Assembly: GCF_003688725.1 (NCBI RefSeq)
Contig: NZ_REFP01000007.1
Coordinates: forward strand, 1-64,000
DNA from: Thermoactinomyces vulgaris
GTDB taxonomy: Bacteria; Bacillota; Bacilli; Thermoactinomycetales; Thermoactinomycetaceae
DNA: 64,000 nucleotides
Direction of reading: 5' to 3'
Positions 1 through 64,000 of the stretch are shown here, piece after piece (within the stretch, counting starts at the first letter, position 1; each line of letters starts with the position of its first letter). The notes beneath the pieces were generated by a model that was not told the DNA's origin, ran no database searches, and saw only the letters and a program-made list of their open reading frames with translations. The position numbers and the translations under genes are program-made.

Positions 1-2
1 AT

Positions 3-641
3 CAGGCAGAAGAGAAAAAAATCAAAGAAAAAGCCATTCAGTATATCAAGGATACATATAAAAAAGATTTCGAAGTATCTGAGGTAAGTAAAGATTTGTT
101 TACAGGACAGACATATTCCGTTAAAGGGAATATAAAAGATGATCAAAACACCTCTGTGTTAATTATTATCGAACCCGATGGAATCAGAGATTCGTATGTG
201 GATGAATTATGGACCGAAGAATTAAAACCAACGATAACAACATTAGTTAAAAAGTATTTTGATGTGAGAAAGATTGAGCATTTTGTTTATTCAAATGGAA
301 CGGAAAAAGATAAATATAAAGGGGACATTCCTTCTGTTTTTAAAGTGCTGGAAAATGGAGGAGATCCTGGTTTTGCATTAAACACCACATTTTGGGTGTA
401 TGAACAAAATGGTCAATATGAACAAGGGATCAGAAGCTTTTTAAAGGAGATGAAAGAGTTAAATTTTAACCATATTGGAATGGAGATTTTTGTAGCAAAC
501 GACAAACTAAAAACAGCGACAGATAACGAAAAAGAAAATGATTATATTTTATATCGATATAATATATCTATTGATGACATTCAAAAATTAGATATTGATA
601 ATCTTGATCTGGATCAATATAAAACGGTAATCAAAGAATAG
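3..641 (+). CDS. Paralogous lipoprotein, copy 1 (5' end outside window)
   Basis: The first copy of a three-gene tandem family. The reading frame is open from base 3, and its first residues align with about residue 30 of the two complete copies, so the signal peptide and true start lie upstream of the window. The visible 212 residues are rich in Lys, Glu, Asp and Tyr and share family blocks such as AIQYIKDTYKKDFEVSEVSKD, LWTEELKP and YILYRYNISIDDIQKLDID with the next two genes. No catalytic motif is visible and I cannot assign a function. The family is probably surface-anchored, judging by the lipobox in the other copies. Confidence 0.85.
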   Translation, partial: QAEEKKIKEKAIQYIKDTYKKDFEVSEVSKDLFTGQTYSVKGNIKDDQNTSVLIIIEPDGIRDSYVDELWTEELKPTITTLVKKYFDVRKIEHFVYSNGTEKDKYKGDIPSVFKVLENGGDPGFALNTTFWVYEQNGQYEQGIRSFLKEMKELNFNHIGMEIFVANDKLKTATDNEKENDYILYRYNISIDDIQKLDIDNLDLDQYKTVIKE

Positions 642-759
642 AGAAACAGGGGCAGAAAGAAATCGGTTCATCCCTAAATTTATGGCTAAGTCAATGGGAC
701 AGCGGAATTTATATAATGATCTTAACAATTGTTTGATGATAGGAAGGGAGTAGAAAAAG
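642..759 (+). repeat. Conserved intergenic spacer of lipoprotein array, unit 1
   Basis: This spacer is nearly identical in layout to 1486-1606 and 2339-2429. Each holds an imperfect GC-rich hairpin just after the stop codon, an AT-rich stretch, a TATAAT hexamer (712-717 here) followed by GATCTTAACAATTG, and then the purine-rich ribosome binding site. The repeat unit of the array is therefore gene plus spacer, about 850 bp. TATAAT may be the -10 box of a promoter for each copy. Confidence 0.7.
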
Positions 760-1485
760 GTGAATATCCAAAGAAGCTGGATTGTTTTCATCATGTTATT
801 AGTATTCCTGTTGGCCGGATGCACAGGAAACATGGAAGATATGGATAAAGCTGAAGAAAAAGAGATCAAAGCAAAAGCGATCCAATATATCAAGGATACA
901 TATAATAAAGATTTTGAAGTATCCGAGGTAAGTAAGGACCGTTTCATAGGACAGACTTATACAGTTAGAGGAAATGTCAAAGATCAAAAGAACACTCAAG
1001 TATCCATTATTATGGAACCGAATGAAATCAGGGATACATACGTGGCTGCATTATGGACGGAGGAATTAAAGCCAAAAATTACATCTTTGGTTGAAAAAGA
1101 TTTTGACGTAAGAGAAATTGAAGATATAACTTATGCAAATGGAACTGAAAAAGATAAGTATACAGGAGAGATTCCTTCTATCTTTGAAATATTGAAAAAT
1201 GGAGGAGATCCCGAATATGATTTATCTGTAACATTGGATGTTTATGAACAAAATGGCCAATATGAACAAGGAATCAAAAACTTTTTAAAAGAGCTAAAAG
1301 AATTGAATTTTAACGAAATTGGAGTTGCAGTTTTTGTTTTTGAAGACAAGCTAAAAACAGCTCCAGAGGGTACCAATGATAGGGATTACATCTTATATCG
1401 CTATAACATTTCTATTGACGATATCCAAAAAATCGATATCGATCATCACAATTTGGATCAATACAAAACAGTACTTAAAGATTGA
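760..1485 (+). CDS. Paralogous lipoprotein, copy 2
   Basis: A 241-residue protein starting at GTG 760, preceded by AGGAAGGGAG. The N-terminus is a typical lipoprotein signal (basic MNIQR, hydrophobic stretch, lipobox LLAGC with Cys near residue 21), so the protein should be lipid-anchored on the outer face of the membrane. The mature part is charged, alpha/beta-like, and shares most positions with copies 1 and 3. No enzymatic motif or known domain is recognised. The spacer upstream carries its own candidate -10 box. Tandem paralogues of small lipoproteins are common in Bacillota and often vary in copy number. Confidence 0.88.
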   Translation: MNIQRSWIVFIMLLVFLLAGCTGNMEDMDKAEEKEIKAKAIQYIKDTYNKDFEVSEVSKDRFIGQTYTVRGNVKDQKNTQVSIIMEPNEIRDTYVAALWTEELKPKITSLVEKDFDVREIEDITYANGTEKDKYTGEIPSIFEILKNGGDPEYDLSVTLDVYEQNGQYEQGIKNFLKELKELNFNEIGVAVFVFEDKLKTAPEGTNDRDYILYRYNISIDDIQKIDIDHHNLDQYKTVLKD

Positions 1486-1606
1486 TCAAATAGGGACGGG
1501 CAGAAAGAAATTTGCCCATCCCTAAATTTATGGCTAAGTTAATGGGACAGAGAAATTTATATAATGACCTTAGGAATTGATTGATGATAGGAAGGAAGTG
1601 GAAAAG
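1486..1606 (+). repeat. Conserved intergenic spacer of lipoprotein array, unit 2
   Basis: Second copy of the spacer. The stop-proximal hairpin arms are GGGACGGGCA and TGCCCATCCC, with one mismatch and no strong U-run, so it is at best a weak terminator. TATAAT lies at 1559-1564 and the ribosome binding site AGGAAGGAAG precedes copy 3. Confidence 0.7.
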
Positions 1607-2338
1607 GTGAATATCCAAAGAAGCTGGATGGTTTTCATTCTGTTGTTTGTATTCCTTGTGGCTGGATGCACAGGAACGGGAGGCATGGGAGATATGAATC
1701 GAGCAGAAGAGAAAGAGATCAAAGAAAAAGCGATCCAGTATATCAAAGATACATATAATAAAGATTATGAAGTATCCGAGGTCAGGAAAGATCTTTTTAC
1801 TGGCAAGACTTATACCGTTGAAGGGAATATAAAAGATGGTCAAAACACTTATGTGGCAATCATTATGGAACCGAATGAAATCAGGGATACCTATGTGGCA
1901 ACATTATGGACGGAAGAATTAAAACCCAAAATCACGTCTTTAGTTGAAAAAAATTTTGATGTAAGAGAAATCGAAAATATTGGTTTTTCAAACGGAACCA
2001 AAAAAGATAAGTATACCGGAGAGATTCCATCTGTGTTTGAAGTCTTGAAAAATGGAGGGGATCCAGAATATAAGCTAAATGTGACCTTAAGGGTTTATGA
2101 GCAAAATGGTCAATATGAACAAGGAATCAAAAACTTTCTAAAAGAATTAAAAAGGTTAAACTTTAACCAAGTTGGAGTAACAATTTTTGTTGCAGATGAT
2201 GAATTAAAATCAGCACCAAAGGAAGCTGAAGAAAGTCAATATACCTTATACCGCTATAATATTCATTTTGAAGATATCCAAAACATAGACATTGATCATC
2301 ATGATCTGAATCAATATAAGACAGTCATTAAAGAATAG
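1607..2338 (+). CDS. Paralogous lipoprotein, copy 3
   Basis: A 243-residue lipoprotein. I chose GTG 1607 rather than an in-frame TTG at 1577 because it matches the start of copy 2 and is preceded by AGGAAGGAAG. It has a signal peptide with lipobox LVAGC, a short Gly/Met-rich linker (GTGGMGDMN) not present in copy 2, then the shared domain. The C-terminus NQYKTVIKE resembles those of the other copies. Function unknown. It is the last member of the array, and the spacer behind it leads to no further copy. Confidence 0.88.
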   Translation: MNIQRSWMVFILLFVFLVAGCTGTGGMGDMNRAEEKEIKEKAIQYIKDTYNKDYEVSEVRKDLFTGKTYTVEGNIKDGQNTYVAIIMEPNEIRDTYVATLWTEELKPKITSLVEKNFDVREIENIGFSNGTKKDKYTGEIPSVFEVLKNGGDPEYKLNVTLRVYEQNGQYEQGIKNFLKELKRLNFNQVGVTIFVADDELKSAPKEAEESQYTLYRYNIHFEDIQNIDIDHHDLNQYKTVIKE

Positions 2339-2429
2339 AGAAACGGGGAGGGGCAGAAAGAAATCGGCCCATCCCTAAATTTATGGCTGAGCCACTTAGA
2401 CAGTATATATATAATGATCTTAACAATTG
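2339..2429 (+). repeat. Terminal spacer of lipoprotein array (orphan promoter-like copy)
   Basis: Third copy of the spacer, including the hairpin after the stop codon and TATAAT at 2410-2415 followed by GATCTTAACAATTG. Here the repeat breaks off at about 2429 and no paralogue follows. It marks the right edge of the tandem duplication and suggests either a lost fourth copy or the duplication breakpoint. Confidence 0.65.
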
Positions 2430-2444
2430 CAACATTAAATACGA

Positions 2445-2482
2445 AAGGGCAGGAAGACCGCACGGCGGCCGGCCTGTCCTTT
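2445..2482. terminator. GC-rich hairpin terminator
   Basis: GGGCAGG and CCTGTCC enclose an inner CCGC/GCGG pairing, directly at the end of the minus-strand gene 2481-2846. No long T-run is present on either strand, so termination strength is uncertain. Confidence 0.5.
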
Positions 2483-2846
2483 ACTTTTTCGCTGAATCGT
2501 CAATTGCTTGAACGGCCAGGTTGAACGCTTGGATTCTTCTTTCCAAAAGCGTTTTTTGCGGACTTCCTTCTTTTGACTTTGCGTAAATCTTTTCAATGGA
2601 AGGGAGCAAACCGGTGAGAATTTGGCGGGCTTCGGTCAGCTCTTCAGATGTGAAAGGATGAGGCCTTTGATACCAGGCGTATTCCAGCATGGCCAAGCCG
2701 ATGTGAAAGGCTTTGAGCCTTTTCCGGATGAGGGAGGTGTTTGCGCCTTTTTGCGTCATCTGATCCAAGGCATTCTCCGATTTGCGGATGGTGGATTGAA
2801 AGGATTGGATGGATTCGGTTATCACGCTGGCAGGTACATTCTCCAT
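2481..2846 (-). CDS. Small helical hypothetical protein
   Basis: A 121-residue protein starting at ATG 2846, chosen over upstream in-frame ATGs because GGAGAGGAG lies 7 bases ahead. The sequence is predicted to be almost all helical, with no Cys, no signal peptide and no membrane segment. The pattern FQSTIRKSENALDQMTQKG plus LLPSIEKIYAKSKEGS suggests a helical bundle. The family is not recognised. It is transcribed alone, convergent with the lipoprotein array and divergent from the Arg-rich gene. Confidence 0.75.
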   Translation of the reverse strand: MENVPASVITESIQSFQSTIRKSENALDQMTQKGANTSLIRKRLKAFHIGLAMLEYAWYQRPHPFTSEELTEARQILTGLLPSIEKIYAKSKEGSPQKTLLERRIQAFNLAVQAIDDSAKK

Positions 2847-3052
2847 GTTTTGTCTCCTCTCCCTGTTTTTTCTTCGCACGGTCATGATGATCCTTTTGTT
2901 TCAGAGTGTCAAGAGCAATTTTGCATCTGCATGCAAAGCAAATGACAGGGGGAATCAAGAAGAAGTTTAATTTCATGAAATTTGGTTCTTGGTTTAGACC
3001 AATTGCAGGGAAATTCATAGAATAATTTAGCTTTGTAAAAAGGAGGGATAGG

Positions 3053-3337
3053 ATGACAGAGTTTGGAATCCACCTTGGCCAAGATCATGGGGTCACTGCG
3101 GCACAGGCAAGGAGAATTTTCGTTCTCCGCCGGGGAGAGAGAAGAATTGTGCGCTGCGGAAGAAGAGTGGTGCGCATTCGCCGCTTTTTTTTGCGCCCCG
3201 GTGAAGTTTTGGTGGTCATCTGCGGCCGGGGCCGGCACAGACAAACCTTTATTTTTGTCTGCAGAGGGCGGCGCATCCGGAGAACGATTGTCCGGAGAGT
3301 TCGCCGAAATACGCTGATTTCGGTGCGTTGTGTTTAA
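3053..3337 (+). CDS. Arginine-rich small protein
   Basis: A 94-residue protein with a strong ribosome binding site (AAAGGAGGG, 5 bases before ATG 3053). It contains 26 Arg (about 28 percent) and 4 Cys. From about residue 20 it alternates hydrophobic and basic residues, for example RRIVRCGRRVVRIRRFFLR, and ends in a second similar block (GRRIRRTIVRRVRR), suggesting an internally repeated beta-rich basic fold. Binding to nucleic acid or the spore coat is possible but unproven. A competing plus-strand frame at 3063-3317 has no ribosome binding site. No homologue is recognised. Confidence 0.7.
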   Translation: MTEFGIHLGQDHGVTAAQARRIFVLRRGERRIVRCGRRVVRIRRFFLRPGEVLVVICGRGRHRQTFIFVCRGRRIRRTIVRRVRRNTLISVRCV

Positions 3338-3387
3338 TCCGGTTCTCTAATTTTATGGTTGGGACGGGGAATGAATCCCCGCCTTTT

Positions 3388-4713
3388 TTATTGTTGAAAT
3401 TGCGGCAGATATTTTTGGTGGGCTTTCAGCATTTCATCCAGGATTTTTTTGGCGGCGGAGTCGGAAGGGACGAGCGGATTGATGGTCATGGCAAGCAGGG
3501 CGGTATGGTAGTTGCCGGTTACGGCGGCTTCGGCGGCAACCCGTTCGAAGGATTTAATCTGTTGGACGAGGCCTCTGACGGGGATGGGCAGGTCTCCGAT
3601 GGCGATGGGTTTGGGGCCGCTTGCGGTGATGACGCAGTTGATTTCGACGGCGGAATCGTGGGGGATGCTGGCGATGGCGCCTTGATTTTTTACATTGACG
3701 GTTTGGATGTCTTTGCGGTCATGATAAATGGAGTCGATCAGGTTGCAGGCGGCATCACTGTAGTAAGCGCCGCCGCGTTGTTCCAGTTCGGGCGGTTTGG
3801 CGGCGAGCTTTGGGTCTTTGTATTTTTCAAACAGTTCAGCTTCCACTTTTTGCACCACTTCGGCGCGGGTTCCGGTTTTTCGCGCTTGCTCTTGTTCTTC
3901 GGCCAGCATTTTTTCCGTTTGGAAGTAGTACCGGTGATACGGACAAGGAAGGATGCCCAACGCTTTGATAAACTCTTTTTCCCAGCCCAAGTCAATAATG
4001 TTTTTGGCACGGATGCCGGAGGTGTCTCCTTGGGCGATCCGGTCAATGATTTGTCCGGTGATGTTTTGCCCGTCGAGATAAACGTTGAGCCCGAAGACCA
4101 TGTGGTTTAATCCGGCAAAGTCGATATGAATCCGCTCCGGCTCGACCTGAAGCATTTGGGCCACGCTCATTTTCATTCCGACGGGAATGTTGCAAAGGCC
4201 GGCCACTTTGGTAAGCGGGCTGTATCGGAGGATGGCTTCCGTGACCATGCCGGCCGGATTGGTGAAATTGATCAGCCAGGCATCGGGACAAAGGGTTTCC
4301 ATCTCTTTGCAGATGTCCAGGATGACGGGGATGGTGCGAAGTCCTTTGAAAAGGCCGCCCGGCCCGTTGGTTTCCTGTCCGATCACACCGTATCGGAGAG
4401 GGATCTTTTCATCCAATGCCCGGGCGCGAAGGCCTCCGACCCGGAACTGGGTGATGACGAAATCCGCACCTTGAAGCGCTTGCTGCCGGTCTAACGTGAG
4501 ATGAATGCGGATGGGCAGTCCGGCTTTGTTCACCATGCGTTTGGCCAGATTCCCGACAATGTTTAATTTCTCTTCTCCCTCGGGAATATCGACCAGCCAC
4601 AATTCCCGGACAGGCAGATGGTCGTATCTTTTGATGAATCCTTCGACCAGTTCCGGCGTATAGCTGGACCCGCCGCCGATGGCGACAATTTTTAGTCTTT
4701 GTTTTTGGGGCAT
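3388..4713 (-). CDS. 6-phospho-beta-glucosidase-type glycoside hydrolase, family GH4
   Basis: A 441-residue cytoplasmic enzyme of the NAD- and Mn-dependent GH4 family, which cleaves phosphorylated beta-glucosides by a redox mechanism. Visible marks are the N-terminal Rossmann motif VAIGGGSSYTPEL, ITQFRVGG, INFTNPAGMVTEA, the metal-site Cys in GLCNIP and the His in GLNHMVF. NPAGMVTEA fits beta-specific rather than alpha-specific members (family knowledge). The start ATG 4713 has GGAGGTG upstream, and a longer N-terminal extension in the same frame lacks one. No PTS transporter is adjacent, so the substrate route is not evident here. Confidence 0.9.
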   Translation of the reverse strand: MPQKQRLKIVAIGGGSSYTPELVEGFIKRYDHLPVRELWLVDIPEGEEKLNIVGNLAKRMVNKAGLPIRIHLTLDRQQALQGADFVITQFRVGGLRARALDEKIPLRYGVIGQETNGPGGLFKGLRTIPVILDICKEMETLCPDAWLINFTNPAGMVTEAILRYSPLTKVAGLCNIPVGMKMSVAQMLQVEPERIHIDFAGLNHMVFGLNVYLDGQNITGQIIDRIAQGDTSGIRAKNIIDLGWEKEFIKALGILPCPYHRYYFQTEKMLAEEQEQARKTGTRAEVVQKVEAELFEKYKDPKLAAKPPELEQRGGAYYSDAACNLIDSIYHDRKDIQTVNVKNQGAIASIPHDSAVEINCVITASGPKPIAIGDLPIPVRGLVQQIKSFERVAAEAAVTGNYHTALLAMTINPLVPSDSAAKKILDEMLKAHQKYLPQFQQ

Positions 4714-4963
4714 GGAAACGACACCTCCGGATGAATTCGGTTGGATATTTATAAAAACATTCCTATTATTCATTATATAGGATCTGAAGGTCGGGAACCA
4801 AAAGAGTGATCCGGATGGCAAAGATATTGGTCAGGCTTTGATGGCGGGCATACCAACTTTCGCTTGGCAAATGGCGCTTATAAAAAGGGATGGATCCGTC
4901 CATATTAAAAATGGAAAACATGTGTTGATTCCGGAAATTGTTTTGCCATAAAGGAGGAAACCG

Positions 4964-5428
4964 ATGCGCTTTTGGAGTGTGATGTTCAGTTTGATTTGGC
5001 TGGTTACGGGATGTTCGGCAAGCGGGGAAAACCAGAGTGCTGATTTCAGCAAAGGGGCCGTTTTTTATTTGGACAAGACGTTTGCCGAAAGGGCCAGGTT
5101 TTTCCGGAATGCTTTCCGGACTACCAAGATCCATGTTTGCACCCTCGACCGGGCCAATGCCGAAGCACGGAGGGAAGCCGCTTTTAAAAACCATCCCGTA
5201 AAAGATGGTTATGACCGGGTGGAGTGGCCGCTTCATGTCTGCAAGGAGGGCGGAGCCGGTTCGTATGTGGATTATGTTCCCAGTGACAACAACCGGGTGG
5301 TGGAAAACTGGATCCAAGAACAATTGAGCCAATATCCGGATGGGACCCGCCTGATATTCCGAATTGGGAAAAACCTGGAGATCAAGGCGTTGGCGCCTCC
5401 GGGCAATGATCCATCCCTGGCTTCGTAG
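4964..5428 (+). CDS. NucB-like extracellular DNase, lipoprotein form
   Basis: A 154-residue protein with a signal peptide ending in lipobox LVTGC (Cys 17). The mature part matches the NucA/NucB nuclease domain: GYDRVEWPLHVCKEGGAG, then VDYVPSDNNR and LSQYPDGTRLIF, the blocks that hold the catalytic Asp/Glu/Asn of NucB-type non-specific DNases (family knowledge). In Bacillus, NucB is secreted during sporulation and degrades extracellular or mother-cell DNA. A lipid anchor here would hold the nuclease at the cell surface. AAAGGAGG lies 6 bases before the ATG. It is a single gene. Confidence 0.85.
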   Translation: MRFWSVMFSLIWLVTGCSASGENQSADFSKGAVFYLDKTFAERARFFRNAFRTTKIHVCTLDRANAEARREAAFKNHPVKDGYDRVEWPLHVCKEGGAGSYVDYVPSDNNRVVENWIQEQLSQYPDGTRLIFRIGKNLEIKALAPPGNDPSLAS

Positions 5429-5459
5429 GGATGGCCGTTTTTTTGCCGAAGAGGATGGA

Positions 5460-6062
5460 TTATTTTACCCGTTCCAACAACCCATCGATTTTGGGGGCAA
5501 AAAACTGCACCAAAGGGCCGCTTAAAAAGGTGAAGATGACAGTTCCGACCGAAATCGGCCCGTGAAGCATCAATGCGAAAACAAGCGCGAAGCCGTCCAT
5601 GAGGGTTTTGGATACAGCCAGGCTCAGCCTGAACCGCCGGCACAGGACATACATCAGATCATCACATGGTGTCAGCGCAAATTTTCCTTGTACATAGACC
5701 GAAATGCCAAAACAGGTGCAAAGCAGTCCGGCCCAAAACGTGAGCATTTGCTCCAAGCGATTGACCGGATAAAAGGAAAGGATGTTCAGCCAAAAATCGA
5801 TGCAGGTTCCGAGAATGAGCACCGTCAGCAATGAAAAAAGATCCGGCCTGCTCTTTTTTAAACCGGCATTGAGCAAAATGATCAGCATTCCGATGAGAAT
5901 CACCCATGTCCCGACGGTGAATCCAAACTGATTACTCATTCCCACATATAATCCGTTCCAGGCATCGGTTCCCGCCCGGGAGACGATCATCAGCGTGATT
6001 CCCAGTGATTTGATGATCAAACCGGCGGGGTAGCACAGCATGCGCATGATAAGCTTGTACAT
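5460..6062 (-). CDS. YczE/YitT-like integral membrane protein
   Basis: About 200 residues with five hydrophobic segments and a basic N-terminus, resembling the YczE/YyaS family. Typical marks are the early GLIIKSLGITLMIVSRAGTDAWN block and the internal GISVYVQGKFALTPCDDLMYVL, which looks like a duplicated copy of it. The molecular function of the family is not established; YczE has been linked to surfactin production in B. subtilis. The start at ATG 6062 is tentative because no strong ribosome binding site is seen, and an in-frame extension upstream is possible. Confidence 0.75.
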   Translation of the reverse strand: MYKLIMRMLCYPAGLIIKSLGITLMIVSRAGTDAWNGLYVGMSNQFGFTVGTWVILIGMLIILLNAGLKKSRPDLFSLLTVLILGTCIDFWLNILSFYPVNRLEQMLTFWAGLLCTCFGISVYVQGKFALTPCDDLMYVLCRRFRLSLAVSKTLMDGFALVFALMLHGPISVGTVIFTFLSGPLVQFFAPKIDGLLERVK

Positions 6063-6170
6063 CAGCGAAACCAACCTTGTCCGTTTTTGATTATTTATAT
6101 GTTTCAACTTCCAACAATTTGCCAACTGATCCGGATGTTATAATGGGAGACACCAAGGGAGGTGTGATTT

Positions 6171-7031
6171 GTGGATTTCAGCAGTTTTTCGGATTTTGTG
6201 GATGAGTTTGTGAAGTGGTTGGTTGACACAGGAAGAAGGCAGCGGACGATTGATGAATATGTGATGACGGTGTTGATGTTCGCGGCATGGTTTCAGCAAA
6301 AATATCCTTCATTGGCCTTGCCTACCCAGGTGTTGAGCTCTCATATCATTGCTTTTCAACAGGAATTGTTAACGCAGAGAAAGCTTTCGATCGCCACGGT
6401 TCATAAATATATGGCTTCATTAAAATCTTTTTGGGACTTTTTGATCGAAAAAAATCTGGCGGGAACCAATCCATTGCTGGAGATTGATTGGAAAACACCT
6501 TCTTCCCCAACCGTTTTGCCTCCCCACTCCTGGTTGAGTAAAGAGGAAGAGAAGCGGTTGCTGAACCGGGTGGAGCTGGAGAAAAATGATTGGAAACGAT
6601 CAAGGAACCGGTGCCTGTTGTTGTTGATGCTGGACGCAGGTTGCACGGTTTCTGAGCTGATTACGATGGATTGGGAGCAAATATTGTGGGAAGATCACGA
6701 AATTTTAGTGAAAAACGAACAGGGAGAACGAAGGATTCCGGTCACGCAACGTCTTTACCGGGCGCTGAATGACTGGCGGAGAGAAGGGGGAAACAAAGGG
6801 ACGGTGGTTTGCACCCAAAACGGGGAAAAAATGTCCAGGCAGGGGGTTCATTACCTGGTGAAAAAATATTTGAAGGAGGTCGGGTTAAAAGAGTATTCGC
6901 CCCATACCTTAAGGCACACCTTTTGCCGCCGGTTAATCGAAGCCGGAGCCGATTTAAAAACCGTTTGCCGTTTGGCCGGACACCAAAGCATGGAGACGAC
7001 CAAAAGATATTTGGCAACAAACAAAAGGTAG
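6171..7031 (+). CDS. XerC/XerD-like tyrosine recombinase with altered active site
   Basis: A 286-residue protein (GTG start, AAGGGAGGTG upstream) with the two-domain layout of phage-integrase recombinases: an N-terminal SAM-like domain (residues 5-95) and a C-terminal catalytic domain (about 120-286). HTLRHTF (H245, R248), LAGHQ (H271) and TKRYL (Y280, the nucleophile) are present. The first catalytic Arg, normally in a GLRVSEL-type motif, is replaced: the sequence reads DAGCTVSEL with T159. It may therefore be inactive or use another residue. No neighbouring dif or att site is obvious and no mobile element surrounds it, so it appears to be a resident chromosomal gene. Confidence 0.85.
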   Translation: MDFSSFSDFVDEFVKWLVDTGRRQRTIDEYVMTVLMFAAWFQQKYPSLALPTQVLSSHIIAFQQELLTQRKLSIATVHKYMASLKSFWDFLIEKNLAGTNPLLEIDWKTPSSPTVLPPHSWLSKEEEKRLLNRVELEKNDWKRSRNRCLLLLMLDAGCTVSELITMDWEQILWEDHEILVKNEQGERRIPVTQRLYRALNDWRREGGNKGTVVCTQNGEKMSRQGVHYLVKKYLKEVGLKEYSPHTLRHTFCRRLIEAGADLKTVCRLAGHQSMETTKRYLATNKR

Positions 7032-7061
7032 GGAAGTTCCCTTTCCCTACCTTTTGTTTGT

Positions 7062-7670
7062 TTAATAAGCTTTGCGTTTTTTGACATACCAAGCGATCAC
7101 CAAAATGAACAAAACGGCAAAAATGACGTAGAAAACGTTGGAGTAAACGCTCATATAATCCAACACCGTGGTCCAAGCTTCACCGAAAGCAGCTCCCAGC
7201 ATGACCAAAATGGTGTTCCAGATCAGGGTTCCGATGGTGGTGAAAACCAAAAATATAACCATGTTCATGCGGGCCATGCCGGCCGGAACAGAAATCAGGC
7301 TGCGCACAATGGGAACCATGCGGCAAAAGAAAACAGTCCATACGCCATAACGTTCAAACCAACGATCTGCCTTATGGATATCTTCTTTCTTAATTTTCAG
7401 GATATGTCCCCAACGGTCAATGATCTTTTCCAGTTGGTTCACATTCAACAAAAACCCGATCAGATACAGGATGACGGCTCCGACAACGGCTCCTAATGTA
7501 GCTGCAACCACCACGCCGAAAACGGATAGTTCCGATTTGGTGGTCATAAATCCGCCAAAGGTGAGAACCACTTCCGAAGGGATGGGAGGGAAGATGTTTT
7601 CCAAAGCAATCATTAAAAAGACGCCAAAATATCCGAATTTTTCCATGAATTCAATAATCCAGTTCTCCAT
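7062..7670 (-). CDS. DedA family membrane protein
   Basis: A 202-residue integral membrane protein. DedA (SNARE-associated) signatures are visible: ENIFPPIPSEVVLTFGGF near residue 24, the amphipathic KADRWFERYGVWTVFFCRMVPIVRSLISVPAGMARM block, and a basic C-terminus VKKRKAY. DedA proteins are thought to flip phospholipids or undecaprenyl phosphate and to support envelope homeostasis (family knowledge). Convergent with the recombinase gene, with only 30 bases between the stops. The ribosome binding site GAGGAG lies somewhat far from ATG 7670. Confidence 0.9.
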   Translation of the reverse strand: MENWIIEFMEKFGYFGVFLMIALENIFPPIPSEVVLTFGGFMTTKSELSVFGVVVAATLGAVVGAVILYLIGFLLNVNQLEKIIDRWGHILKIKKEDIHKADRWFERYGVWTVFFCRMVPIVRSLISVPAGMARMNMVIFLVFTTIGTLIWNTILVMLGAAFGEAWTTVLDYMSVYSNVFYVIFAVLFILVIAWYVKKRKAY

Positions 7671-7863
7671 TTGCGTGTTTCAACTCCTCATCCATTTCCA
7701 TGATTATTCCCACATAAGTATAGCGTGTTCATTGCTATTTTTATAGCTGATTATTAAAAGAAATGAAACAGATTCATGATTTTTTTGTTTCGGAGACCGT
7801 AAACGCAGGTCCGTTTGCGAATAATATTATCAGAGAGAAAGAAGAGATGTTCCCCGGATTTAT

Positions 7864-7897
7864 GAAAGCGGTCCTGGACGGGATCGCTTTTTTTTTA
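7864..7897 (+). terminator. Rho-independent terminator-like hairpin upstream of katA
   Basis: AAAGCGGTCC pairs with GGATCGCTTT (one G-U) around a 6-base loop and is followed by a run of Ts. No plus-strand gene precedes it, so it may end a short RNA or an unrecognised peptide gene. Confidence 0.6.
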
Positions 7898-7939
7898 TGT
7901 CAAATCTTTTTCCGGAAAACCCATTGCATTTTTTCTAGA

Positions 7940-7954
7940 TTATAATTATTATTA
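7940..7954 (+). promoter_or_regulatory. PerR box of katA
   Basis: TTATAATTATTATTA matches the PerR consensus TTATAATNATTATAA at 14 of 15 positions and lies about 50 bases before the katA start. A second GATAAT-rich stretch (7963-7975) follows. PerR represses peroxide-defence genes until it is oxidised by H2O2. Confidence 0.8.
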
Positions 7955-8001
7955 ATAAAGAATGATAATAATAATCACCTTGAAAAGGGGTCGATAGACA
8001 G

Positions 8002-9471
8002 ATGGATCAATCCAAAAAACGTTTAACCACGAACCAGGGGGCTCCTGTTGGCGACAACCAAAATTCCCGCACCGCAGGCCGGCGTGGTCCCACCCTGTTG
8101 GAAGATTATCATTTGATCGAAAAACTGGCGCACTTTGACCGTGAACGCATTCCGGAAAGGGTGGTTCACCCGAGGGGTGCCGGCGCACACGGTGTGTTTC
8201 GTGTGATCAACAGCATGAAAGAATATACGAAAGCGGCTTTCTTGCAAGAAGTGGGGAAAGAGACACCGGTATTTGTCCGTTTCTCAACCGTGATCAATTC
8301 CAAAGGTTCGCCGGAAACGGCCCGGGATCCGCGCGGTTTTGCAACGAAGTTTTATACTGAGGAAGGAAACTATGATTTGGTGGGGAACCATTTGCCGGTA
8401 TTCTTTATTCGCGATGCCATCAAATTTCCGGATATGGTTCATTCGCTGAAACCGGCTCCCGATACCAATATCCAGTCGCCGGACCGGTATTGGGATTTCA
8501 TGACACTGAGTCCGGAATCCACACATATGATGACATGGCTGTTTTCCGATTACGGCATTCCCGCGAACTACCGGCAAATGGAAGGGTTTAGTGTACATGC
8601 GTTTAAATGGGTAAATCATGAAGGTAAAGTCGTATATGTTAAATATTACTGGAAACCCCTCCAGGGTGTCAAAAATTTGACCGCGGAAGAAGCAATGGAA
8701 ATCCAAGGAAAAGACGCAAACCATGCCACACGCGATCTGTTTGAAAATATTGCAAAAGGGAATTATCCCGAATGGGATCTTTACGTCCAAATCATGCCGC
8801 CGGAAGATATGGATAAATTTGATTTTGATCCGCTGGATGCAACCAAAATCTGGCCGGAAGACGAGTATCCGTGGCAATTGGTCGGCCGCATGACTTTGAA
8901 CCGGAACCCGCAAAACTTCTTTGCCGAAGTCGAGCAAGCGGCATTTTCCCCGAGTGCGCTGGTTCCGGGAATTGAGCCGTCGGAAGACAAATTGTTGCAA
9001 GGACGGTTGTTTTCTTATCCGGATACGCAACGTCACCGTTTGGGGGCAAACTACCTGCACCTCCCGATCAACCGGCCGATTGCTCCGGTGAATAACTATC
9101 AAACGGACGGACCCATGCAAATGAAGCAAGATGTCCCGACCGTTAACTATGAACCCAACCGCTATGACGACCGTCCGAAAGAAGATCCGGCATACTTGGA
9201 AAGCGAAACCCCGCTGGAAGGAAACGCCGGACGGAATAAAATCTATAAAACCCTCGACTTTAAGCAGGCAGGCGAACGTTACCGTTCGTTTACAAAAGAA
9301 GAGCAGGACAATTTGATCAAAAACCTGACAAATGATTTGAAAGAAGTGCATGAAGAGACGAAACAACGGGCCATCTACAACTTCTACCGTGCGGATGAAG
9401 AATACGGCACTCGTTTGGCGGATGCTTTGGGAGTCAATATCGCTGACGTCCTCGGGAAATTTCAATCATAA
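8002..9471 (+). CDS. katA: Catalase (small-subunit haem catalase)
   Basis: A 489-residue monofunctional haem catalase that converts hydrogen peroxide to water and oxygen in the cytoplasm. Visible features are the catalytic His in ERVVHPRGAGAHG (H56), the FVRFSTV strand, the distal Asn in VGNHLPVFF, and the proximal haem-ligand Tyr in GRLFSYPDTQRHRLG. Length and C-terminus (ADALGVNIADVLGKFQS) fit the clade 3 vegetative catalases of Bacillus. The ribosome binding site is AAAAGGGG. A PerR box precedes it and a terminator follows, so it is a single-gene peroxide-inducible unit. Confidence 0.97.
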   Translation: MDQSKKRLTTNQGAPVGDNQNSRTAGRRGPTLLEDYHLIEKLAHFDRERIPERVVHPRGAGAHGVFRVINSMKEYTKAAFLQEVGKETPVFVRFSTVINSKGSPETARDPRGFATKFYTEEGNYDLVGNHLPVFFIRDAIKFPDMVHSLKPAPDTNIQSPDRYWDFMTLSPESTHMMTWLFSDYGIPANYRQMEGFSVHAFKWVNHEGKVVYVKYYWKPLQGVKNLTAEEAMEIQGKDANHATRDLFENIAKGNYPEWDLYVQIMPPEDMDKFDFDPLDATKIWPEDEYPWQLVGRMTLNRNPQNFFAEVEQAAFSPSALVPGIEPSEDKLLQGRLFSYPDTQRHRLGANYLHLPINRPIAPVNNYQTDGPMQMKQDVPTVNYEPNRYDDRPKEDPAYLESETPLEGNAGRNKIYKTLDFKQAGERYRSFTKEEQDNLIKNLTNDLKEVHEETKQRAIYNFYRADEEYGTRLADALGVNIADVLGKFQS

Positions 9472-9491
9472 TCCCGTATGAAGGCAGACTG

Positions 9492-9529
9492 AAAGGCTGT
9501 TGGCTTATTAAAAGTCAACAGCCTTTTTT
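9492..9529 (+). terminator. Terminator of katA
   Basis: AAGGCTGTTG pairs with CAACAGCCTT around a short loop and is followed by TTTTTT. Confidence 0.9.
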
Positions 9530-9624
9530 AATGTTTTATTCCGGGGGTTGCGATAATTCTTGTGAAACAGTTTTATGATAAGATAAATGAATAGAATTAT
9601 AATTTCCGAAAAGGAGATTTTAAT

Positions 9625-10189
9625 TTGGAAGCCATTGGTCATGCCGGACTGAAAAAAACATACCGGGCAGCCGGATTTAAAAAAATTCCGGTAGTGGCAA
9701 TGATTCTTTTGCAAGTGGTGACATGGCGGTTTTATGGTTATTACTGGTATTTGGGCAGAAAAAAAAGCGATTCAGCAATTAAACACCCAAAAGCGTTTCC
9801 CGTTTTGGTATATCTGGATCGCCGCATTGCTTGATTTTGCCATGAGTTTTGTATGGTTGTTTGCGGGATTGGCAGGACTTGAGTTTTCCTACGAATTTTT
9901 AGATTTCTATCTTGAATTTGTTGCTTTGGTGATTTTCCCGGTTTTGTTTGTTCTAAACCGGATCATTCCCGTTTATTTACGGGGCATGTTTTTGGAGCAT
10001 GAGGGGAAAGGCACCGACCTCGCCAATCAAATCGTCACCTATCTGTTGGCCTTTTTTCTGGGGGCTTTCTATCTGCAGTATCTGATCAATCAACAGAAGG
10101 CAGGAGATGAAGTTCTGGAAGAAGACACTCTCCCGGGGGAAGAAGAAGGCTGGAAAAAAGTACTGAAAAAATCAATGGTTATAATGTGA
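9625..10189 (+). pseudogene. DUF4234-like membrane protein with frameshift in an A8 tract
   Basis: Two overlapping frames join into one protein. The first starts at TTG 9625 behind AAAAGGAG and reads up to YYWYLGRKK. The second frame takes over directly with AIQQLNTQKRFPFWYIWIAALLDF and continues to 10189. The joint is a run of eight As at about 9759-9766, and with seven As the frame would be continuous. The joined product has an N-terminal segment typical of DUF4234 (PVVAMILLQVVT...YGYYWYL) and several transmembrane helices. The lesion could be a real mutation, a phase-variable or slippage site, or a sequencing error in a homopolymer. Function unknown. Confidence 0.75.
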
Positions 10190-10440
10190 TGGCAGCCGTG
10201 ACGCTCCTTGTCAAATTTGTGGTGACATATAACATAATCCTTTTGCTGCCCGATCTCAGTTCGAGGATTACGGTGGTTATCCTTTTTGTGTTTCTTTGGT
10301 CACCTTTCGGCATTGCTTCTCTTTTGTGGGCCGTTGTATCGCTGATGTTGAGAAAGAAGAAGACCGGGGCTTGGATCTTGATCGGACTCAATGTCCTGGA
10401 TACCATCGTGTTGTTTGCAAAAGGTTATTTCCATTCATAA
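10189..10440 (+). CDS. Small membrane protein, hypothetical
   Basis: An 83-residue, very hydrophobic protein with two or three membrane helices and a KKK-containing cytoplasmic loop. Its ATG overlaps the TGA of the preceding DUF4234-like gene by one base, indicating translational coupling and a shared transcript. No clear ribosome binding site of its own. Not recognised. Its translation may depend on ribosomes passing the frameshift upstream. Confidence 0.65.
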   Translation: MAAVTLLVKFVVTYNIILLLPDLSSRITVVILFVFLWSPFGIASLLWAVVSLMLRKKKTGAWILIGLNVLDTIVLFAKGYFHS

Positions 10441-10688
10441 TACATAGAAAAATGAGGCGGGATACCGATTGCGCCTTGAACCGGGAGAAGGGGGAAGAGT
10501 AATTCTTTCTTCTGCTTTCATGTTACAAAATGGTTAAAAACGGCAAAAAAGGCTGATATTTTTTCGAACAACGAAGAGTTCCCCCGCACATACCGTTGGA
10601 TTAGCGATATAATGATATGAGGAAGTTCAATGGTTTATCCGTTGACACGTTCGCTTGGACGGATATGCACACTGGAGGCAGGACAGAT

Positions 10689-11435
10689 ATGAAAAAAATG
10701 TTTTTCAAATCCATTTCGATTCCACTGATTGCAGGCACAGTGCTATTGGCCGGCTGTACTCAGACGGATGTGCCGGCTGATGCCAAAAATATAGAACCCA
10801 AACAGGAAAAGGTGACACAGGAGAAACCCAAACCGGTACCGCCGCAGGAAAAATGGGATATTGATACGCCGGATTCGATCACGGTGGTGGTGAATAAAAA
10901 GAGAGAAATTCCGGCGGATTATGTTCCCCCGGATTTGGTTGAACCGGATGTGACCTTTTCTTTTGCCGGCACCGCTGAAAAGAAATTGATGCGAAAGGAA
11001 GCGGCAGAAGCCTTGGCGGAATTGTTCAAGGCGGCTGAAAAAGACGGGGTTGATCTGGTTGCCGTATCCGGTTACCGTTCATATAAGCGGCAACAAGCGA
11101 CGTATCAGTCTGCTTTGCAACGCAAGGGGATGGCCGATACGTCGAAGTATAATGCCCGGCCGGGACACAGCGAACATCAGACCGGACTGGCGATGGACGT
11201 TTCCAGTTCCATCGTTAATTATCAGTTGATTGAATCATTCGGAGAAACCAAAGCCGGACGTTGGCTTGCCGATCATGCGGCGGAGCATGGCTTTATTATC
11301 CGGTATCCCAAAGGAAAAGAAGACGTGACCGGTTATGCTTATGAGCCGTGGCATATTCGGTATGTGGGCAAAGAATTGGCCAAAGAGCTGAATGAAAAAG
11401 GACTGGTCATGGAAGAATATTTTTCTTTAAAATGA
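10689..11435 (+). CDS. D-alanyl-D-alanine carboxypeptidase, VanY/M15 family lipoprotein
   Basis: A 248-residue zinc peptidase that trims the terminal D-Ala from peptidoglycan stem peptides on the outer membrane face. The N-terminus has a lipobox (VLLAGC). The Zn-site motifs of family M15 are present: SGYRSYKRQ, then GHSEHQTGLAMDVS (His and Asp ligands) and EPWHIRYVG (third His). A Lys/Pro-rich linker separates the anchor from the domain. Start ATG 10689 has GGAGG 10 bases upstream; an in-frame extension beginning at 10617 lacks a ribosome binding site and would hide the signal peptide. Single gene. Confidence 0.92.
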   Translation: MKKMFFKSISIPLIAGTVLLAGCTQTDVPADAKNIEPKQEKVTQEKPKPVPPQEKWDIDTPDSITVVVNKKREIPADYVPPDLVEPDVTFSFAGTAEKKLMRKEAAEALAELFKAAEKDGVDLVAVSGYRSYKRQQATYQSALQRKGMADTSKYNARPGHSEHQTGLAMDVSSSIVNYQLIESFGETKAGRWLADHAAEHGFIIRYPKGKEDVTGYAYEPWHIRYVGKELAKELNEKGLVMEEYFSLK

Positions 11436-11597
11436 CATAAGGATCAACGATCGCAGATGTGGTGTCATTGTAATGCAAAAGGTTCACATGATCATCAAAA
11501 ATTTCCACGGATCATCGCTTGAATTTAGATTCATAGATGGCATAGATTTAATATAGGATCGCTTACTATATAGAAGAATAGAGTAGGAAGTTCATCG

Positions 11598-12398
11598 ATG
11601 AGAAAGTTAATCTTACTGTTGTCGTGTTGTTTTTTGCTCAGCGGTTGTGCAGGCACGCCTTTGTTTGCAGCAAATCCGGAAGAGCAGCCGGATGCATTGA
11701 ACGAAAAAACGCTTGCCATGCCGGATAAACTTGCGGAGAGGGCTTCTGTCCCTTCTTTTTATTATCACGCGAAACCAGCTGCAACTTATTACCAGAGCGC
11801 GACCAAAGAGAAAAAAATTGCACTCACTTTTGATGACGGACCGGATGCTACATATACCAGTCAGGTTCTGGACATTTTAAAGCAACAGCAGGTGCCTGCC
11901 ACATTTTTCGTGATCGGCAATCAAGTGCCGCGCCATCCAGACGTGGTCAAAAGGATTGTGGATGAAGGACATGTGATTGCCAGTCATACCTGGAGCCATC
12001 CGAATTTGGTGAAGGAGAATGATGCGAAAGTACGGCAGGAAATCACCAAAACCTATCAAATCGTGGAAAAACTGACAGGCAAAAAAATGGCGATGCTGCG
12101 ACCGCCATACGGGGCTGTCAAAGGAAAAGAAAAATTGATCCATCAAATGGGGATTTCCGTCATTCAATGGGATATCGACACATTGGACTGGGAACCGGGA
12201 CAGACACCGGACCGGATTTTTCAAAATGTGGTCCAACATGCATCACCCGGCAGCATTGTCTTACAGCACAGCGGAGGAGGCAATCGTTCGGCAACGGTTC
12301 AAGCCCTCCCCCGGCTGATTCAACAGTTAAAACAAGAAGGCTACCAGTTTGTCACCGTGAATGAACTTTTGGATATTCCTGCGTACCATCAGGATTAA
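11598..12398 (+). CDS. Polysaccharide deacetylase lipoprotein (NodB domain)
   Basis: A 266-residue lipoprotein (lipobox LLSGC, Cys 17) with a carbohydrate esterase 4 domain in the C-terminal two thirds. All five CE4 motifs are seen: TFDDGPD (motif 1), SHTWSHP (motif 2), RPPYGAV (motif 3), the WDIDTLDW strand (motif 4) and IVLQHSGGG (motif 5). Such enzymes remove acetyl groups from peptidoglycan GlcNAc or MurNAc and modify the wall or spore cortex; the exact substrate cannot be told here. It lies beside the DD-carboxypeptidase but with its own promoter region. Confidence 0.93.
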   Translation: MRKLILLLSCCFLLSGCAGTPLFAANPEEQPDALNEKTLAMPDKLAERASVPSFYYHAKPAATYYQSATKEKKIALTFDDGPDATYTSQVLDILKQQQVPATFFVIGNQVPRHPDVVKRIVDEGHVIASHTWSHPNLVKENDAKVRQEITKTYQIVEKLTGKKMAMLRPPYGAVKGKEKLIHQMGISVIQWDIDTLDWEPGQTPDRIFQNVVQHASPGSIVLQHSGGGNRSATVQALPRLIQQLKQEGYQFVTVNELLDIPAYHQD

Positions 12399-12402
12399 AC
12401 GG

Positions 12403-12450
12403 GAAACCAGTGCCTCTTTAAGGTTCATTGTAGGCATTGGTTTCTTTTTT
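12403..12450. terminator. Bidirectional terminator
   Basis: GAAACCAGTGCCT pairs with AGGCATTGGTTTC (one G-T) and is followed by a T-run on the plus strand. It sits between the convergent deacetylase and methyltransferase genes. Confidence 0.88.
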
Positions 12451-13403
12451 TATTCCATTTGGCGAAAAAAAGATCGAAAGAATCGGATCCGGGGTTGTTC
12501 TTCGCTTTTAACGCGGGCCAGAGCCGCCCGGTAAAACCGGTATTCTTCGATATGGGGACTTCGTGGATTCATATAACGCTGCCGGAACGTTTTGGAATCC
12601 ACATCTTCCACCAATTCCAGCCCATAACGGTACAAGTAATCCGGGAGCTCTTTGGGATCAAAACCAAAGATCCACGGTTCCCCCATTTGCTTGACCCAAC
12701 GGCGGATCCAGTTAGCTTTTGGCCCGTTCAACCACTGTTCAATCGCTTTTTTATGGACATAGGTGAAAAGCAGAAAGCTGCCGGGGGCCGTCCCGCTGAT
12801 AAAATCCATGGTTTGGTCCACTGCGCGGCGGGTCAGATATTGGGTGACACCTTCCCAGATAAAAAAAGCGGGCTTGTTTTTGTTGAACCCGTGTTGCCGC
12901 AATGTTTCGTTGATCTTTTCAATGTTCAGATCGGTTTTAACAAAAGAGACATTCCCGGGGAACCGGTGAAGAAGGCGATCCAGTTTTGTCCTTTTCAAAC
13001 GCAAGATTCCTGCTTGATCCACTTCAAACACCCGGGTTTTCCGGCATTCCGGGATGCGGTAAGGGCGGGAATCGTATCCGGAACCGAGGATCACCACTTG
13101 TGATATTCCCCGGGACAAAGCATAGATCAAATGGTCGTCAATGAGGCGGGTTCGGGCCACGCCGGAAGCCCTGGCTCCGGGTTCAACGCGATCAATCAGT
13201 CCGGGAATCCACCAGCCGGCAACCGGAATGCGGGCCAATGCTGCAATTAATTTCAATGGCCGGCTTAAAAAATGAAATGCAAACGGATCTTCCACCAAAC
13301 GCCGTTCTTTGGGAAAAGAGTATTCCAACGTGCGGAACAAAGCGGCAAACTCGGCCGTTTTACTGGCACGCTTGAATTGCCGGATATCGATTTTTTCATT
13401 CAT
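12450..13403 (-). CDS. SAM-dependent methyltransferase, LCMT/TIGR00027 family
   Basis: A 317-residue class I methyltransferase of the leucine carboxyl methyltransferase-like family. Features are an N-terminal SKTAEFAALFRTLE helix, RTRLIDDHL, the SAM-binding motif VVILGSGYDSRPYRI, the acidic ribose-binding VFEVDQ, and FIWEGVTQYL as motif IV. The substrate is unknown; related proteins methylate polyketides or other small carboxylates. No biosynthetic neighbours suggest a pathway. ATG start at 13403. Confidence 0.88.
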   Translation of the reverse strand: MNEKIDIRQFKRASKTAEFAALFRTLEYSFPKERRLVEDPFAFHFLSRPLKLIAALARIPVAGWWIPGLIDRVEPGARASGVARTRLIDDHLIYALSRGISQVVILGSGYDSRPYRIPECRKTRVFEVDQAGILRLKRTKLDRLLHRFPGNVSFVKTDLNIEKINETLRQHGFNKNKPAFFIWEGVTQYLTRRAVDQTMDFISGTAPGSFLLFTYVHKKAIEQWLNGPKANWIRRWVKQMGEPWIFGFDPKELPDYLYRYGLELVEDVDSKTFRQRYMNPRSPHIEEYRFYRAALARVKSEEQPRIRFFRSFFRQME

Positions 13404-13479
13404 TTACGTCGCTCCCCAAAACGGATGGATTTGCTGAATGTTATTCTTAAAAAGGCGGATTCATGCTTGAATGGGGAGT

Positions 13480-13510
13480 AAAAAAACAGACAGGTCATTC
13501 ACACCTGTCT
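13480..13510 (-). terminator. Terminator of the 13509-13799 frame
   Basis: On the minus strand AGACAGGT pairs with ACCTGTCT and is followed by GTTTTTTT, a good rho-independent terminator. Confidence 0.85.
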
Positions 13511-13799
13511 AATCCCAAAGGGCTTTGATAAACTTTTCAATATTATCCCATGCTACTTTTAGATCCTTCGGAATAGGCTGTACATTGGGATTGTGTACAT
13601 ATGAATTAAGAGTATTTGTAGAAGCTAAGGAATCTTGAGAGGAAACTATTAAATGTACAGGCTTTAAATCGTCTTTTTCTAATATTTCGTTGCTTTTCAT
13701 AAACTCTGATACTGACTGGATTTTTCGGCTTAGTTTTGCATCCCTACTACAGCTTTTGATATTTTTTTCCTCGATATAATTCTCAATACTCAACTCCAA
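13509..13799 (-). CDS. AT-rich hypothetical protein, probably 5'-truncated
   Basis: A 96-codon frame with markedly lower GC than its neighbours. There is no ribosome binding site for the TTG at 13799, and the open frame extends a little further upstream, so the N-terminus is probably missing. The C-terminus (LNSYVHNPNVQPIPKDLKVAWDNIEKFIKALWD in outline) recalls the helical tails of some HEPN-like defence proteins, but this is a weak impression. A genuine terminator follows, so this may be the 3' remnant of a larger transferred gene. Confidence 0.4.
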   Translation of the reverse strand: MELSIENYIEEKNIKSCSRDAKLSRKIQSVSEFMKSNEILEKDDLKPVHLIVSSQDSLASTNTLNSYVHNPNVQPIPKDLKVAWDNIEKFIKALWD

Positions 13800-13870
13800 T
13801 TTTATACCCCATAAGCCGGGTGCAATCCGGGTTTTGGGGACAGCTTTTCAATCGGGAAAATGGATAGAAT

Positions 13871-13900
13871 AAAAGCCCCGCCACATCGGCCGGGGCTTTT
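13871..13900 (-). terminator. Terminator of the 41-residue membrane protein gene
   Basis: AAAAGCCCCG pairs with CGGGGCTTTT. On the minus strand the last Ts plus ATTC form the tail. Confidence 0.85.
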
Positions 13901-13901
13901 G

Positions 13902-14027
13902 TTATGAAGTGATGGAAATGGCAAAAATCAAGATGAGAAGTGCAATCAAAAAGGCGGAGGAAACGATGGTAAATAATATTTTTTTCTCTTGTTTTGCGTT
14001 TTCTTTGTGTTCTTCGTTTTGCATCAT
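13902..14027 (-). CDS. 41-residue single-span membrane protein
   Basis: A short gene with a good ribosome binding site (AAAGGAG, 5 bases before ATG 14027) and its own terminator directly behind the stop. The product has a charged N-terminal half (MMQNEEHKENAKQEKK) and one transmembrane helix (ILFTIVSSAFLIALLILIFAIS). Its size and layout resemble small cytochrome oxidase subunit IIa-type peptides, but there is no specific motif and no oxidase nearby. It lies just behind the metal-exporter gene, 24 bases from its stop, and may be co-transcribed with it. Confidence 0.7.
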   Translation of the reverse strand: MMQNEEHKENAKQEKKILFTIVSSAFLIALLILIFAISITS

Positions 14028-14051
14028 GAATGCTCCTTTCTGTCAAGTTGG

Positions 14052-14957
14052 TCAGTGAAGAAGGTGTCCGGCTTGATGCTGAAAATCAGTGGTTTCGATT
14101 TGAATGGTGGTGTGTTGGATGGCAAATTGTTGTTTGATCACCTCGATGGCGGTTTTTAAGATTTGTTGCGGGTCTGTATCCTTTTCCACCAGCAAGTGGC
14201 AAGATAAGGAATCGATGCCCGACGTGATGGTCCAGATGTGAAGATCATGGACATTGATGACACCGCGAATCTGTTTTAATGCTTGTTCCACTTTTTCGCG
14301 ATCCACCGTGACAGGTGTGCCTTCCATCAAGATATGGACCGAATGGGTGATCACTCCCCATGCATTTTTTAGGATGATGACGGCAACGATGATGCTGAGA
14401 AGCGGATCGGCCAGGTAAAAAGAAAACAGACTGATCATGAGGCCGGCCATGATGGCGCCCAGTGAACCCAAGGCGTCACCCAATACATGCAGGTAGGCGC
14501 TTTTGACATTCAGATTTTCTTTCACATCCCCTTTTTTAAAGAGAATCCAGGCGCTCATCACATTGGCGATCAGTCCGATGGTTGCAATGGCCATCATCAT
14601 GTTCCCTTGGATCTCGGGCGGGGAAAAAAAACGTTGGATGGCTTCCCACACGATGAACCCGGCGATGATGAACAAGGTGACGCCGTTAAAAAGCGCCGCC
14701 AAGATTTCAAACCGGTAATAGCCGTATGTTTTGCGGGCTGATGGCGGCCGGGCGGCAAACCATAAGGCCGCCAGGCTCAGGGCGAGTGAGATGCAATCGC
14801 TTAGCATGTGCCCGGAGTCCGATATCAAAGCCAGACTTTTTGTCCATAATCCGCCTGCAAACTCCAAAACCATTATACTTGCAGTGATTGCAAGTGCCAT
14901 GGTCAGGCTTTGGCGGTTACGGGTGGAAGGGGTATGATGATGGTGATGCGAATGCAT
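14052..14957 (-). CDS. Cation diffusion facilitator (CzcD-like Zn/Co exporter)
   Basis: A 301-residue CDF transporter. It starts with a His-rich metal-binding tag (MHSHHHHH), followed by six transmembrane helices and a cytoplasmic C-terminal domain (about residues 200-301). The transport-site motifs are present: ALISDSGHMLSD in helix 2 and HVLGDALGS in helix 5, the HxxxD pattern typical of zinc transporters. ATG 14957 has AGGAGG 7 bases upstream. It exports Zn2+ or similar divalent ions in exchange for protons. No metal-responsive repressor is adjacent. Confidence 0.93.
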   Translation of the reverse strand: MHSHHHHHTPSTRNRQSLTMALAITASIMVLEFAGGLWTKSLALISDSGHMLSDCISLALSLAALWFAARPPSARKTYGYYRFEILAALFNGVTLFIIAGFIVWEAIQRFFSPPEIQGNMMMAIATIGLIANVMSAWILFKKGDVKENLNVKSAYLHVLGDALGSLGAIMAGLMISLFSFYLADPLLSIIVAVIILKNAWGVITHSVHILMEGTPVTVDREKVEQALKQIRGVINVHDLHIWTITSGIDSLSCHLLVEKDTDPQQILKTAIEVIKQQFAIQHTTIQIETTDFQHQAGHLLH

Positions 14958-15019
14958 AAACAGTCCTCCTGTCATGATGGGTGCAGGCGGAAAAAAGCCG
15001 TTTCTTTCATTATAACAGT

Positions 15020-15766
15020 CTAATCATTTTGGGGGATTGGATTCAGGCCAAAAGGATAAAAATCCGGCACTTCCCCCACGATCACTTGCCGGGCAATGGG
15101 CTGGTTGAATTTTAGGGTATAATGTTCATTGGTTAAAGGCAATAACGACTGCATTTCGATGACAGCCTGCAGGTTTACGGTAATCAAGGTGGTATTGATT
15201 CCTTTTCCTTCGATACTGGATGTAAAGGTGACATGCGGGGTTCCTTCGACCCAGATATGAACCGGGATATTGGGGCCCATATCGGCAAATATGCTGCTCT
15301 GCAAGATTTTCCCAAAAGAAATGTGTTTCAGCCGGTTCTCTTCTTTACTCAATTCTTTCAGAATCCGTTGCGTCACCACCTGATAGGCTTTGGCTTCCAT
15401 CTGGCTGTTGAACTGGACCCCGGTGATCCGGTTTTGTTTGTCGACTTGCAAGGTGGCCACCGGGTTCACCTTTTGCTGCATTTCTTCAATGCCTTTTAAA
15501 AATGCTTTTTGTGCCGTTTTTTTGGCTTCTTCTTCAGCGAGAGCGACCAATACGGGTTTCAATTGGTGGTTCACAAAGGTATAACCAAGGTAACCGGTCA
15601 ATACAGTGAATCCGAGAAAGACAAGAAAAATCATTGAAGATGGCTTCAAAAACGTATTGGAAGTTCTGAAAGACGAGCGGGCAAACCTCGGTCTTCTTTT
15701 GTGTGTTTTAAAGCGTCTTCTCGCAAACAAACGAATGCGTCGGGAAAAACGGGGACCGAATGACAT
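15020..15766 (-). CDS. yunB: Sporulation protein YunB
   Basis: About 248 residues with a very basic N-terminus (RFSRRIRLFARRRFKTHKRRPRF), one transmembrane helix (about residues 45-65) and an extracytoplasmic domain. The pattern LKPVLVALAEEEAKKTAQKA, VNPVATLQVDKQNRITGVQFN and the C-terminal VGEVPDFYPFG matches YunB, a sigma-E-controlled protein needed for normal spore formation in B. subtilis. ATG 15766 has AAAAGGAG upstream; an alternative ATG at 15787 lacks one. Divergent from cls, with the promoters in an 82-base gap. Confidence 0.88.
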   Translation of the reverse strand: MSFGPRFSRRIRLFARRRFKTHKRRPRFARSSFRTSNTFLKPSSMIFLVFLGFTVLTGYLGYTFVNHQLKPVLVALAEEEAKKTAQKAFLKGIEEMQQKVNPVATLQVDKQNRITGVQFNSQMEAKAYQVVTQRILKELSKEENRLKHISFGKILQSSIFADMGPNIPVHIWVEGTPHVTFTSSIEGKGINTTLITVNLQAVIEMQSLLPLTNEHYTLKFNQPIARQVIVGEVPDFYPFGLNPIPQND

Positions 15767-15848
15767 GGCTATTTCTCTCCTTTTCATATGTTTTATATGG
15801 TTTGTTTGGAGAGTTTATGAAAAATATGGGAAAAGCGGAGGAAGTGGG

Positions 15849-17306
15849 ATGAATTTCGTGGACATGGGTGTACATTCGCTTTCATTGTTAACCATGGTGA
15901 ATATTCTGTTGGCGATCGTCATTATATTTTTAGAGAGGCGGAACGTGGCCACAACCTGGGCCTGGATTTTGATCCTGCTGTTTCTGCCTGTTGTCGGCTT
16001 TATGCTGTATATTATTTTTGGACAAAATCTGAGCAAACGGAAAATCTTCCAGCTCAATGCCGAGCACACCGAAGAGTTTGTCCGTAAATTATCCGTACAA
16101 GCCAAGGAGTTGGAGGAGCGGCGGTTTCAATTCCGGGATCCGGAGATTGAACAATACCAGCCCATTATTTACATGAATCTGGTCAGCGGATACGGGCTGC
16201 TCACCCAGGACAACGAAGTGAAAATATTCACAGACGGGAAGGAAAAATTCCATGCTCTTTTAAAGGATATTGATCAGGCCAAAGATCATATTCATCTGCT
16301 TTATTTCATCATTAAAAACGACGGGATCGGCAATCAAATTGTGCAAGCTTTAACCCGAAAAGCCAAAGAGGGGGTCAAGGTGCGCGTCCTGTATGATGAT
16401 ATGGGATCGGCCTGGCTGCCGCCCCGCTTTTTTAAACCGCTCATCGAAGCCGGGGGAGAAGTAGCTGCCTTTTTTCCTTCCAAATGGATTCCGTATTTAA
16501 ACTTCCGGGTGAATTACCGGAATCACCGCAAAGTCGTTGTCATTGACGGAAAAATCGGCTATGTCGGCGGTTTCAACATCGGCGACGAGTATTTGGGATT
16601 AAGCCCGAAGTTTGGTTATTGGCGGGACACTCATCTCCGGATCAAGGGAAGTTCCGTGGATGCTTTGCAATCCCGGTTTTTCCTGGATTGGAACAATGCT
16701 TCGGAAAAGGAGCTCCGTTATGAAAAACGTTACTTTCCGGAAAAATCATCCCAAGGGACTTCGGCACTTCAGATTGTGTCCAGCGGTCCGGATTCCGAGT
16801 GGGAACAAATCAAAAACGGGATGATAAAAATGATTTATTCCGCCAAGGAACGCATAGATATTCAAACACCTTATTTCGTTCCCGACGACAGCTTGATGCA
16901 TGCCTTAAAGATTGCTGCGCTGTCCGGAGTGGAAATCCGCCTGATGATCCCGAACCAACCGGATCACATGTTTGTTTACTGGGCGACGTATTCTTATATC
17001 GGGGAACTGTTGAAAGTGGGCGTGAAGTGTTTCATCTATGAAAAAGGATTTATCCATGCCAAAACCATCGTGGTCGACGGCAAAATTGCATCGGTGGGGA
17101 CAGCGAATTTTGATGTGCGCAGTTTTAAATTAAACTTTGAGGTCAATGCCTTTTTATTTGATGTTCAGGTGGCCGGACGTCTGCAAACCATTTTTGAGCA
17201 AGATCTCAAAAATTCGCGGGAGTTGACGAAAGAGGTGTATAACCGGCGTTCCAACTGGATTCGATTTAAAGAATCGATTTCCCGGTTGCTCTCTCCGATT
17301 TTATAA
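15849..17306 (+). CDS. cls: Cardiolipin synthase
   Basis: A 485-residue phospholipase D-superfamily membrane enzyme that joins two phosphatidylglycerols into cardiolipin. The N-terminus has two transmembrane helices with the family block IIFLERRNVATTWAWILILLFLPVVGFMLY. Two HKD motifs follow: HRKVVVIDGKIGYVGGFNIGDEY and HAKTIVVDGKIASVGTANFD. I chose ATG 15849 because GGAGG lies 7 bases upstream and the length then matches Bacillus ClsA; the frame remains open further up but would overlap yunB. Confidence 0.95.
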   Translation: MNFVDMGVHSLSLLTMVNILLAIVIIFLERRNVATTWAWILILLFLPVVGFMLYIIFGQNLSKRKIFQLNAEHTEEFVRKLSVQAKELEERRFQFRDPEIEQYQPIIYMNLVSGYGLLTQDNEVKIFTDGKEKFHALLKDIDQAKDHIHLLYFIIKNDGIGNQIVQALTRKAKEGVKVRVLYDDMGSAWLPPRFFKPLIEAGGEVAAFFPSKWIPYLNFRVNYRNHRKVVVIDGKIGYVGGFNIGDEYLGLSPKFGYWRDTHLRIKGSSVDALQSRFFLDWNNASEKELRYEKRYFPEKSSQGTSALQIVSSGPDSEWEQIKNGMIKMIYSAKERIDIQTPYFVPDDSLMHALKIAALSGVEIRLMIPNQPDHMFVYWATYSYIGELLKVGVKCFIYEKGFIHAKTIVVDGKIASVGTANFDVRSFKLNFEVNAFLFDVQVAGRLQTIFEQDLKNSRELTKEVYNRRSNWIRFKESISRLLSPIL

Positions 17307-17441
17307 AAAATAGTTATGAACATTTAAAAAATCTGTTGGACTTTTCATTGTCAAGAAAAAAGGAATTGTGCCATTATAGGAGATAGATTTTCTTTTTCCG
17401 AAGTCTTCACAGGAAATACATCACTAAGTCTGAAGGAAAAG

Positions 17442-18281
17442 GTGAGCGCATTGAACTTGTGGGAAATTTTTGTTGGGATCATCTTGGGGATGGTCGAAGG
17501 ATTGACCGAATTTGCTCCTGTATCTTCAACAGGGCACATGATCTTGGTTGATGACATTCTTTTTAAAACGAAAGAGATTTTTTCCGAGCCGGTTGCCAAT
17601 ACATTCAAAGTGTGCATCCAGTTGGGTTCGATTTTGGCGGTGGTGATCGTCTTTAAAGACCGGATTCTGGATCTGTTGGGCTTGAAAAGAAAAGGATCCG
17701 AAGAAGGCGAAAAGAAAGACCGCCTGACCTTGGGGCAAATCTTTGTCGGGTTGCTGCCGGCTGCCGTGTTGGGCTTTTTATTTGAGGACTTGATCGATGA
17801 ACATCTCTTTGGCATGTCCACGGTACTCGTCGGTTTGGTGGCCGGGGCGATCCTGATGATTGTCGCAGACTGGTTCCGTCCGACCAGACCGAGAGTGGAA
17901 ACGTTGGATCAAATCAGTTACAAAGACGCATTTCTCGTCGGGTTGTTTCAATGTATTGCCTTGTGGCCCGGTTTTTCCCGTTCCGGTTCCACCATCTCCG
18001 GCGGGGTTTTGATCGGTTTGAGCCACCGGACTGCTTCCGATTTTACCTTTATCATGGCCGTTCCCATCATGGCCGGGGCGAGCAGTCTGTCTCTGATTAA
18101 AAACTGGGAGTATTTTACGGCGGATGCTCTTCCTTTCTTTATCGCCGGTTTCATCAGTGCATTTCTTTTTGCATTGTTGTCGATTCGCTACTTTTTGAAA
18201 CTGATTAACAAAGTCAAGTTGGTGCCGTTTGCCGTATACCGGATTGTCTTGGCGGTAATCATTTATTTCTTGGTATTTTGA
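17442..18281 (+). CDS. uppP: Undecaprenyl-diphosphatase
   Basis: A 279-residue polytopic membrane enzyme (BacA/UppP family) that recycles the lipid carrier of peptidoglycan synthesis and confers bacitracin tolerance. The two signature blocks are present: EGLTEFAPVSSTGHMIL near the N-terminus and PGFSRSGSTISGGVLIGL near residue 175, the latter with GFSRSG in place of the more common GTSRSG. GTG start at 17442 behind GAAGGAAAAG. A single gene with its own terminator. Confidence 0.95.
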   Translation: MSALNLWEIFVGIILGMVEGLTEFAPVSSTGHMILVDDILFKTKEIFSEPVANTFKVCIQLGSILAVVIVFKDRILDLLGLKRKGSEEGEKKDRLTLGQIFVGLLPAAVLGFLFEDLIDEHLFGMSTVLVGLVAGAILMIVADWFRPTRPRVETLDQISYKDAFLVGLFQCIALWPGFSRSGSTISGGVLIGLSHRTASDFTFIMAVPIMAGASSLSLIKNWEYFTADALPFFIAGFISAFLFALLSIRYFLKLINKVKLVPFAVYRIVLAVIIYFLVF

Positions 18282-18297
18282 TCCATTTTCTTGAAAG

Positions 18298-18326
18298 AAA
18301 GCTGCTCGATGGCGGGCAGCTTTTTT
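18298..18326 (+). terminator. Terminator of uppP
   Basis: AAGCTGC pairs with GCAGCTT around an 11-base loop and is followed by TTTTTT. Confidence 0.88.
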
Positions 18327-18450
18327 ATTTGGCGGTTTCGCGAAATTGTGAACATCTGTTGAAAAAATGAAGGGGCCGTGATATTATCTTTTTAAATAAA
18401 ATTATAAAAAAATTCATTCGATATGTGTTAGACAAAAAGGAGAAAACGGT

Positions 18451-19806
18451 ATGGAATCATTTACTCAATGGTTGGATCAAATTTCGAATATGGTTTGGGG
18501 TCCTCCCTTGCTGGTTTTATTGGTGGGGACAGGCATTTATTTATCGATTCGTTTGTCATTTTTGCAATTTTCCCAACTTCCTTACGCTTTGAAAACCGCC
18601 TTTTCCTTGAAGCAGGATCATGAGTCGCAAGGGGATATTTCCCATTTTCAATCGTTGATGACCGCCCTTTCTGCGACGATTGGGACGGGAAATATTGCGG
18701 GGGTTGCCACGGCCGTGGTTGCCGGGGGGCCGGGAGCGGTGTTTTGGATGTGGATTACCGCGATTTTTGGCATGGCGACAAAGTATGCAGAGGCGATTTT
18801 GGCCGTGAAGTACCGGGTGGTTGGCGAGCGGAACGAGATGGCCGGCGGACCGATGTATTACATCGAACGGGGTCTGGGATGGAAATGGCTGGCGGTTCTG
18901 TTTGCCTTGTTTGGATCGATTGCCGCGTTTGGTATTGGCAGTATGGTGCAATCCAATTCCGTGGCGGAGTCGATGAAGGCCAGTTTTGGTGTGAATCCCT
19001 GGATTACCGGCGTTGTATTGACGGTGATCACCGGGATGGTGATTATCGGGGGCATCAAATCGATTGGCCGGGTGACCAGCTTTTTGGTTCCGTTGATGGC
19101 GATCTTCTATGTTTTGGGGGGGCTCCTCATCATTGTGCTTCATGTGGATCAACTGCCTTCCACCCTCGCCTTGATTTTTACGGATGCGTTTACGGGACAA
19201 GCGGTTGCCGGCGGAGCGATCGGGACGGTGATCCGCTATGGAGTGGCCCGGGGGGTATTCTCGAATGAAGCCGGGATGGGATCGGCTCCGATTGCTGCAG
19301 CCGCAGCCAAGACGGACCATCCGGGACGGCAGGCGCTGGTGTCGATGACGGGAACCTTTTTGGACACCATTGTTGTTTGTTCCATCACGGGAATCGGTCT
19401 GGTGATGGGCGGCTACTATGTCGGCAGCGATTTGACGGGAGCGGCATTGACGACCGAAACTTTTAACCGTTTGTTGCCGGGCCCGGGCGGATGGATCGTT
19501 ACGATCGGCTTGATTTTCTTTGCTTATTCCACCGTGTTGGGATGGTCCTATTACGGCGAGAAATGTTTTGAATATTTGTTCGGTTCCCGGTCGGTCACGG
19601 GTTACCGGGTGGTCTTCACTTGTTCGGTGTTGTTGGGCTCGGGACTGAATTTGGCGTTGGTGTGGTCCATTGCGGATGTTTTCAACGGATTGATGGCCAT
19701 TCCCAACTTGATCGGCCTGATCGGTTTGTCCGGCGTCGTGGTGGCGGAGTCCAAAGCGTTCACCCAAATCATCCGGCAAGAAAAAGAGAGATCTGAGAAA
19801 GAATGA
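18451..19806 (+). CDS. Sodium:alanine/glycine symporter, AGCS family
   Basis: A 451-residue transporter with about 10-11 transmembrane helices. The signature LSATIGTGNIAGVATAVVAGGPGAVFWMW (about residues 74-103) and the later GVFSNEAGMGSAPIAAAAAKT are diagnostic for the alanine or glycine:cation symporter family (AlsT, GlnT, AgcS). AAAAGGAG precedes ATG 18451. It imports a small neutral amino acid with Na+. It lies beside kbl-tdh, which feed threonine into glycine, so glycine or alanine is a plausible substrate, but this is only suggestive. Confidence 0.93.
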   Translation: MESFTQWLDQISNMVWGPPLLVLLVGTGIYLSIRLSFLQFSQLPYALKTAFSLKQDHESQGDISHFQSLMTALSATIGTGNIAGVATAVVAGGPGAVFWMWITAIFGMATKYAEAILAVKYRVVGERNEMAGGPMYYIERGLGWKWLAVLFALFGSIAAFGIGSMVQSNSVAESMKASFGVNPWITGVVLTVITGMVIIGGIKSIGRVTSFLVPLMAIFYVLGGLLIIVLHVDQLPSTLALIFTDAFTGQAVAGGAIGTVIRYGVARGVFSNEAGMGSAPIAAAAAKTDHPGRQALVSMTGTFLDTIVVCSITGIGLVMGGYYVGSDLTGAALTTETFNRLLPGPGGWIVTIGLIFFAYSTVLGWSYYGEKCFEYLFGSRSVTGYRVVFTCSVLLGSGLNLALVWSIADVFNGLMAIPNLIGLIGLSGVVVAESKAFTQIIRQEKERSEKE

Positions 19807-19807
19807 C

Positions 19808-19850
19808 AAAAGCCGTCTTCCCCGGAATCAGAGGGAAGACGGCTTTTTTT
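19808..19850. terminator. Bidirectional terminator between symporter and tdh
   Basis: AAAAGCCGTCTTCCC pairs with GGGAAGACGGCTTTT around a 10-base loop and is followed by Ts on the plus strand; the A-rich start serves the opposite direction. Confidence 0.9.
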
Positions 19851-20805
19851 ACGACAACACCGCAAATTTTTCTTGCAAACGGGTGAGCATGTCTTGGGTC
19901 ATCTTTTCCAAGTCATATTCGGCATGAAAGCCCCACTCTTCTTTGGCGGCAGTGGCATCAATGGAGTCGGGCCAACTGTCGGCGATGGATTGCCGGACCG
20001 GATCCACCTGATAATCCAGTTGAAATTCCGGAATATGTTTGCGGATCTCCGCCGCAATTTCTTCCGGTTCGAAGCTCATGGCGGTCACATTGAAAGCATT
20101 GCGGTGTTTCAATTTGGCTGCGTCCGCTTCCATGAGCGTGATGATGGCATTCAAGGCATCCGGCATATACATCATGTCCATGTAAGTGCCCGGGGCAATA
20201 TAGGAAGTGTATGCTTTCTTTTTCAGTGCTTCATAGTAAATTTCGACGGCGTAATCTGTGGTTCCGCCTCCGGGGGGAGCCACATATGAGATCAACCCCG
20301 GAAAACGCACACTCCGTGTATCCACGCCAAACTTGTGATAGTAATAATCACACAGCAACTCACCGGAAACTTTGTTTACCCCGTACATGGTGGTGGGGCG
20401 TTGAATCGTATCTTGCGGCGTATGTTTCTTGGGAGTAGACGGGCCGAAAGCACCGATGGAACTCGGGGTGAAAAATTGGCAACGAAGTTCCCGTGCCACT
20501 TCCAGTGCGTTGATCAGTCCACCCATATTGAGATTCCAGGCCATGAGCGGACGGTTTTCCGCGGTGGCAGACAATAATGCCGCCAAATGGATCAGGGTGT
20601 CAATTTGGTATTTTTTGGAAATATCGTACATGGCTTTGCCATCGGTCACATCCAGAATCTCAAACGGTCCGGAATGGACGACCGTACTGTCGGTTTCTCG
20701 GATATCCGTTGCAATGACATTGTGGTCTCCATAAATTTCCCTTAACTTTATTACCAGTTCCGAACCGATTTGTCCCAAAGCACCGGTAACCAATATTTTC
20801 TTCAT
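19849..20805 (-). CDS. tdh: L-threonine 3-dehydrogenase, SDR type
   Basis: A 318-residue NAD-dependent epimerase/dehydrogenase-fold protein. The N-terminus has [10 protein letters not shown], the catalytic YxxxK is [10 protein letters not shown], and [13 protein letters not shown] carries the catalytic Ser/Thr. This is the short-chain type of threonine dehydrogenase, which oxidises L-threonine to 2-amino-3-oxobutyrate. The identity is supported by kbl directly upstream on the same strand, 33 bases away, which uses that product. AGGAGG precedes the ATG. Confidence 0.92.
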
Positions 20806-20838
20806 GCAAAACGCCTCCTGCTGTCACAACTCGTCAAA

Positions 20839-22029
20839 TTAAATGACGCCCATTTCTTTTCCCACTTTTTCATAAATCGCGAGCACGCGATCCAGCATCT
20901 CCCGGGTATGGGCCGCCGTCGGCATGTTCCGGACACGCCCGGTTCCTCTTGGAACAGTGGGGAAGACGATGGCTTTGGCATAAACGCCTTCTTCATTCAA
21001 GCGCCGGCTGAATTTCTGGGTGAGCACTTCATCGCCAATGATGCAAGGGGTGATCGGGGTTTCACTTTCACCGATATCAAAGCCCAGTTCCTTCAAGCCA
21101 TTTTTCAGATAGCGCCCGTTGCTCCACAATTTGTCATGCAGTTCCGTACTGCTCATCAAAATCTCGATGGCTTTGATGCATGCAGCCACATCGGCCGGTG
21201 GCAGGGCGGTGGAGAACAAGAACGGACGGCTGCGGACTTTTAACCAGTCAATCAACAGCTTTTTGCCCGCGACATAACCACCGACGACGCCGATCGCCTT
21301 GGACAAGGTTCCGATTTGGAAATCCACTTGATCGGACAGTCCGAAGTGTTTCACCGTGCCGGCCCCTTTACCCAGGACACCCGAGCCGTGTGCATCGTCG
21401 ACATAAGTGATCAGGTCAAAACGGTTGGCGATTTCCACAATCTCCGGCAACTTGGCGACATCGCCGTCCATGGAGAAAACGCCGTCTGTGATGACCATGA
21501 TTTTTTTGTATTGTCCCGATTCTTTGGCTTCTTTTGCCTTGGCATACAAATCATCCATGTCGGAGTGATTGAAGCGGATGATTTTTGCTTTGGAAAGGCG
21601 GCAACCGTCAATAATGGATGCATGGTTCAGTTCGTCGGACAAGATGGCATCATTTTTATCCATCACGGCAGAAATTGCGGCCATATTGCAATTAAAGCCG
21701 GATTGATAAGCGATTGCCGCTTCTGTATTCTTAAATTCAGCAAGTTTTTCTTCCAACTGTACATGAAGACTCAGGGTTCCGTTGATGGTGCGAACGGCAC
21801 CGGCACCGACGCCGTATTTTTGAACCGCTTCCAATGCCGCTTCTTTCAGGCGTTCGTCTGTTGCCAAACCCAAATAGTTGTTGGAAGAAAGATTGATCAA
21901 TTCCCGGCCGTCGATTTCGATCACGGGTCCGTTGGGGCTTTCCAGCGGATCAATCACGTTGTAAAGGCCCCGGCTTTTTAAATCCTCCAAGTTGTCATGT
22001 AAAAACTGGTCTAATGTTTTGCTTGCCAT
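20839..22029 (-). CDS. kbl: Glycine C-acetyltransferase (2-amino-3-ketobutyrate CoA ligase)
   Basis: A 396-residue PLP enzyme of the alpha-oxoamine synthase family that cleaves 2-amino-3-oxobutyrate with CoA into glycine and acetyl-CoA. Marks are [10 protein letters not shown] near the N-terminus, [26 protein letters not shown] and the PLP-lysine region [16 protein letters not shown] 22029 is preceded by AAGGAGGAG, and its length equals that of other Kbl proteins; an in-frame extension to 22086 is unlikely. First gene of a kbl-tdh operon for threonine catabolism. Confidence 0.95.
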
Positions 22030-22284
22030 GGCAACTCCTCCTTGCGCCATCCGTGTTTTCTTGAGCACAAACACATATGTCCGCATGACGAGGACATATT
22101 AAGGTGCGTCGGTCTTTTTATATCAACGTTTCTGATACTAATTTATCATATTTTCACAAAAATGTTTACTCACAGTGGACAAAAACAAACAGAGAGAAGC
22201 AGGCAGAAATCAAACATATTTTCTCCATCGACAGTGGAAAAATTCCAGTAAAATAAGATTAGATCAGGAATAAGGGGAAACATC

Positions 22285-22773
22285 ATGAAACCACTGAAAC
22301 AAAAGAATAAAGACACCATCTGCATTGAACATGTGTCCGTTTTTTATGTTCAGGCACCGCCGGAGTTTTGCTTTTCCAAATTAACGAATGAAAGAATCCG
22401 CCGCCGGGCCCATCAGGATGTGTTAGAGGTGGAGATGGAGCCGGAAGTGGGGGGAGTGTTCAGGATCACGTACGAAAAACCGGCCGGAACGGAAACCATC
22501 CAAATGAAAATTGCCGAATATGCTCCTCCTTCCTTATTAAAGACAACCGTTTCCACGGAAGAGGAAAACCTGACGCATACTTACCGGCTCAAACGGGTGG
22601 AAGCAGGAACCCGGCTCACGGTCATTACACAAAGAACCAGGAAATGGAATTGGTTGAACGGCATTCTTTATACCTTATTCAAAAGAAGAATGGATCAAAA
22701 AATGAATCATTATTGGAGTCGGTTGGCAGTGGAGATCGAAAAAGAATTTCAAGAGCGGCATTTATTCTCCTGA
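22285..22773 (+). CDS. SRPBCC-like hypothetical protein
   Basis: A 162-residue cytoplasmic protein with no signal or membrane segment. The order of a beta-strand (CIEHVSVFYVQAPPEFCFSKLTN), a helix, several strands and a long C-terminal helix (KRRMDQKMNHYWSRLAVEIEKEF) fits the START/SRPBCC ligand-binding fold, but this is inferred from pattern only. ATG 22285 follows AAGGGG. A hairpin at 22782-22836 follows. Confidence 0.7.
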   Translation: MKPLKQKNKDTICIEHVSVFYVQAPPEFCFSKLTNERIRRRAHQDVLEVEMEPEVGGVFRITYEKPAGTETIQMKIAEYAPPSLLKTTVSTEEENLTHTYRLKRVEAGTRLTVITQRTRKWNWLNGILYTLFKRRMDQKMNHYWSRLAVEIEKEFQERHLFS

Positions 22774-22781
22774 AGAATTCG

Positions 22782-22836
22782 GAAGCGTTTACCGGAGATG
22801 CCTTGTGTAAAGGGAAGTTTTCCGGTGAACGCTTTC
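22782..22836 (+). terminator. Long-stem hairpin, possible terminator
   Basis: GAAGCGTTTACCGG pairs with CCGGTGAACGCTTTC (one mismatch). The following T-run is short, so efficiency is uncertain. Confidence 0.5.
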
Positions 22837-22949
22837 GTTTGGCAACCCGCTGTGTTCATCGTTTGTTCATATTCGCGGGGGCAAAAGAGGTTTATTCCGT
22901 GGGAGAAACGAGAAATACTCAGGTAGAAAACATGGAGGAGGAAATGTAG

Positions 22950-23708
22950 GTGATCCAAAAACAGAATTTTGCAACGGATAAAGGAGCCATCCGCCATTTG
23001 GAGGCGTTGATTGAAAGCGGGAAAATCGAGGAGTATCCCCTGCTTGGGGAAGGGTTGAGCGGAAAAGTATATGATTATGACGGATTTGCAGTCAAAGTGT
23101 ATAAAGAAAATTACAGCGAGAATGATGATTACAAAACATTGAGCGGTTTAAACGGCCATCCCGCATTTCCGGCATTTCATTACATCGATCAAAGAAAGCG
23201 GTGGATGGTGGTCGAGAAAGTGGACGGATTCACACTGGCGGAGGCCGTCCGGTCCGGAGAAAAGCTGGACAGCCGGACTTATGCGCAGATCGAGGAAATT
23301 GTGGAGGATTGTTATGACGAAGGAATCATCCCGTCTGATCTCCATCTGAACAATTTGATGTTGGACAAGGACACCAACCGGATCCGGGTGATTGATACAG
23401 GGCGTTTCTTTTTTACAGAGGACAAAGAGGCTTACCGGTCCCGCATCGGGGAGGAACTGGAATGTTTGCAATATCACTGCGGATTGTTCGGCAGCCTCTT
23501 TTCCTCATCCCGGCACAAGCACCGCCGCCGGCGTAAATATTCCAGCTCTTACCCGCGCCGTTACAAGTATTCGAGTTCTTACCCGCGCCACCACAAGTAT
23601 TCAAGTTCATATCCGCGCCGTCGCCGTTATTCGTCTCCGTTTTTTTCATCATCGGACCGTTACCGCCATCGCAAATATAAAAAATATTTTTCGTTTTCCA
23701 GTTCCTGA
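22950..23708 (+). CDS. Protein kinase-like protein with Tyr/Ser/Arg repeat tail
   Basis: A 252-residue protein (GTG start behind GGAGGAGG). Residues about 25-170 form a reduced serine/threonine kinase fold: glycine loop GEGLSGKVYDYDG, the AVKVYKE lysine, a hinge VVEKVDG, the catalytic-loop equivalent PSDLHLNNLM (Asp present, HRD replaced by PSD) and VIDTGRF in the DFG position. From residue 196 three exact-length 10-residue repeats KYSSSYPRRY, KYSSSYPRHH and KYSSSYPRRR follow, then a Tyr/Arg/Ser-rich end. The tail could be a self-phosphorylation or spore-coat-type segment (inference). No cognate partner gene is adjacent. Confidence 0.8.
   Translation: MIQKQNFATDKGAIRHLEALIESGKIEEYPLLGEGLSGKVYDYDGFAVKVYKENYSENDDYKTLSGLNGHPAFPAFHYIDQRKRWMVVEKVDGFTLAEAVRSGEKLDSRTYAQIEEIVEDCYDEGIIPSDLHLNNLMLDKDTNRIRVIDTGRFFFTEDKEAYRSRIGEELECLQYHCGLFGSLFSSSRHKHRRRRKYSSSYPRRYKYSSSYPRHHKYSSSYPRRRRYSSPFFSSSDRYRHRKYKKYFSFSSS
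23535..23624 (+). repeat. Three 30-bp coding repeats
   Basis: Three in-frame 30-bp units (23535, 23565, 23595) encode KYSSSYPRxx. The units differ mostly at third codon positions, so the repeat is maintained at protein level. Confidence 0.85.
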
Positions 23709-23760
23709 CCGAAGATGTCCCGAAGGGGGCGTCTTTTTTGTTGAATCATCCCCGTCAAAC

Positions 23761-23778
23761 TACTACAATGATGTAGTA
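23761..23778 (+). promoter_or_regulatory. BlaI/MecI-type operator
   Basis: TACTACAATGATGTAGTA is a perfect 7-4-7 palindrome with the TACA/TGTA core recognised by BlaI/MecI-family repressors. It overlaps the candidate -10 box TATAAA (23777-23782) of the downstream lipoprotein gene. A BlaI-family gene lies 1.4 kb downstream, so autogenous module control is likely. Confidence 0.8.
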
Positions 23779-23811
23779 TAAAATGTTTCGACTGTAAAAA
23801 GGGGAGAGAAA

Positions 23812-25035
23812 ATGAGGAGAAGACGGATGGTATGGATGGCGATCCTGGCCGTGGCGATGCTGATGGCCGGTTGCGGTTCCCGGGGGCAGGAACCGGACCG
23901 GCCGGAAGGCGCCGGACAATGGGTGCTGCAAACCAAGAATGTGACGCGGGTGAATGAGGATGATCCGGTCAAGGCTGCGGTTCTGATTTCCCGGATGATT
24001 TGGCCGTCCACGGATGCGCAAAACCGGCCGGGAACGGTATTGATTGCAGAAGATGGCAAAACCAAACTCAATTTGCCGTCGGTCACTCTGGTGCATCATC
24101 CGAATAACGGGCCGCTGTTGTATGCCAAAAAAGATCAGATCCCGCAAGAGACGCTGGATGAAATCAAGCGGCTTCAGCCGGCCGGAAGTTCGATGAATCA
24201 GGGAACCCAAGTGATCATGATCGGTTCTTTTGCTCCCAAGGCCAAAAAACAAATCACGGATGCAGGGTACAAAGTGGATGTCATTCACGGGGAAGATCCT
24301 GCTGAAATGGCCCGGCAGCTGGACGCTTACTATGCAAAAGTAAACGGGGGAGAGTATCCTAAAAACGTGATTGTCGGTTCGGTCGACCGGCTTGACTACA
24401 CTTTGCCGGCAGCCGGCTGGATCGCCCATATGCCCGAGCCGTTGCTTTATGTCAGCAAAGATGCGGTTCCGGAAGCCACCCGGCAGGTACTTCAACAACG
24501 GAAGGGGCAAGCAAAAATATATTTGCTGGGGCCGGAACAAGTGATTTCCCCCAAAGTGGAAAAAGAATTGCAGTCCTATGGGGAAGTGGTCCGGATTGCA
24601 GGAGATGTTCCGGAAGAAAATGCGATTGCCTTTGCCAAATTCAAAGATGAAAAAACCGGATTTGGCTGGGGAGTGACCGAACCCGGGCATGGCTTGACCT
24701 TTGTCAAGAGCGGTTCATTGGACACCGCCATTGCTTCGGCTTCGTTTGCCCATCTTGGAAAACATGCCCCCATGCTTGTTTTGGAGGGGAACGATTTATC
24801 CGCGGCGCTGCAACAATATTTAACATCACTTCAGCCCGGGTATGAGAAGGAGCCGACTGAAGGCCCTTACAATCACGCCTATCTGATCGGTTCCGAAAAA
24901 TCGGTTCCGTTTGCGGTTCAAGGGAAAATCGACCGTTTGCTGGAGATTGTGCCCAAAAGCGGCGGGTCCGGACATGAGGAGCATATGCCCATGCAGGGAA
25001 ACAACGGGCATGGCGAACATATGGGACATCATTAA
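23812..25035 (+). CDS. Cell wall-binding repeat 2 lipoprotein
   Basis: A 407-residue surface lipoprotein (lipobox LMAGC) built of CW_binding_2-type units: alternating strands such as VTLVHHPNNGPLLYAKKDQIPQETLDEI and PEPLLYVSKDAVPEATRQVL, each followed by a hydrophobic VIMIGS or IYLLGPEQ strand. The C-terminus is rich in His, Met and Gly (GHEEHMPMQGNNGHGEHMGHH in outline), which could bind metal. It is preceded by a BlaI-type operator and followed by blaI/M56 genes, so it is probably the main output of that envelope-stress module. Confidence 0.85.
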   Translation: MRRRRMVWMAILAVAMLMAGCGSRGQEPDRPEGAGQWVLQTKNVTRVNEDDPVKAAVLISRMIWPSTDAQNRPGTVLIAEDGKTKLNLPSVTLVHHPNNGPLLYAKKDQIPQETLDEIKRLQPAGSSMNQGTQVIMIGSFAPKAKKQITDAGYKVDVIHGEDPAEMARQLDAYYAKVNGGEYPKNVIVGSVDRLDYTLPAAGWIAHMPEPLLYVSKDAVPEATRQVLQQRKGQAKIYLLGPEQVISPKVEKELQSYGEVVRIAGDVPEENAIAFAKFKDEKTGFGWGVTEPGHGLTFVKSGSLDTAIASASFAHLGKHAPMLVLEGNDLSAALQQYLTSLQPGYEKEPTEGPYNHAYLIGSEKSVPFAVQGKIDRLLEIVPKSGGSGHEEHMPMQGNNGHGEHMGHH

Positions 25036-25047
25036 CGAACATGGTTG

Positions 25048-25077
25048 AAAGAACTCCGGTAGCCGGAGTTCTTTTTT
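25048..25077 (+). terminator. Terminator after cell wall-binding lipoprotein
   Basis: GAACTCCGG pairs with CCGGAGTTC around a 3-base loop and is followed by TTTTTT. Partial read-through would reach the regulator genes. Confidence 0.88.
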
Positions 25078-25144
25078 CGATGGAATTTTTCCACCGAAAG
25101 GTTTGGAGGCTGATACAATGAAGAAAGAAGGAGAGGAAACGACG

Positions 25145-25552
25145 ATGATGACAGAAGAACAACACAAGATGTTAAGCAAATTATTCGGTCCTTTGGAGCT
25201 GGAAGTCCTGAAAATCATTTGGCAAAAAGATTGGCAAACCGTGCAAGAGGTGTTGGATCAATTGCCGGCGCACAAGCATTACGCTTATACAACCATTATG
25301 ACGGTGATGAACCGCCTCCACCAAAAAAGCGTGTTGAGCCGGAAGAAAAAGGGAAAGAGATATCTTTACAAAGCACGTTATCAACCGGAAGATTTGATCC
25401 GTCATTTTTCCTCTCATACGATCCAAGGTATCTTGGATGATTTCGGGGATATTGCGATTGCCCAATTTGTCGATGCGGTGGGCAACGCACCGGACGGACT
25501 GAGAAAGTTGAAACAGTTGTTAAATGAGTTAGAGGAAGGGGAACGAAAATGA
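25145..25552 (+). CDS. BlaI/MecI/CopY-family transcriptional repressor
   Basis: A 135-residue winged-helix repressor. The N-terminal domain reads LGPLELEVLKIIW-like (here FGPLELEVLKIIWQKDWQTVQEVLDQL), then YTTIMTVMNRLHQKSVLSRKKKGKRYLYKA, the HTH and wing, and a C-terminal dimerisation helix pair. The start at ATG 25145 follows AAGGAG. The stop overlaps the start of the M56 gene (ATGA), the usual arrangement of blaI-blaR1 pairs. The likely target is the palindrome at 23761-23778. Confidence 0.92.
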   Translation: MMTEEQHKMLSKLFGPLELEVLKIIWQKDWQTVQEVLDQLPAHKHYAYTTIMTVMNRLHQKSVLSRKKKGKRYLYKARYQPEDLIRHFSSHTIQGILDDFGDIAIAQFVDAVGNAPDGLRKLKQLLNELEEGERK

Positions 25553-26340
25553 GTTCGTTCCAAAAGCTTTTTGCCTTTACCGTGGGATGGGGTGTTTTCA
25601 ACTGGTTTGCGGCCGGATGGATGGATCACTGTTGTGACAGGTTTTTTGGGGAGTCCCGGTGGATCCATCATGATCTTGTGCAGGGGATTTTCATCCTCAG
25701 TCTGATGATTTTTTCCGTCCGTTCGGCAACGATTCTGATCCGAACAAAACGAAAGATCAACCAACTGTTAAAATGGCAATCCGATGCCTTTTTCCCGTTG
25801 GTTCACCAGATGCAAAAGAAGACCTCAATCCCGTTTAAGGTGGTGAAACATCCTCAGCCTTTTGCCTTTGCGTACGGATGGTTCCGCCCGCAAATTTTGG
25901 TGAGCGAAGGAATGATGGAAGCGCTTCATGAGGAAGAGCTGAAAGCCGTGTTGGAACATGAGGTTTATCACTGCAAACAAAGGGATCCGTTAAAAATATG
26001 GTTTGCCAAAAGTGCATCTGCCGGGTTTTTTTATTTTCCATTAATCAGAACCTGGTCAAAACAATATGATTTAGAAAAGGAACTGGCTGCCGACCGGCAT
26101 GCCATCGGGCAATGCGGTTTAAAACCGTTGGCTTCCGCTCTTTTGAAGATTTTGGAACAATCTTCCCCCGTGTCTTCCATTCATGGGTCGGCCGGCTTTT
26201 CCTCTGCATGGATGGATGTCAGGATCGACGGTTTCATGAAGAAGACACCAGTGATGAAACAGCAGAAGCGGGATTACTACCTGACCTTGTTGGTACTGGT
26301 GATCTTGACGATTTGCCCGGTTTATGATTTCATCAAATGA
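25549..26340 (+). CDS. M56-family (BlaR1-like) membrane metallopeptidase, no sensor domain
   Basis: A 263-residue membrane zinc peptidase. It has transmembrane segments near residues 5-25 and 40-60, the HEXXH motif as LEHEVYHCKQRDPLK (about residue 140), a downstream ELAADRHAI with the third ligand, and a C-terminal transmembrane helix (about 242-258). BlaR1 proteins continue with an extracellular penicillin-binding sensor domain, which is absent here. It probably cleaves or triggers cleavage of the co-encoded repressor in response to an unknown envelope signal. Confidence 0.9.
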   Translation: MSSFQKLFAFTVGWGVFNWFAAGWMDHCCDRFFGESRWIHHDLVQGIFILSLMIFSVRSATILIRTKRKINQLLKWQSDAFFPLVHQMQKKTSIPFKVVKHPQPFAFAYGWFRPQILVSEGMMEALHEEELKAVLEHEVYHCKQRDPLKIWFAKSASAGFFYFPLIRTWSKQYDLEKELAADRHAIGQCGLKPLASALLKILEQSSPVSSIHGSAGFSSAWMDVRIDGFMKKTPVMKQQKRDYYLTLLVLVILTICPVYDFIK

Positions 26341-26429
26341 TCAACGCCCATGAGAAAAAATGCGTTATAATAAGATTTGATTTCTTTTTACTTCATGATT
26401 TTTGCGGTGTTTAATAGGGGGAAAAAGAT

Positions 26430-27767
26430 TTGGACGAAGTGATAAGTATTATATTGAAATTAATCCTGGTGCTTTTTCTCGTATTTTTAAACGGCTTTTT
26501 TGTTGCTGCAGAATTTGCCATTGTCAAGGTAAGAGCGACGCAACTTGCCAATATGAAAGGACGCCGTGCTCAGGTAGCCAAAAAAGTTGTAAAGAACTTG
26601 GATGCATACTTGTCAGGAACGCAGTTGGGAATCACCCTGGCTTCGCTTGGATTGGGATGGGTTGGTGAGCCAGCCATTGCAAGAATGATTGAACCGGTGC
26701 TTGCTTACTTCGGCATGCCCGGCTGGGTCATTCATACCATTTCCGCGGTGATCGGATTTTTGATCATCACATTTTTGCATATTGTTTTGGGGGAAATGGC
26801 TCCAAAATCCCTGGCCATCCGCCAGTCGGAGCAAACAACCTTATGGACGGCAACACCGCTCAATTGGTTTTACAATTTGTTTAAGCCTTTCATCTTTATT
26901 TTGAACTCTTCAGCCAATTTGGCGTTGAAAATAATCGGTGTCGACGGAAAAGCGGATCAGCAAGCGCATACGGAAGAAGAAATCCGGATGCTGATCGCGC
27001 AAAGCCATAAAAGCGGAGTGATTGACAAAACCGAATTGACGTTGTTTGATAACGTTTTTGACTTTACGGAAAGAATCGCCAGGGAAGTCATGGTACCAAG
27101 GGTGAAAATGGTTTGCCTTTTTGAAGGAAATTCGTTTGAAGAAAATTTTGAAATCATAAAAGAAAACCATCATACCCGCTTCCCGGTTTGCGGTCAGGAT
27201 AAAGACGATATCAAAGGGATAGTGCACATCCGTGATATTTATAAATACATTGCGGAAGGGGAAAAACCGGATATTTCCCAAATCATCCGCCCGGTGGTGG
27301 TGGTGCCGGAAACCATGGAGTTAAAGGATATTTTCCATAACTTGCAAAAGAATCGCGTGGAAATGGCGATTGTTGTGGATGAATACGGCGGAACCTCAGG
27401 GTTGTTGACAACCGAAGATATCATTGAAGAGATCTTTGGAGAAATCCAGGATGAATTTGATAACGAACTGCCGTTGATCCAAAAAGTCGGAGAAGACACA
27501 TTGATCGATGCCAGCTTGTTGATCGAGGATGTCAATGAACATTTCAACATTTCGATCGAGGATCCGGATAATGACACCATCGGCGGTTGGCTTTTCTCCG
27601 AGCTGGATAAAGTGCCGGAGGAAGGGGATCAAGTATCGTTTGACAAGTGGGTGTTTACCGTCAAAGAGATGGATCAGTTGCGTATTTCCCGGATCATTGT
27701 CTCTCCGCTGGATTCAAAGGAACCACATCAAGAAGATGCCATGGAGAAAGCTCCATTGGAATCATGA
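26430..27767 (+). CDS. CNNM/CorC-type hemolysin-family protein (DUF21-CBS-CorC_HlyC)
   Basis: A 445-residue membrane protein. The N-terminal DUF21/CNNM domain (residues 5-200) carries VRATQLANMKGRRAQVAKKVVKNLDAYLSGTQLGITLASLGLGWVGEP-like sequence, followed by two CBS domains (about 210-340; FTERIAREVMVPR, RVEMAIVVDEYGGTSGLLTTEDI) and a C-terminal transporter-associated CorC_HlyC domain. Family members are implicated in Mg2+ efflux or homeostasis. TTG start at 26430. Single gene with terminator. Confidence 0.92.
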   Translation: MDEVISIILKLILVLFLVFLNGFFVAAEFAIVKVRATQLANMKGRRAQVAKKVVKNLDAYLSGTQLGITLASLGLGWVGEPAIARMIEPVLAYFGMPGWVIHTISAVIGFLIITFLHIVLGEMAPKSLAIRQSEQTTLWTATPLNWFYNLFKPFIFILNSSANLALKIIGVDGKADQQAHTEEEIRMLIAQSHKSGVIDKTELTLFDNVFDFTERIAREVMVPRVKMVCLFEGNSFEENFEIIKENHHTRFPVCGQDKDDIKGIVHIRDIYKYIAEGEKPDISQIIRPVVVVPETMELKDIFHNLQKNRVEMAIVVDEYGGTSGLLTTEDIIEEIFGEIQDEFDNELPLIQKVGEDTLIDASLLIEDVNEHFNISIEDPDNDTIGGWLFSELDKVPEEGDQVSFDKWVFTVKEMDQLRISRIIVSPLDSKEPHQEDAMEKAPLES

Positions 27768-27772
27768 TTGCA

Positions 27773-27810
27773 AAAAAGGCTTGGCGATGGATTCGTCGTC
27801 AAGCCTTTTT
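27773..27810. terminator. Bidirectional terminator
   Basis: AAAAAGGCTTG pairs with CAAGCCTTTTT. It serves the convergent CNNM-like gene and spo0M, and overlaps the spo0M stop codon. Confidence 0.88.
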
Positions 27811-28629
27811 CTGATTGATCACCCAGTCCGGGTGTTCATAATGCTCCGACCACTCTCCGGCAAAAGCGCCGATGGACCCGGGGAGAGAACAGTATTTTTT
27901 ATAAAACATTTCTTTGCTTTGTTGACAGTGCTCCGGATAATACACCATTTCCCATAAAGATGCCTGCAAAAAGTTTTTCAGCCGTTCCGGTTGATTGAAC
28001 CATTCGCGTTTCAACTTGATTTCCCGGCAAGCCGCCAGAGATGGCAGTTGTACCAACATATAAACCGTTTCCTTTCCGATGGCAACAGCCATTTCTAATT
28101 CACGGACTTTCTTTTTCAAAAAAGCAGTGGGATTAAATTCAAACGTTTGCATTTTTCCATCATAGCTGCGGGAGCCGTATTTTTCATGGAACCCCAATTG
28201 CTCCAAAGCATTTAACAAAGGTTGAAAAGAACGGGGCGGGGTGATAATGACCGGATCGGTTTTTGTGTATTTCTCACCGGTACCCACTTCCAGCCGGGTG
28301 ACAAATTGATAGGAGACGGTATAACCGGAAACGAGCAGGTTTGCAGGCAGTCGAAAAGAAAAAGGAAACGTGATTTCTTCCGAGGGACGAACAGAGCATG
28401 GAGAATGAAACGGGAATGATGCAATGGAATAGGAATGCACTTGTTGTTCCATCCGGATATGAATCATCAGATCGGTCGCGACCTGGTGGATTTCTTGATC
28501 AATGATGCCTCCGCGAACCAATAATTTTCCCTTCACTTGATCTCCCAAATGCACTCGATCCTTTTCCAGAATCAAGTCTGTCTGTGCTCCGCCCTTCCCC
28601 ATTTTGGCCAATAAGGTTTTAAACATCAT
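27799..28629 (-). CDS. spo0M: Sporulation-control protein Spo0M
   Basis: A 276-residue arrestin-like protein. The N-terminus MFKTLLAKMGKGGAQTDLILEKDRVHLGDQVKGKLLVRGGIIDQEIHQV is typical of Spo0M, and the C-terminal part (ELEMAVAIGKETVYMLVQL ... EMVYYP) is also conserved. Spo0M affects entry into sporulation and cell division in Bacillus. I chose the tandem ATG at 28629 with AAGGGGG upstream over the longer form that starts at 28707. Confidence 0.88.
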   Translation of the reverse strand: MMFKTLLAKMGKGGAQTDLILEKDRVHLGDQVKGKLLVRGGIIDQEIHQVATDLMIHIRMEQQVHSYSIASFPFHSPCSVRPSEEITFPFSFRLPANLLVSGYTVSYQFVTRLEVGTGEKYTKTDPVIITPPRSFQPLLNALEQLGFHEKYGSRSYDGKMQTFEFNPTAFLKKKVRELEMAVAIGKETVYMLVQLPSLAACREIKLKREWFNQPERLKNFLQASLWEMVYYPEHCQQSKEMFYKKYCSLPGSIGAFAGEWSEHYEHPDWVINQKKA

Positions 28630-28915
28630 AAGCGAAAAAACCCCCTTATTGAAATAGACAAGGACTTCGCCGGTTTTTTTCTCTTTATGCCAAAAAAACG
28701 CTTTCATGATCTTGTATATAGTAATCTTATCAAATTTATAAGAGAAAAAAATGACAATATTAAGAAGAAACCATCATCTCCTGTTTTTTCTTTTTCATAT
28801 CGGTTGCTAATTTTTTTTGAATTCGTTATACTGTCTCCATACGGAAAACATATGTATTTCTACGGAGGACAAAACCTTCTTTTGTCCATTGTTTACATCA
28901 AGCGGGAGGGAGAAT

Positions 28916-30211
28916 ATGGTAAGACAAGCCGTCAAAGTGGGTCTATTGGGATTGGGAACTGTCGGACAAGGGGTCGTGCGGATTATTTCGGATCATCAAC
29001 AGGATCTGTATAAAGAGACCGGGCTGCATGTGGAAATTCATAAAGTCCTTGTGCAAGACCTGCACAAAAAAAGGGAAACCGATGTGAATCCGGATCAAAT
29101 GACCCTTCATCCGGGGGAAGTGATTGAAAATCCGGAAATTGATGTGGTGATTGAAGTGATGGGGGGCATTGAACCGGCAAAGGAATATATTCTGACGGCT
29201 CTGAAAAGGAAAAAACATGTGGTTACTGCGAACAAGGATTTGATGGCTCTTTATGGGGCGGAGATTTTGCGGGTGGCACAGGAAAATCAATGCGATGTTT
29301 ATTACGAGGCCAGTGTGGCCGGCGGGATTCCCATTTTGCGGGCGTTAATGGACAGCTTTTCCTCCGACCGGATCCACAAGATCATGGGAGTGGTCAACGG
29401 GACGACCAATTACATTTTATCCAAGATGAGCCAAAACAAAGCAAGCTTTGAGAACACTCTTTCAGAGGCGCAAAAGCTGGGGTATGCGGAAGCCGATCCT
29501 TCTTCCGACGTGAACGGGTGGGATGCGGCATATAAAATGTCCATCTTGTCCACGCTGGGTTTCCACATCGCTGTCCATCCGGATGAAGTGGATGTGCGGG
29601 GGATTACAAAAGTTTCCATGGAGGATATCGAGTTGGGCAAAGATCTGGGCTATGAATTAAAACTGCTGGGTTTGGCCAAACGGGACCACGATAAGGTCGA
29701 AGTGAGCGTTCAACCGACATTCCTGTCCCAAAAACATCCGCTCGCTTCCATCGACGGGGTGAATAATGCCATTTTGATCGAAGGGGAAGCGGTCGGGGAA
29801 ACCATGTTTTACGGCCCGGGGGCAGGTTCATTGCCGACGGCGACATCCGTGGTGTCTGATCTTGTGACGATTATCCGGAATATGAAACTGGGCGTCAACG
29901 GGCAAAGAATGGTGGCGCCTTATGAAACCAAACGATTAAAAACCGACCAAGAGAAAGGATCAAAATATTTCTTGCGGCTGGTGGTGGCCGATGAGCGGGG
30001 AGTGCTGGCCCGGCTGACTCAACTGTTTGCGGAAAACCACATTTCCATGGAGCAAGTGATTCAAAAACCTTATAACGGAGGTTACCGTGCGGAAATTATT
30101 TTGGTGACACATGAAGCGGTCAAAGCCGATTTAAACCGGGTACTTGCCTCCATCCATCAACAGGATGGCATTTCTGAGCTGAAAAGCTGTTACCCGGTGT
30201 TGGAAAGATAA
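28916..30211 (+). CDS. hom: Homoserine dehydrogenase
   Basis: A 431-residue enzyme that reduces aspartate semialdehyde to homoserine with NAD(P)H, at the branch to threonine and methionine. The Rossmann motif GLLGLGTVGQGVV is at residues 7-19, the substrate region reads YEASVAGGIPILRAL and PSSDVNGWDAAYK, and the C-terminal 80 residues form an ACT domain (RLVVADERGVLARLTQLFAEN) for feedback control by amino acids. ATG 28916 follows GGGAGGGAG. It stands alone; thrC and thrB are not adjacent. Confidence 0.95.
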   Translation: MVRQAVKVGLLGLGTVGQGVVRIISDHQQDLYKETGLHVEIHKVLVQDLHKKRETDVNPDQMTLHPGEVIENPEIDVVIEVMGGIEPAKEYILTALKRKKHVVTANKDLMALYGAEILRVAQENQCDVYYEASVAGGIPILRALMDSFSSDRIHKIMGVVNGTTNYILSKMSQNKASFENTLSEAQKLGYAEADPSSDVNGWDAAYKMSILSTLGFHIAVHPDEVDVRGITKVSMEDIELGKDLGYELKLLGLAKRDHDKVEVSVQPTFLSQKHPLASIDGVNNAILIEGEAVGETMFYGPGAGSLPTATSVVSDLVTIIRNMKLGVNGQRMVAPYETKRLKTDQEKGSKYFLRLVVADERGVLARLTQLFAENHISMEQVIQKPYNGGYRAEIILVTHEAVKADLNRVLASIHQQDGISELKSCYPVLER

Positions 30212-30350
30212 GCGGCAAAATTTTTTATCCGGCACCGTTCCTTTGAGAGCGGTGTTTTTGTTTGGTTCGTTCATCAAACGTTTCCTTGTCACTCTGTGCG
30301 GTTTTGTTACAATTTGAAAGACAAGGCCGTTGGATGAAGGAGAGAAAAAC

Positions 30351-31301
30351 ATGGACCGGCAACCGATACTTGAGATCAAAAATATATCCAAATCGATTGC
30401 AAAACAAAAGGTGATTGACCAAGTTTCTTTTGATGTTTACCCGGGAGAGGTGTTTGGCTTGCTTGGCCCGAACGGTGCGGGAAAAACAACGTTGATCCGG
30501 TTGATTGTCGGTTTGATGAAGTTGGATCAGGGAGATGTGTTCATTGACGGATATTCAGTCCGCACCCAATTTCAAAAGGCGATCCGGCCGGTCGGCGCCA
30601 TTGTGGAACGTCCCAAGTGGTATCCCTTTTTAACCGGGTATCAAAATTTACGCCTTTTTGCGCGGATGATGCCGGATGTCGAAAAAGAGCGGATCGATGA
30701 AGTAATCGCTTTCCTGGATCTTGGCGATTCCGTTCATGATCCGGTGCATACCTTTTCCCCGGGCATGCAACAACGTTTGGGATTGGCACAGGCGATTCTT
30801 CCCAAGCCCCGCCTGTTGATATTGGATGAGCCCGTCAACGGTCTCGATCCCATAGGAATCCGCCGGTTGCGCGATTTATTGGGCAAGCTGGCAAGGGAAC
30901 AAAAAACGGCCGTGCTCATATCCGGACACTTGTTGTCGGAAATGCAGAGGATGTGTGACCGGTTTGCGGTGATGAATGCGGGAAAATGCGTGGCGGTCCG
31001 CTCGCTAAAGAGAGAACCGGACAAGGAAGAGGAGGCAGGTTGGGTCCGTTTTGAAGTGGATTCGCTGGAAAACGTGAAAACCGCCTTACAAGAATTGAAT
31101 TGGGAAAAGGAATTTGTGCCTGTCCCCAAGGGATTTGAAATCATGTTAAAAAAAGGACAAATTCCGGAGTTCACTGCCGAATTAATGAAACAAGGAGTCA
31201 AAGTTTACGGAATCGGGGTGGTTCATCAGACCATGGAAGATCAGTATTTGGAAATGATTGAAGGTGAAGCGGATGGTCCACTGGAACCGGCTTGTACATA
31301 A
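30351..31301 (+). CDS. ABC transporter ATP-binding protein (ABC-2 exporter type)
   Basis: A 316-residue ATPase with Walker A GPNGAGKTT, Q-loop region, signature FSPGMQQRLGLAQAI (variant of LSGGQ) and Walker B LLILDEP, followed by the D-loop VNGLDP. The C-terminal extension of about 90 residues is typical of BcrA/YxlF-like ATPases of bacitracin-type or lantibiotic-immunity exporters. AAGGAGAG precedes ATG 30351. It overlaps the permease gene by about 29 bases. Confidence 0.93.
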   Translation: MDRQPILEIKNISKSIAKQKVIDQVSFDVYPGEVFGLLGPNGAGKTTLIRLIVGLMKLDQGDVFIDGYSVRTQFQKAIRPVGAIVERPKWYPFLTGYQNLRLFARMMPDVEKERIDEVIAFLDLGDSVHDPVHTFSPGMQQRLGLAQAILPKPRLLILDEPVNGLDPIGIRRLRDLLGKLAREQKTAVLISGHLLSEMQRMCDRFAVMNAGKCVAVRSLKREPDKEEEAGWVRFEVDSLENVKTALQELNWEKEFVPVPKGFEIMLKKGQIPEFTAELMKQGVKVYGIGVVHQTMEDQYLEMIEGEADGPLEPACT

Positions 31302-32046
31302 TGAGTTGATGAAAATTTTTCTGAGGACCCGTACATCGGTTTTCTTTATAATTCTTTTGCTTGCCGGATTTGTCATGGCGTTTGTCTGTTTGTTTTTGCA
31401 ATCCGTAAGCGGCATCAAGGAAGATGTCTGGGGATTTTTTCTTACGAACACTTTTCTTTTGCCGGTGGTGGAATTGTTTGCTTTGATCATTGCCGCGGAT
31501 GCCGTCAGCAGTGAATATGCCTGGGGGACGATGACGTATCTTTGGATTCGCCCGGTTTCCCGTTTGAAAATCTTGTTGTCCAAGTATGCCTCGGTTTTAC
31601 TCTTGTTGCTGGCAGGGGTTTTGTTGCTGGCGGGGACTTCCGCCTTGTACGGATGGGTTTTTTTCGGTTCACCTGTCCGGGGAGATTCGGGGATGCTTTT
31701 GGCGCGTGCCCTGGTGATCTACGGATGCAAGTGGGTGGAAATGGTGATGATGGTGACCATGGCTTTTGCGATTTCGGCCTTGACAACCAAAAATTCGCTG
31801 TCCATCGGACTTACCCTGTTTCTGTATTTCACCGGGTATTTTTGGGTGGAATTGCTCCGGGGGTTCGATGTCCAATGGGGAAAATATCTTCTCTTTGCGA
31901 ATGTGGATTTGGCGAATTATATTTTTGGAGGATTCCCGGCATTTGACGGGATGACCTTGGGCTTCTCATTGGTGATGCTTGCGGTTCACTATGTCTTGTT
32001 TATTTTCTTGGCTTGGTGGGGATTTGCGAGAAGAGAGGTGATCTGA
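31273..32046 (+). CDS. ABC-2 type permease
   Basis: A 257-residue membrane protein with six hydrophobic segments, the second subunit of the exporter whose ATPase precedes it. The N-terminal amphipathic region (VHNELMKIFLRTRTSVFFI) and EYAWGTMTYLWIRPVSRLKILLSK loop are typical of ABC-2 permeases. I chose ATG 31273, but in-frame TTG 31258 and GTG 31264 are also possible. The cargo is unknown; self-resistance to peptide antibiotics is common for this type. Confidence 0.88.
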   Translation: MVHWNRLVHNELMKIFLRTRTSVFFIILLLAGFVMAFVCLFLQSVSGIKEDVWGFFLTNTFLLPVVELFALIIAADAVSSEYAWGTMTYLWIRPVSRLKILLSKYASVLLLLLAGVLLLAGTSALYGWVFFGSPVRGDSGMLLARALVIYGCKWVEMVMMVTMAFAISALTTKNSLSIGLTLFLYFTGYFWVELLRGFDVQWGKYLLFANVDLANYIFGGFPAFDGMTLGFSLVMLAVHYVLFIFLAWWGFARREVI

Positions 32047-32202
32047 TTCAACAGGTTGCTTCTCTTCTTTCGGCAAATACCATCCGTCTCCCAATGCTTG
32101 ATACTTGTCGCGGTTTTTCCGGTGCAGCGGGCAAAAGTCACAACGGCCGCCCGGACGCTGTTTGTAGCACTCAAGGCAACGAATCGGCTGCATCGCGGTC
32201 AT
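31966..32202 (-). CDS. Small Cys/His-rich (zinc-knuckle-like) protein
   Basis: A 78-residue frame on the minus strand. ATG 32202 follows AAGGGATGTG. The N-terminus carries CLECYKQRPGGRCDFCPLHRKN, two CxxC-like pairs plus a His that could bind zinc, then GDGWYLPKEE and a charged tail. Its last 80 bases overlap the end of the ABC permease gene in the opposite direction, while the Cys-rich half is in otherwise empty DNA. Real coding is plausible but not certain. Confidence 0.55.
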   Translation of the reverse strand: MTAMQPIRCLECYKQRPGGRCDFCPLHRKNRDKYQALGDGWYLPKEEKQPVESDHLSSRKSPPSQENKQDIVNRKHHQ

Positions 32203-32303
32203 CACATCCCTTCTCATTTTCATTTTATTTGAAAAGCCGTTTGAATGAAACAGGTTGCGGGAATAATATCGTTATTAAATGTCGAATGAAGGGGGAGTTA
32301 TCC

Positions 32304-33311
32304 GTGGGGAAAGAGAGAAACCAAAAAATTTTGCTGGCCAGACGTCCTCAAGGAATGCCGGTGCCTGAAGATTTTGCATGGGTGGAAGAGGAGATTCCTC
32401 AACCGTCAAGCGGTGAGGTTCTGGTCAAGACGTTATATCTGTCCGTCGATCCTTACATGCGCGGGAGAATGAACGACCAAAAATCGTATGTACCGCCTTA
32501 CCGGCTGAATGAAGTGATTACCGGCGGAGTGGTCGGTGAGGTGATTGCATCGGAATCCAAACTGTTTGATGAAGGAGAGATTGTCCTCGGCAATTACGGT
32601 TGGCAGAAATTTGCCGTGGCCGGGGAAGATGAATTGACCAAGGTGAATCCGGATCTGGCTCCGATTTCCACCGCTCTCGGCGTTTTGGGCATGCCGGGGC
32701 TTACCGCTTATTTTGGACTGATGGAAATCGGACAGCCCAAGGAAGGGGAAACGGTGGTGGTCTCCGGTGCCGCTGGAGCCGTCGGCATGACCGTGGGACA
32801 AATTGCCAAAATCAAGGGTTGCCGAGTGGTCGGGATTGCCGGTTCCGGGACGAAAGTGGAATTTTTGAAGAACGAATTGGGTTTTGATGCCGCGATTAAC
32901 TATAAAAAGACGGACTCCATCCGGGAAGAACTGAAAAAAGCTTGTCCCGACGGGGTGGACATCTATTTTGACAACGTGGGTGGGAACATTTCCGATGCAG
33001 TCCTTTCATTATTAAATCATCAGGCCCGGATTCCGCTCTGTGGACAAATCTCCCTGTACAATCTGGAAAAACCGGATATCGGACCGAGAATCCAGCCGCA
33101 ATTGTTGATTAAAAGCGCTTTGATGAAAGGATTTATCGTTTCCGATTACGCCGACAAATTTGATGAAGGGTTAAAGCAGTTGGCAGAATGGGTAAATGCC
33201 GGCCGGCTGAAATATAAAGAAAACATTGTGGAAGGATTCGAAAACACCGTCGATGCCTTTTTGGGGCTGTTTCACGGAGAGAACCTGGGAAAACAGATTG
33301 TCAAAGTTTAA
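32304..33311 (+). CDS. NADP-dependent oxidoreductase, zinc-free MDR (CurA/YncB-like)
   Basis: A 335-residue medium-chain reductase of the prostaglandin reductase/CurA type, which reduces alkenal/one double bonds. Marks are LSVDPYMRGRMN near the N-terminus, VLGMPGLTAYFGL, the nucleotide motif VVSGAAGAVGMTVGQIAKIKG and VDIYFDNVGG. GTG 32304 has GGGGGAG 6 bases upstream and gives the usual family length; the frame is open further upstream but without a start signal. Single gene. Confidence 0.92.
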   Translation: MGKERNQKILLARRPQGMPVPEDFAWVEEEIPQPSSGEVLVKTLYLSVDPYMRGRMNDQKSYVPPYRLNEVITGGVVGEVIASESKLFDEGEIVLGNYGWQKFAVAGEDELTKVNPDLAPISTALGVLGMPGLTAYFGLMEIGQPKEGETVVVSGAAGAVGMTVGQIAKIKGCRVVGIAGSGTKVEFLKNELGFDAAINYKKTDSIREELKKACPDGVDIYFDNVGGNISDAVLSLLNHQARIPLCGQISLYNLEKPDIGPRIQPQLLIKSALMKGFIVSDYADKFDEGLKQLAEWVNAGRLKYKENIVEGFENTVDAFLGLFHGENLGKQIVKV

Positions 33312-33444
33312 AAACCGGTTTGCTTATTATGATCAAAGGGACCGTCGCAGCCGACCGGTCCCTTCCGCTGTGTCAAAAGGGAGTGGCCGAAAGCGGCGTC
33401 TCCCTCTTTTTTGGAAGGATTTGAAAAATATGATCACCTGCATA

Positions 33445-33482
33445 CAAAAAAGCCTTTTCTCCGCATCGTGGAGAGAAAAGGC
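33445..33482 (-). terminator. Terminator of ykyA-like gene
   Basis: On the minus strand GCCTTTTCTC pairs with GAGAAAAGGC and a T-run follows. Confidence 0.88.
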
Positions 33483-33494
33483 AGGCAAAACGGA

Positions 33495-34151
33495 TTATAA
33501 GGATGGATTGCTGTTGCTTTTATTCAAAGGCTGTCCTGTGACTTCCTCGCTGAAGCGGCCCCAAGACTGATTAAATTTTTGAATGAGCGTTTCCGTTTCT
33601 TTCTCCAATTTCTTTCTTTCCTGATTTAACGATTCAAATTGGTCTTTGGGAGGCGTATTTTTCTTGGCGATGGCGGTGTAGTAATTTTTATTCGCCGTCA
33701 AAATCCCGATATTCACTTCGGCCAGTCTGGATTCACGCTGAACCAGCTGTTTAAACAAATTTAAGGTGTCCTTTGCCATCTGACCTTTGTCACCGGACAT
33801 TTCTTCCGCTTTTTTCATCAATTGGTCCAGTTGCTTCAGGGCTTTTTCTTCTTCTGTTTGATAGTTGCGAAGTTCAGCGATCACTTGGTCCATATCGCTT
33901 AAGAGCGCTTTTAACTCATTGGGATCGGCTTTTCCCGTTTCTTGAATGCTGCGTTGAAATTGGTTCATGCTTTTTTCCATGTTTTTATAATACGTTTCCA
34001 TCTTGTTCCGGGTATGTTCAGTGTCATTGTGTTGCACGACCAACTGTTCGATCGACTCAACCAGTTGGTGTGAAAGCTGGTAATCGGCGAAGACTGAACA
34101 ACCGGATGCAAGAAGGAGTGTGCAAACAATCAGCAGAGTTTTTTTCAACAT
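33495..34151 (-). CDS. ykyA: YkyA-family cell-wall-binding lipoprotein
   Basis: A 218-residue lipoprotein (signal MLKKTLLIVCTLLLASGC) whose mature part is one long helical bundle: MDQVIAELRNYQTEEEKALKQLDQLMKKAEEM, then VQRESRLAEVNIGILTANKNYYTAI, and a C-terminal charged helix. This is the layout of YkyA (Pfam YkyA, putative cell-wall-binding lipoprotein). Function unclear. I chose ATG 34151 because it opens the signal peptide directly; the frame extends to 34175. Confidence 0.85.
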   Translation of the reverse strand: MLKKTLLIVCTLLLASGCSVFADYQLSHQLVESIEQLVVQHNDTEHTRNKMETYYKNMEKSMNQFQRSIQETGKADPNELKALLSDMDQVIAELRNYQTEEEKALKQLDQLMKKAEEMSGDKGQMAKDTLNLFKQLVQRESRLAEVNIGILTANKNYYTAIAKKNTPPKDQFESLNQERKKLEKETETLIQKFNQSWGRFSEEVTGQPLNKSNSNPSL

Positions 34152-34384
34152 GGTACTTCCCTTCCCTATGATCAAGCAATGATTTTATCATACTGAATGC
34201 CTGTGGTGAATTCAATTGAAAAGACTATGGCAAATTTCTCAAAAAAAGTGGAAGAGAAGGGATGCAAATTCGAACCGGGTTACGAATAATATAGTGACCG
34301 GTACTTTTCCAATCCGGTCTGGGAAAGGGTAGAGAACATTGACAATTCTGTAAAATTAATATAAACTTTCTATAAAGATCAAAT

Positions 34385-34417
34385 AAAAAAAGCAGCCATT
34401 CCCCCAAAATGGCTGCG
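34385..34417 (-). terminator. Terminator of the regulator-peptide operon
   Basis: On the minus strand GCAGCCATT pairs with AATGGCTGC and TTTTTTTA follows. It lies 49 bases after the second mini-gene and closes a transcript made of the TPR regulator and the two 12-codon genes. Confidence 0.88.
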
Positions 34418-34466
34418 CGAATTTTGTGATCATTCAGTCAAAAAGAAAAGTTGGCTTGGTTTGGAA

Positions 34467-34505
34467 TTATACGGCAGGCGGTTCTCCGTCAAAGAGAAAA
34501 GTCAT
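34467..34505 (-). CDS. 12-residue leaderless peptide 2 (candidate pheromone)
   Basis: A complete 12-codon gene reading MTFLFDGEPPAV, with AAGGGAG 9 bases before its ATG. It lies 49 bases behind the stop of peptide 1, in the same orientation as the HTH-TPR regulator, and just before a terminator. Its last six residues and the LF at positions 4-5 match peptide 1, while the codons for L, F, the second P, A and V, and the stop codon, differ only by synonymous changes. That is strong evidence for selection on the peptide. There is no signal sequence. It is most likely a ligand of the adjacent regulator, possibly after trimming (inference). Confidence 0.75.
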   Translation of the reverse strand: MTFLFDGEPPAV

Positions 34506-34554
34506 TGTGTTAAACTCCCTTCCTTAAGATTAAGATTGGATTGGAAAAGTACGA

Positions 34555-34593
34555 TCAAACAGCGGGCGGTTCTCCGCCGAAAAGGCGTTTCAT
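34555..34593 (-). CDS. 12-residue leaderless peptide 1 (candidate pheromone)
   Basis: A 12-codon gene reading MKRLFGGEPPAV, with a near-perfect AAAGGAGGG 6 bases before the ATG, 38 bases behind the stop of the HTH-TPR regulator. In RRNPP systems (Rap-Phr, PlcR-PapR, AimR-AimP) the signalling-peptide gene sits directly downstream of the receptor gene, but there it normally encodes a longer, secreted precursor. Here the whole gene is 12 codons with no leader, so secretion would need a dedicated exporter or the peptide may act inside the cell. The mRNA can also fold GGCGG/CCGCC within the gene. Confidence 0.75.
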   Translation of the reverse strand: MKRLFGGEPPAV

Positions 34594-34631
34594 CCGGATC
34601 CCTCCTTTCCAGGAAAAGGAAGGGAAAGGGG

Positions 34632-35951
34632 TTACAATTTTCCCTCGCCTTTTTCAAGTAATTGGCAGTAAGTTTGAAAAAATCTGTTTTTATATTTTTC
34701 ATAAGTGACAGGATCTTCCTCTTCGCAACATTTTGCAAGTTTGACGAGGATTTCCGGTTCAAGGATTTTGAGTGCATGTTTTTCGGAGATCGTGAGTGCT
34801 TTTTGCAGGCATTTGCGTGCATCGCCGTTTTTGTTTTGGCGCATGTAGCAATCGCCCAGAGCAATGAGAGCATTGCAGTATTTTAAAGCATCGTTTGTTT
34901 TTTGTCCTGTTTGTACGGCATTCTGCAAAGCTTTTTGTGCGAAGGGGATTTTTTTTGTTTTTAAGTATAGCATACCTAGTTTCGTATAGGTAGATACCAA
35001 CATATTTTTTTTTCCGATTTTTTTTTCTAGTTTTAATGCTGTGCGAAATGCAACTTCTGCTTTGTAATAATCCCCCATGTTTTGATAACAATCCCCGAGC
35101 GCCGTCCAGAGCTCAAACGCGCGGTCCACATTTTGGTCCACACGGGCCAGATGCAGGCCTTTGGTGGCATATTCGATCGCCTTTTCATGCAGCTCCTGTT
35201 TGCTGAGCAAGGTGGCGTGCACTTCATACATACTGCTGCGGATCTCGATGCCCTCGATATTGTCGACTTCTTTCCACATATCTTCCAAGGTGCGGAAAGC
35301 ATCTTCATTCCGGTTTAATTTTTCAAGGTAAATCACTTTGCTCATTTTTAAATGGTACACGACATATTCGCGTTCACCGGAGGGGTCATAGGATTCCAAC
35401 CCTTTTTCAATATAATGGAGGGCTTGTTCGATATTGTTCAAATAATAACAACAACGGCCCAGTTCATTGTAGGTTGCGGCTTGCACGTTGGTTGATTTCC
35501 AATCGGGATACTGTTTCAGTGTGCTCAACGTTTTCAAAAATTGGGCCTGTGCCTTTTTCCAATGTTTTTTCCGGGCAATGCATTTTCCTTTTAAAAAGAG
35601 GTATGTGGGAAGCAAGGGGGAGTTTTTGTCAATCTCGGTTTTCCTGAGTTCTTCCAAACCTTTGTCCGGACCCGCCATGTCGATGTCATGCTCGATCGCG
35701 AATAATTTGAATTTCAATTGTTCTTCGCGTTCCTTCTCGTCATCATAAGACTTGGATAACTGCTTGATGTCCAGATCCAGCTTGTTGCATATGTGCAGAT
35801 ATATATCCTCATTCACCACTTCGCCTTTTTCGACTTTGCGGATGGTATGGAGTTTGATCATGTTATCCACCAAATCGCTTTGCCTGAGCCCCAAATCCTT
35901 CCGCCTTTTCCGAATGACACGCCCCGCATTCTCATGGTCAAGAGGGAGCAA
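34632..35951 (-). CDS. HTH-TPR transcriptional regulator of the RRNPP type
   Basis: A 439-residue protein. An XRE-type helix-turn-helix (about residues 8-60: AGRVIRKRRKDLGLRQSDLVDNMIKLHTIRKVEKGEV) is followed by about nine tetratricopeptide-like repeats (100-430), including TYNELGRCCYYLNNIEQALHYIEKGLESY and ALGDCYQNMGDYYKAEVAFRTAL. This is the layout of peptide-sensing RRNPP regulators. The start is TTG 35951, fixed by a perfect GGAGGTGA ending 5 bases upstream; a GTG nine bases further up would overlap that site. Two tiny peptide genes follow on the same transcript, and a RiPP-like gene set is divergent. Confidence 0.92.
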   Translation of the reverse strand: MLPLDHENAGRVIRKRRKDLGLRQSDLVDNMIKLHTIRKVEKGEVVNEDIYLHICNKLDLDIKQLSKSYDDEKEREEQLKFKLFAIEHDIDMAGPDKGLEELRKTEIDKNSPLLPTYLFLKGKCIARKKHWKKAQAQFLKTLSTLKQYPDWKSTNVQAATYNELGRCCYYLNNIEQALHYIEKGLESYDPSGEREYVVYHLKMSKVIYLEKLNRNEDAFRTLEDMWKEVDNIEGIEIRSSMYEVHATLLSKQELHEKAIEYATKGLHLARVDQNVDRAFELWTALGDCYQNMGDYYKAEVAFRTALKLEKKIGKKNMLVSTYTKLGMLYLKTKKIPFAQKALQNAVQTGQKTNDALKYCNALIALGDCYMRQNKNGDARKCLQKALTISEKHALKILEPEILVKLAKCCEEEDPVTYEKYKNRFFQTYCQLLEKGEGKL

Positions 35952-35960
35952 CGAACTCAC

Positions 35961-36218
35961 CTCCGCAAATAAAAAAATTTTTGTTTATTTTCGGTTGTTT
36001 TTTTGTTGCTTTTCATGCAAATATGCAAAATCCGGGTGAACATTTTTGCTTTATTTTTATTTATTTATCTAGTTTGGCACAAATCTGCAAAATTCCTTCT
36101 ATTATTAGTAATTTTGTATCGATTTGCAATGTAAGAAATAGATTTATAAACTATAGTCAGGAAGATGCCGATTGGTTTCAGTGGTTGAAACACCGCAAAA
36201 TTTTGGGAGGAGTTGCTT
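35961..36218 (+). promoter_or_regulatory. AT-rich divergent control region with TGCAAA motifs
   Basis: This 258-base gap between the TPR regulator and the DUF3970-like gene is far richer in A+T than the surroundings. TGCAAA occurs at 36016-36021, 36024-36029 and 36086-36091, and its complement TTTGCA at 36123-36128. The first two are spaced 8 bases apart. These are candidate operator half-sites for the regulator. A TATAAA/TATAGT stretch near 36144-36156 could be the -10 box of the plus-strand operon. Confidence 0.45.
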
Positions 36219-36512
36219 ATGTTGAAGGTGCAGGTTGAAGGCCAAAAGGAAAAGGTCGGACCATTTTTGTCGGAATTGAGACAACGTTCGCAAATCGAAT
36301 ATTTGCGAGATGAAACCAATTTTCAGGAAAAAGAAGAAATCCGTGTGATTTGTTACGTGGAGCACAAGCCGGAGCACCGCATCAAAATGGTGAAATTGTC
36401 GACGGGTGACGGGTTGGAAATTCAACTTCCGTTGATCGATGTCATCCAGGTGGAGATGGAAGACGGCAAAAAAATCATTACCGGACGCTCCTTTGACATT
36501 TTTGGAACGTAA
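36219..36512 (+). CDS. DUF3970-like small protein
   Basis: A 97-residue protein with GGGAGGAG 6 bases before ATG 36219. The first half (MLKVQVEGQKEKVGPFLSEL ... REIRVICYVEH-like) resembles DUF3970, a small beta-alpha-beta protein in Bacilli of unknown function. The second half (KLSTGDGLEIQLPLIDVIQVEMEDGKKIITGRSFDIFGT in outline) is extra and could be a small beta-domain. It is the first gene divergent from the TPR regulator. It does not resemble the PqqD-like RRE proteins of RiPP pathways. Confidence 0.7.
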   Translation: MLKVQVEGQKEKVGPFLSELRQRSQIEYLRDETNFQEKEEIRVICYVEHKPEHRIKMVKLSTGDGLEIQLPLIDVIQVEMEDGKKIITGRSFDIFGT

Positions 36513-36645
36513 TGATTTTATCATATTGATGGAATGTAAAATTTCTCGTGCTTGTGCGATGGCACGTCATTTCATAGAACCATCAAAAACAAGGATGCAC
36601 GGCGGAAAAAATGAGAGAGAACCTGTTTACACCTCAACAAAGCTG

Positions 36646-36693
36646 AAGCGTTGCCCTGGAAAGGACTTTCACGTCCTCCCGGAGGCAACGCTT
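36646..36693 (+). terminator. Very strong hairpin between DUF3970-like gene and peptide gene
   Basis: Outer arms AAGCGTTGCC and GGCAACGCTT (36646-36655 / 36684-36693), middle CTGG/CCGG and inner AGGAC/GTCCT stack into a stem of about 19 pairs with a 6-base loop TTTCAC. The T-run (TTTTTT) comes only about 12 bases later, so it is either a terminator, an attenuator or a structured RNA element. Confidence 0.65.
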
Positions 36694-36753
36694 TCATTCT
36701 TCCGCCTTTTTTAACATCCATGGCTGCAAGCGTCCGCTGAAAGGAGTTGTTTA

Positions 36754-36840
36754 TTGAAAGATGTAAAAATTTGCATTAAAATGGAATTAACCGGGGGATT
36801 TTTCTTGATGGCTGAATCATGCCAAACCGTTGACAGATAG
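36754..36840 (+). CDS. 28-residue peptide, candidate RiPP precursor
   Basis: A 28-codon gene (TTG start, AAAGGAG 7 bases upstream). The product begins MKDVKICIKMELTGG and ends GGFFLMAESCQTVDR. A T-G-G junction followed by FFLMAE could be a leader/core boundary: a Gly at position 1 and the Glu 7 residues on (or 8 from the first Gly) would be compatible with a lasso macrolactam, though the usual leader YxxP motif is missing and the length is short. A terminator follows immediately, then the B2-like and cyclase-like genes; partial termination after the precursor gene is typical of RiPP loci. Assignment is inference. Confidence 0.45.
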   Translation: MKDVKICIKMELTGGFFLMAESCQTVDR

Positions 36841-36859
36841 AGTGATAAGTGAGAGGAAA

Positions 36860-36895
36860 AGTACAGTAGGGGTTCGGGAATACTGTGCTTTTTTT
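36860..36895 (+). terminator. Terminator/attenuator between peptide gene and B2-like gene
   Basis: AGTACAGTA pairs with TACTGTGCT (one G-T) around a 12-base loop and is followed by six Ts. It ends 21 bases before the GTG of the B2-like gene, so downstream genes would be expressed by read-through or after antitermination. Confidence 0.82.
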
Positions 36896-36916
36896 ATGGA
36901 TTGGAGGCTTTCTTGG

Positions 36917-37402
36917 GTGAATCTGTATTTTGTTCTTTTGTTTGCCAAGGACCGGGCGGCCAAAGTTCCTCCATTACCGTTCAAGCGGTTGCTCCGGGTG
37001 ATCGTGATTTCGGTTTGGATGCTTTTGATTTACCGGATTTACGGTTTAAACAAAGCCATGGACCGGCTCAAGTCGATCCGATGCAAAGATCCCGTGCGCA
37101 TTAAAAATCCGTTGGCGGAATTTTTGTTCGCCAGGCGGGTGATGGTCTGGTCGCAATTTGTGGTGTCCCTGTTGAATGCGGGAAAAATTGATTCTTTCCT
37201 CCGTTCCCTGTCATTGTGTGCGTCTCTTAAAAAGTTGGGGATTCCGGCGCAAATGGTGTTGGGGGAAAAAAGTGACGACCATGTGATTGAAAATTTGCAT
37301 GTCTGGGTTGAACTCCGGCAGATTCCCCTGAATGAATCATGGGAGGTTGAATGGCACTTTCGAGAAATTAAGCGTATTCCGGAAAGGTTTGACGTCCATT
37401 GA
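36917..37402 (+). CDS. Lasso-peptide B2-type (transglutaminase-like) protease homologue, Cys replaced
   Basis: About 161 residues. GTG 36917 has GGAGG 9 bases upstream; two in-frame ATGs further up lack one. The N-terminal part is amphipathic (LPFKRLLRVIVISVWMLLIYRIYGLNKAMDRL) and the C-terminal part aligns with the Transglut_core3 domain of lasso B2 leader peptidases: SFLRSLSLCASLKKLGIPAQMVLG, HVWVEL and PLNE. The catalytic Cys normally at the first position of a CLxRSL-type motif is Ser here (S93), while the His (H128) and the following Asn are kept. It may be inactive, use Ser or use C101. The stop overlaps the start of the next gene. Confidence 0.78.
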   Translation: MNLYFVLLFAKDRAAKVPPLPFKRLLRVIVISVWMLLIYRIYGLNKAMDRLKSIRCKDPVRIKNPLAEFLFARRVMVWSQFVVSLLNAGKIDSFLRSLSLCASLKKLGIPAQMVLGEKSDDHVIENLHVWVELRQIPLNESWEVEWHFREIKRIPERFDVH

Positions 37403-39000
37403 GAAAATTTGATCCGATCCAGGGATTCATTGATTTCGGTTTTTTTCAGAGTTTTTTCCAATTTTACGGTGAGGTCTGGGGTTATCCGCCCCGGTTGGAA
37501 CCTTTGATGAAGCTGATCCAAAACAACAACTGGCATGAGGCCAAAAAAGAATTCAAAACATTGTTGAAAGAAGGGCCCGGTTTTTTAAAACAAATCGACG
37601 GTGCTTTTATTGTCGTTTATTTTGAAAGGAAAGAAAGAACCGGATTGATTTACCGAAGTTTGTTGTGTAAATATTCCCTTTATCTGCGCCGGACCAAGCG
37701 GCAGATCTTTTGGTCCACCCGGATTGAACAGGTACTGGGAGAAGACCGTCCCTATTTGTCCAAAGTGAAAAAGGAAGAACTGGTGGGGTCCTGTTTTGCG
37801 GAAGTCCAGGAGCCATCCCAGACCTATTTTCGGGATATCAAAAAGCTGCCGGCCGGGCACATGATCCGCGTCCACCGGGAGAATGAAGAGATGACCCTGT
37901 TTGACCAATTGCGTCCCCGGCCGGATTATGCCAAGTTAAAATGGGACCAAGCGGCGGATTTGGTGATCGAAATCCTGACCCAAACGATCCAGGACCGGAT
38001 TGAACCGGCCGACCGGGTGGGGGTTTTGCTGAGCGGAGGCATTGATTCCTCGGCGATTCTCATGATGTTAAAATCCTGCCAGATCCCGGTCGTTGCATAT
38101 CATTGGGGATGGCGCGGCGAAAAGTCCAAGGTCCGTTTCAGCGCGGAAAAGGTGACACGATTGGCGAATGTCCCGCTCATTATCCTTGAACCGGGGGATT
38201 TGAAGGCGTTAACAAAAGATGCCAACCAATTTTATTTGCCGTATCCCGGCTTGGATTACCTGATGATCAAAGAAGCCCGCAGGCAAAGCCAAAAGGACGG
38301 GATCAACCTGCTTGCTTCCGGGTATTTTGGCGACTATATTTTCGGCTATGACGGAACCGGACGCTTTTCCAAGCGGATATGGAACAAAACGTTATCCAGA
38401 CGGCTGATGGAAAAGCTGGGAATGCTTCGCCCGACGTGGGCCAATCATCCGGAAGACATCCCGATTCCGCTTTTTTTTACCGACAAGGCGGCAAAAGAAG
38501 CCAAAAATTATCTAGGCTCGCTGAAAGAAAAAACCAGTGCCCGGCAAGCGATGGGGTATTCATTAAACCGGGACAAGGAGTCCCTTATTCAGTTGCATCA
38601 ATTGTCCCCGCATCAAATGAACATGTTGTTTCCCTTTGTCAGCAGAAAACTGATGGAAATCGCCATTTCCCTGCCTTCTGAAATGAAAGTGCTGTTTCGC
38701 GGGGGGCAATGGATCGAAAAACCGGTGTTGAGACAGGCGTTTTTTGATTGGCTGCCGGGTGAAGTGATTGCCTATGTGCCCCGGCAGTACCGGGTGTTGC
38801 CGATGGAGGCCCGTTTTTTGCTGAAGCACCGGGAACAAGTCAAAGAATTGCTGGATGAAGACTCGATCTTGGCGGATTGGGGAATCATCCATTGTGAACG
38901 GCTGAAAGAATGCCTGGAACACCAGCGGTTGCTGATGTTGTCGACCAAAGGGCTGATTTGGGCATTCATGACAGAAATATGGCTCCGCTCTTTGTTGTGA
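37399..39000 (+). CDS. Asparagine synthetase-like cyclase (lasso-peptide C type)
   Basis: A 533-residue protein starting at TTG 37399, which overlaps the upstream stop (ATTGA), so translation is coupled. The N-terminal 180 residues have the glutaminase-like Ntn fold but no N-terminal catalytic Cys (starts MRKFDPI). The C-terminal domain has the PP-loop SGGIDSS (212-218) for ATP adenylation and the LLASGYFGDYIFGYDG segment. This combination, next to a B2-like protein, is the hallmark of lasso-peptide macrolactam synthetases (McjC type), which activate an Asp/Glu side chain. An ordinary AsnB would keep the Cys and run about 610 residues. Confidence 0.85.
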   Translation: MRKFDPIQGFIDFGFFQSFFQFYGEVWGYPPRLEPLMKLIQNNNWHEAKKEFKTLLKEGPGFLKQIDGAFIVVYFERKERTGLIYRSLLCKYSLYLRRTKRQIFWSTRIEQVLGEDRPYLSKVKKEELVGSCFAEVQEPSQTYFRDIKKLPAGHMIRVHRENEEMTLFDQLRPRPDYAKLKWDQAADLVIEILTQTIQDRIEPADRVGVLLSGGIDSSAILMMLKSCQIPVVAYHWGWRGEKSKVRFSAEKVTRLANVPLIILEPGDLKALTKDANQFYLPYPGLDYLMIKEARRQSQKDGINLLASGYFGDYIFGYDGTGRFSKRIWNKTLSRRLMEKLGMLRPTWANHPEDIPIPLFFTDKAAKEAKNYLGSLKEKTSARQAMGYSLNRDKESLIQLHQLSPHQMNMLFPFVSRKLMEIAISLPSEMKVLFRGGQWIEKPVLRQAFFDWLPGEVIAYVPRQYRVLPMEARFLLKHREQVKELLDEDSILADWGIIHCERLKECLEHQRLLMLSTKGLIWAFMTEIWLRSLL

Positions 39001-39053
39001 CCTTCATCAGAAAGCTCCTTCTCACGGGAAAGGGGTTTTTGATGAAGGTTTTT
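39001..39053 (+). terminator. Terminator of the RiPP-like operon
   Basis: CCTTCATCA pairs with TGATGAAGG across a 30-base loop with its own small folds, followed by TTTTT. It starts immediately behind the TGA of the cyclase-like gene. Confidence 0.75.
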
Positions 39054-39979
39054 CATTCAGCGGGATAGCGCCGGTTTCGTCCCTGAACCAACACCGGTTG
39101 CACAAAAGGACGAATTCGTTCCATCAACCGCTTGGCTTTTAAAATTTCCCATCCGCCTTTTGCCGTATAGCTGAAGTGTTCTTCCAACTCATCCAATGTC
39201 ATGTTGGATGTATAGATGGTCGGCCGTTGGTCCGTCATCCGTCTTTGTAAAATGACGGAAAGCACTTCGTCCCTCAGCCAGGGGGTCAAGGACTCGGCGC
39301 CGATATCGTCCAGGATCAGGACTTGCGTGGTTTTTAACGCCTCGATTTTCCGGCTGATTTGATTATCGGCAATGGATGCTTTCAATTCTTCGACCAAGGC
39401 GGGGAAATGAACCATGATCGAAGAGATGTTGTGTTTGGCCAATTCATTGGTGATCGCACCGGCAATGTAGCTTTTGCCCACCCCAAACGCCCCGTATAAA
39501 TACAGGCCGTAAGAAAGAGGGGATTCTTTGAAACTGATGCAGTAATCCATGGCGGTCAAAATGGCTTTGTTCCGTTCCGGGTGGTCGTAGTCAATCTGCT
39601 CAAACGTCGATTGTTGAATTTCTTTGGCGATGTAATGGCTTTGAATCAGCGATTTTTGTTTTTCCGATTTCCATTTGCTGCATTCATGCATGGTCAGGTC
39701 CAGATAACCGCCATACTCTTCCAGTTCCGGGTAATGTCCCTTCATCATGTTGGGGCATCGGTCCAGCCCCGGACATTGTTGGCAATTGGAACGTTCCATC
39801 ACAAATTGCTGAAGGAAGGAGAAAGAACGCTGATAAACTTCTGTCGGAAGTTCAGGATGTTGCTTCCTGAATTCTTCGACCAGCGGAAATTGAAGCAGGA
39901 GCTTTAACTGCCGTTCTTTGTCGACCGCTTTTACGTTTTTGCCCACCGGAACCATCACATTGTTGATCCGTTTCATCAC
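39053..39979 (-). CDS. dnaI: Primosomal helicase loader DnaI
   Basis: A 308-residue AAA+ protein that loads the replicative helicase DnaC. The N-terminal helicase-binding domain has a zinc cluster CQQCPGLDRC ... MHEC, and the C-terminal ATPase has Walker A LYGAFGVGKSYIAGAI, Walker B VLILDDIGAE and arginine-finger region RLMERIRPF. In most Bacillales dnaB lies directly upstream; here the upstream neighbour is the divergent cyclase gene, so the usual dnaB-dnaI pair is split. Confidence 0.95.
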   Translation of the reverse strand: MMKRINNVMVPVGKNVKAVDKERQLKLLLQFPLVEEFRKQHPELPTEVYQRSFSFLQQFVMERSNCQQCPGLDRCPNMMKGHYPELEEYGGYLDLTMHECSKWKSEKQKSLIQSHYIAKEIQQSTFEQIDYDHPERNKAILTAMDYCISFKESPLSYGLYLYGAFGVGKSYIAGAITNELAKHNISSIMVHFPALVEELKASIADNQISRKIEALKTTQVLILDDIGAESLTPWLRDEVLSVILQRRMTDQRPTIYTSNMTLDELEEHFSYTAKGGWEILKAKRLMERIRPFVQPVLVQGRNRRYPAE

Positions 39980-40151
39980 GAACCTTCCTCCTGCAATCGA
40001 TGTTGATCGTAATCTCTATTCTATCAGGAAACGGAATAGATTTTTACTCTAAAATCAGGAAAATATCATGGAAAATTCCATTCTCAAATTTTAGTCATTT
40101 GTCATCGCGCCCTGAATATGTTTTAACTAGCAGGAATGAAGGAGCAGTGCG

Positions 40152-42044
40152 ATGCAAAGTCAATGGATTCTTCATGTTCAAGCGATGATTCACCGGTTGA
40201 AAAAAGAGTTGATCCAAAAACAGAACCCGGATGGAACGTGGCCGTTTTGCTTTGAAAATGGAATTGGGACCGACGCGTATTATGTCCTGTTGCATCAAGT
40301 GTTAAAGCGTCCTGACCCCGGCACCTTGGCGCCGGTTTTGGAACGCATTCTGGACAAACAAACCGGTGATGGAACCTGGAAAGCGTTTCCGGATGAGAAG
40401 GAAGGGAATGTTTCCGCCACTTTGGATGCCTCCCTTGCGCTTTTGTATTCCGGGGTGAAAACGCCCGATGATCCTTCGCTCAAAAGAGCGCGCGACTTCC
40501 TGCTTTCCCGCGGCATGGAAACGAAAGCGGGCTCCTTGACGCAAGTGGTTCTGGCATTGCTTGGGCACCGGAGTTGGTCGCGCATCACCAAACTGCCGGT
40601 TGAGTTTTTTCTGTTGCCGGCCGCAAGCCCTGTCAATTTTTTTGATTTCGTGGGATATGCGCGTGTTCACATCGCTCCCGTCATGTTGGCGTCCGATCAG
40701 GATTTTTACATTCATTTCAAAGGTTATCGGGAAGTGGAAGACTGGTTGCCTTCTTCTTTTCGGACGTATATGGAACGCATGCACCCGGATTATTTTTGGA
40801 CCAAAGAGGATTTGCTTCCCGCGGTGGAAACAACGGCTTATTCCACGTTTTTTAAGAAGAATGTCCATCAGCGGGCCCTTTACTGGGGAGAGAACTTTTT
40901 GCTTTCCCGCATTGAAGAAGACGGGACGCTGTACAGTTATATGACCAGTACCTTTTTGATGATTTTTGCTTTGTTGTCTCTCGACTATCCGCCTGATCAT
41001 CCGTTGATCCAAAAGGCAATGGAAGGATTGGACCGGATGATTTTTCCTCTTCAAGAGGGCGCTCATTTGCAGGAGGCAACTTCGACGGTTTGGGACACTT
41101 CCCTGGTGATGACGGCATTGCAAAATGCGGGCCTTTCGCCCGGGCATGGTGTGATACAGAAAGGAAGAAATTATCTTTTGTTAAAACAGCATACATCGTA
41201 CGGAGACTGGTGTTTAAAGAATCGTTATGCGATTCCGGGCGGATGGGGATTTTCCGACACCAATACGATCAATCCGGATGTGGATGATACGGTTCAATGT
41301 TTGCATGCAATTGCTCCGGCTGTCCGGGAAGGCTGGGCGCAGGATGAATGGAAACGGGGATTGCAATGGTTGTTGAGCATGCAAAACCGGGATGGCGGAT
41401 GGCCTGCTTTTGAACGAAACACGAACAAGATGTGGCTCAAGTTGTTGCCTGCCCGCAATGAAAAAAGAGTTTGGGGCGACCCGTCCACTGCGGATCTGAC
41501 CGGACGCGTTTTGCATTTTTTGGGATCGGAGCTTGGCTGGACCATCGACCGCCCTGAAGTCAGGCGGGCATGGAGTTGGCTTTATCATCACCAGAATTCC
41601 GACGGTTCTTGGTTTGGCCGATGGGGCGTTTCCTATATTTATGGAACTTGGGCGGCGCTGAAAGGACTGGCTGCGGTGGGAGTGCCCGAAACTCATGTTT
41701 CCGTGCAAAAAGGGATTCGGTTTTTACTCTCCAAGCAACGTCCCGACGGGGGATGGGGAGAATCTTGTTACAGTGATGTGGAGGACCGGTTTGTTCCCCT
41801 TTCGTTTTCGACTCCGGTGCAAACGGCTTGGGCATTGGATGCTTTGATCGCCTACCATGACCATCCGACACCGGCGATTGAAAAGGGGATGGCTTGTTTG
41901 TTGAAAATGATGGAGAAACGTGGGGAAGAATGGTCTTATCCGGCGGGAGCGGGTCTTTCCGGGCAGTTTTATGTGTATTACCACAGCTATCCGTATGTTT
42001 GGCCTTTAATGGCGATGACACATTATCTGCAAAAATATAGTTGA
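40152..42044 (+). CDS. shc: Squalene-hopene cyclase family (shc/sporulenol synthase type)
   Basis: A 630-residue class II terpene cyclase that folds squalene or a C35 terpene into polycyclic hopanoids or sporulenes at the membrane. The protonating motif DVDD is at 376-379 within GGWGFSDTNTINPDVDDT, and several QW repeats (QNPDGTWPF, QNRDGGWPAF, QNSDGSWFGRWG, QRPDGGWGES) are seen. The context NTINPDVDD is reminiscent of the B. subtilis sporulenol synthase SqhC, so the true product may be a sporulene rather than hopene. AAGGAGCAG precedes ATG 40152. Single gene. Confidence 0.9.
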   Translation: MQSQWILHVQAMIHRLKKELIQKQNPDGTWPFCFENGIGTDAYYVLLHQVLKRPDPGTLAPVLERILDKQTGDGTWKAFPDEKEGNVSATLDASLALLYSGVKTPDDPSLKRARDFLLSRGMETKAGSLTQVVLALLGHRSWSRITKLPVEFFLLPAASPVNFFDFVGYARVHIAPVMLASDQDFYIHFKGYREVEDWLPSSFRTYMERMHPDYFWTKEDLLPAVETTAYSTFFKKNVHQRALYWGENFLLSRIEEDGTLYSYMTSTFLMIFALLSLDYPPDHPLIQKAMEGLDRMIFPLQEGAHLQEATSTVWDTSLVMTALQNAGLSPGHGVIQKGRNYLLLKQHTSYGDWCLKNRYAIPGGWGFSDTNTINPDVDDTVQCLHAIAPAVREGWAQDEWKRGLQWLLSMQNRDGGWPAFERNTNKMWLKLLPARNEKRVWGDPSTADLTGRVLHFLGSELGWTIDRPEVRRAWSWLYHHQNSDGSWFGRWGVSYIYGTWAALKGLAAVGVPETHVSVQKGIRFLLSKQRPDGGWGESCYSDVEDRFVPLSFSTPVQTAWALDALIAYHDHPTPAIEKGMACLLKMMEKRGEEWSYPAGAGLSGQFYVYYHSYPYVWPLMAMTHYLQKYS

Positions 42045-42069
42045 GAGGGGACCCGCCCTTTTTTTGTGC

Positions 42070-42106
42070 AAAAAACATCCACTCCTGAAAACACAGAAAG
42101 TGGATG
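42070..42106 (-). terminator. Terminator of degV-family gene
   Basis: On the minus strand CATCCACT pairs with AGTGGATG and TTTTTTG follows. Confidence 0.85.
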
Positions 42107-42114
42107 AGGTCATG

Positions 42115-42957
42115 TCAATCCTGGGGATGGATGACGATGCCCAGCAAACCGGGGCCGGCGTGGACTGCCAGAGTGGGGCTGATCCATCCCAGATAAGTTT
42201 CGGAAACATTTCCGGCGTTTTTCACTTGATTCAACAGCGCTTCGGCTTCCTTTTCAGCTTGGGTGTGCAACACGGCAATCCGGGCGCGTGTGGAAGACAG
42301 ATGCTCGTAAACGGGGGCCATCAGCTTTTTGAGGGCTTGTTTTTTTCCGCGTGCCACCGAGTGCGTGTGCAGTTTTCCTTCCGAATCAAAAGTGATGACG
42401 GGTTTGATGGAAAGCATCGATCCGAGAGACTTGGCCACTTTCCCGATTCGCCCGCCTTTTTGCACGTATTGGAGCGTGTCCAGGATAAAATAGGCCTTAA
42501 TTTTTTCTTTGGTTTCGTGGATCTTCCGGATGATTTCCTCATAATTCTTTGTTTTTTGGATCAGCCGGGCCGTTTCCAGCACCAAAAATCCCAGTATCCA
42601 AGAAACCCCTTTGGAATCAATGACATCGATCTTCATGCCGGAAATCTCTTGTGCACACAAACGGAAGGTGTTGTGGGTGCCACTGAGGGAAGCGGAGACT
42701 GTCAGAACGATGCAGTGGGTATATCCCTGCTCTTGTAAAGAGTGATAGATCCGGGTGATATCTTCGGGGGAAGGCATGGATGTTTTGGGGACTTCGTGTT
42801 CGAGGCGGTTTATGATATCCCGGGAAGTGATATCGATTCCATCGCGGAATTCTCCGCCGGAATAATGGATGCGAAGCGGGACAACGTGAATGTTGAGTTT
42901 TTCAACCATTTCACAGGGTAAATCACAGGTGCTGTCTGTGACCAATGCAATTTTCAT
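42115..42957 (-). CDS. DegV family fatty-acid-binding protein
   Basis: A 280-residue cytoplasmic protein with the DegV signature IALVTDSTCDLPCEMVEKLNIHVVPLRI, TSMPSPEDITRIY, and VLTVSASLSGTHNTFRLCAQEI. DegV proteins bind fatty acids, and in Firmicutes the FakB subgroup presents them to the kinase FakA; whether this one does so is unknown. AAGGAGGTT precedes ATG 42957. Transcribed alone, convergent with the cyclase. Confidence 0.92.
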   Translation of the reverse strand: MKIALVTDSTCDLPCEMVEKLNIHVVPLRIHYSGGEFRDGIDITSRDIINRLEHEVPKTSMPSPEDITRIYHSLQEQGYTHCIVLTVSASLSGTHNTFRLCAQEISGMKIDVIDSKGVSWILGFLVLETARLIQKTKNYEEIIRKIHETKEKIKAYFILDTLQYVQKGGRIGKVAKSLGSMLSIKPVITFDSEGKLHTHSVARGKKQALKKLMAPVYEHLSSTRARIAVLHTQAEKEAEALLNQVKNAGNVSETYLGWISPTLAVHAGPGLLGIVIHPQD

Positions 42958-43066
42958 TCAATAACCTCCTTAAAGTACTTTCAGTATACGGGGTTCGGCT
43001 TTCTGTTTGCAAGAAAAATAATATTAGATATAAAAAGAAATTTATATTTTATATGAATATATGGGC

Positions 43067-43101
43067 AAAAAATCAGCTCACCTGTGATACCAGGTGAGCT
43101 G
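43067..43101 (-). terminator. Terminator of DUF1904 gene
   Basis: CAGCTCACCTG and CAGGTGAGCTG form an 11-base-pair stem; on the minus strand TTTTTT follows. Confidence 0.9.
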
Positions 43102-43117
43102 ACCGGATCGATGCTCC

Positions 43118-43465
43118 TCAGTATGAATGCAGGAAGGGGGGAGAAGGAATGTTCTCCAGAGGTTGTCCGTTCTTGTAATAGAGGGAGGGAGAGAGGAGAA
43201 TGAAAAAAATGTGTGTATTTGAAAAACCTTTTTCTTCCAATAATTGATGGAGTTTGGCAACCAATTGGTCATGCACTTTTTTGTCCCGGGGAAACATCAG
43301 GATTTCCAGTGAACGCGGTGACTGGATAATCGGTTCGACCTGAAGCAATTCAATTTTTACTTTTTCTTCAGGGACTTGTGCCATTTTGGCAAAGTCGGTG
43401 ACAATTTGCGGGGCCAATTGCTTCAGGGTTTCCTTCGGAAAACCTTTAAAACGTAAAAAAGGCAT
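43118..43465 (-). CDS. DUF1904 family protein
   Basis: A 115-residue protein. The opening MPFLRFKGFPKETLKQLAPQIVTDFAKMAQVPEEKVKIELL and the ILMFPRDKKVHDQLVAKLHQLLEEKG block match DUF1904, a tautomerase-like fold without known function. It carries its own terminator. The start ATG 43465 follows GAAAGGAAATG. Confidence 0.82.
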   Translation of the reverse strand: MPFLRFKGFPKETLKQLAPQIVTDFAKMAQVPEEKVKIELLQVEPIIQSPRSLEILMFPRDKKVHDQLVAKLHQLLEEKGFSNTHIFFILLSPSLYYKNGQPLENIPSPPFLHSY

Positions 43466-43880
43466 AATTCATTTCCTTTCTATGTTGTTTAATCAGGTCC
43501 CATTGTAGTTTTATCATAAATTTGCATGGATTGTTGCGGTTTGTTTTGGGTGGAATTTAGCTGTGCAGGCCGCTAATTAGATTGTACCGATCGTCTTTTC
43601 CGCGAATCAAGGTTTCTTTGCTCCGCTGGTTCCGGCTTAAGCAATAATATTTCGGGTTACTAAAATTTATCAATACAAAACAAAAAAGTGCTTGGTTTTT
43701 ATCGGAAACAAAGAGAATTCTGCCAAATGCCAACGGGTTTTGTCGATCCGGGAACGGGCGGGTTCAATGGATGGTTGTCTCCCGGAGGCCATGTGCGGAT
43801 CTTTTTAATGATCGCTTGATTTTTGTGCGTGGAAAATGCAAAGATGAATGAAGAGAATGTTCGCGCGGGGAGGCGTTGCC
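43466..43880 (+). other. 415-base gap before holB
   Basis: No convincing gene. A 30-codon frame at 43727-43819 (starts MPTGFVDPGTGGFNGWLSPGG) has only a weak AAGAGA upstream and is left uncalled. Coding in the minus strand here is a shadow of holB and has no start signal. The region probably holds the promoters of the DUF1904 gene and holB. Confidence 0.4.
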
Positions 43881-44909
43881 ATGTCTTTTGAAAATTCCCT
43901 GCAACCTCATCTGGCAGAGGTGCTGAAAAACGCGATCCAACGAAACCGGTTGGCGCATGCATATATTTTTTACGGCCCCAAAAACACGGGGAAAAGAGAA
44001 ATGGCTTTGGAACTGGCCAAAGCCGCCAATTGTGAACGGAATGAAGCGGATGCCTGCGACCGGTGTCCTTCTTGCATTCAAATTGCGCAAGGCAATCATC
44101 CGGAAGTGTTGAAGATCCTTCCGGAGGGAAATGTAATCAAAATTGCGCAGTTGAGACAGTTGCAATCGCGTTTTCGTTACAGCGCCCCGGAAGGCGTGAC
44201 CCGGTTCGCCATCATCGAGGAAGCCGAAAAAATGAGGGATGAAGCCGCCAACAGCTTGTTGAAATTTTTGGAAGAACCGCAATCCGCCATGGTGGTCATT
44301 CTCATCACCAGGCATTTGTCCGATGTGATTCCAACCATCAAATCCCGTTGCCAATTGGTCCGTTTTTCCGAGATTCCGCCATCGGTCAAAAAAGAACAGC
44401 TTTTGAAAAAGGGGATTCCGGAGGAACTTGCCGGCGTCTTTGCCCGACTTTCCGGTTCATTGGAAACGGATGGCGAAGCGTATGACGACGGGAAAATCAA
44501 ACACTATGCGTCCGTGGTGCATCAGGTGAAAGAGTGGGGGGGCCGGATTTTGTCAGGCAGTCCTGATGCATTGCTCACCCTTTCCGAATCGTGGCTGTTG
44601 GATGAAGTGAAGGAAGAGAGAGCTTGGTTTTTGTTGGATGTGTTGCTTTTGTATTACCGGGACATTTTGATGAATTCATTGAAAGGGGAGACGGAAATTT
44701 TTCGCGATTCCGGGATCGAACGTTTGAGCATGAGGCATTCTCCCGGGAAAATCATGCTGGCGATGGATAATGTCCTGATTGCCCGCCGTCTTTTGGTCAG
44801 ACCGCAGCTAAACTGGCAAGGCATCTTTGAACAAATGATCGTGGCCGTGTCGGAGGAACGGTTGAGTATGAAAAACGGCTGGGAACTCATTCCGTTGTCC
44901 AAAGTTTAA
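43881..44909 (+). CDS. holB: DNA polymerase III subunit delta prime
   Basis: A 342-residue clamp-loader ATPase. Marks are AHAYIFYGPKNTGKREMAL (P-loop), a four-Cys zinc module (CERNEADACDRCPSCI), and IIEEAEKMRDEAANSLLKFLEEP (Walker B and sensor region). With DnaX and HolA it loads the sliding clamp. GGGGAGG lies 7 bases before ATG 43881; the frame extends to 43848 without a start signal. ricT (yaaT), its usual downstream neighbour in Bacilli, is absent here. Confidence 0.92.
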   Translation: MSFENSLQPHLAEVLKNAIQRNRLAHAYIFYGPKNTGKREMALELAKAANCERNEADACDRCPSCIQIAQGNHPEVLKILPEGNVIKIAQLRQLQSRFRYSAPEGVTRFAIIEEAEKMRDEAANSLLKFLEEPQSAMVVILITRHLSDVIPTIKSRCQLVRFSEIPPSVKKEQLLKKGIPEELAGVFARLSGSLETDGEAYDDGKIKHYASVVHQVKEWGGRILSGSPDALLTLSESWLLDEVKEERAWFLLDVLLLYYRDILMNSLKGETEIFRDSGIERLSMRHSPGKIMLAMDNVLIARRLLVRPQLNWQGIFEQMIVAVSEERLSMKNGWELIPLSKV

Positions 44910-44945
44910 CAACGGACAAGCAGTTTCCGATCATCCGGAGAAAAA

Positions 44946-44990
44946 CGGACGCGTTTTTTGGATTCCACAGGGGACCAAAGGACGCGTCCG
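44946..44990. terminator. Hairpin between holB and adeR
   Basis: CGGACGCGT pairs with ACGCGTCCG around a 24-base loop. Weak T-runs flank it on both strands. It separates two convergent genes. Confidence 0.6.
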
Positions 44991-45005
44991 GTTGTTTTCG
45001 GGAAG

Positions 45006-46664
45006 CTATTTTTTCGTGTTTTCGCCACGGCTTGTCAGTAATTCCGGATAGATCAACTGGCATGCTTTCAACGCGGTCTGCAGCGTCAGCTGATTTTCTG
45101 TGGTCAAAAAGCCGTCCCCCAATAATTCTTGAAGTTTCTCTAACCGGTAATAGAGCGATTGGCGTGCGATGTACAGATGGTCGGCGGCTGCTTTTTTGGA
45201 TCCGTTGTGATCCAGGTAAACTTTGAGCGTGTAGAGCAAATGGCTGTTTCTTTTCTGGTCGTGTTCGATGACCGGTCCCAAATGTTGATGGATAAAGTTT
45301 TTTAATTGCTGGTCTTTATCTTTTAAATTCATGATCAGCTGGAAAACGCCCAATTCATCATAAAAGGTGAATTCACTGCTTTGGCGGGCGTTCAGATCCA
45401 AAACCTGGCGGGCTTCCTGATAACTTTGGCTGATGGAAGCAAACCCGTTGTAACGTTGTCCCACCCCGGCTTTGAACAGGAAACCGGACTGTTTTTTTAA
45501 TTGTTTCAACAGCTTTGAAACGCGGGATTTCCAAGAGAAATCAGATTCCAGATCGAATGCGATGATGGCGATCTTTTGGTTGCTCCGGGTGATCAGCGGA
45601 TAAAAGTGATGTTGCTCAAAAATGGCGCGGATGATGATCGGAAAATCGTATTGCAGATATTCCTCCACTTCCCGCCGTTCTTGTTTGGTTTCGGCGCGGG
45701 GAAGCCACTCGATCAGGCAGACAAAGCTTTTTTTATGGTTCAGTCCGTAAAAATCGGCCCCCAAATGATGGTGGATTTGGGATTCGTCGAGCCGGTTGTG
45801 AAGCAGATCATCCACCCATACATTTTCAGAGTGCAACCGTCTTTCTTCCATATACCGTTTGCGCAAAAGATCTTGAGCAATCGCCAAGGAGGTCCAATCC
45901 AAAATCAAAAATTCGTAACGGGTTGGCTTTTGTTTCAAAATCATGCCGATGTGTGCCCAGGTTTGTCCCATGGCACTTACCGGCTGCAGCAGGATATATT
46001 GATTTTGAAACGGCCAATACCGGGCCGACCGGTGTTCTGATGTTTCCATGCCGGGAACCGTCCGTTTATCTTTTAAAAACTGAATGAGTTCGGTTTCTTT
46101 TTCGGGTTCCATTTTTGGAAATACAGAAGGCTGATCTTTAAAAGGCAGATAGAGAATGGGTGAATGGGTTTTGTGATACAGCATTTTTAAAATTTTGTTG
46201 GTGCCGTTGGGTTCCAGGCTCAAGCGGTGCAACTCACGGGACAGGGCTTCCAGGTTTTTCAGTATCTGAAAATGTTTGTTGATGAGAACGGAATGCAAAT
46301 CTTGTGTGATATCCACAAAGCGGATGTCGTTGGGAAACACGATCAACGGAAAGTCATGCCGGTTGGCAATTTGAATCAGGTCATCCGGGATCGTGTGAAA
46401 GTAGTATCCCAGTTCCAAGCATAAACAGGAAGCATTGAGCCGGATCAATTTTTCCAGATAACGGGCGGGAGAAGCCGAAGAAGATTGAAAATGGATGCCT
46501 GTGGCCAGAATCATTTCTTCGCCGTTGATCAACGTGTCAAACTCGGAAACTTCCAAAATATGAACCCACCGGACCCGCCGGTTCAACCCGTTATGGCCTG
46601 CAACCACCTTGGCCTCGGCAAATGTCGGACGTTTCAGGATATCTTGCAAAATGAGTGATGCCAA
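45006..46664 (-). CDS. adeR: PucR-family regulator, AdeR-like activator of ald
   Basis: A 552-residue protein with an N-terminal PucR purine-catabolism-type domain (ILQDILKRPTFAEAKVVAGHNGLNRRVRWVHILEV), a GGDEF-like middle region (FLFKAGVGQRYNGFASISQSYQEARQVLDL) and a C-terminal helix-turn-helix of the HTH_30 type (DHNGSKKAAADHLYIARQSLYYRLEKLQELLG). It is divergent from ald, with a gap of 135 bases, the arrangement of AdeR-ald in B. subtilis, where AdeR activates alanine dehydrogenase in response to alanine. Confidence 0.9.
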   Translation of the reverse strand: MASLILQDILKRPTFAEAKVVAGHNGLNRRVRWVHILEVSEFDTLINGEEMILATGIHFQSSSASPARYLEKLIRLNASCLCLELGYYFHTIPDDLIQIANRHDFPLIVFPNDIRFVDITQDLHSVLINKHFQILKNLEALSRELHRLSLEPNGTNKILKMLYHKTHSPILYLPFKDQPSVFPKMEPEKETELIQFLKDKRTVPGMETSEHRSARYWPFQNQYILLQPVSAMGQTWAHIGMILKQKPTRYEFLILDWTSLAIAQDLLRKRYMEERRLHSENVWVDDLLHNRLDESQIHHHLGADFYGLNHKKSFVCLIEWLPRAETKQERREVEEYLQYDFPIIIRAIFEQHHFYPLITRSNQKIAIIAFDLESDFSWKSRVSKLLKQLKKQSGFLFKAGVGQRYNGFASISQSYQEARQVLDLNARQSSEFTFYDELGVFQLIMNLKDKDQQLKNFIHQHLGPVIEHDQKRNSHLLYTLKVYLDHNGSKKAAADHLYIARQSLYYRLEKLQELLGDGFLTTENQLTLQTALKACQLIYPELLTSRGENTKK

Positions 46665-46799
46665 TGTGATTCACCTTCTGTGGATAGAGTGTAAGAAAAG
46701 GGCGGACAGATTTATGACATGGTGTCTATTGGAACCGCTTTAATAAATAATTTATACTGGAGGCGTACGAATTACAAACGGAAATTAAAGGTGATATTC

Positions 46800-47915
46800 A
46801 TGATTATCGGTGTACCCAAGGAAATAAAAAATAATGAAAACCGGGTGGGTTTGACCCCTGCGGCGGTTGCTTCTTATATCAATCACGGGCATGAAGTGTT
46901 GATAGAAACCACGGCCGGTGAAGGAAGCGGATTCACGGATCAGGATTATGTGGATGCCGGCGCCAAAATCGTTGGCTCCGCCAAAGAGGCGTGGGCGGCA
47001 GATATGGTTGTGAAGGTAAAAGAACCATTGCCGGAAGAGTACCAATATTTCAGAGAAGGATTAATCTTGTACACTTATTTGCATCTGGCCGCCGCTCCCG
47101 AACTGACGGAAGCATTGGTGAAAAACAAAGTCGTGGCCATCGCTTATGAAACCATCCAATTGGAAAACCGTTCCCTGCCTTTGTTAACCCCGATGAGTGA
47201 AGTGGCGGGAAGAATGTCCGTTCAAATCGGAGCGCAATATCTTGAAAAAGTAAAAGGCGGAAAAGGAATTCTTTTGGGCGGCGTTCCTGGCGTATTGCCC
47301 GGTGAAGTGGTCATTATCGGCGGCGGCGTCGTCGGAACCAACGCAGCCAAAATGGCAGTTGGTATGGGAGCCAATGTGACATTGCTGGACATCAATGCCA
47401 ACCGTTTGCGGGAATTGGATGATCTGTTCCAAGGCAAAGTGAACACCCTGATGTCCAACCCGTACAACATTGCCGAAGCAGTGAAAAAAGCAGACCTGCT
47501 GATCGGAGCGGTTCTCATTCCGGGAGCCCGTGCACCGCGCTTGGTGACCGAAGAAATGGTGAAACAAATGAAACCGGGATCGGTCATTGTGGACGTTGCC
47601 GTAGACCAAGGCGGATCAATTGAAACCGTGGACCGGATCACCAACCATGATGAACCGACCTATGTCAAACACGGAGTCCTTCATTATGCCGTGCCCAATA
47701 TTCCGGGGTCGGTACCGCGTACCGCCACCATGGCTTTGTCCAATGTCACCGTCAATTACGGATTGCAAATTGCGGATAAAGGATATCGCCAAGCGGCCTT
47801 GGACAACCCGGCACTGGCCAAAGGATTGAATACGTTGGAAGGAAAAGTCACCTGCCTTCCGGTGGCCCGTGATCTCGGCTACGAGTATGTTGATGTGATG
47901 AATTTGTTGAAATAA
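46800..47915 (+). CDS. ald: Alanine dehydrogenase
   Basis: A 371-residue NAD-dependent enzyme that deaminates L-alanine to pyruvate and ammonia, important in growth on alanine and in sporulation. The signature [19 protein letters not shown] is at the N-terminus, and [30 protein letters not shown] is the NAD site. The substrate-binding Lys and His (VKVKEP and LHLA) are present. ATG 46800 follows AAAGGTGAT; the longer frame to 46719 has no start signal. Controlled by the divergent AdeR-like protein. Confidence 0.97.
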
Positions 47916-47930
47916 AGTGAAAAAGAGTGA

Positions 47931-47965
47931 AAAAAGCTGTGCAGATCTTCTGCACAGCTTTTTTT
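47931..47965 (+). terminator. Terminator of ald
   Basis: AAAAAGCTGTGCAGA pairs with TCTGCACAGCTTTTT and ends in a T7 run. Confidence 0.92.
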
Positions 47966-48020
47966 GACGGAGGAAAGAGGGATGGCGTGTATTGACCCAT
48001 ACTTTGGGACAAGCTATGAT

Positions 48021-48039
48021 GATAATAATTCTCATTATC
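48021..48039 (+). promoter_or_regulatory. Fur box upstream of MFS transporter
   Basis: GATAATAATTCTCATTATC matches the 19-base Fur consensus GATAATGATAATCATTATC at 15 positions and lies 35 bases before the MFS gene start. It suggests expression under iron limitation, together with the siderophore operon. Confidence 0.78.
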
Positions 48040-48073
48040 AATATCACGATTGCGGTTATTAAGGTGGTAAACC

Positions 48074-49282
48074 ATGAGACATCATTATTTATTATTTTTC
48101 ACACTGTTTAGTACATATTTTGGCTTGTCGATGGTCAATCCCCTTATTGCTCCCATGTTGAGGGAATTGCGTTTGGATGAGACACAGATCAGCATGGTTT
48201 TTGCCATTGCTGCGGTGTCTTTGTTTGTATCCAGCCTGGTGTGGGGGGATTATTGTGAAAAACATGGACGGAGAAAGCTTTTGGTACATGGCGTTTTTCA
48301 TTTTTCCTTTGCTTATCTGCTGTTTGCGTTTGTCATTCAATTGGGGTTTGCAAACTGGATTTCCTTTTCGCTTTTGTTTGCGTTTCTCTTGTTGATCCGG
48401 TTGTATGGCGGTGTGGTTTTTGGTGCGGTTTTAACCGGGGCCCAGGCATTGATGGCTGATCTGACCCATGTAAAAGAAAGAACTTCCGGAATGGCGCTTC
48501 TCGGAGCTGCCAATGGGTTGGGGATGATATTGGGCCCGGCATTTGCAAGTATCCTTGTTTTGTGGGACTGGACGGTTCCGGTTTATTTTGCCGCGCTTTT
48601 CCCTCTGGTCATGGGATGGATATGGATGAGAAAGGAACCTGACGAGCCTGTCAGAAGAAAAGAATCCCGACCGCATACAGAAAAACTCAGCCCGTTTGAC
48701 CGCAGCATTTTTCCTTATTTGTTGATGACGGTTTTGGTCCATTTGGTCATTGTCATCTTGCAAGTCACCGCAGGTCTGTATTTCACGGACCAGTTGGGTG
48801 TCAATGTGAAAACAGCTGCTCAATGGATCAGTCTTTCCATGTTTGCCATGGGAACGGCGGCATTTTTGGGACAAATGGTGATTGTACGTTTATGGAACCC
48901 TTCAAATACCTGGTTGCTTCGACTGGGAGCGCCGGTCATGTTTTTGGGATTTTTCGGTTTTTTGCAAAGTGTGTCGATGTCCGGTATGCTTCTTTCCTTT
49001 GCGGGAATCGGATTGGGGGTAAGCCTGATGCTGCCCGGGTGCTTAAGTGCCATTTCATTAAATGCAGGGGAGGAGTCGCAAGGGGCGGCGGCCGGATTGA
49101 GCGGGGTCGCCAATGGCATCGGGGCGATGGCCGGTCCCGTTGCCGGATCGTTTTTATATGAAATTCATCCGGTTGTACCTTTCGAATGTTGCCTGTGGGT
49201 TTTGTCGGGAATGATTGTGATGGCTTGTCTGATCAAACCGCAAACCAAGGAGCACACGCAACCAGTCTTTCATAAAAGATAA
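48074..49282 (+). CDS. MFS transporter, probable siderophore exporter
   Basis: A 402-residue major facilitator with about 12 transmembrane helices. The loop 2-3 motif reads WGDYCEKHGRRKLLVHG (variant of GxLaDrxGrk), and a charged central loop RKEPDEPVRRKESRPHTEKL separates the halves. AAGGTGGT precedes ATG 48074. It lies behind a Fur box and 120 bases ahead of the Fur-controlled siderophore operon, so export of the siderophore is the most likely job (inference). A drug-efflux role cannot be excluded. Confidence 0.88.
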   Translation: MRHHYLLFFTLFSTYFGLSMVNPLIAPMLRELRLDETQISMVFAIAAVSLFVSSLVWGDYCEKHGRRKLLVHGVFHFSFAYLLFAFVIQLGFANWISFSLLFAFLLLIRLYGGVVFGAVLTGAQALMADLTHVKERTSGMALLGAANGLGMILGPAFASILVLWDWTVPVYFAALFPLVMGWIWMRKEPDEPVRRKESRPHTEKLSPFDRSIFPYLLMTVLVHLVIVILQVTAGLYFTDQLGVNVKTAAQWISLSMFAMGTAAFLGQMVIVRLWNPSNTWLLRLGAPVMFLGFFGFLQSVSMSGMLLSFAGIGLGVSLMLPGCLSAISLNAGEESQGAAAGLSGVANGIGAMAGPVAGSFLYEIHPVVPFECCLWVLSGMIVMACLIKPQTKEHTQPVFHKR

Positions 49283-49345
49283 AAAATTTACGGAAATTCG
49301 TTTACAGAAAAACAAACTTCATGTTAATATAGTCGATGGATAAAT

Positions 49346-49370
49346 GATAATGATAATCATTATCATTATC
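49346..49370 (+). promoter_or_regulatory. Perfect extended Fur box of the siderophore operon
   Basis: The 19-base consensus GATAATGATAATCATTATC occurs without mismatch at 49346-49364, and the symmetry continues to give a perfect 25-base palindrome centred on C49358, built of four GATAAT/ATTATC hexamers. It lies 31 bases before the first gene. This predicts tight iron repression by Fur. Confidence 0.92.
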
Positions 49371-49401
49371 AATATTAAGCTGAGCCCAAGGGGGATCACC
49401 A

Positions 49402-50763
49402 ATGAGCATCACACATGCACAAACCAATCGGTATTATCTCGCGCATCAGGAACAAACAGAATCCAATGCGCGTTCTTATCCCCGGAGAATCCCGATTGCC
49501 ATCCGGGAAGCATACGGCATTTATGTCACGGATGTAGAGGGGAAAAAATACGTTGACTGTCTGGCGGGAGCCGGGACGTTGGCATTGGGGCACAATCACC
49601 CGGTTGTGACCGAAGCCATTGAGCAGACGCTCAAAGACCGGTTGCCTTTACATACATTGGATTTGACCACTCCGGTAAAAGATGAGTTTGTGGAGGAGCT
49701 GTTTGACAGCTTGCCCCGCGAGTTCAGGGAAAGAGCGAAAATTCAGTTTTGCGGTCCGGCCGGTGCCGATGCGGTGGAAGCGGCGCTCAAAATCGTGAAA
49801 ACTGCCACCGGAAGGCGTAGTGTTCTGGCATTTCAGGGCGGTTACCACGGTATGACCCACGGGGCGCTCAGTCTGATGGGGAATAAAGGGCCGAAAGATC
49901 CGATTCCGGGATTGATGCCGGATGTTCACTTTTTGCCTTATCCGTATTCTTATCGTTGCCCGTTTGGACAAGGCGGGGAAAAAGGAGCTTCAATTGGCAG
50001 TCAGTTTATCCGGAGGACACTGGAAGATCCGGAAAGCGGCATTCCCGCCCCGGCGGCGATGATCATGGAAATTATCCAAGGCGAAGGCGGTGTGATCCCG
50101 GCGCCGGATGAATGGGTGCGCGAAATCCGGTCCATCACCCGGAAGCATCAAATTCCGTTGATTGTGGATGAAATTCAAACCGGTCTCGGACGTACCGGAA
50201 AACTGTTTGCTTTCGAACATGCGGGCATCATACCGGATGTGATCACCTTGTCCAAAGCGATTGGCGGTTCGCTGCCGCTCGCGGTGGTGGTGTATGATGA
50301 GGCGTTGGACCGATGGGCTCCCGGGGCGCATGCGGGTACGTTCCGCGGAAACCAATTGGCCATGGCTGCCGGACTGGCAACGATCCGCTATATCCGCCAA
50401 AATCAAATTGAACAACATGCCCGTGAAATGGGAGAAAAATTGATGAGCAGGTTGAAAAAGGTTCAAAAAGAATCCCATGTGATCGGCGAGGTGCGCGGCC
50501 GCGGCCTGATGATCGGTGTCGAGGTGGTGGATCCTCAACAGGAACCGGATCATTTGGGAAGTTATCTAACCGACCCGGCGATGGCCCGGCTCATTCAAAA
50601 AGAGTGTTTTGACCGCGGACTCATTTTGGAGTTGGGAGGTCGTCATGGAAGTGTGGTCCGTTTCCTGCCTCCGCTGATCATTACATCGGAGCAGATCGAC
50701 TGCATTGTTGAAATTTTTGCGGAAGCAGTACAAGCTGCCGAACAATCAAAAGGCCTGGCTTAA
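49402..50763 (+). CDS. dat: Diaminobutyrate--2-oxoglutarate aminotransferase (RhbA-like)
   Basis: A 453-residue class III PLP aminotransferase that makes L-2,4-diaminobutyrate from aspartate semialdehyde with glutamate as donor. Features are VDCLAGAGTLALGHNHPVVTEAI, FCGPAGADAVEAALKI, MEIIQGEGGVIPAPDEW, VDEIQTGLGRTGKLFAFEH and the PLP-Lys region TLSKAIGGSLPLAV. AAGGGGGAT precedes ATG 49402. First gene of the siderophore operon; the product feeds the next gene. Confidence 0.95.
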   Translation: MSITHAQTNRYYLAHQEQTESNARSYPRRIPIAIREAYGIYVTDVEGKKYVDCLAGAGTLALGHNHPVVTEAIEQTLKDRLPLHTLDLTTPVKDEFVEELFDSLPREFRERAKIQFCGPAGADAVEAALKIVKTATGRRSVLAFQGGYHGMTHGALSLMGNKGPKDPIPGLMPDVHFLPYPYSYRCPFGQGGEKGASIGSQFIRRTLEDPESGIPAPAAMIMEIIQGEGGVIPAPDEWVREIRSITRKHQIPLIVDEIQTGLGRTGKLFAFEHAGIIPDVITLSKAIGGSLPLAVVVYDEALDRWAPGAHAGTFRGNQLAMAAGLATIRYIRQNQIEQHAREMGEKLMSRLKKVQKESHVIGEVRGRGLMIGVEVVDPQQEPDHLGSYLTDPAMARLIQKECFDRGLILELGGRHGSVVRFLPPLIITSEQIDCIVEIFAEAVQAAEQSKGLA

Positions 50764-50775
50764 GGGGGAAGGCAA

Positions 50776-52302
50776 TTGAAGAGCAACATGATGACAAAGT
50801 TGCCGGTAAAAGACTTGTTTTTGGGACATACACCGGAAGCGTGGTCTTCATACCAACTAGCGATATCAGCTGCACAAACGGTATTGTATGAACATTACGC
50901 ATCGTTGAACCAACCGTTCAGCGGAACCGGGATTGACGAGCTGGTTTCGTTATTCAAGGACATGCCGGTTTGTCCGGAAGAGGGTCGGGATTTGGGTGAA
51001 GTGCTGGAGGATGTCGGAAATCACATTTTAAGACACTCCGTCCGGGTGCATGATCCCGCTTGTTCCGCACATCTTCATTGTCCCCCGCTGACACCGGCCC
51101 TGGCTGCGGAGCTTTTGATCAGCGCAACCAACCAATCGATGGATTCCTGGGATCAAAGTCCTGCCGCCACTATCCTGGAAGAAAAAATGGTTTCCTGGCT
51201 GTGTTCCGTTTTTTACGGAAACAGTCAGGGGAACGGCGTCTTTACCAGCGGAGGGACCCAGTCCAATTTAATGGGACTTCTGTTGGCAAGGGATCACTTC
51301 TTGAAACAGAAGCTGAATATAAACGGGATGCATCAAGGATTGCCGCCGGCGGCGGGAAAAATGAAGGTTCTCTGTTCGGACATCGCGCATTTTACGATCA
51401 AACAATCGGCCGCCTTGCTCGGATTGGGAGAAAATGCAGTGGTGCCGGTGAAAACGGATGCCAAGTATCAGATGAGTTTAACGGACTTGGATGAAAAGAT
51501 CAGCCGGTTGAAAAAGGATGGTTATCATTTGTTTGCCATCGTGGCGACGGCCGGAACCACCGATTTTGGAAGCATCGATCCCCTGCAAGGGATTGCGGAC
51601 AGGGCGGAAGCGGAAAGTGCATGGTTTCATGTCGATGCCGCTTACGGCGGAGCGTTGGCCTTGAGTGAAAAACACCGGCACCGTCTGGACGGAATCGGGC
51701 GGGCGGATTCACTGGCCGTTGATTTTCATAAACTGTTTTATCAGCCGATCAGTTGCGGAGCCTTTTTGTTAAAAGACGGGTCCCGTTTTCAACTGATCAA
51801 GCGGCATGCAGATTATTTAAATTCAGAAGAAGATGAAAGGTCGGGAATTCCTCATCTGGTTCATAAATCGGTGCAAACCACCCGCCGGTTCGATGCATTA
51901 AAACTGTTTGTTTCTTTGCAAGCAGTCGGAAAAAAACGATTTGCCGGGATGATTGACCATACGATAGAGGTGACCAAAAAGGCGGCGGACTGGATTCGGC
52001 GGACCGGACACTTGCAACTGGTCAATGATCCGCCCCAAATGAATGCCCTGGTTTTTCGTTATGTCCCCCGTGATCAAACCGTGGATATTCATCGGATCAA
52101 CCGGGATATTCGCCAAACGTTGTTGCAACGGGGGAAAGCGGTGATGGCTTTGACCAAAGTGGACGGGCTGACTTCGCTGAAACTGACGATCATCAATCCC
52201 CGGATCACGCTTCCCGTTTTGACGGAAATACTGGAGGAAGTCAGGAAAACCGGATTGGAACTGGAAGAAGAGAGGAGAGAGAAAGACTCGTATGGAGGCT
52301 AA
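50776..52302 (+). CDS. ddc: L-2,4-diaminobutyrate decarboxylase (RhbB-like)
   Basis: A 508-residue group II PLP decarboxylase that yields 1,3-diaminopropane, the amine arm of schizokinen and rhizobactin. Visible marks are the FTSGGTQSNLMGLLLARD block, VATAGTTDFGSIDPL, WFHVDAAYGGALALSEKHR and the PLP-binding Lys in VDFHKLFYQP. TTG start at 50776, 12 bases behind the aminotransferase stop. The 3' end overlaps the next gene by 11 bases. Confidence 0.95.
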   Translation: MKSNMMTKLPVKDLFLGHTPEAWSSYQLAISAAQTVLYEHYASLNQPFSGTGIDELVSLFKDMPVCPEEGRDLGEVLEDVGNHILRHSVRVHDPACSAHLHCPPLTPALAAELLISATNQSMDSWDQSPAATILEEKMVSWLCSVFYGNSQGNGVFTSGGTQSNLMGLLLARDHFLKQKLNINGMHQGLPPAAGKMKVLCSDIAHFTIKQSAALLGLGENAVVPVKTDAKYQMSLTDLDEKISRLKKDGYHLFAIVATAGTTDFGSIDPLQGIADRAEAESAWFHVDAAYGGALALSEKHRHRLDGIGRADSLAVDFHKLFYQPISCGAFLLKDGSRFQLIKRHADYLNSEEDERSGIPHLVHKSVQTTRRFDALKLFVSLQAVGKKRFAGMIDHTIEVTKKAADWIRRTGHLQLVNDPPQMNALVFRYVPRDQTVDIHRINRDIRQTLLQRGKAVMALTKVDGLTSLKLTIINPRITLPVLTEILEEVRKTGLELEEERREKDSYGG

Positions 52303-54127
52303 AAAAATTGCGGAACAAGCCAGCATGCTGGCCTTTTTCAACTGTTACCTCAGAGAAACCCGGCAATTCAAACGGTATGCCAAGGATGAGTGGGAAAAAC
52401 ACCGGATTCACAACCAAAAAACGGTCGATTCGCCGGCAAAAGAATTTTTGGTTGTTTCCTTACAGCACCATCAGATGGAGATTATCGCCCCGCTGAAATA
52501 CTGGTCCTTGACCGGCCGGCATCTCTTTTACTTCCCGTTCTTTTACCGGATCGGAGAAGGCGGGAAACTGAGGGAGCTGGATTATGTGACGCTGGTGACG
52601 ATGCTGACCAAAGAATTGACCGTTGAACGAAAATTGAATGTCTTTCCGGATGAGCTGGTTCTTCGCGTGATCCAAAGCTGCCATGAAATGGAAACGTTTG
52701 TGGCGCAGAGATATCAAGATGCAGAAGAACTGTACCGCACGCACTTTGATTATTTGGATGCCGAACAATCCCTCATTTTCGGACATTTGCTGCATCCGAC
52801 GCCGAAAAGTCGGCAAGGCATTCCGGAGCAGGAGCAAAAGACTTATTCTCCTGAATTGAAGGGACGTTTTTCCCTGCGTTATTTCCGTGCTCACCGTTCC
52901 ATTGTCAAAGAAGGGAGCAACTTGCCGGAGTCTGCGACGGATTGGATCAAAAAAGAGCTTTGGAACGACCGAGAAGTGGATCCGTCCTTTAAAGAAAAGT
53001 ATCTGAAAGAGGATGAATATTCCCTTTTGCCCGTCCATCCGTTGCAAGCCAAACATTTGCTGGAGGATGAACGGGTCCGGTCGTTGATGGACAAGGGGTT
53101 ATTGGAAGATCTGGGGGTCCTGGGAAAAGCTTATTATCCGACCGCTTCCATCCGCACGGTCTACCATCCGGAATCTTCCTTTATGTTGAAATTTTCTGTC
53201 CGGATCAAGATCACCAACTCCGTCCGGCAAAATCTGTATAAGGAGTTGGAGAGGGGAGTGGAAGTGACCCGCCTGTTGGACAGTGAGATCGGGTACCGTA
53301 TGAAGCAAAAATATCCCGGATTTCATGTGGTCAAAGACCCTGCCTTTATCACGATTGAGATTCCCGGTGCGGATGAGTCGGGGTTTGAAGTGGTTTTGCG
53401 TGAAAACCCGTTTCAGGGAGGTGGTAAAGAAGACGTGACATTGCTTGCCGGGCTTTGTCAAGATGCCCTGCCCGGATTTGAACCCCGCCTGGCCGCAGTG
53501 ATCAAAGAGGTGGCAGAAAGGGAAGGCAGAGATCCCGGACAAGTGAGCATCGACTGGTTCAAGAAATACCTGGCGATTTCGTTTGAACCGCTGATGTGGT
53601 TGTATTCGGAGTACGGCATTGCACTGGAGGCCCATCAGCAAAACAGCCTGGTAAAGCTGAAAAACGGATATCCGGACCAATTTTTCTACCGGGATAACCA
53701 GGGCTATTACTACTGTGAATCGACTTTTGCCAAACTGCAAGGAATCCTTCCGGGCATTAATGAAAAAAGCCATACCCTGTGTGCCGATGCCGTGGCCGAT
53801 GAGCGTTTCCGCTACTACTTTTTTATCAATCATTTATTCGGGCTGATCAATGCTTTCGGGGCATGTGGCCTGGCGAACGAAAAGGTGCTGTTGGAGGAGC
53901 TTGCCGGAGCGCTTCGAAAATGGTTGCCCAAGAACCGAAAACCTTCCCGTTTGATTGAAAGCCTTCTGGAAGATGAATGGCTTCCGGGGAAAGCCAATCT
54001 GCTCACCCGTCTTCATGATATGGACGAGCTGGTGGGGCCGATGGAAAGCCAGTCGGTTTATGTTCAAATTCAAAATCCCTTGCGGCAAGGAGAGAAGGTT
54101 TGCGATGAAATACCCAGTCATGTCTGA
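52292..54127 (+). CDS. NIS siderophore synthetase, IucA/IucC family (first)
   Basis: A 611-residue NRPS-independent siderophore synthetase that adenylates a citrate carboxylate and couples it to an N-hydroxylated, acetylated diamine. The IucA/IucC core shows PVHPLQAKHLLEDERVR, SIRTVYHPESSFMLKFSVRIKITNSVRQN, and EAHQQNSLVKLKNGYPDQFFYRDNQGYYYCE; the C-terminal part is a FhuF-like domain. By position it corresponds to RhbC. Its start overlaps the decarboxylase end. Confidence 0.95.
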   Translation: MEAKKIAEQASMLAFFNCYLRETRQFKRYAKDEWEKHRIHNQKTVDSPAKEFLVVSLQHHQMEIIAPLKYWSLTGRHLFYFPFFYRIGEGGKLRELDYVTLVTMLTKELTVERKLNVFPDELVLRVIQSCHEMETFVAQRYQDAEELYRTHFDYLDAEQSLIFGHLLHPTPKSRQGIPEQEQKTYSPELKGRFSLRYFRAHRSIVKEGSNLPESATDWIKKELWNDREVDPSFKEKYLKEDEYSLLPVHPLQAKHLLEDERVRSLMDKGLLEDLGVLGKAYYPTASIRTVYHPESSFMLKFSVRIKITNSVRQNLYKELERGVEVTRLLDSEIGYRMKQKYPGFHVVKDPAFITIEIPGADESGFEVVLRENPFQGGGKEDVTLLAGLCQDALPGFEPRLAAVIKEVAEREGRDPGQVSIDWFKKYLAISFEPLMWLYSEYGIALEAHQQNSLVKLKNGYPDQFFYRDNQGYYYCESTFAKLQGILPGINEKSHTLCADAVADERFRYYFFINHLFGLINAFGACGLANEKVLLEELAGALRKWLPKNRKPSRLIESLLEDEWLPGKANLLTRLHDMDELVGPMESQSVYVQIQNPLRQGEKVCDEIPSHV

Positions 54128-54692
54128 AACGTTTGCGATCAAGGATCCCGATATCGGCAAAGTGATATCGTTTCGCCGGGTGGAGATGGAAAAAGATTTG
54201 GACAGGCTGCATGAGTGGATGCACCAACCGCATGTCATTCCGTTTTGGAATTTAAACATTCCCTTTGATCAATACCGGGAGCATTTGCGCAAATTCCTGG
54301 CGGATCCACACCAAACCCTTCATATCGGTTCCCTTGACGGCACCCCCATGAGTTATTGGGAAACCTATTGGGTCCGGGGTGATATTCTCGGAAAATATTA
54401 TGACTATGATCCCGAAGACCAGGGGATTCATCTTTTGATCGGTCCGCCCTCGTTTTTGGGGAAAGGATATGCTTTACCCCTGTTAAGGGCCATGACGTAC
54501 CGGTTATTTCAGCATCAACCGACGCAAAAAGTGGTTGCAGAGCCGGATATCCGAAATGAAAAAATGATCCATATCTTTGAAAAATGCGGATTTGAATTTC
54601 AACGGGAGATTGATCTGCCGGATAAGCGGGCGGCTTTGATGTTTTGTTGCCGGGACACTTTTCAAAGGAGATGGAACCATGGTGAAGCATGA
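54105..54692 (+). CDS. GNAT N-acetyltransferase (RhbD/IucB type)
   Basis: A 195-residue acetyl-CoA-dependent enzyme that acetylates the hydroxylamino-diamine. The siderophore acetyltransferase motif VISFRRVEMEKDLDRLHEWMHQPHVIPFWNL, GIHLLIGPPSFLGKGYALPLLRAM (CoA loop) and VAEPDIRNEKMIHIFEKCGFEFQREIDLPDKRAALM fit the IucB/RhbD family. ATG 54105 has AAGGAG nearby and overlaps the end of the NIS synthetase by 23 bases. Confidence 0.93.
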   Translation: MKYPVMSETFAIKDPDIGKVISFRRVEMEKDLDRLHEWMHQPHVIPFWNLNIPFDQYREHLRKFLADPHQTLHIGSLDGTPMSYWETYWVRGDILGKYYDYDPEDQGIHLLIGPPSFLGKGYALPLLRAMTYRLFQHQPTQKVVAEPDIRNEKMIHIFEKCGFEFQREIDLPDKRAALMFCCRDTFQRRWNHGEA

Positions 54693-56049
54693 GTCGAATG
54701 AGATGTTTGATTTGATCGGAGTCGGGCTTGGCCCCTTTAATTTGGGGCTGGCGGCATTGCTTGATCCCGTGACGGAAGTCAAAGCGGTGTTTTTTGAGCA
54801 GAAACCCCGCTTTGACTGGCATCCGGGTCTGTTAATGGAAGGAACCACATTGCAAGTACCTTTTTTTGCCGACCTGGTGACGATGGCGGATCCGACCAGC
54901 CGCTATACGTTCTTGAATTATCTGAAGGAACAGCGAAGACTTTATCATTTCTACTTTTTGGAGCGCTTTCTGATTCCGCGCCGGGAATACAACGAATATT
55001 GCCGTTGGGTGTCACAAAGCCTGAAAACCTGCCGGTTCGGGCAAAAAGTGACGAAAATCGATTGGGTGAAAGACCGTGAAACGTACTTCCGCGTGGAAGT
55101 CACATCGCCTTTGACCGGACAAACTTCGGTTTATCACGCAAAACACCTGGTCCTCGGCGTCGGCAGTGTTCCGTCTGTTCCTCCATCGTTCCAAGGGTTG
55201 CCGGAAGAAGATATTTTTCACTCGGCCCACTTTTTGGAGCGGCTTAACCGGTTAAAAGAAGCGGAATCGATTACCGTGGTCGGATCGGGGCAAAGTGCGG
55301 CGGAAGTCTTTTACACCTTGCTTCAGGAACAAAAAAATCACGGCTACCGGCTGGATTGGCTGACCCGTTCCACCGGATTTTTCCCGATGGAATATTCCAA
55401 ACTGGGGCTGGAACATTTTTCACCGGACTACATTCACTACTTTTATTCCCTGCCGCCAAAGGTGAAAGAAGCGCGGCTGAAAACCCAGGATTTGTGGTAC
55501 AAGGGCATCAGTGCCGCCACCATCGCTGATATTTATGAACTTCTTTACGAACGGACGGTGGGAAATCAACATGTGCCGGTGCGGATGCTGGCCCAAACGG
55601 AAATCCAAAAAATCGAGCCGGTGCCGGGAGAAAAGAAATATCGCCTGACTTGTCACCACCGTGAGCAAAACAAAACCTTCACGCATGAAAGTGAAGTGGT
55701 GGTTCTGGCAACGGGTTATCAGCATCAGATCCCATCCTGTGTCAAGAATTTGTCCGGCCTGATCGCCTGGGATGAGAAGCAACGTTATCAGGTGTCATTG
55801 GATTACCGGCTCAAAAAGACCCAAGAGGCCGAAAATGAGATTTTTGTGCAGAATGCGGAGCTTCATACCCACGGGGTGGGGGCACCGGATCTGGGTCTCG
55901 GGGCATACCGGAACTCCGTGATTATCAATACACTGACCGGAAGGGAGATTTACCCGGTTCAAAAGCGGAATGTTTTTCAGCAATTCGGAGTCCCGGAAGA
56001 AATCAACACCACAGAGGATGCACATCAAACGTCCTCTTTACCGGTATAA
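54679..56049 (+). CDS. Flavin N-hydroxylase (RhbE/IucD, lysine/ornithine monooxygenase family)
   Basis: A 456-residue FAD- and NADPH-dependent monooxygenase. GVGLGPFNLGLAALL (residues about 14-28) is the FAD site, VVGSGQSAAEVFYTLL the NADPH site and LATGYQHQIPS the C-terminal substrate-binding motif. In this context it hydroxylates 1,3-diaminopropane to form the hydroxamate precursor. AAAGGAGATGGAACC precedes the ATG, which overlaps the acetyltransferase stop by 14 bases. Confidence 0.94.
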   Translation: MVKHESNEMFDLIGVGLGPFNLGLAALLDPVTEVKAVFFEQKPRFDWHPGLLMEGTTLQVPFFADLVTMADPTSRYTFLNYLKEQRRLYHFYFLERFLIPRREYNEYCRWVSQSLKTCRFGQKVTKIDWVKDRETYFRVEVTSPLTGQTSVYHAKHLVLGVGSVPSVPPSFQGLPEEDIFHSAHFLERLNRLKEAESITVVGSGQSAAEVFYTLLQEQKNHGYRLDWLTRSTGFFPMEYSKLGLEHFSPDYIHYFYSLPPKVKEARLKTQDLWYKGISAATIADIYELLYERTVGNQHVPVRMLAQTEIQKIEPVPGEKKYRLTCHHREQNKTFTHESEVVVLATGYQHQIPSCVKNLSGLIAWDEKQRYQVSLDYRLKKTQEAENEIFVQNAELHTHGVGAPDLGLGAYRNSVIINTLTGREIYPVQKRNVFQQFGVPEEINTTEDAHQTSSLPV

Positions 56050-56065
56050 AAGGGAGGGATGCATC

Positions 56066-57847
56066 ATGAATACACTGAAAAGTTTTCAACCGGAAACATG
56101 GGAGACCGTTTCCCGGAATTTGTTAACCAAGATGATTGCCGAGTTTATGTATGAAGACATCATTCATCCGGATATGGAAAAGGCGGACGGGGAGAATCAA
56201 CGTTGCCGTTTGGAGCTGAAAAGCGGTGTCACGTACACTTTCGAAGTGAAAAAACGGTTGTTTGACAGTTACCGGGTTCATGGCGACACCATTTACCGAC
56301 AGGAAAACGGGGAGGTGAAACCGGCCGACAATCCGATTCAATTTTTGCTGGACATCCAAAGCACCATCGGCATGAATTCAATGACGGCGGGGCATTTGAT
56401 TCGGGAATACACCCACACCCTGGTGGCGGATGCATATATCCTTGAAAAAAAGAAAAACCAACAGCTGGATTTGACCGAAATGGATTATGCCGAGCTGGAA
56501 GGGGAAATGGAAGGGCATCCGTGGATCACTTACAACAAGGGGAGAATCGGGTTTAGCCATGAAGATTACCTGAACTATGCCCCCGAACAGAAAAATAAGG
56601 CTAAACTGTCCTGGATTGCCGTGCATAAAGAAAGAGCCGATTTTCATTCGGTCACCGGTGTTGAATACGAGGAGCTGGTGAAAAAAGAACTGGGAGAACA
56701 GCAGGTGGAATCCTTCCGGCAAGTCCTCATCCAAAACGGTTTGGATGACAAAGATTATTACTTCATGCCGGTGCATCCCTGGCAGTGGGATCATTATATT
56801 GTGCCGTTTTTTGCGGAAGAACTCGCGCAAAACCGGATCATCCTGCTGGGAACCGGGGAAGATGAATATCTGCCGCAACAATCGATTCGCACCTTTGTCA
56901 ATACAAGTTCCAAAGAGAAGCATCACGTCAAGTTGCCGATGAGCATTTTAAACACCTTGGTTTACCGTGGATTGCCCGGCGAAAGAACCGTGTTGGCTCC
57001 CAAAATCACGGAATACATCTGGAACATATGGAAAAATGATCCGTATTTGCACAAGGAGTGCCGGTTGATCTTACCGGGGGAAGTGGCCAGCATCAACTAT
57101 GATCATCCCTATTATGCCAAGCTTAAAGGAGCCCCGTATCAATATTTGGAGATGTTGGGTTGCATTTGGCGGGAAAGCATTTACAACTTTATGGAAGAAG
57201 GGGAAAAACCGATCACCTTGGCGGCTCTGGTGCATGTGGACGGGGAAGGCAAACCGTTTGTCTCCCGGTTGGTGGAAAAATCGGGACTCAGCTTGGATGA
57301 ATGGCTGGATCGTTTGTTTGAAGCCATTTTGCCGCCGTTGCTCCATTACTTGTATCGCTATGGGGTGGTTTTCTCCCCGCACGGGCAAAACACCATTTTG
57401 GTGTTGAAAGATTCCGTTCCGATCCGCCTGGCCATGAAAGACTTTGTCGATGATGTCAACGTGAGCCGGGAACCGCTGGAGGAATTGAAAGATTTGCCGG
57501 AAGATCTGAAACAGGTGTTGCGCAGTGAAGAGCCGGAAGGGCTTTGCCAATTTATTTTCACCGGATTGTTTATCTGCCATATGCGCTATCTGTCGGATCT
57601 GTTGGAACAATATCATCAGTATCCGGAAGAAGTCTTCTGGAAAAAAGTACGGGAAACCATCCTGGCTTACCAAAAGCGGTTCCCCGAACTCCAAGAACGT
57701 TTCCGGTTGTTTGATTTGCTCCGGCCGAAATTCACCAAACTTTGTCTCAACCGCAACCGGATGCTGGATTACGGATATGAAGACGATGTGGACCGTCCGC
57801 ACGCTTCCGAATATGGAAAAGTGACCAACGCACTGGCTTTGTCATAA
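56066..57847 (+). CDS. NIS siderophore synthetase, IucA/IucC family (second)
   Basis: A 593-residue synthetase, by order the RhbF counterpart, that adds the second arm to the citrate. Key blocks are FMPVHPWQWDHYIVPFF, SIRTFVNTSSKEKHHVKLPMSILNTLVYRG, and SPHGQNTILVLKDSVPIRLAMKDFVDDV. ATG 56066 follows AGGGAGGGATGCATC; the frame extends back into the hydroxylase gene but with no start signal. Last gene of the operon. Confidence 0.95.
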   Translation: MNTLKSFQPETWETVSRNLLTKMIAEFMYEDIIHPDMEKADGENQRCRLELKSGVTYTFEVKKRLFDSYRVHGDTIYRQENGEVKPADNPIQFLLDIQSTIGMNSMTAGHLIREYTHTLVADAYILEKKKNQQLDLTEMDYAELEGEMEGHPWITYNKGRIGFSHEDYLNYAPEQKNKAKLSWIAVHKERADFHSVTGVEYEELVKKELGEQQVESFRQVLIQNGLDDKDYYFMPVHPWQWDHYIVPFFAEELAQNRIILLGTGEDEYLPQQSIRTFVNTSSKEKHHVKLPMSILNTLVYRGLPGERTVLAPKITEYIWNIWKNDPYLHKECRLILPGEVASINYDHPYYAKLKGAPYQYLEMLGCIWRESIYNFMEEGEKPITLAALVHVDGEGKPFVSRLVEKSGLSLDEWLDRLFEAILPPLLHYLYRYGVVFSPHGQNTILVLKDSVPIRLAMKDFVDDVNVSREPLEELKDLPEDLKQVLRSEEPEGLCQFIFTGLFICHMRYLSDLLEQYHQYPEEVFWKKVRETILAYQKRFPELQERFRLFDLLRPKFTKLCLNRNRMLDYGYEDDVDRPHASEYGKVTNALALS

Positions 57848-57853
57848 AAAGAC

Positions 57854-57884
57854 AAACCCCGGGGTTGCCGCTCCGGGGTTTTTT
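57854..57884 (+). terminator. Terminator of the siderophore operon
   Basis: AAACCCCGG pairs with CCGGGGTTT around a short loop and ends in TTTTTT. Confidence 0.92.
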
Positions 57885-58041
57885 GCACTCAAAAAAGGTT
57901 TCATGCAGATTGATTGTGATCAGTGGTACCATGGAATGCCCGGCAAAAATTGAATATCCATAGCAAAGAAGAGAATTGATGGGATCATGGACATTCTTCC
58001 TGTAATCGGTGTCAAGATGCTTGGAAAAGGAGTGAATCATC

Positions 58042-58471
58042 ATGGTTGAGGGAAATGGACAGGATCAAAAAAGCAAGCCCATGAGTGACGAAGAGCTTCA
58101 GAAAGTTACCGTGGGGGAGTTGAAACCCACAATGCGACCATCCATCTCGAGGAGTATGATCCGCGCTGGCCGGAGTTGTTTGAACGGGAAGCCAAACGAA
58201 TCCGCTTGGCACTTGGCGACAAGATGTTGCGTTTGGAGCATGTCGGATCCACCTCCGTGCCGGGACTGTGTGCAAAGCCTGTCATCGACATCCAGCTGGT
58301 GGTGAAAGATTCACAGATGAATCGGCTTATGTCCCGGCGTTGGAGGAAGCCGGTTATCTCTTGCGGATCCGGGAGCCGGAGTGGTATGAGCATCGTCTGT
58401 TCAAAGGACCGGATACGGATATCAATCCGCATGTCTTCAGTTCGGGCGCGGAGGAAGTTGACCGGATATAG
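58042..58471 (+). pseudogene. GrpB family protein, decayed
   Basis: A nucleotidyltransferase-like GrpB gene broken by at least three lesions. AAAAGGAG and ATG 58042 are intact and the start (MVEGNGQDQKSKPMSDEEL) reads through GELKP. A base is missing near 58128-58131, after which a second frame carries LFEREAKRIRLALGDKMLRLEHVGSTSVPGLCAKPVIDIQLVV. A second shift near 58310 moves to EAGYLLRIREPEWYEHRLFKGPDTDINPHVF in a third frame, which ends early at TAG after EEVDRI, where GrpB proteins go on for about 40 more residues. Compare the intact core GSTSVPGL of the family. Confidence 0.85.
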
Positions 58472-58498
58472 CAGCCGGTCAGGTTTCAACAAAGATAG

Positions 58499-59936
58499 TT
58501 ATTCTTCCGAAGCGTTTACAAGTTGCTGATACATCCGGCGCAACTGTGATTTGTCCACTTTTCCGTTGGCATTGCGGGGAAGCGGTTGCCTGCAGAAGAA
58601 AACATCCTTGAGTTTGTGGGGACCGAGTTTTTGGTGTACGTATTGGAGAATCTCTGTTTTTGTAAGTGAAGCCCCTTGGACGGGTTTTACAAAAGCGCAG
58701 GGAATTTCCGAACATTGTGGATGAAGGACCCCGGTGACGTTGACATCTTCCACGCCGGGGAGTTCCCGGATCACTTGTTCCACTTCAGCGGGGAAAATCC
58801 CGCCGATTTCGGGGGAATAAATTACATCTTTATAACGGTCCACGATTTCCAGAAACCCGTCCTCATCCATTCTCCCGGCGTCTCCTGTCAAGAACCATCC
58901 TTGATGAAAAGCTTTTTGGTTTCCTCCGGCTTTTTCCAATACCCGGTGAAAAGTTGCGGGCCCCGAATGGCAACCTCCCCGGTTTCACCCGGTGGAAGCT
59001 CTTTTTTGGTTTCGGGGTCCAGGATTTTGATTTCCGGGAATAAATGCGTTTTTCCGACGGTATGGATTTTATCAAGACCCATTTTCGGATTCCATATGGA
59101 GATGATCCCGTTTAATTCGGTGGCTCCATAAGCTTGAACCTCCTCAAAGTCCGGTGATTCGCCACTTTTGATCACATTTTCGGGCACTCTGGTCCCTTCG
59201 GAGAGGAAACGTTTGAGAGAGGAAAAAGCAGAATCGCTTTGACGAATAAGGGATTGTAAAATGCCGAGTGCATGAGGCGGCAACAAGACGGTGTTCACAT
59301 TCTCTTTGCCGATGGTCTGTAACAAGGATTCAGCAGTGAGTTCCGGCGGGAAAACAAGGGTTACACCCAAAAAGGATTGTAAACAGACCGGTGCAATCGC
59401 TGAAATGTGGAAGGAAGGAGTCGCCACCAGATGACGTGAATACCTGTCCAGAACAAGGGAAGTGCAACTGATTCCACTGGCGAAGTGTCCGGATATTTTT
59501 GTAACGCCCTCAAAAGGCCTGGACTTACTTTGTTCTGTTCACAAACGATGGTGTGGCGGATTTTTCCGGTTTCGGCTTCCGTTTGAATCAAGGGATAAAA
59601 TTGATCTCCCACCAGGAGAAAGTCCGCTTCCAGATCATCGATGGCCCACCGGATCATTTCCGGTTTCCAGTAATGGTTCAGGGGAACCGCGACGGCTCCG
59701 ATCTTGGCCAAGGCCATCAAACTGAGGGCGAACGAAGCATTGGTTCCGGTCAAAAGGGGAACCCGGTCTCCTTTTTTGACCCCTTGCCCGGATAAATAAC
59801 GGGCAAATTGGTTGGTTCGTTCCTCGTACTCCCGGTAGCGGATGCGAAAACCGGGAGAAACCAGCGCCTCTTGATCCGGATGGAATTGGGCATAAGATCT
59901 CAAAGCATTCCCAAGCGTGCTGGCAATCTGGATCAA
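58499..59936 (-). pseudogene. Long-chain acyl-CoA synthetase (AMP-binding), decayed
   Basis: A broken AMP-dependent acyl-CoA ligase. The first part (TTG 59936, after AGGTGATATC) runs from IASTLGNALRSYAQFHPDQEALV to about SVALPL near 59460. There the frame shifts and the core motif YTSGTTGKPKG-type loop is missing, so a deletion is also present. The second part (ATPSFHISAIAPVCLQSF ... YWKKPEETKKLFIKDG) continues in another frame. A further single-base shift near 58900 precedes the third part (WFLTGDAGRMDEDGFLEIVDRYKD ... NANGKVDK). At least three lesions make it non-functional. Confidence 0.88.
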
Positions 59937-60108
59937 GATATCACCTCATGAAAAAATGGATGCTAATGATTTTCAATCCAAAGGCCCTTTCAATTTTCTT
60001 CCATGCAAAGGAATCCTGTCGCTAATAATATAAAATAATTAGGTTATATTTTATTGAAAATTACTAAAAATCAGCCGCCTGTGGCCGCAAGTTAAAAGGA
60101 GAAGAAAC

Positions 60109-60162
60109 ATGGCCGTGGAATACACGCAAGCCCCGGGCAGAGGAACCGGGGCTTGCGAATGA
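60109..60162 (+). CDS. 17-codon mini-gene over a hairpin (doubtful)
   Basis: An ATG at 60109 with AAAAGGAG upstream opens a 17-codon frame MAVEYTQAPGRGTGACE that ends at TGA 60162. The frame overlaps a perfect hairpin (GCAAGCCCCGG/CCGGGGCTTGC). No T-run follows on either strand. It may be a leader peptide, the relic start of a lost gene, or chance. Confidence 0.3.
   Translation: MAVEYTQAPGRGTGACE
60131..60158. other. Perfect GC-rich hairpin without T-run
   Basis: GCAAGCCCCGG and CCGGGGCTTGC with an 8-base loop. It lies between the decayed acyl-CoA ligase and the oxidoreductase gene and could terminate the latter weakly on the minus strand. Confidence 0.6.
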
Positions 60163-60168
60163 AAAATG

Positions 60169-60720
60169 TTATCCGGCATGGATTCGTTTCAGTTGTTGAT
60201 TCAGTTGTTTGGCTTCTTCCAATGCTCTTTCATCATGCAGGATTCCGTCGGGTTTGCCTCCGTAACCGATCAGATACCCTTTGAAATCCATCGACATAAA
60301 CTTGAAGATCAAATCAAACTGTTGTACGAGCGGGAGAGCGAACAACCGGGCATTTTCCCCGCCGGTGATCACAACGTAAGCTTGTTTTCCGCGCATGGCT
60401 TCTTTGAAATCATACCGGGAATCGCGTAAGCTTTGGGACCAGCGGTCAATAAAATTTTTCATGTGTCCGCTCATCCCGTACCAATATAAAGGCGTTCCGA
60501 AGACAATGGCGTCATGCTCCATGACCTGTTGAATGAGGCGGTCATAATCATCATCCACCGGATCAAAGCCGTCGGGGTCATGGCGCTGATCCAAAATCGG
60601 ACGGATGGAGTATTCCCGGAGATAAAGATGCGTTGCCGGTATATCTTCCAGTACAAAGTGTGTCAGTTTTTCCGTGTTTCCATTTTTCCGTGAACTTCCG
60701 TGAATGGCCATCCATTTCAT
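60169..60720 (-). CDS. Flavodoxin-like NAD(P)H oxidoreductase
   Basis: A 183-residue FMN-dependent reductase of the NADPH-dependent FMN reductase/flavodoxin_2 type. The N-terminus MKWMAIHGSSRKNGNTEKL binds the FMN phosphate, and DAIVFGTPLYWYGMSGHMKNFIDRWS is the central FMN motif. It probably reduces quinones or flavins. ATG 60720 has GGAAGGAAG upstream; the open frame continues to 60993 over the start region of the pyruvate oxidase terminus and is not used. Confidence 0.92.
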   Translation of the reverse strand: MKWMAIHGSSRKNGNTEKLTHFVLEDIPATHLYLREYSIRPILDQRHDPDGFDPVDDDYDRLIQQVMEHDAIVFGTPLYWYGMSGHMKNFIDRWSQSLRDSRYDFKEAMRGKQAYVVITGGENARLFALPLVQQFDLIFKFMSMDFKGYLIGYGGKPDGILHDERALEEAKQLNQQLKRIHAG

Positions 60721-60851
60721 GGGTTTCTTCCTTCCTCTCCAGCGTAAAAGTAGGTTGTAACTATAAAACTTTCTACTCCTACCTTGTCTGTTCCTTCTTT
60801 TTTCAGATTTTTTGTGGCTTTGGATTGAAACCAGGCTTTCAATGCCTGGAC

Positions 60852-62555
60852 TTAAACCAGAGGAGGAACATCGGTTTTTCCCTGAGCGAACAGTTCTTTG
60901 ACCATGTGCTTGGCGTAGCCGGCAGCTTGGGCAAAGGTGATCTTGGCCGGCATGGGCGCTTCGTCGGCATCGACCACCACGTCGATGATGCAAGGCTTTT
61001 TCTGCCTGACCGCTTGCTCAAAGGCCGGGAGCAGTTGATCGGGGGTTTCCACCCGGTAGCCGATCCCCCCGCAGATTTCGGCATAGCGGGCAAAATTCGG
61101 GTTGGTCAGATCGGTTCCAAACTCAACATTGCCCATCACTTCCTGTTCAAACTTAATCATGGCGATTTTGTGGTTGTTCAAGACCACCACCACGATGGGA
61201 AGCCCATATTTGACAGCGGTGACAAAGTCGTTCATCGTCATGCCGAAGCCCCCGTCCCCGCAGATGGCAAACACTTGTTTATCCGGATGTGCGATTTTGG
61301 ATGCAATGGCTCCGGGAAGCCCGCAACCCAGAGTGGCCAGCCATGCGGAGGTGAGAAATTGTTGCCGGATCATACGGAAATGCCGTGCCACCCATACCGT
61401 CACATTGCCGACATCCACCGATAAAATGGCATCATCATCGGCGACTTGTTGCAAAGCTTTCAGCACCCGTTGTGGTTTGATCGGAACCTCATCGGCTTCT
61501 TCGTGTTTCGCAAGATGGTCCCACCAGTCTTTCATCATTTTTTGATGGGTCTCCAAATGGCTGCGGTCTGTTTGATAAGGAACCTGATCAATGAGCCAGC
61601 CCAATGTGTAATCGGCGTCGCCGGCCAGTCCGATATCCACGGGCATGCGTTTTCCGATTTGGGTGGGATCCGTGTCGATTTGAATGGTTTTCGCTTCCCG
61701 GGGCAGAAAGCCGGTAAACGGGAACGACGTGCCTGCCAGAATCAGGGTGTCCGCGTTTTGCATGGCTTCATAGGCCGGGCGGGTTCCGATCAGTCCCAGA
61801 CCGCCGAGACAAAGGGGATGTTCATCGGGGATCACGCCTTTGGCCGGCAAACTGAGAATGATGGGAGCGGCCATTTTTTCCGCAAGGCGGATCAGATTTT
61901 CTTTCGCATGTTTCGTTCCTTTTCCGGCCAGGATGACGGGCCGTTTCGCTTTTAACAGGATTTCTTTGGCCTGGAGAAGATCGTTTTTATCGGGGCGGAT
62001 TTCTTGTTTGCAATAAAACGAAGTGGTGGTGCGCACTTCCCGTTCCACTTCAAAGCGGGGAATGTCGTCCGGAATGGTTAAAACGGCAACCCCTTTTTTG
62101 GTGTAGGCGGTCCGGATGGCCTGATTAACCACCGCCGGCAGTTGTTCGGCCGACATGATCCGCTGGTTATAAACGGCCACATCGTCAAACAGGCGATCCA
62201 GATTGACTTCCTGGAAATAGTCAATTCCGATCAAATCGGATTCAACTTGGCCGGTTATGGCCAAAACGGGAGCGTGATCCAACTTGGCGTCATACAATCC
62301 GTTCAACAGATGAATGGCCCCCGGCCCGGCAATGGCGGTACAAACGCCCAATTTTCCGGTTAATTTGGCGTAGGCGGCTGCGGCCAACGCACCGGCTTCT
62401 TCATGCCGGACCTGTATAAATTTGATTTTGTCTTTGGCTTTCCGGATTGGCTCGATCAAAGAGTTGATCGAATCCCCGGGCATTCCGTATATATGATCCA
62501 CTCCCCAATCGATCAGCAGATCAACCAAGTATTCACCGGCTTTTTTTCGGAACAT
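60852..62555 (-). CDS. Thiamine-diphosphate-dependent pyruvate oxidase-like enzyme (YdaP/PoxB type)
   Basis: A 567-residue enzyme with the three domains of the acetolactate synthase/pyruvate oxidase superfamily. The Pyr domain has GVDHIYGMPGDSINSL and the catalytic Glu in VRHEEAGALAAAAYAKL; the PP domain has the TPP motif GDGGFGMTMNDFVTAVKYGLPIVVVVLNNHKIAMI. It matches B. subtilis YdaP-like pyruvate oxidases, which turn pyruvate into acetate (or acetyl phosphate) and CO2. ATG 62555 has AAGGAGG upstream; the frame to 62603 has no start signal. Confidence 0.93.
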   Translation of the reverse strand: MFRKKAGEYLVDLLIDWGVDHIYGMPGDSINSLIEPIRKAKDKIKFIQVRHEEAGALAAAAYAKLTGKLGVCTAIAGPGAIHLLNGLYDAKLDHAPVLAITGQVESDLIGIDYFQEVNLDRLFDDVAVYNQRIMSAEQLPAVVNQAIRTAYTKKGVAVLTIPDDIPRFEVEREVRTTTSFYCKQEIRPDKNDLLQAKEILLKAKRPVILAGKGTKHAKENLIRLAEKMAAPIILSLPAKGVIPDEHPLCLGGLGLIGTRPAYEAMQNADTLILAGTSFPFTGFLPREAKTIQIDTDPTQIGKRMPVDIGLAGDADYTLGWLIDQVPYQTDRSHLETHQKMMKDWWDHLAKHEEADEVPIKPQRVLKALQQVADDDAILSVDVGNVTVWVARHFRMIRQQFLTSAWLATLGCGLPGAIASKIAHPDKQVFAICGDGGFGMTMNDFVTAVKYGLPIVVVVLNNHKIAMIKFEQEVMGNVEFGTDLTNPNFARYAEICGGIGYRVETPDQLLPAFEQAVRQKKPCIIDVVVDADEAPMPAKITFAQAAGYAKHMVKELFAQGKTDVPPLV

Positions 62556-62642
62556 CGAAAAATCCTCCTTCTCGTTCATTCGGTTGTTTTTTATTGTGCG
62601 CAAGCGGTGATAAAAACATCCTTTGAAACGGAGAAAGAAGGA

Positions 62643-62942
62643 TCATTGCCACGTGTTCCGGCTTTTTCCCTCGCGACGCGCCTGATCTTCCTGAAAACGG
62701 TGAAGATGTTCTTCTTCCACCGCCTTGGCCAAGGCTTGTTCCGTGTGGATGAATGCGCGGGTGGCTTCGCGAAGCTTGCGTTCCCATTTCAATTGTTCCA
62801 GCCGGTGATGGCGTTCCACCTCTTTGTTCCCTTGGTGTTTGGCGCGCTGCATTTCATCAAGATGATAAAACATTTGTTTTTCGCATTCTTCGATATCCCG
62901 TTTGATTTCATCGATCAATAAGTGGTATCTGCGGACTGACAT
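62643..62942 (-). CDS. Coiled-coil hypothetical protein
   Basis: A 99-residue, highly charged protein predicted to be almost entirely helical (RDIEECEKQMFYHLDEMQRAKHQGNKEVERHHRLEQLKWERKL), probably a coiled coil. AAAAGGAGT precedes ATG 62942. It is 87 bases upstream of the pyruvate oxidase gene on the same strand. No known family. Confidence 0.7.
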   Translation of the reverse strand: MSVRRYHLLIDEIKRDIEECEKQMFYHLDEMQRAKHQGNKEVERHHRLEQLKWERKLREATRAFIHTEQALAKAVEEEHLHRFQEDQARREGKSRNTWQ

Positions 62943-63092
62943 ACGATACTCCTTTTTGGAATGGTTTTCCAATGACTTCTCTTTTGGAAGGAGTGATCCC
63001 TGCACGGATTTTCCGGTTCCGGGTTGGTGCTTAAAAGCCAAAGCCCGTTGGTTTATAATAAAATTAAGTACAGAGGGAGAATGAGAGCCATT

Positions 63093-63584
63093 ATGAAAGA
63101 AAGTTATTTGTTGCGCAAAATTGTAATATCTCGTACAGAAATCCCGTTTTTGCACGGGCAATTGATTTATGATTATGAAGAGTGTTCCGGACATATCGAG
63201 CTGATCGTGGAATCGGTTTCGGATGAGGTGCAAGAAGTCTTGAAATCAGAACCCAAGTTTAAGATTCCCGTTTCTTGCATGACGCAGGAATTTTACCGGA
63301 TGGAAGGATTGACCCGGTGTTTCCAAGTTTATGAAAACCGGTTTCAATTGCAATTTCCGTTGGATACCAAACTGAACAAAGAGGCGTTCTCCATGACTGA
63401 ACTGTTGCAGCCGTATGAACTGGTGGAGTTGGAGTATAAGGGGCAAACGTATTGCGGATATTTAGCCAATTGGTCCCGTGACGGAAATATGGTTGCGCTC
63501 AAAGACCGGGAAACCATGCAAATCCGGCTTTTCCCGTTATCCGGCGTGAAAATCACCTTATTGGACAGCGGGTTAAAAGGATGA
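63093..63584 (+). CDS. Hypothetical protein
   Basis: About 163 residues with no signal or membrane segment. The fold looks beta-rich ([49 protein letters not shown]), consistent with a small beta-barrel regulatory or ligand-binding domain. The start may be ATG 63093 or ATG 63081; GAGGGAG is at an awkward distance from both. Not recognised. It precedes the tryptophan dioxygenase gene by 52 bases and may be co-transcribed. Confidence 0.65.
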
Positions 63585-63636
63585 ATCATTTCTGTTAATC
63601 AAGTCGTCTCTCATCCTGCATGAAAGGGGAGCCGAG

Positions 63637-64000
63637 ATGAATCCGGAAGAAGGCATCCATACCGATTTTCGTGAACAAATGACTTACGGGGATTATCTCC
63701 GGTTACATTTGCTGTTGGATTGCCAAAAACTGTTGTCCGGCCATCATGATGAGATGTTGTTTGTGATTATTCATCAGACGAGTGAATTGTGGATGAAGTT
63801 GATGATTCACGAGTTGGAAGCGGCGATGGAGTCGATCCGGACAGGGGATTTGCCGGCCGCTTTTAAAATGCTGTCCCGGTTTTCCAAAATCCAATCCCAA
63901 ATCATCCAATCTTGGGATGTGTTGTCCACGTTGACACCGTCCGAATATATGAAGTTTCGCGGTTATTTGGGACATGCTTCCGGTTTTCAATCCTATCAAT
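63637..64000 (+). CDS. kynA: Tryptophan 2,3-dioxygenase (3' end outside window)
   Basis: The first 121 residues of a haem-dependent dioxygenase that opens the indole ring of L-tryptophan to form N-formylkynurenine, the first step of the kynurenine pathway. Diagnostic blocks are [44 protein letters not shown] and [27 protein letters not shown] precedes ATG 63637. The gene runs off the right edge; kynureninase or kynurenine formamidase may follow. Confidence 0.95.

Follow-up and report, generated by a model that had tools for sequence, protein, structure and literature searches.

Leaderless acidic-Pro-Pro peptides beside and within putative RRNPP-like receptors of Thermoactinomycetaceae

A putative HTH-TPR regulator gene of Thermoactinomyces vulgaris is followed by two 12-codon genes for leaderless peptides ending in GEPPAV, and peptides with a similar acidic-Pro-Pro core recur behind related regulators of Thermoactinomycetaceae or form the C-terminal tails of the regulators themselves. 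We interpret the locus, with moderate confidence, as an RRNPP-type receptor-ligand module in which the peptide has been set free of an export leader and the receptor controls a divergent small gene, YDIF. According to the sequence-only reading of this DNA, an RRNPP-like receptor lies next to leaderless peptides on which selection acts at the peptide level, and this proposal is borne out by the recurrence of the peptides, the codon comparison, and the TPR fold. Taken as a whole, its interpretation was supported in part. It had overlooked three things: the receptor tails of many relatives, before which a ribosome site is embedded, the counterparts that sister families export by Sec, and the divergent gene for YDIF. 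Leaderless RRNPP ligands are already known (the LCP and SIP peptides that act with RopB), and the surprising part is a ligand that is fused to its receptor and apparently started internally.

Organization of the locus

The window is the whole 64,000-nucleotide stretch that was analyzed, and the features of the module within it are collected in Table 1. Direct reading of the minus strand confirmed the claim that two 12-codon genes led by Shine-Dalgarno (SD) sites, and then a terminator, follow the putative HTH-TPR gene. The TTG start of the regulator lies where its closest relative, from Thermoactinomyces mirandus (87% identical), has ATG. Mini-gene 1 starts 41 nt 3′ of the first base of the stop codon that ends the regulator. 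Between the MKRLFGGEPPAV and MTFLFDGEPPAV genes, different codons specify L, F, A, V, and the second P, and the stops are TGA and TAA, as had been claimed; the G, E, and first P that they share have the same codons.

Table 1. Coordinates of the regulator-peptide unit and the divergent gene in the window
Feature	Position	Strand	Remarks
RRNPP-like regulator (putative HTH-TPR)	34632..35951	-	439 aa from TTG at 35951; ORF open to GTG 35960
Mini-gene 1, MKRLFGGEPPAV	34555..34593	-	12 codons, read directly
Shine-Dalgarno AGGAGG of mini-gene 1	34601..34606	-	read directly
Mini-gene 2, MTFLFDGEPPAV	34467..34505	-	12 codons, read directly
Shine-Dalgarno-like GGGAG of mini-gene 2	34515..34519	-	read directly
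Intrinsic terminator hairpin closing the regulator-peptide unit	34392..34416	-	strong; z -3.3
Small protein of the YDIF family, candidate output gene	36219..36512	+	97 aa; divergent from receptor; relatives beside regulators
Conserved AT-rich block, candidate operator	36107..36130	.	alignment footprint of L002, L008, L009, and L010

At the equivalent position, T. mirandus encodes MTRLFGEPPAV and MTRLFGGEPPAV, the ATG of the first mini-gene overlapping the TGA of the regulator, unlike in the window. The peptides MKHLVDGEPPAC and MKLRGHGEPPQA also occupy this position in the closest relatives of the regulator, and a terminator hairpin resembling that of the window was found at the T. mirandus locus and in the relative L008. 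Nucleotide differences between the frames of the window and those of T. mirandus, and within each of the two loci, are mostly synonymous, and a codon comparison over 21 pairs, which are not independent, gave a pS of 0.49 and a pN of 0.14 for the core. The next relative out (L012, 51% identical) has a sole frame of KPP type, which the strict rule described below does not count. Beside the module, two plus-strand ORFs at 36830-39000 resemble lasso-peptide-type processing proteins (transglutaminase-like and asparagine-synthase-like).

Recurrence of the peptides behind related regulators

The regulator had 6 matches in the genome of the window and, fragments included, 330 across 23 genomes of Thermoactinomycetaceae (1 to 31 each). 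From these matches 176 loci (L002-L177) were read; the selection was not random but followed the score order for the most part, with choices by hand. A strict rule was applied that required an SD site and a frame of 6-45 aa ending in [DE]PP plus 0-4 residues, located between -90 and +420 of the regulator's stop. Conservation beside homologous regulators had been set beforehand as the test of the sequence-only reading, and it held: strict frames were found at 64 of the 176 regulators, and the closest relatives carry similar peptides. Dinucleotide shuffling (20 rounds) yielded a mean of 0.2 strict frames with a maximum of 1, and the same rule returned 0/176 upstream of the regulators and 0/176 on the antisense strand. 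A chance origin of the frames was set aside on these counts. At other ORF ends of the same loci there were two hits in 165, MVIINQHTEPPGT and MVKRYKGEPPQA; these two (at the plus-strand ORF end 3500 of L075 and the minus-strand ORF end 3649 of L093) resemble the same peptide family and are possible orphan ligands.

Relaxed criteria placed 81 of the 176 loci in an acidic-Pro-Pro class, termed xPP (82 once L065 was moved), 9 in a class with signal-peptide propeptides (Sec-type), and 12 among other small types, namely GPP (3, including L065 before its move to xPP), GDD (2), PIPA (4), and PDPT (3); no recognized peptide was present at the remaining 74, which weighs against the receptor-ligand reading. 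Membership of the relaxed xPP class is doubtful in some cases, for instance MTQPPSTNPVR (L129) and the long frame of L047, and the strict count of 64 is independent of this class. On a tree of 173 receptors that passed a length filter, the xPP label needs 20 changes versus 57 when shuffled. A leader-like hydrophobic stretch (12 residues with a mean hydropathy of at least 1.6) occurred in 0 of 96 xPP peptides.

The core of these peptides consists of D or E (80/83) followed by PP, and the preceding residue is mostly G, S, or A. In 57 of the 83 cores the residue after PP is D, E, G, or N, which resembles ribosome pause motifs; [DE]PP[DEG] sequences are EF-P-dependent polyproline pause motifs. The mini-frames might accordingly be a translational device that stalls ribosomes and regulates the transcript instead of binding the receptor, but we regard this as very improbable. 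The frames lie 3′ of the regulator, and those of the window come immediately ahead of the terminator, where no target follows that they could regulate; some second copies have a broken PP (SDSPQE in L091 and SDPQPES in L086); acidic-Pro is retained, but PP is not, in relatives of the PDPT and GPP types and in the hexamers of the Sec-type; and cores repeat inside one peptide, as in ESDPPKP (three times, L075), NEPP/TEPP (three times, L130), and PDPPD (twice, L018 and L021). The occurrence of several cores in a row within a single peptide points to a short active unit.

Two putative ligand variants, as the sequence-only reading had proposed, are present in the window, but such pairs are not general: 12 of 81 xPP loci hold at least two peptides. 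The residues flanking the core track receptor distance weakly (rho 0.07, with 18 of 300 permutations as high), so that receptor-peptide coevolution is not demonstrated beyond close relatives. We consider it likely that the acidic-Pro-Pro peptide is the ligand of the receptor.

Several other leaderless peptide types were seen behind related receptors, including FGDDxEP pairs (L173 and L174), repeats of GPPD genes (L046 and L143), and IPDPTND repeats (L027, L085, and L092). Short frames of the form MKPGN...VPIPA (L007, L105, L117, and L133) lie between the receptor and, by eye, a metH-like gene, to which they may belong.

The peptide as the receptor's own tail

At 52 of the 176 loci the receptor ORF itself carries the xPP sequence, in frame, as its C-terminal tail, and when the window receptor is aligned with a fused one it ends exactly where the tail begins. 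An SD sequence of 5-6 nt together with an in-frame start codon precedes the tail in 41 of the 52 (one further locus has 4 nt), versus 14 of 675 equally long control windows of the same ORFs. The remaining 10 lack an SD by the strict list, although GGGGGT stands at that position in 8 of them. The junction usually reads GGA GGT GA, translated as Gly-Gly-Glu/Asp.

Since the tail follows GG[DE] in most fused receptors, the SD-like sequence could merely code a Gly-Gly linker, and the tails could be C-terminal degrons, interaction tags, or remnants from which no free peptide arises; as degrons they could direct the receptor to a protease. We consider this very improbable. GGA is used for the first Gly at 29 of 42 junctions, compared to 37% in receptor bodies (p 2.6e-5), and the SD nucleotides are read as RR in L013, L015, and L079 and as KEV in L038 and L066. 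These nucleotides are thus kept across reading frames and despite different amino acids, with GGA preferred, which indicates that the ribosome site and not a linker is conserved. In addition, separate mini-genes with their own SD occur in the window and 30-odd other loci, and the residues after PP vary.

The strict first peptides that start at least 20 nt inside the receptor ORF were all in frame with it (40 in frame and 0 out of frame). Of the others, six overlap the stop out of frame by a few bases, mostly as ATGA, and 22 begin after it. Fused and separate forms have interchanged at least nine times within the xPP receptors, and no fusion was present among the Sec-type loci of the family (0/9). 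These features suggest that the fused genes probably yield a free form of the peptide by internal initiation. An AlphaFold2 (AF2) model of one fused receptor (L248) was of high confidence except for the tail, whose residues 450-476 had a pLDDT under 50 and were left unplaced, so that the model offers no docking evidence for or against binding.

Exported counterparts in sister families

We compared the module with 51 homologous receptor ORFs, the best among the matches listed, from 48 loci in 19 genomes of five families of the order. None of these 51 sister-family receptors, among the matches listed, had a DPP frame or tail. About 24 of the 51 receptors listed are followed, by eye, by a propeptide with a basic-hydrophobic leader and a hexamer end, and among the matches listed this propeptide typically overlaps the receptor by 14 nt out of frame. 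The hexamers, again among the matches listed, are of the [SGTD][DENKQ]P type (SEPGGG, SNPGAG, SDPTGT, GDPTLS, SEPKGT, SEPIRT, and SDPGRG), and GDPIHT, SKPGGH, and SEDPGMS are repeated within propeptides of this set. Within Thermoactinomycetaceae, the 9 Sec-type paralogues end in SQPGGV, SQPGGL, TEPVGP, SEPGGL, SDPIGP, or similar sequences, and the best stretch has a hydropathy of about 2 or more in 9/9 of these peptides. The leaderless cores SDPPGS, TEPPGT, and GDPPDS look like the Sec-type hexamer unit without its leader, and from this distribution we infer that the direction was from Sec-exported to leaderless.

Such counterparts bear on a further explanation, extracellular leaderless quorum sensing as in SIP/RopB, whereby the peptides would leave the cell by an unknown route, be trimmed, re-enter through an oligopeptide permease, and report density, the receptor tails being a side effect of gene overlap. 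We hold this to be possible, although the less likely course. LCPs are leaderless, secreted, and re-imported, according to the accessible part of the LCP paper (PMC10518010); sister families have exported pheromones with similar hexamers, among the matches listed; and the repeated cores within a peptide suggest processing. However, a ligand that forms the receptor's tail at so many loci makes little sense for density sensing, and the xPP peptides are not hydrophobic, unlike LCPs.

Receptor class and fold

The window regulator scored above the cut-off for TPR_2/TPR_12 in Pfam, and the receptors are 439-442 aa long, within the 250-500 aa range of RRNPP(A) receptors. The HTH assignment is tentative: TIGR03070 matched at residues 13-47 with an E of 2.1e-4, far below the family cut-off; Pfam gave no HTH at E 0.001, and the N-terminal helices were predicted by AF2 with low confidence. 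TIGR01716, which covers the RopB/Rgg clan, was not among the 14 NCBIfam families listed for the receptor at E up to 1. A single-sequence AF2 model of the regulator (pLDDT 74) showed a TPR superhelix. Its best structural match was eukaryotic LGN (Z 29.6), and RapI (Z 25.0) and NprR (Z 24.9) came next among bacterial receptors. That LGN rather than an RRNPP receptor heads the matches of the predicted model counts against the RRNPP-type reading.

By gene organization, the window has the adjacent small peptide gene with an SD site that is typical of RRNPP(A) systems but no Sec-exported propeptide, its peptides being 12 aa long without a hydrophobic stretch. Rap-Phr, NprR-NprX, PlcR-PapR, and other such systems share with the window a TPR-containing receptor about 440 aa long, to which an HTH is added in HTH-TPR types and putatively in the window, and a peptide gene downstream; the sister-family relatives of the window receptor have Sec propeptides as these systems do, and the predicted TPR fold is comparable to those of RapI and NprR. 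Unlike these systems, neither the window nor the xPP class has a signal peptide, and the presumed ligand may be encoded within the receptor ORF itself.

Comparison with known leaderless ligands

The sequence-only reading had held that known RRNPP ligands come from precursors with leaders. This does not apply throughout, as leaderless RopB ligands (SIP and the LCP class) have been published, as far as the accessible part of the source goes (PMC10518010). In LCP/RopB systems such as SIP of Streptococcus pyogenes, as in the window, a very short leaderless peptide with its own ribosome-binding site lies beside a TPR receptor, and several candidate targets are divergent from the receptor, according to the same partial text (PMC10518010). 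LCPs are described there as hydrophobic 8-10-mers of RopB/Rgg-clan receptors in six listed families, which do not include Thermoactinomycetaceae, and with none in phages (PMC10518010, accessible part). The peptides studied here share the leaderless, ultrasmall form with a ribosome-binding site and differ in hydrophobicity and size, the xPP class having a median length of 16 aa and a median best hydropathy of -0.46 with a [DE]PP core. They differ further in that their cores are acidic-Pro-Pro, no TIGR01716 match was listed, and receptor-fused tails with an embedded start occur.

In its "loose" mode, RRNPP_detector would list TPR receptors beside SD-led peptides that lack a secretion tag, and it counts four candidate biosynthetic-cluster cases in Thermoactinomycetaceae (PMC10075063, accessible part). 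Receptor-fused ligands fall outside it because a separate gene of 10-100 aa is required, in the text accessible to us (PMC10075063). Neither a DPP family nor receptor fusions or leaderless peptides from Thermoactinomycetaceae were found in the accessible main text of that paper (PMC10075063). More broadly, neither leaderless DPP peptides of Thermoactinomycetaceae nor receptor-embedded RRNPP ligands were found in the literature searched, outside of which lay preprints and most subscription journals.

The divergent YDIF gene

YDIF proteins have about 100 residues and end in ...GKxYDIF. The gene is divergent from the receptor in 100 of 176 loci by HMM and in 93 of 176 by BLAST clustering; by class, the HMM placed it at 64 of 82 xPP and 1 of 9 Sec-type loci. 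It was absent from the 48 sister-family loci among the matches listed and from three sister-family genomes searched. Of 29 YDIF hits in five family genomes, counted by hand, 23 adjoin a regulator, as does the second YDIF copy in the genome of the window. The N-terminus matched DUF3970 below the cut-off in 4 of 10 members, a family for which no mention was found in the published literature searched, and a PDB search with the YDIF protein returned nothing convincing. Judged only by position, YDIF is rather likely to be the regulated output gene.

The AT-rich block sits on the YDIF promoter side of the intergenic region. Scanning with a matrix of this block gave matches in 49 of the 176 upstream regions, 37 of them among the 100 loci with YDIF and 12 among the 76 lacking it, and in 0 of 175 regions downstream. 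Since training and scoring of the matrix used the same regions, the operator motif is suggestive only. A second small protein family is also divergent from receptors, at 540-810 of L171 and at 10 other loci (11 loci, of which 10 are xPP); the gene at 1325-1528 of L248 was assigned to it by eye.

Proposed mechanism

In the mechanism that we propose, the TPR domain would bind the acidic-Pro-Pro core at the C-terminus of the mini-peptide (GEPPAV in the window and [GSA][DE]PPxx in general), and binding would switch the regulator's control of the divergent YDIF gene. Ancestrally, the ligand would have formed the terminal six residues of a pro-pheromone exported by Sec, whose gene overlapped the receptor 3′ end; sister families and a minority of the paralogues would retain this arrangement. 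The leader would have been lost in Thermoactinomycetaceae, with the peptide made from its own ribosome site in either of two derived forms, a receptor tail nested in frame or a separate mini-gene as in the window. Rather than signaling density, the peptide would then act in the producing cell, whether free or tethered as a tail; we give its acting inside the producing cell an even chance. We are equally divided over the broader notion that the pheromone has been internalized, such that one ORF would give both a self-liganded receptor and a free ligand, the window would represent the split-off form, and together with YDIF an intracellular circuit would result that is present in up to 31 copies per genome.

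If this mechanism is true, nature has here run an experiment on the conversion of an extracellular signal into an intracellular one, with one receptor family spanning exported pheromones, leaderless mini-genes, and receptor-embedded ligands, and the purpose of leaderless peptides becomes directly testable. An SD sequence embedded in the 3′ codons of a receptor would then be a codon-level marker for such ligands elsewhere, and searches that demand a separate or Sec-tagged peptide gene would miss those that are embedded.

Mobile context

Searching the receptor against phage records returned no match, and plasmid records gave one, from Staphylospora marina at 24% identity. An IMG/VR contig (L248) carries at 907-5136 a receptor-ligand fusion, two YDIF-like genes, and a 68-residue protein, and the fused receptor lies directly beyond tail, holin, and endolysin genes, which is a phage cargo position. 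An endolysin similar to that of L248 occurs in the flanks of 8 of the 176 loci. Some modules therefore travel on prophages. This one copy on a prophage contig sets the family apart from LCPs, for which none in phages are recorded in the accessible part of the source (PMC10518010).
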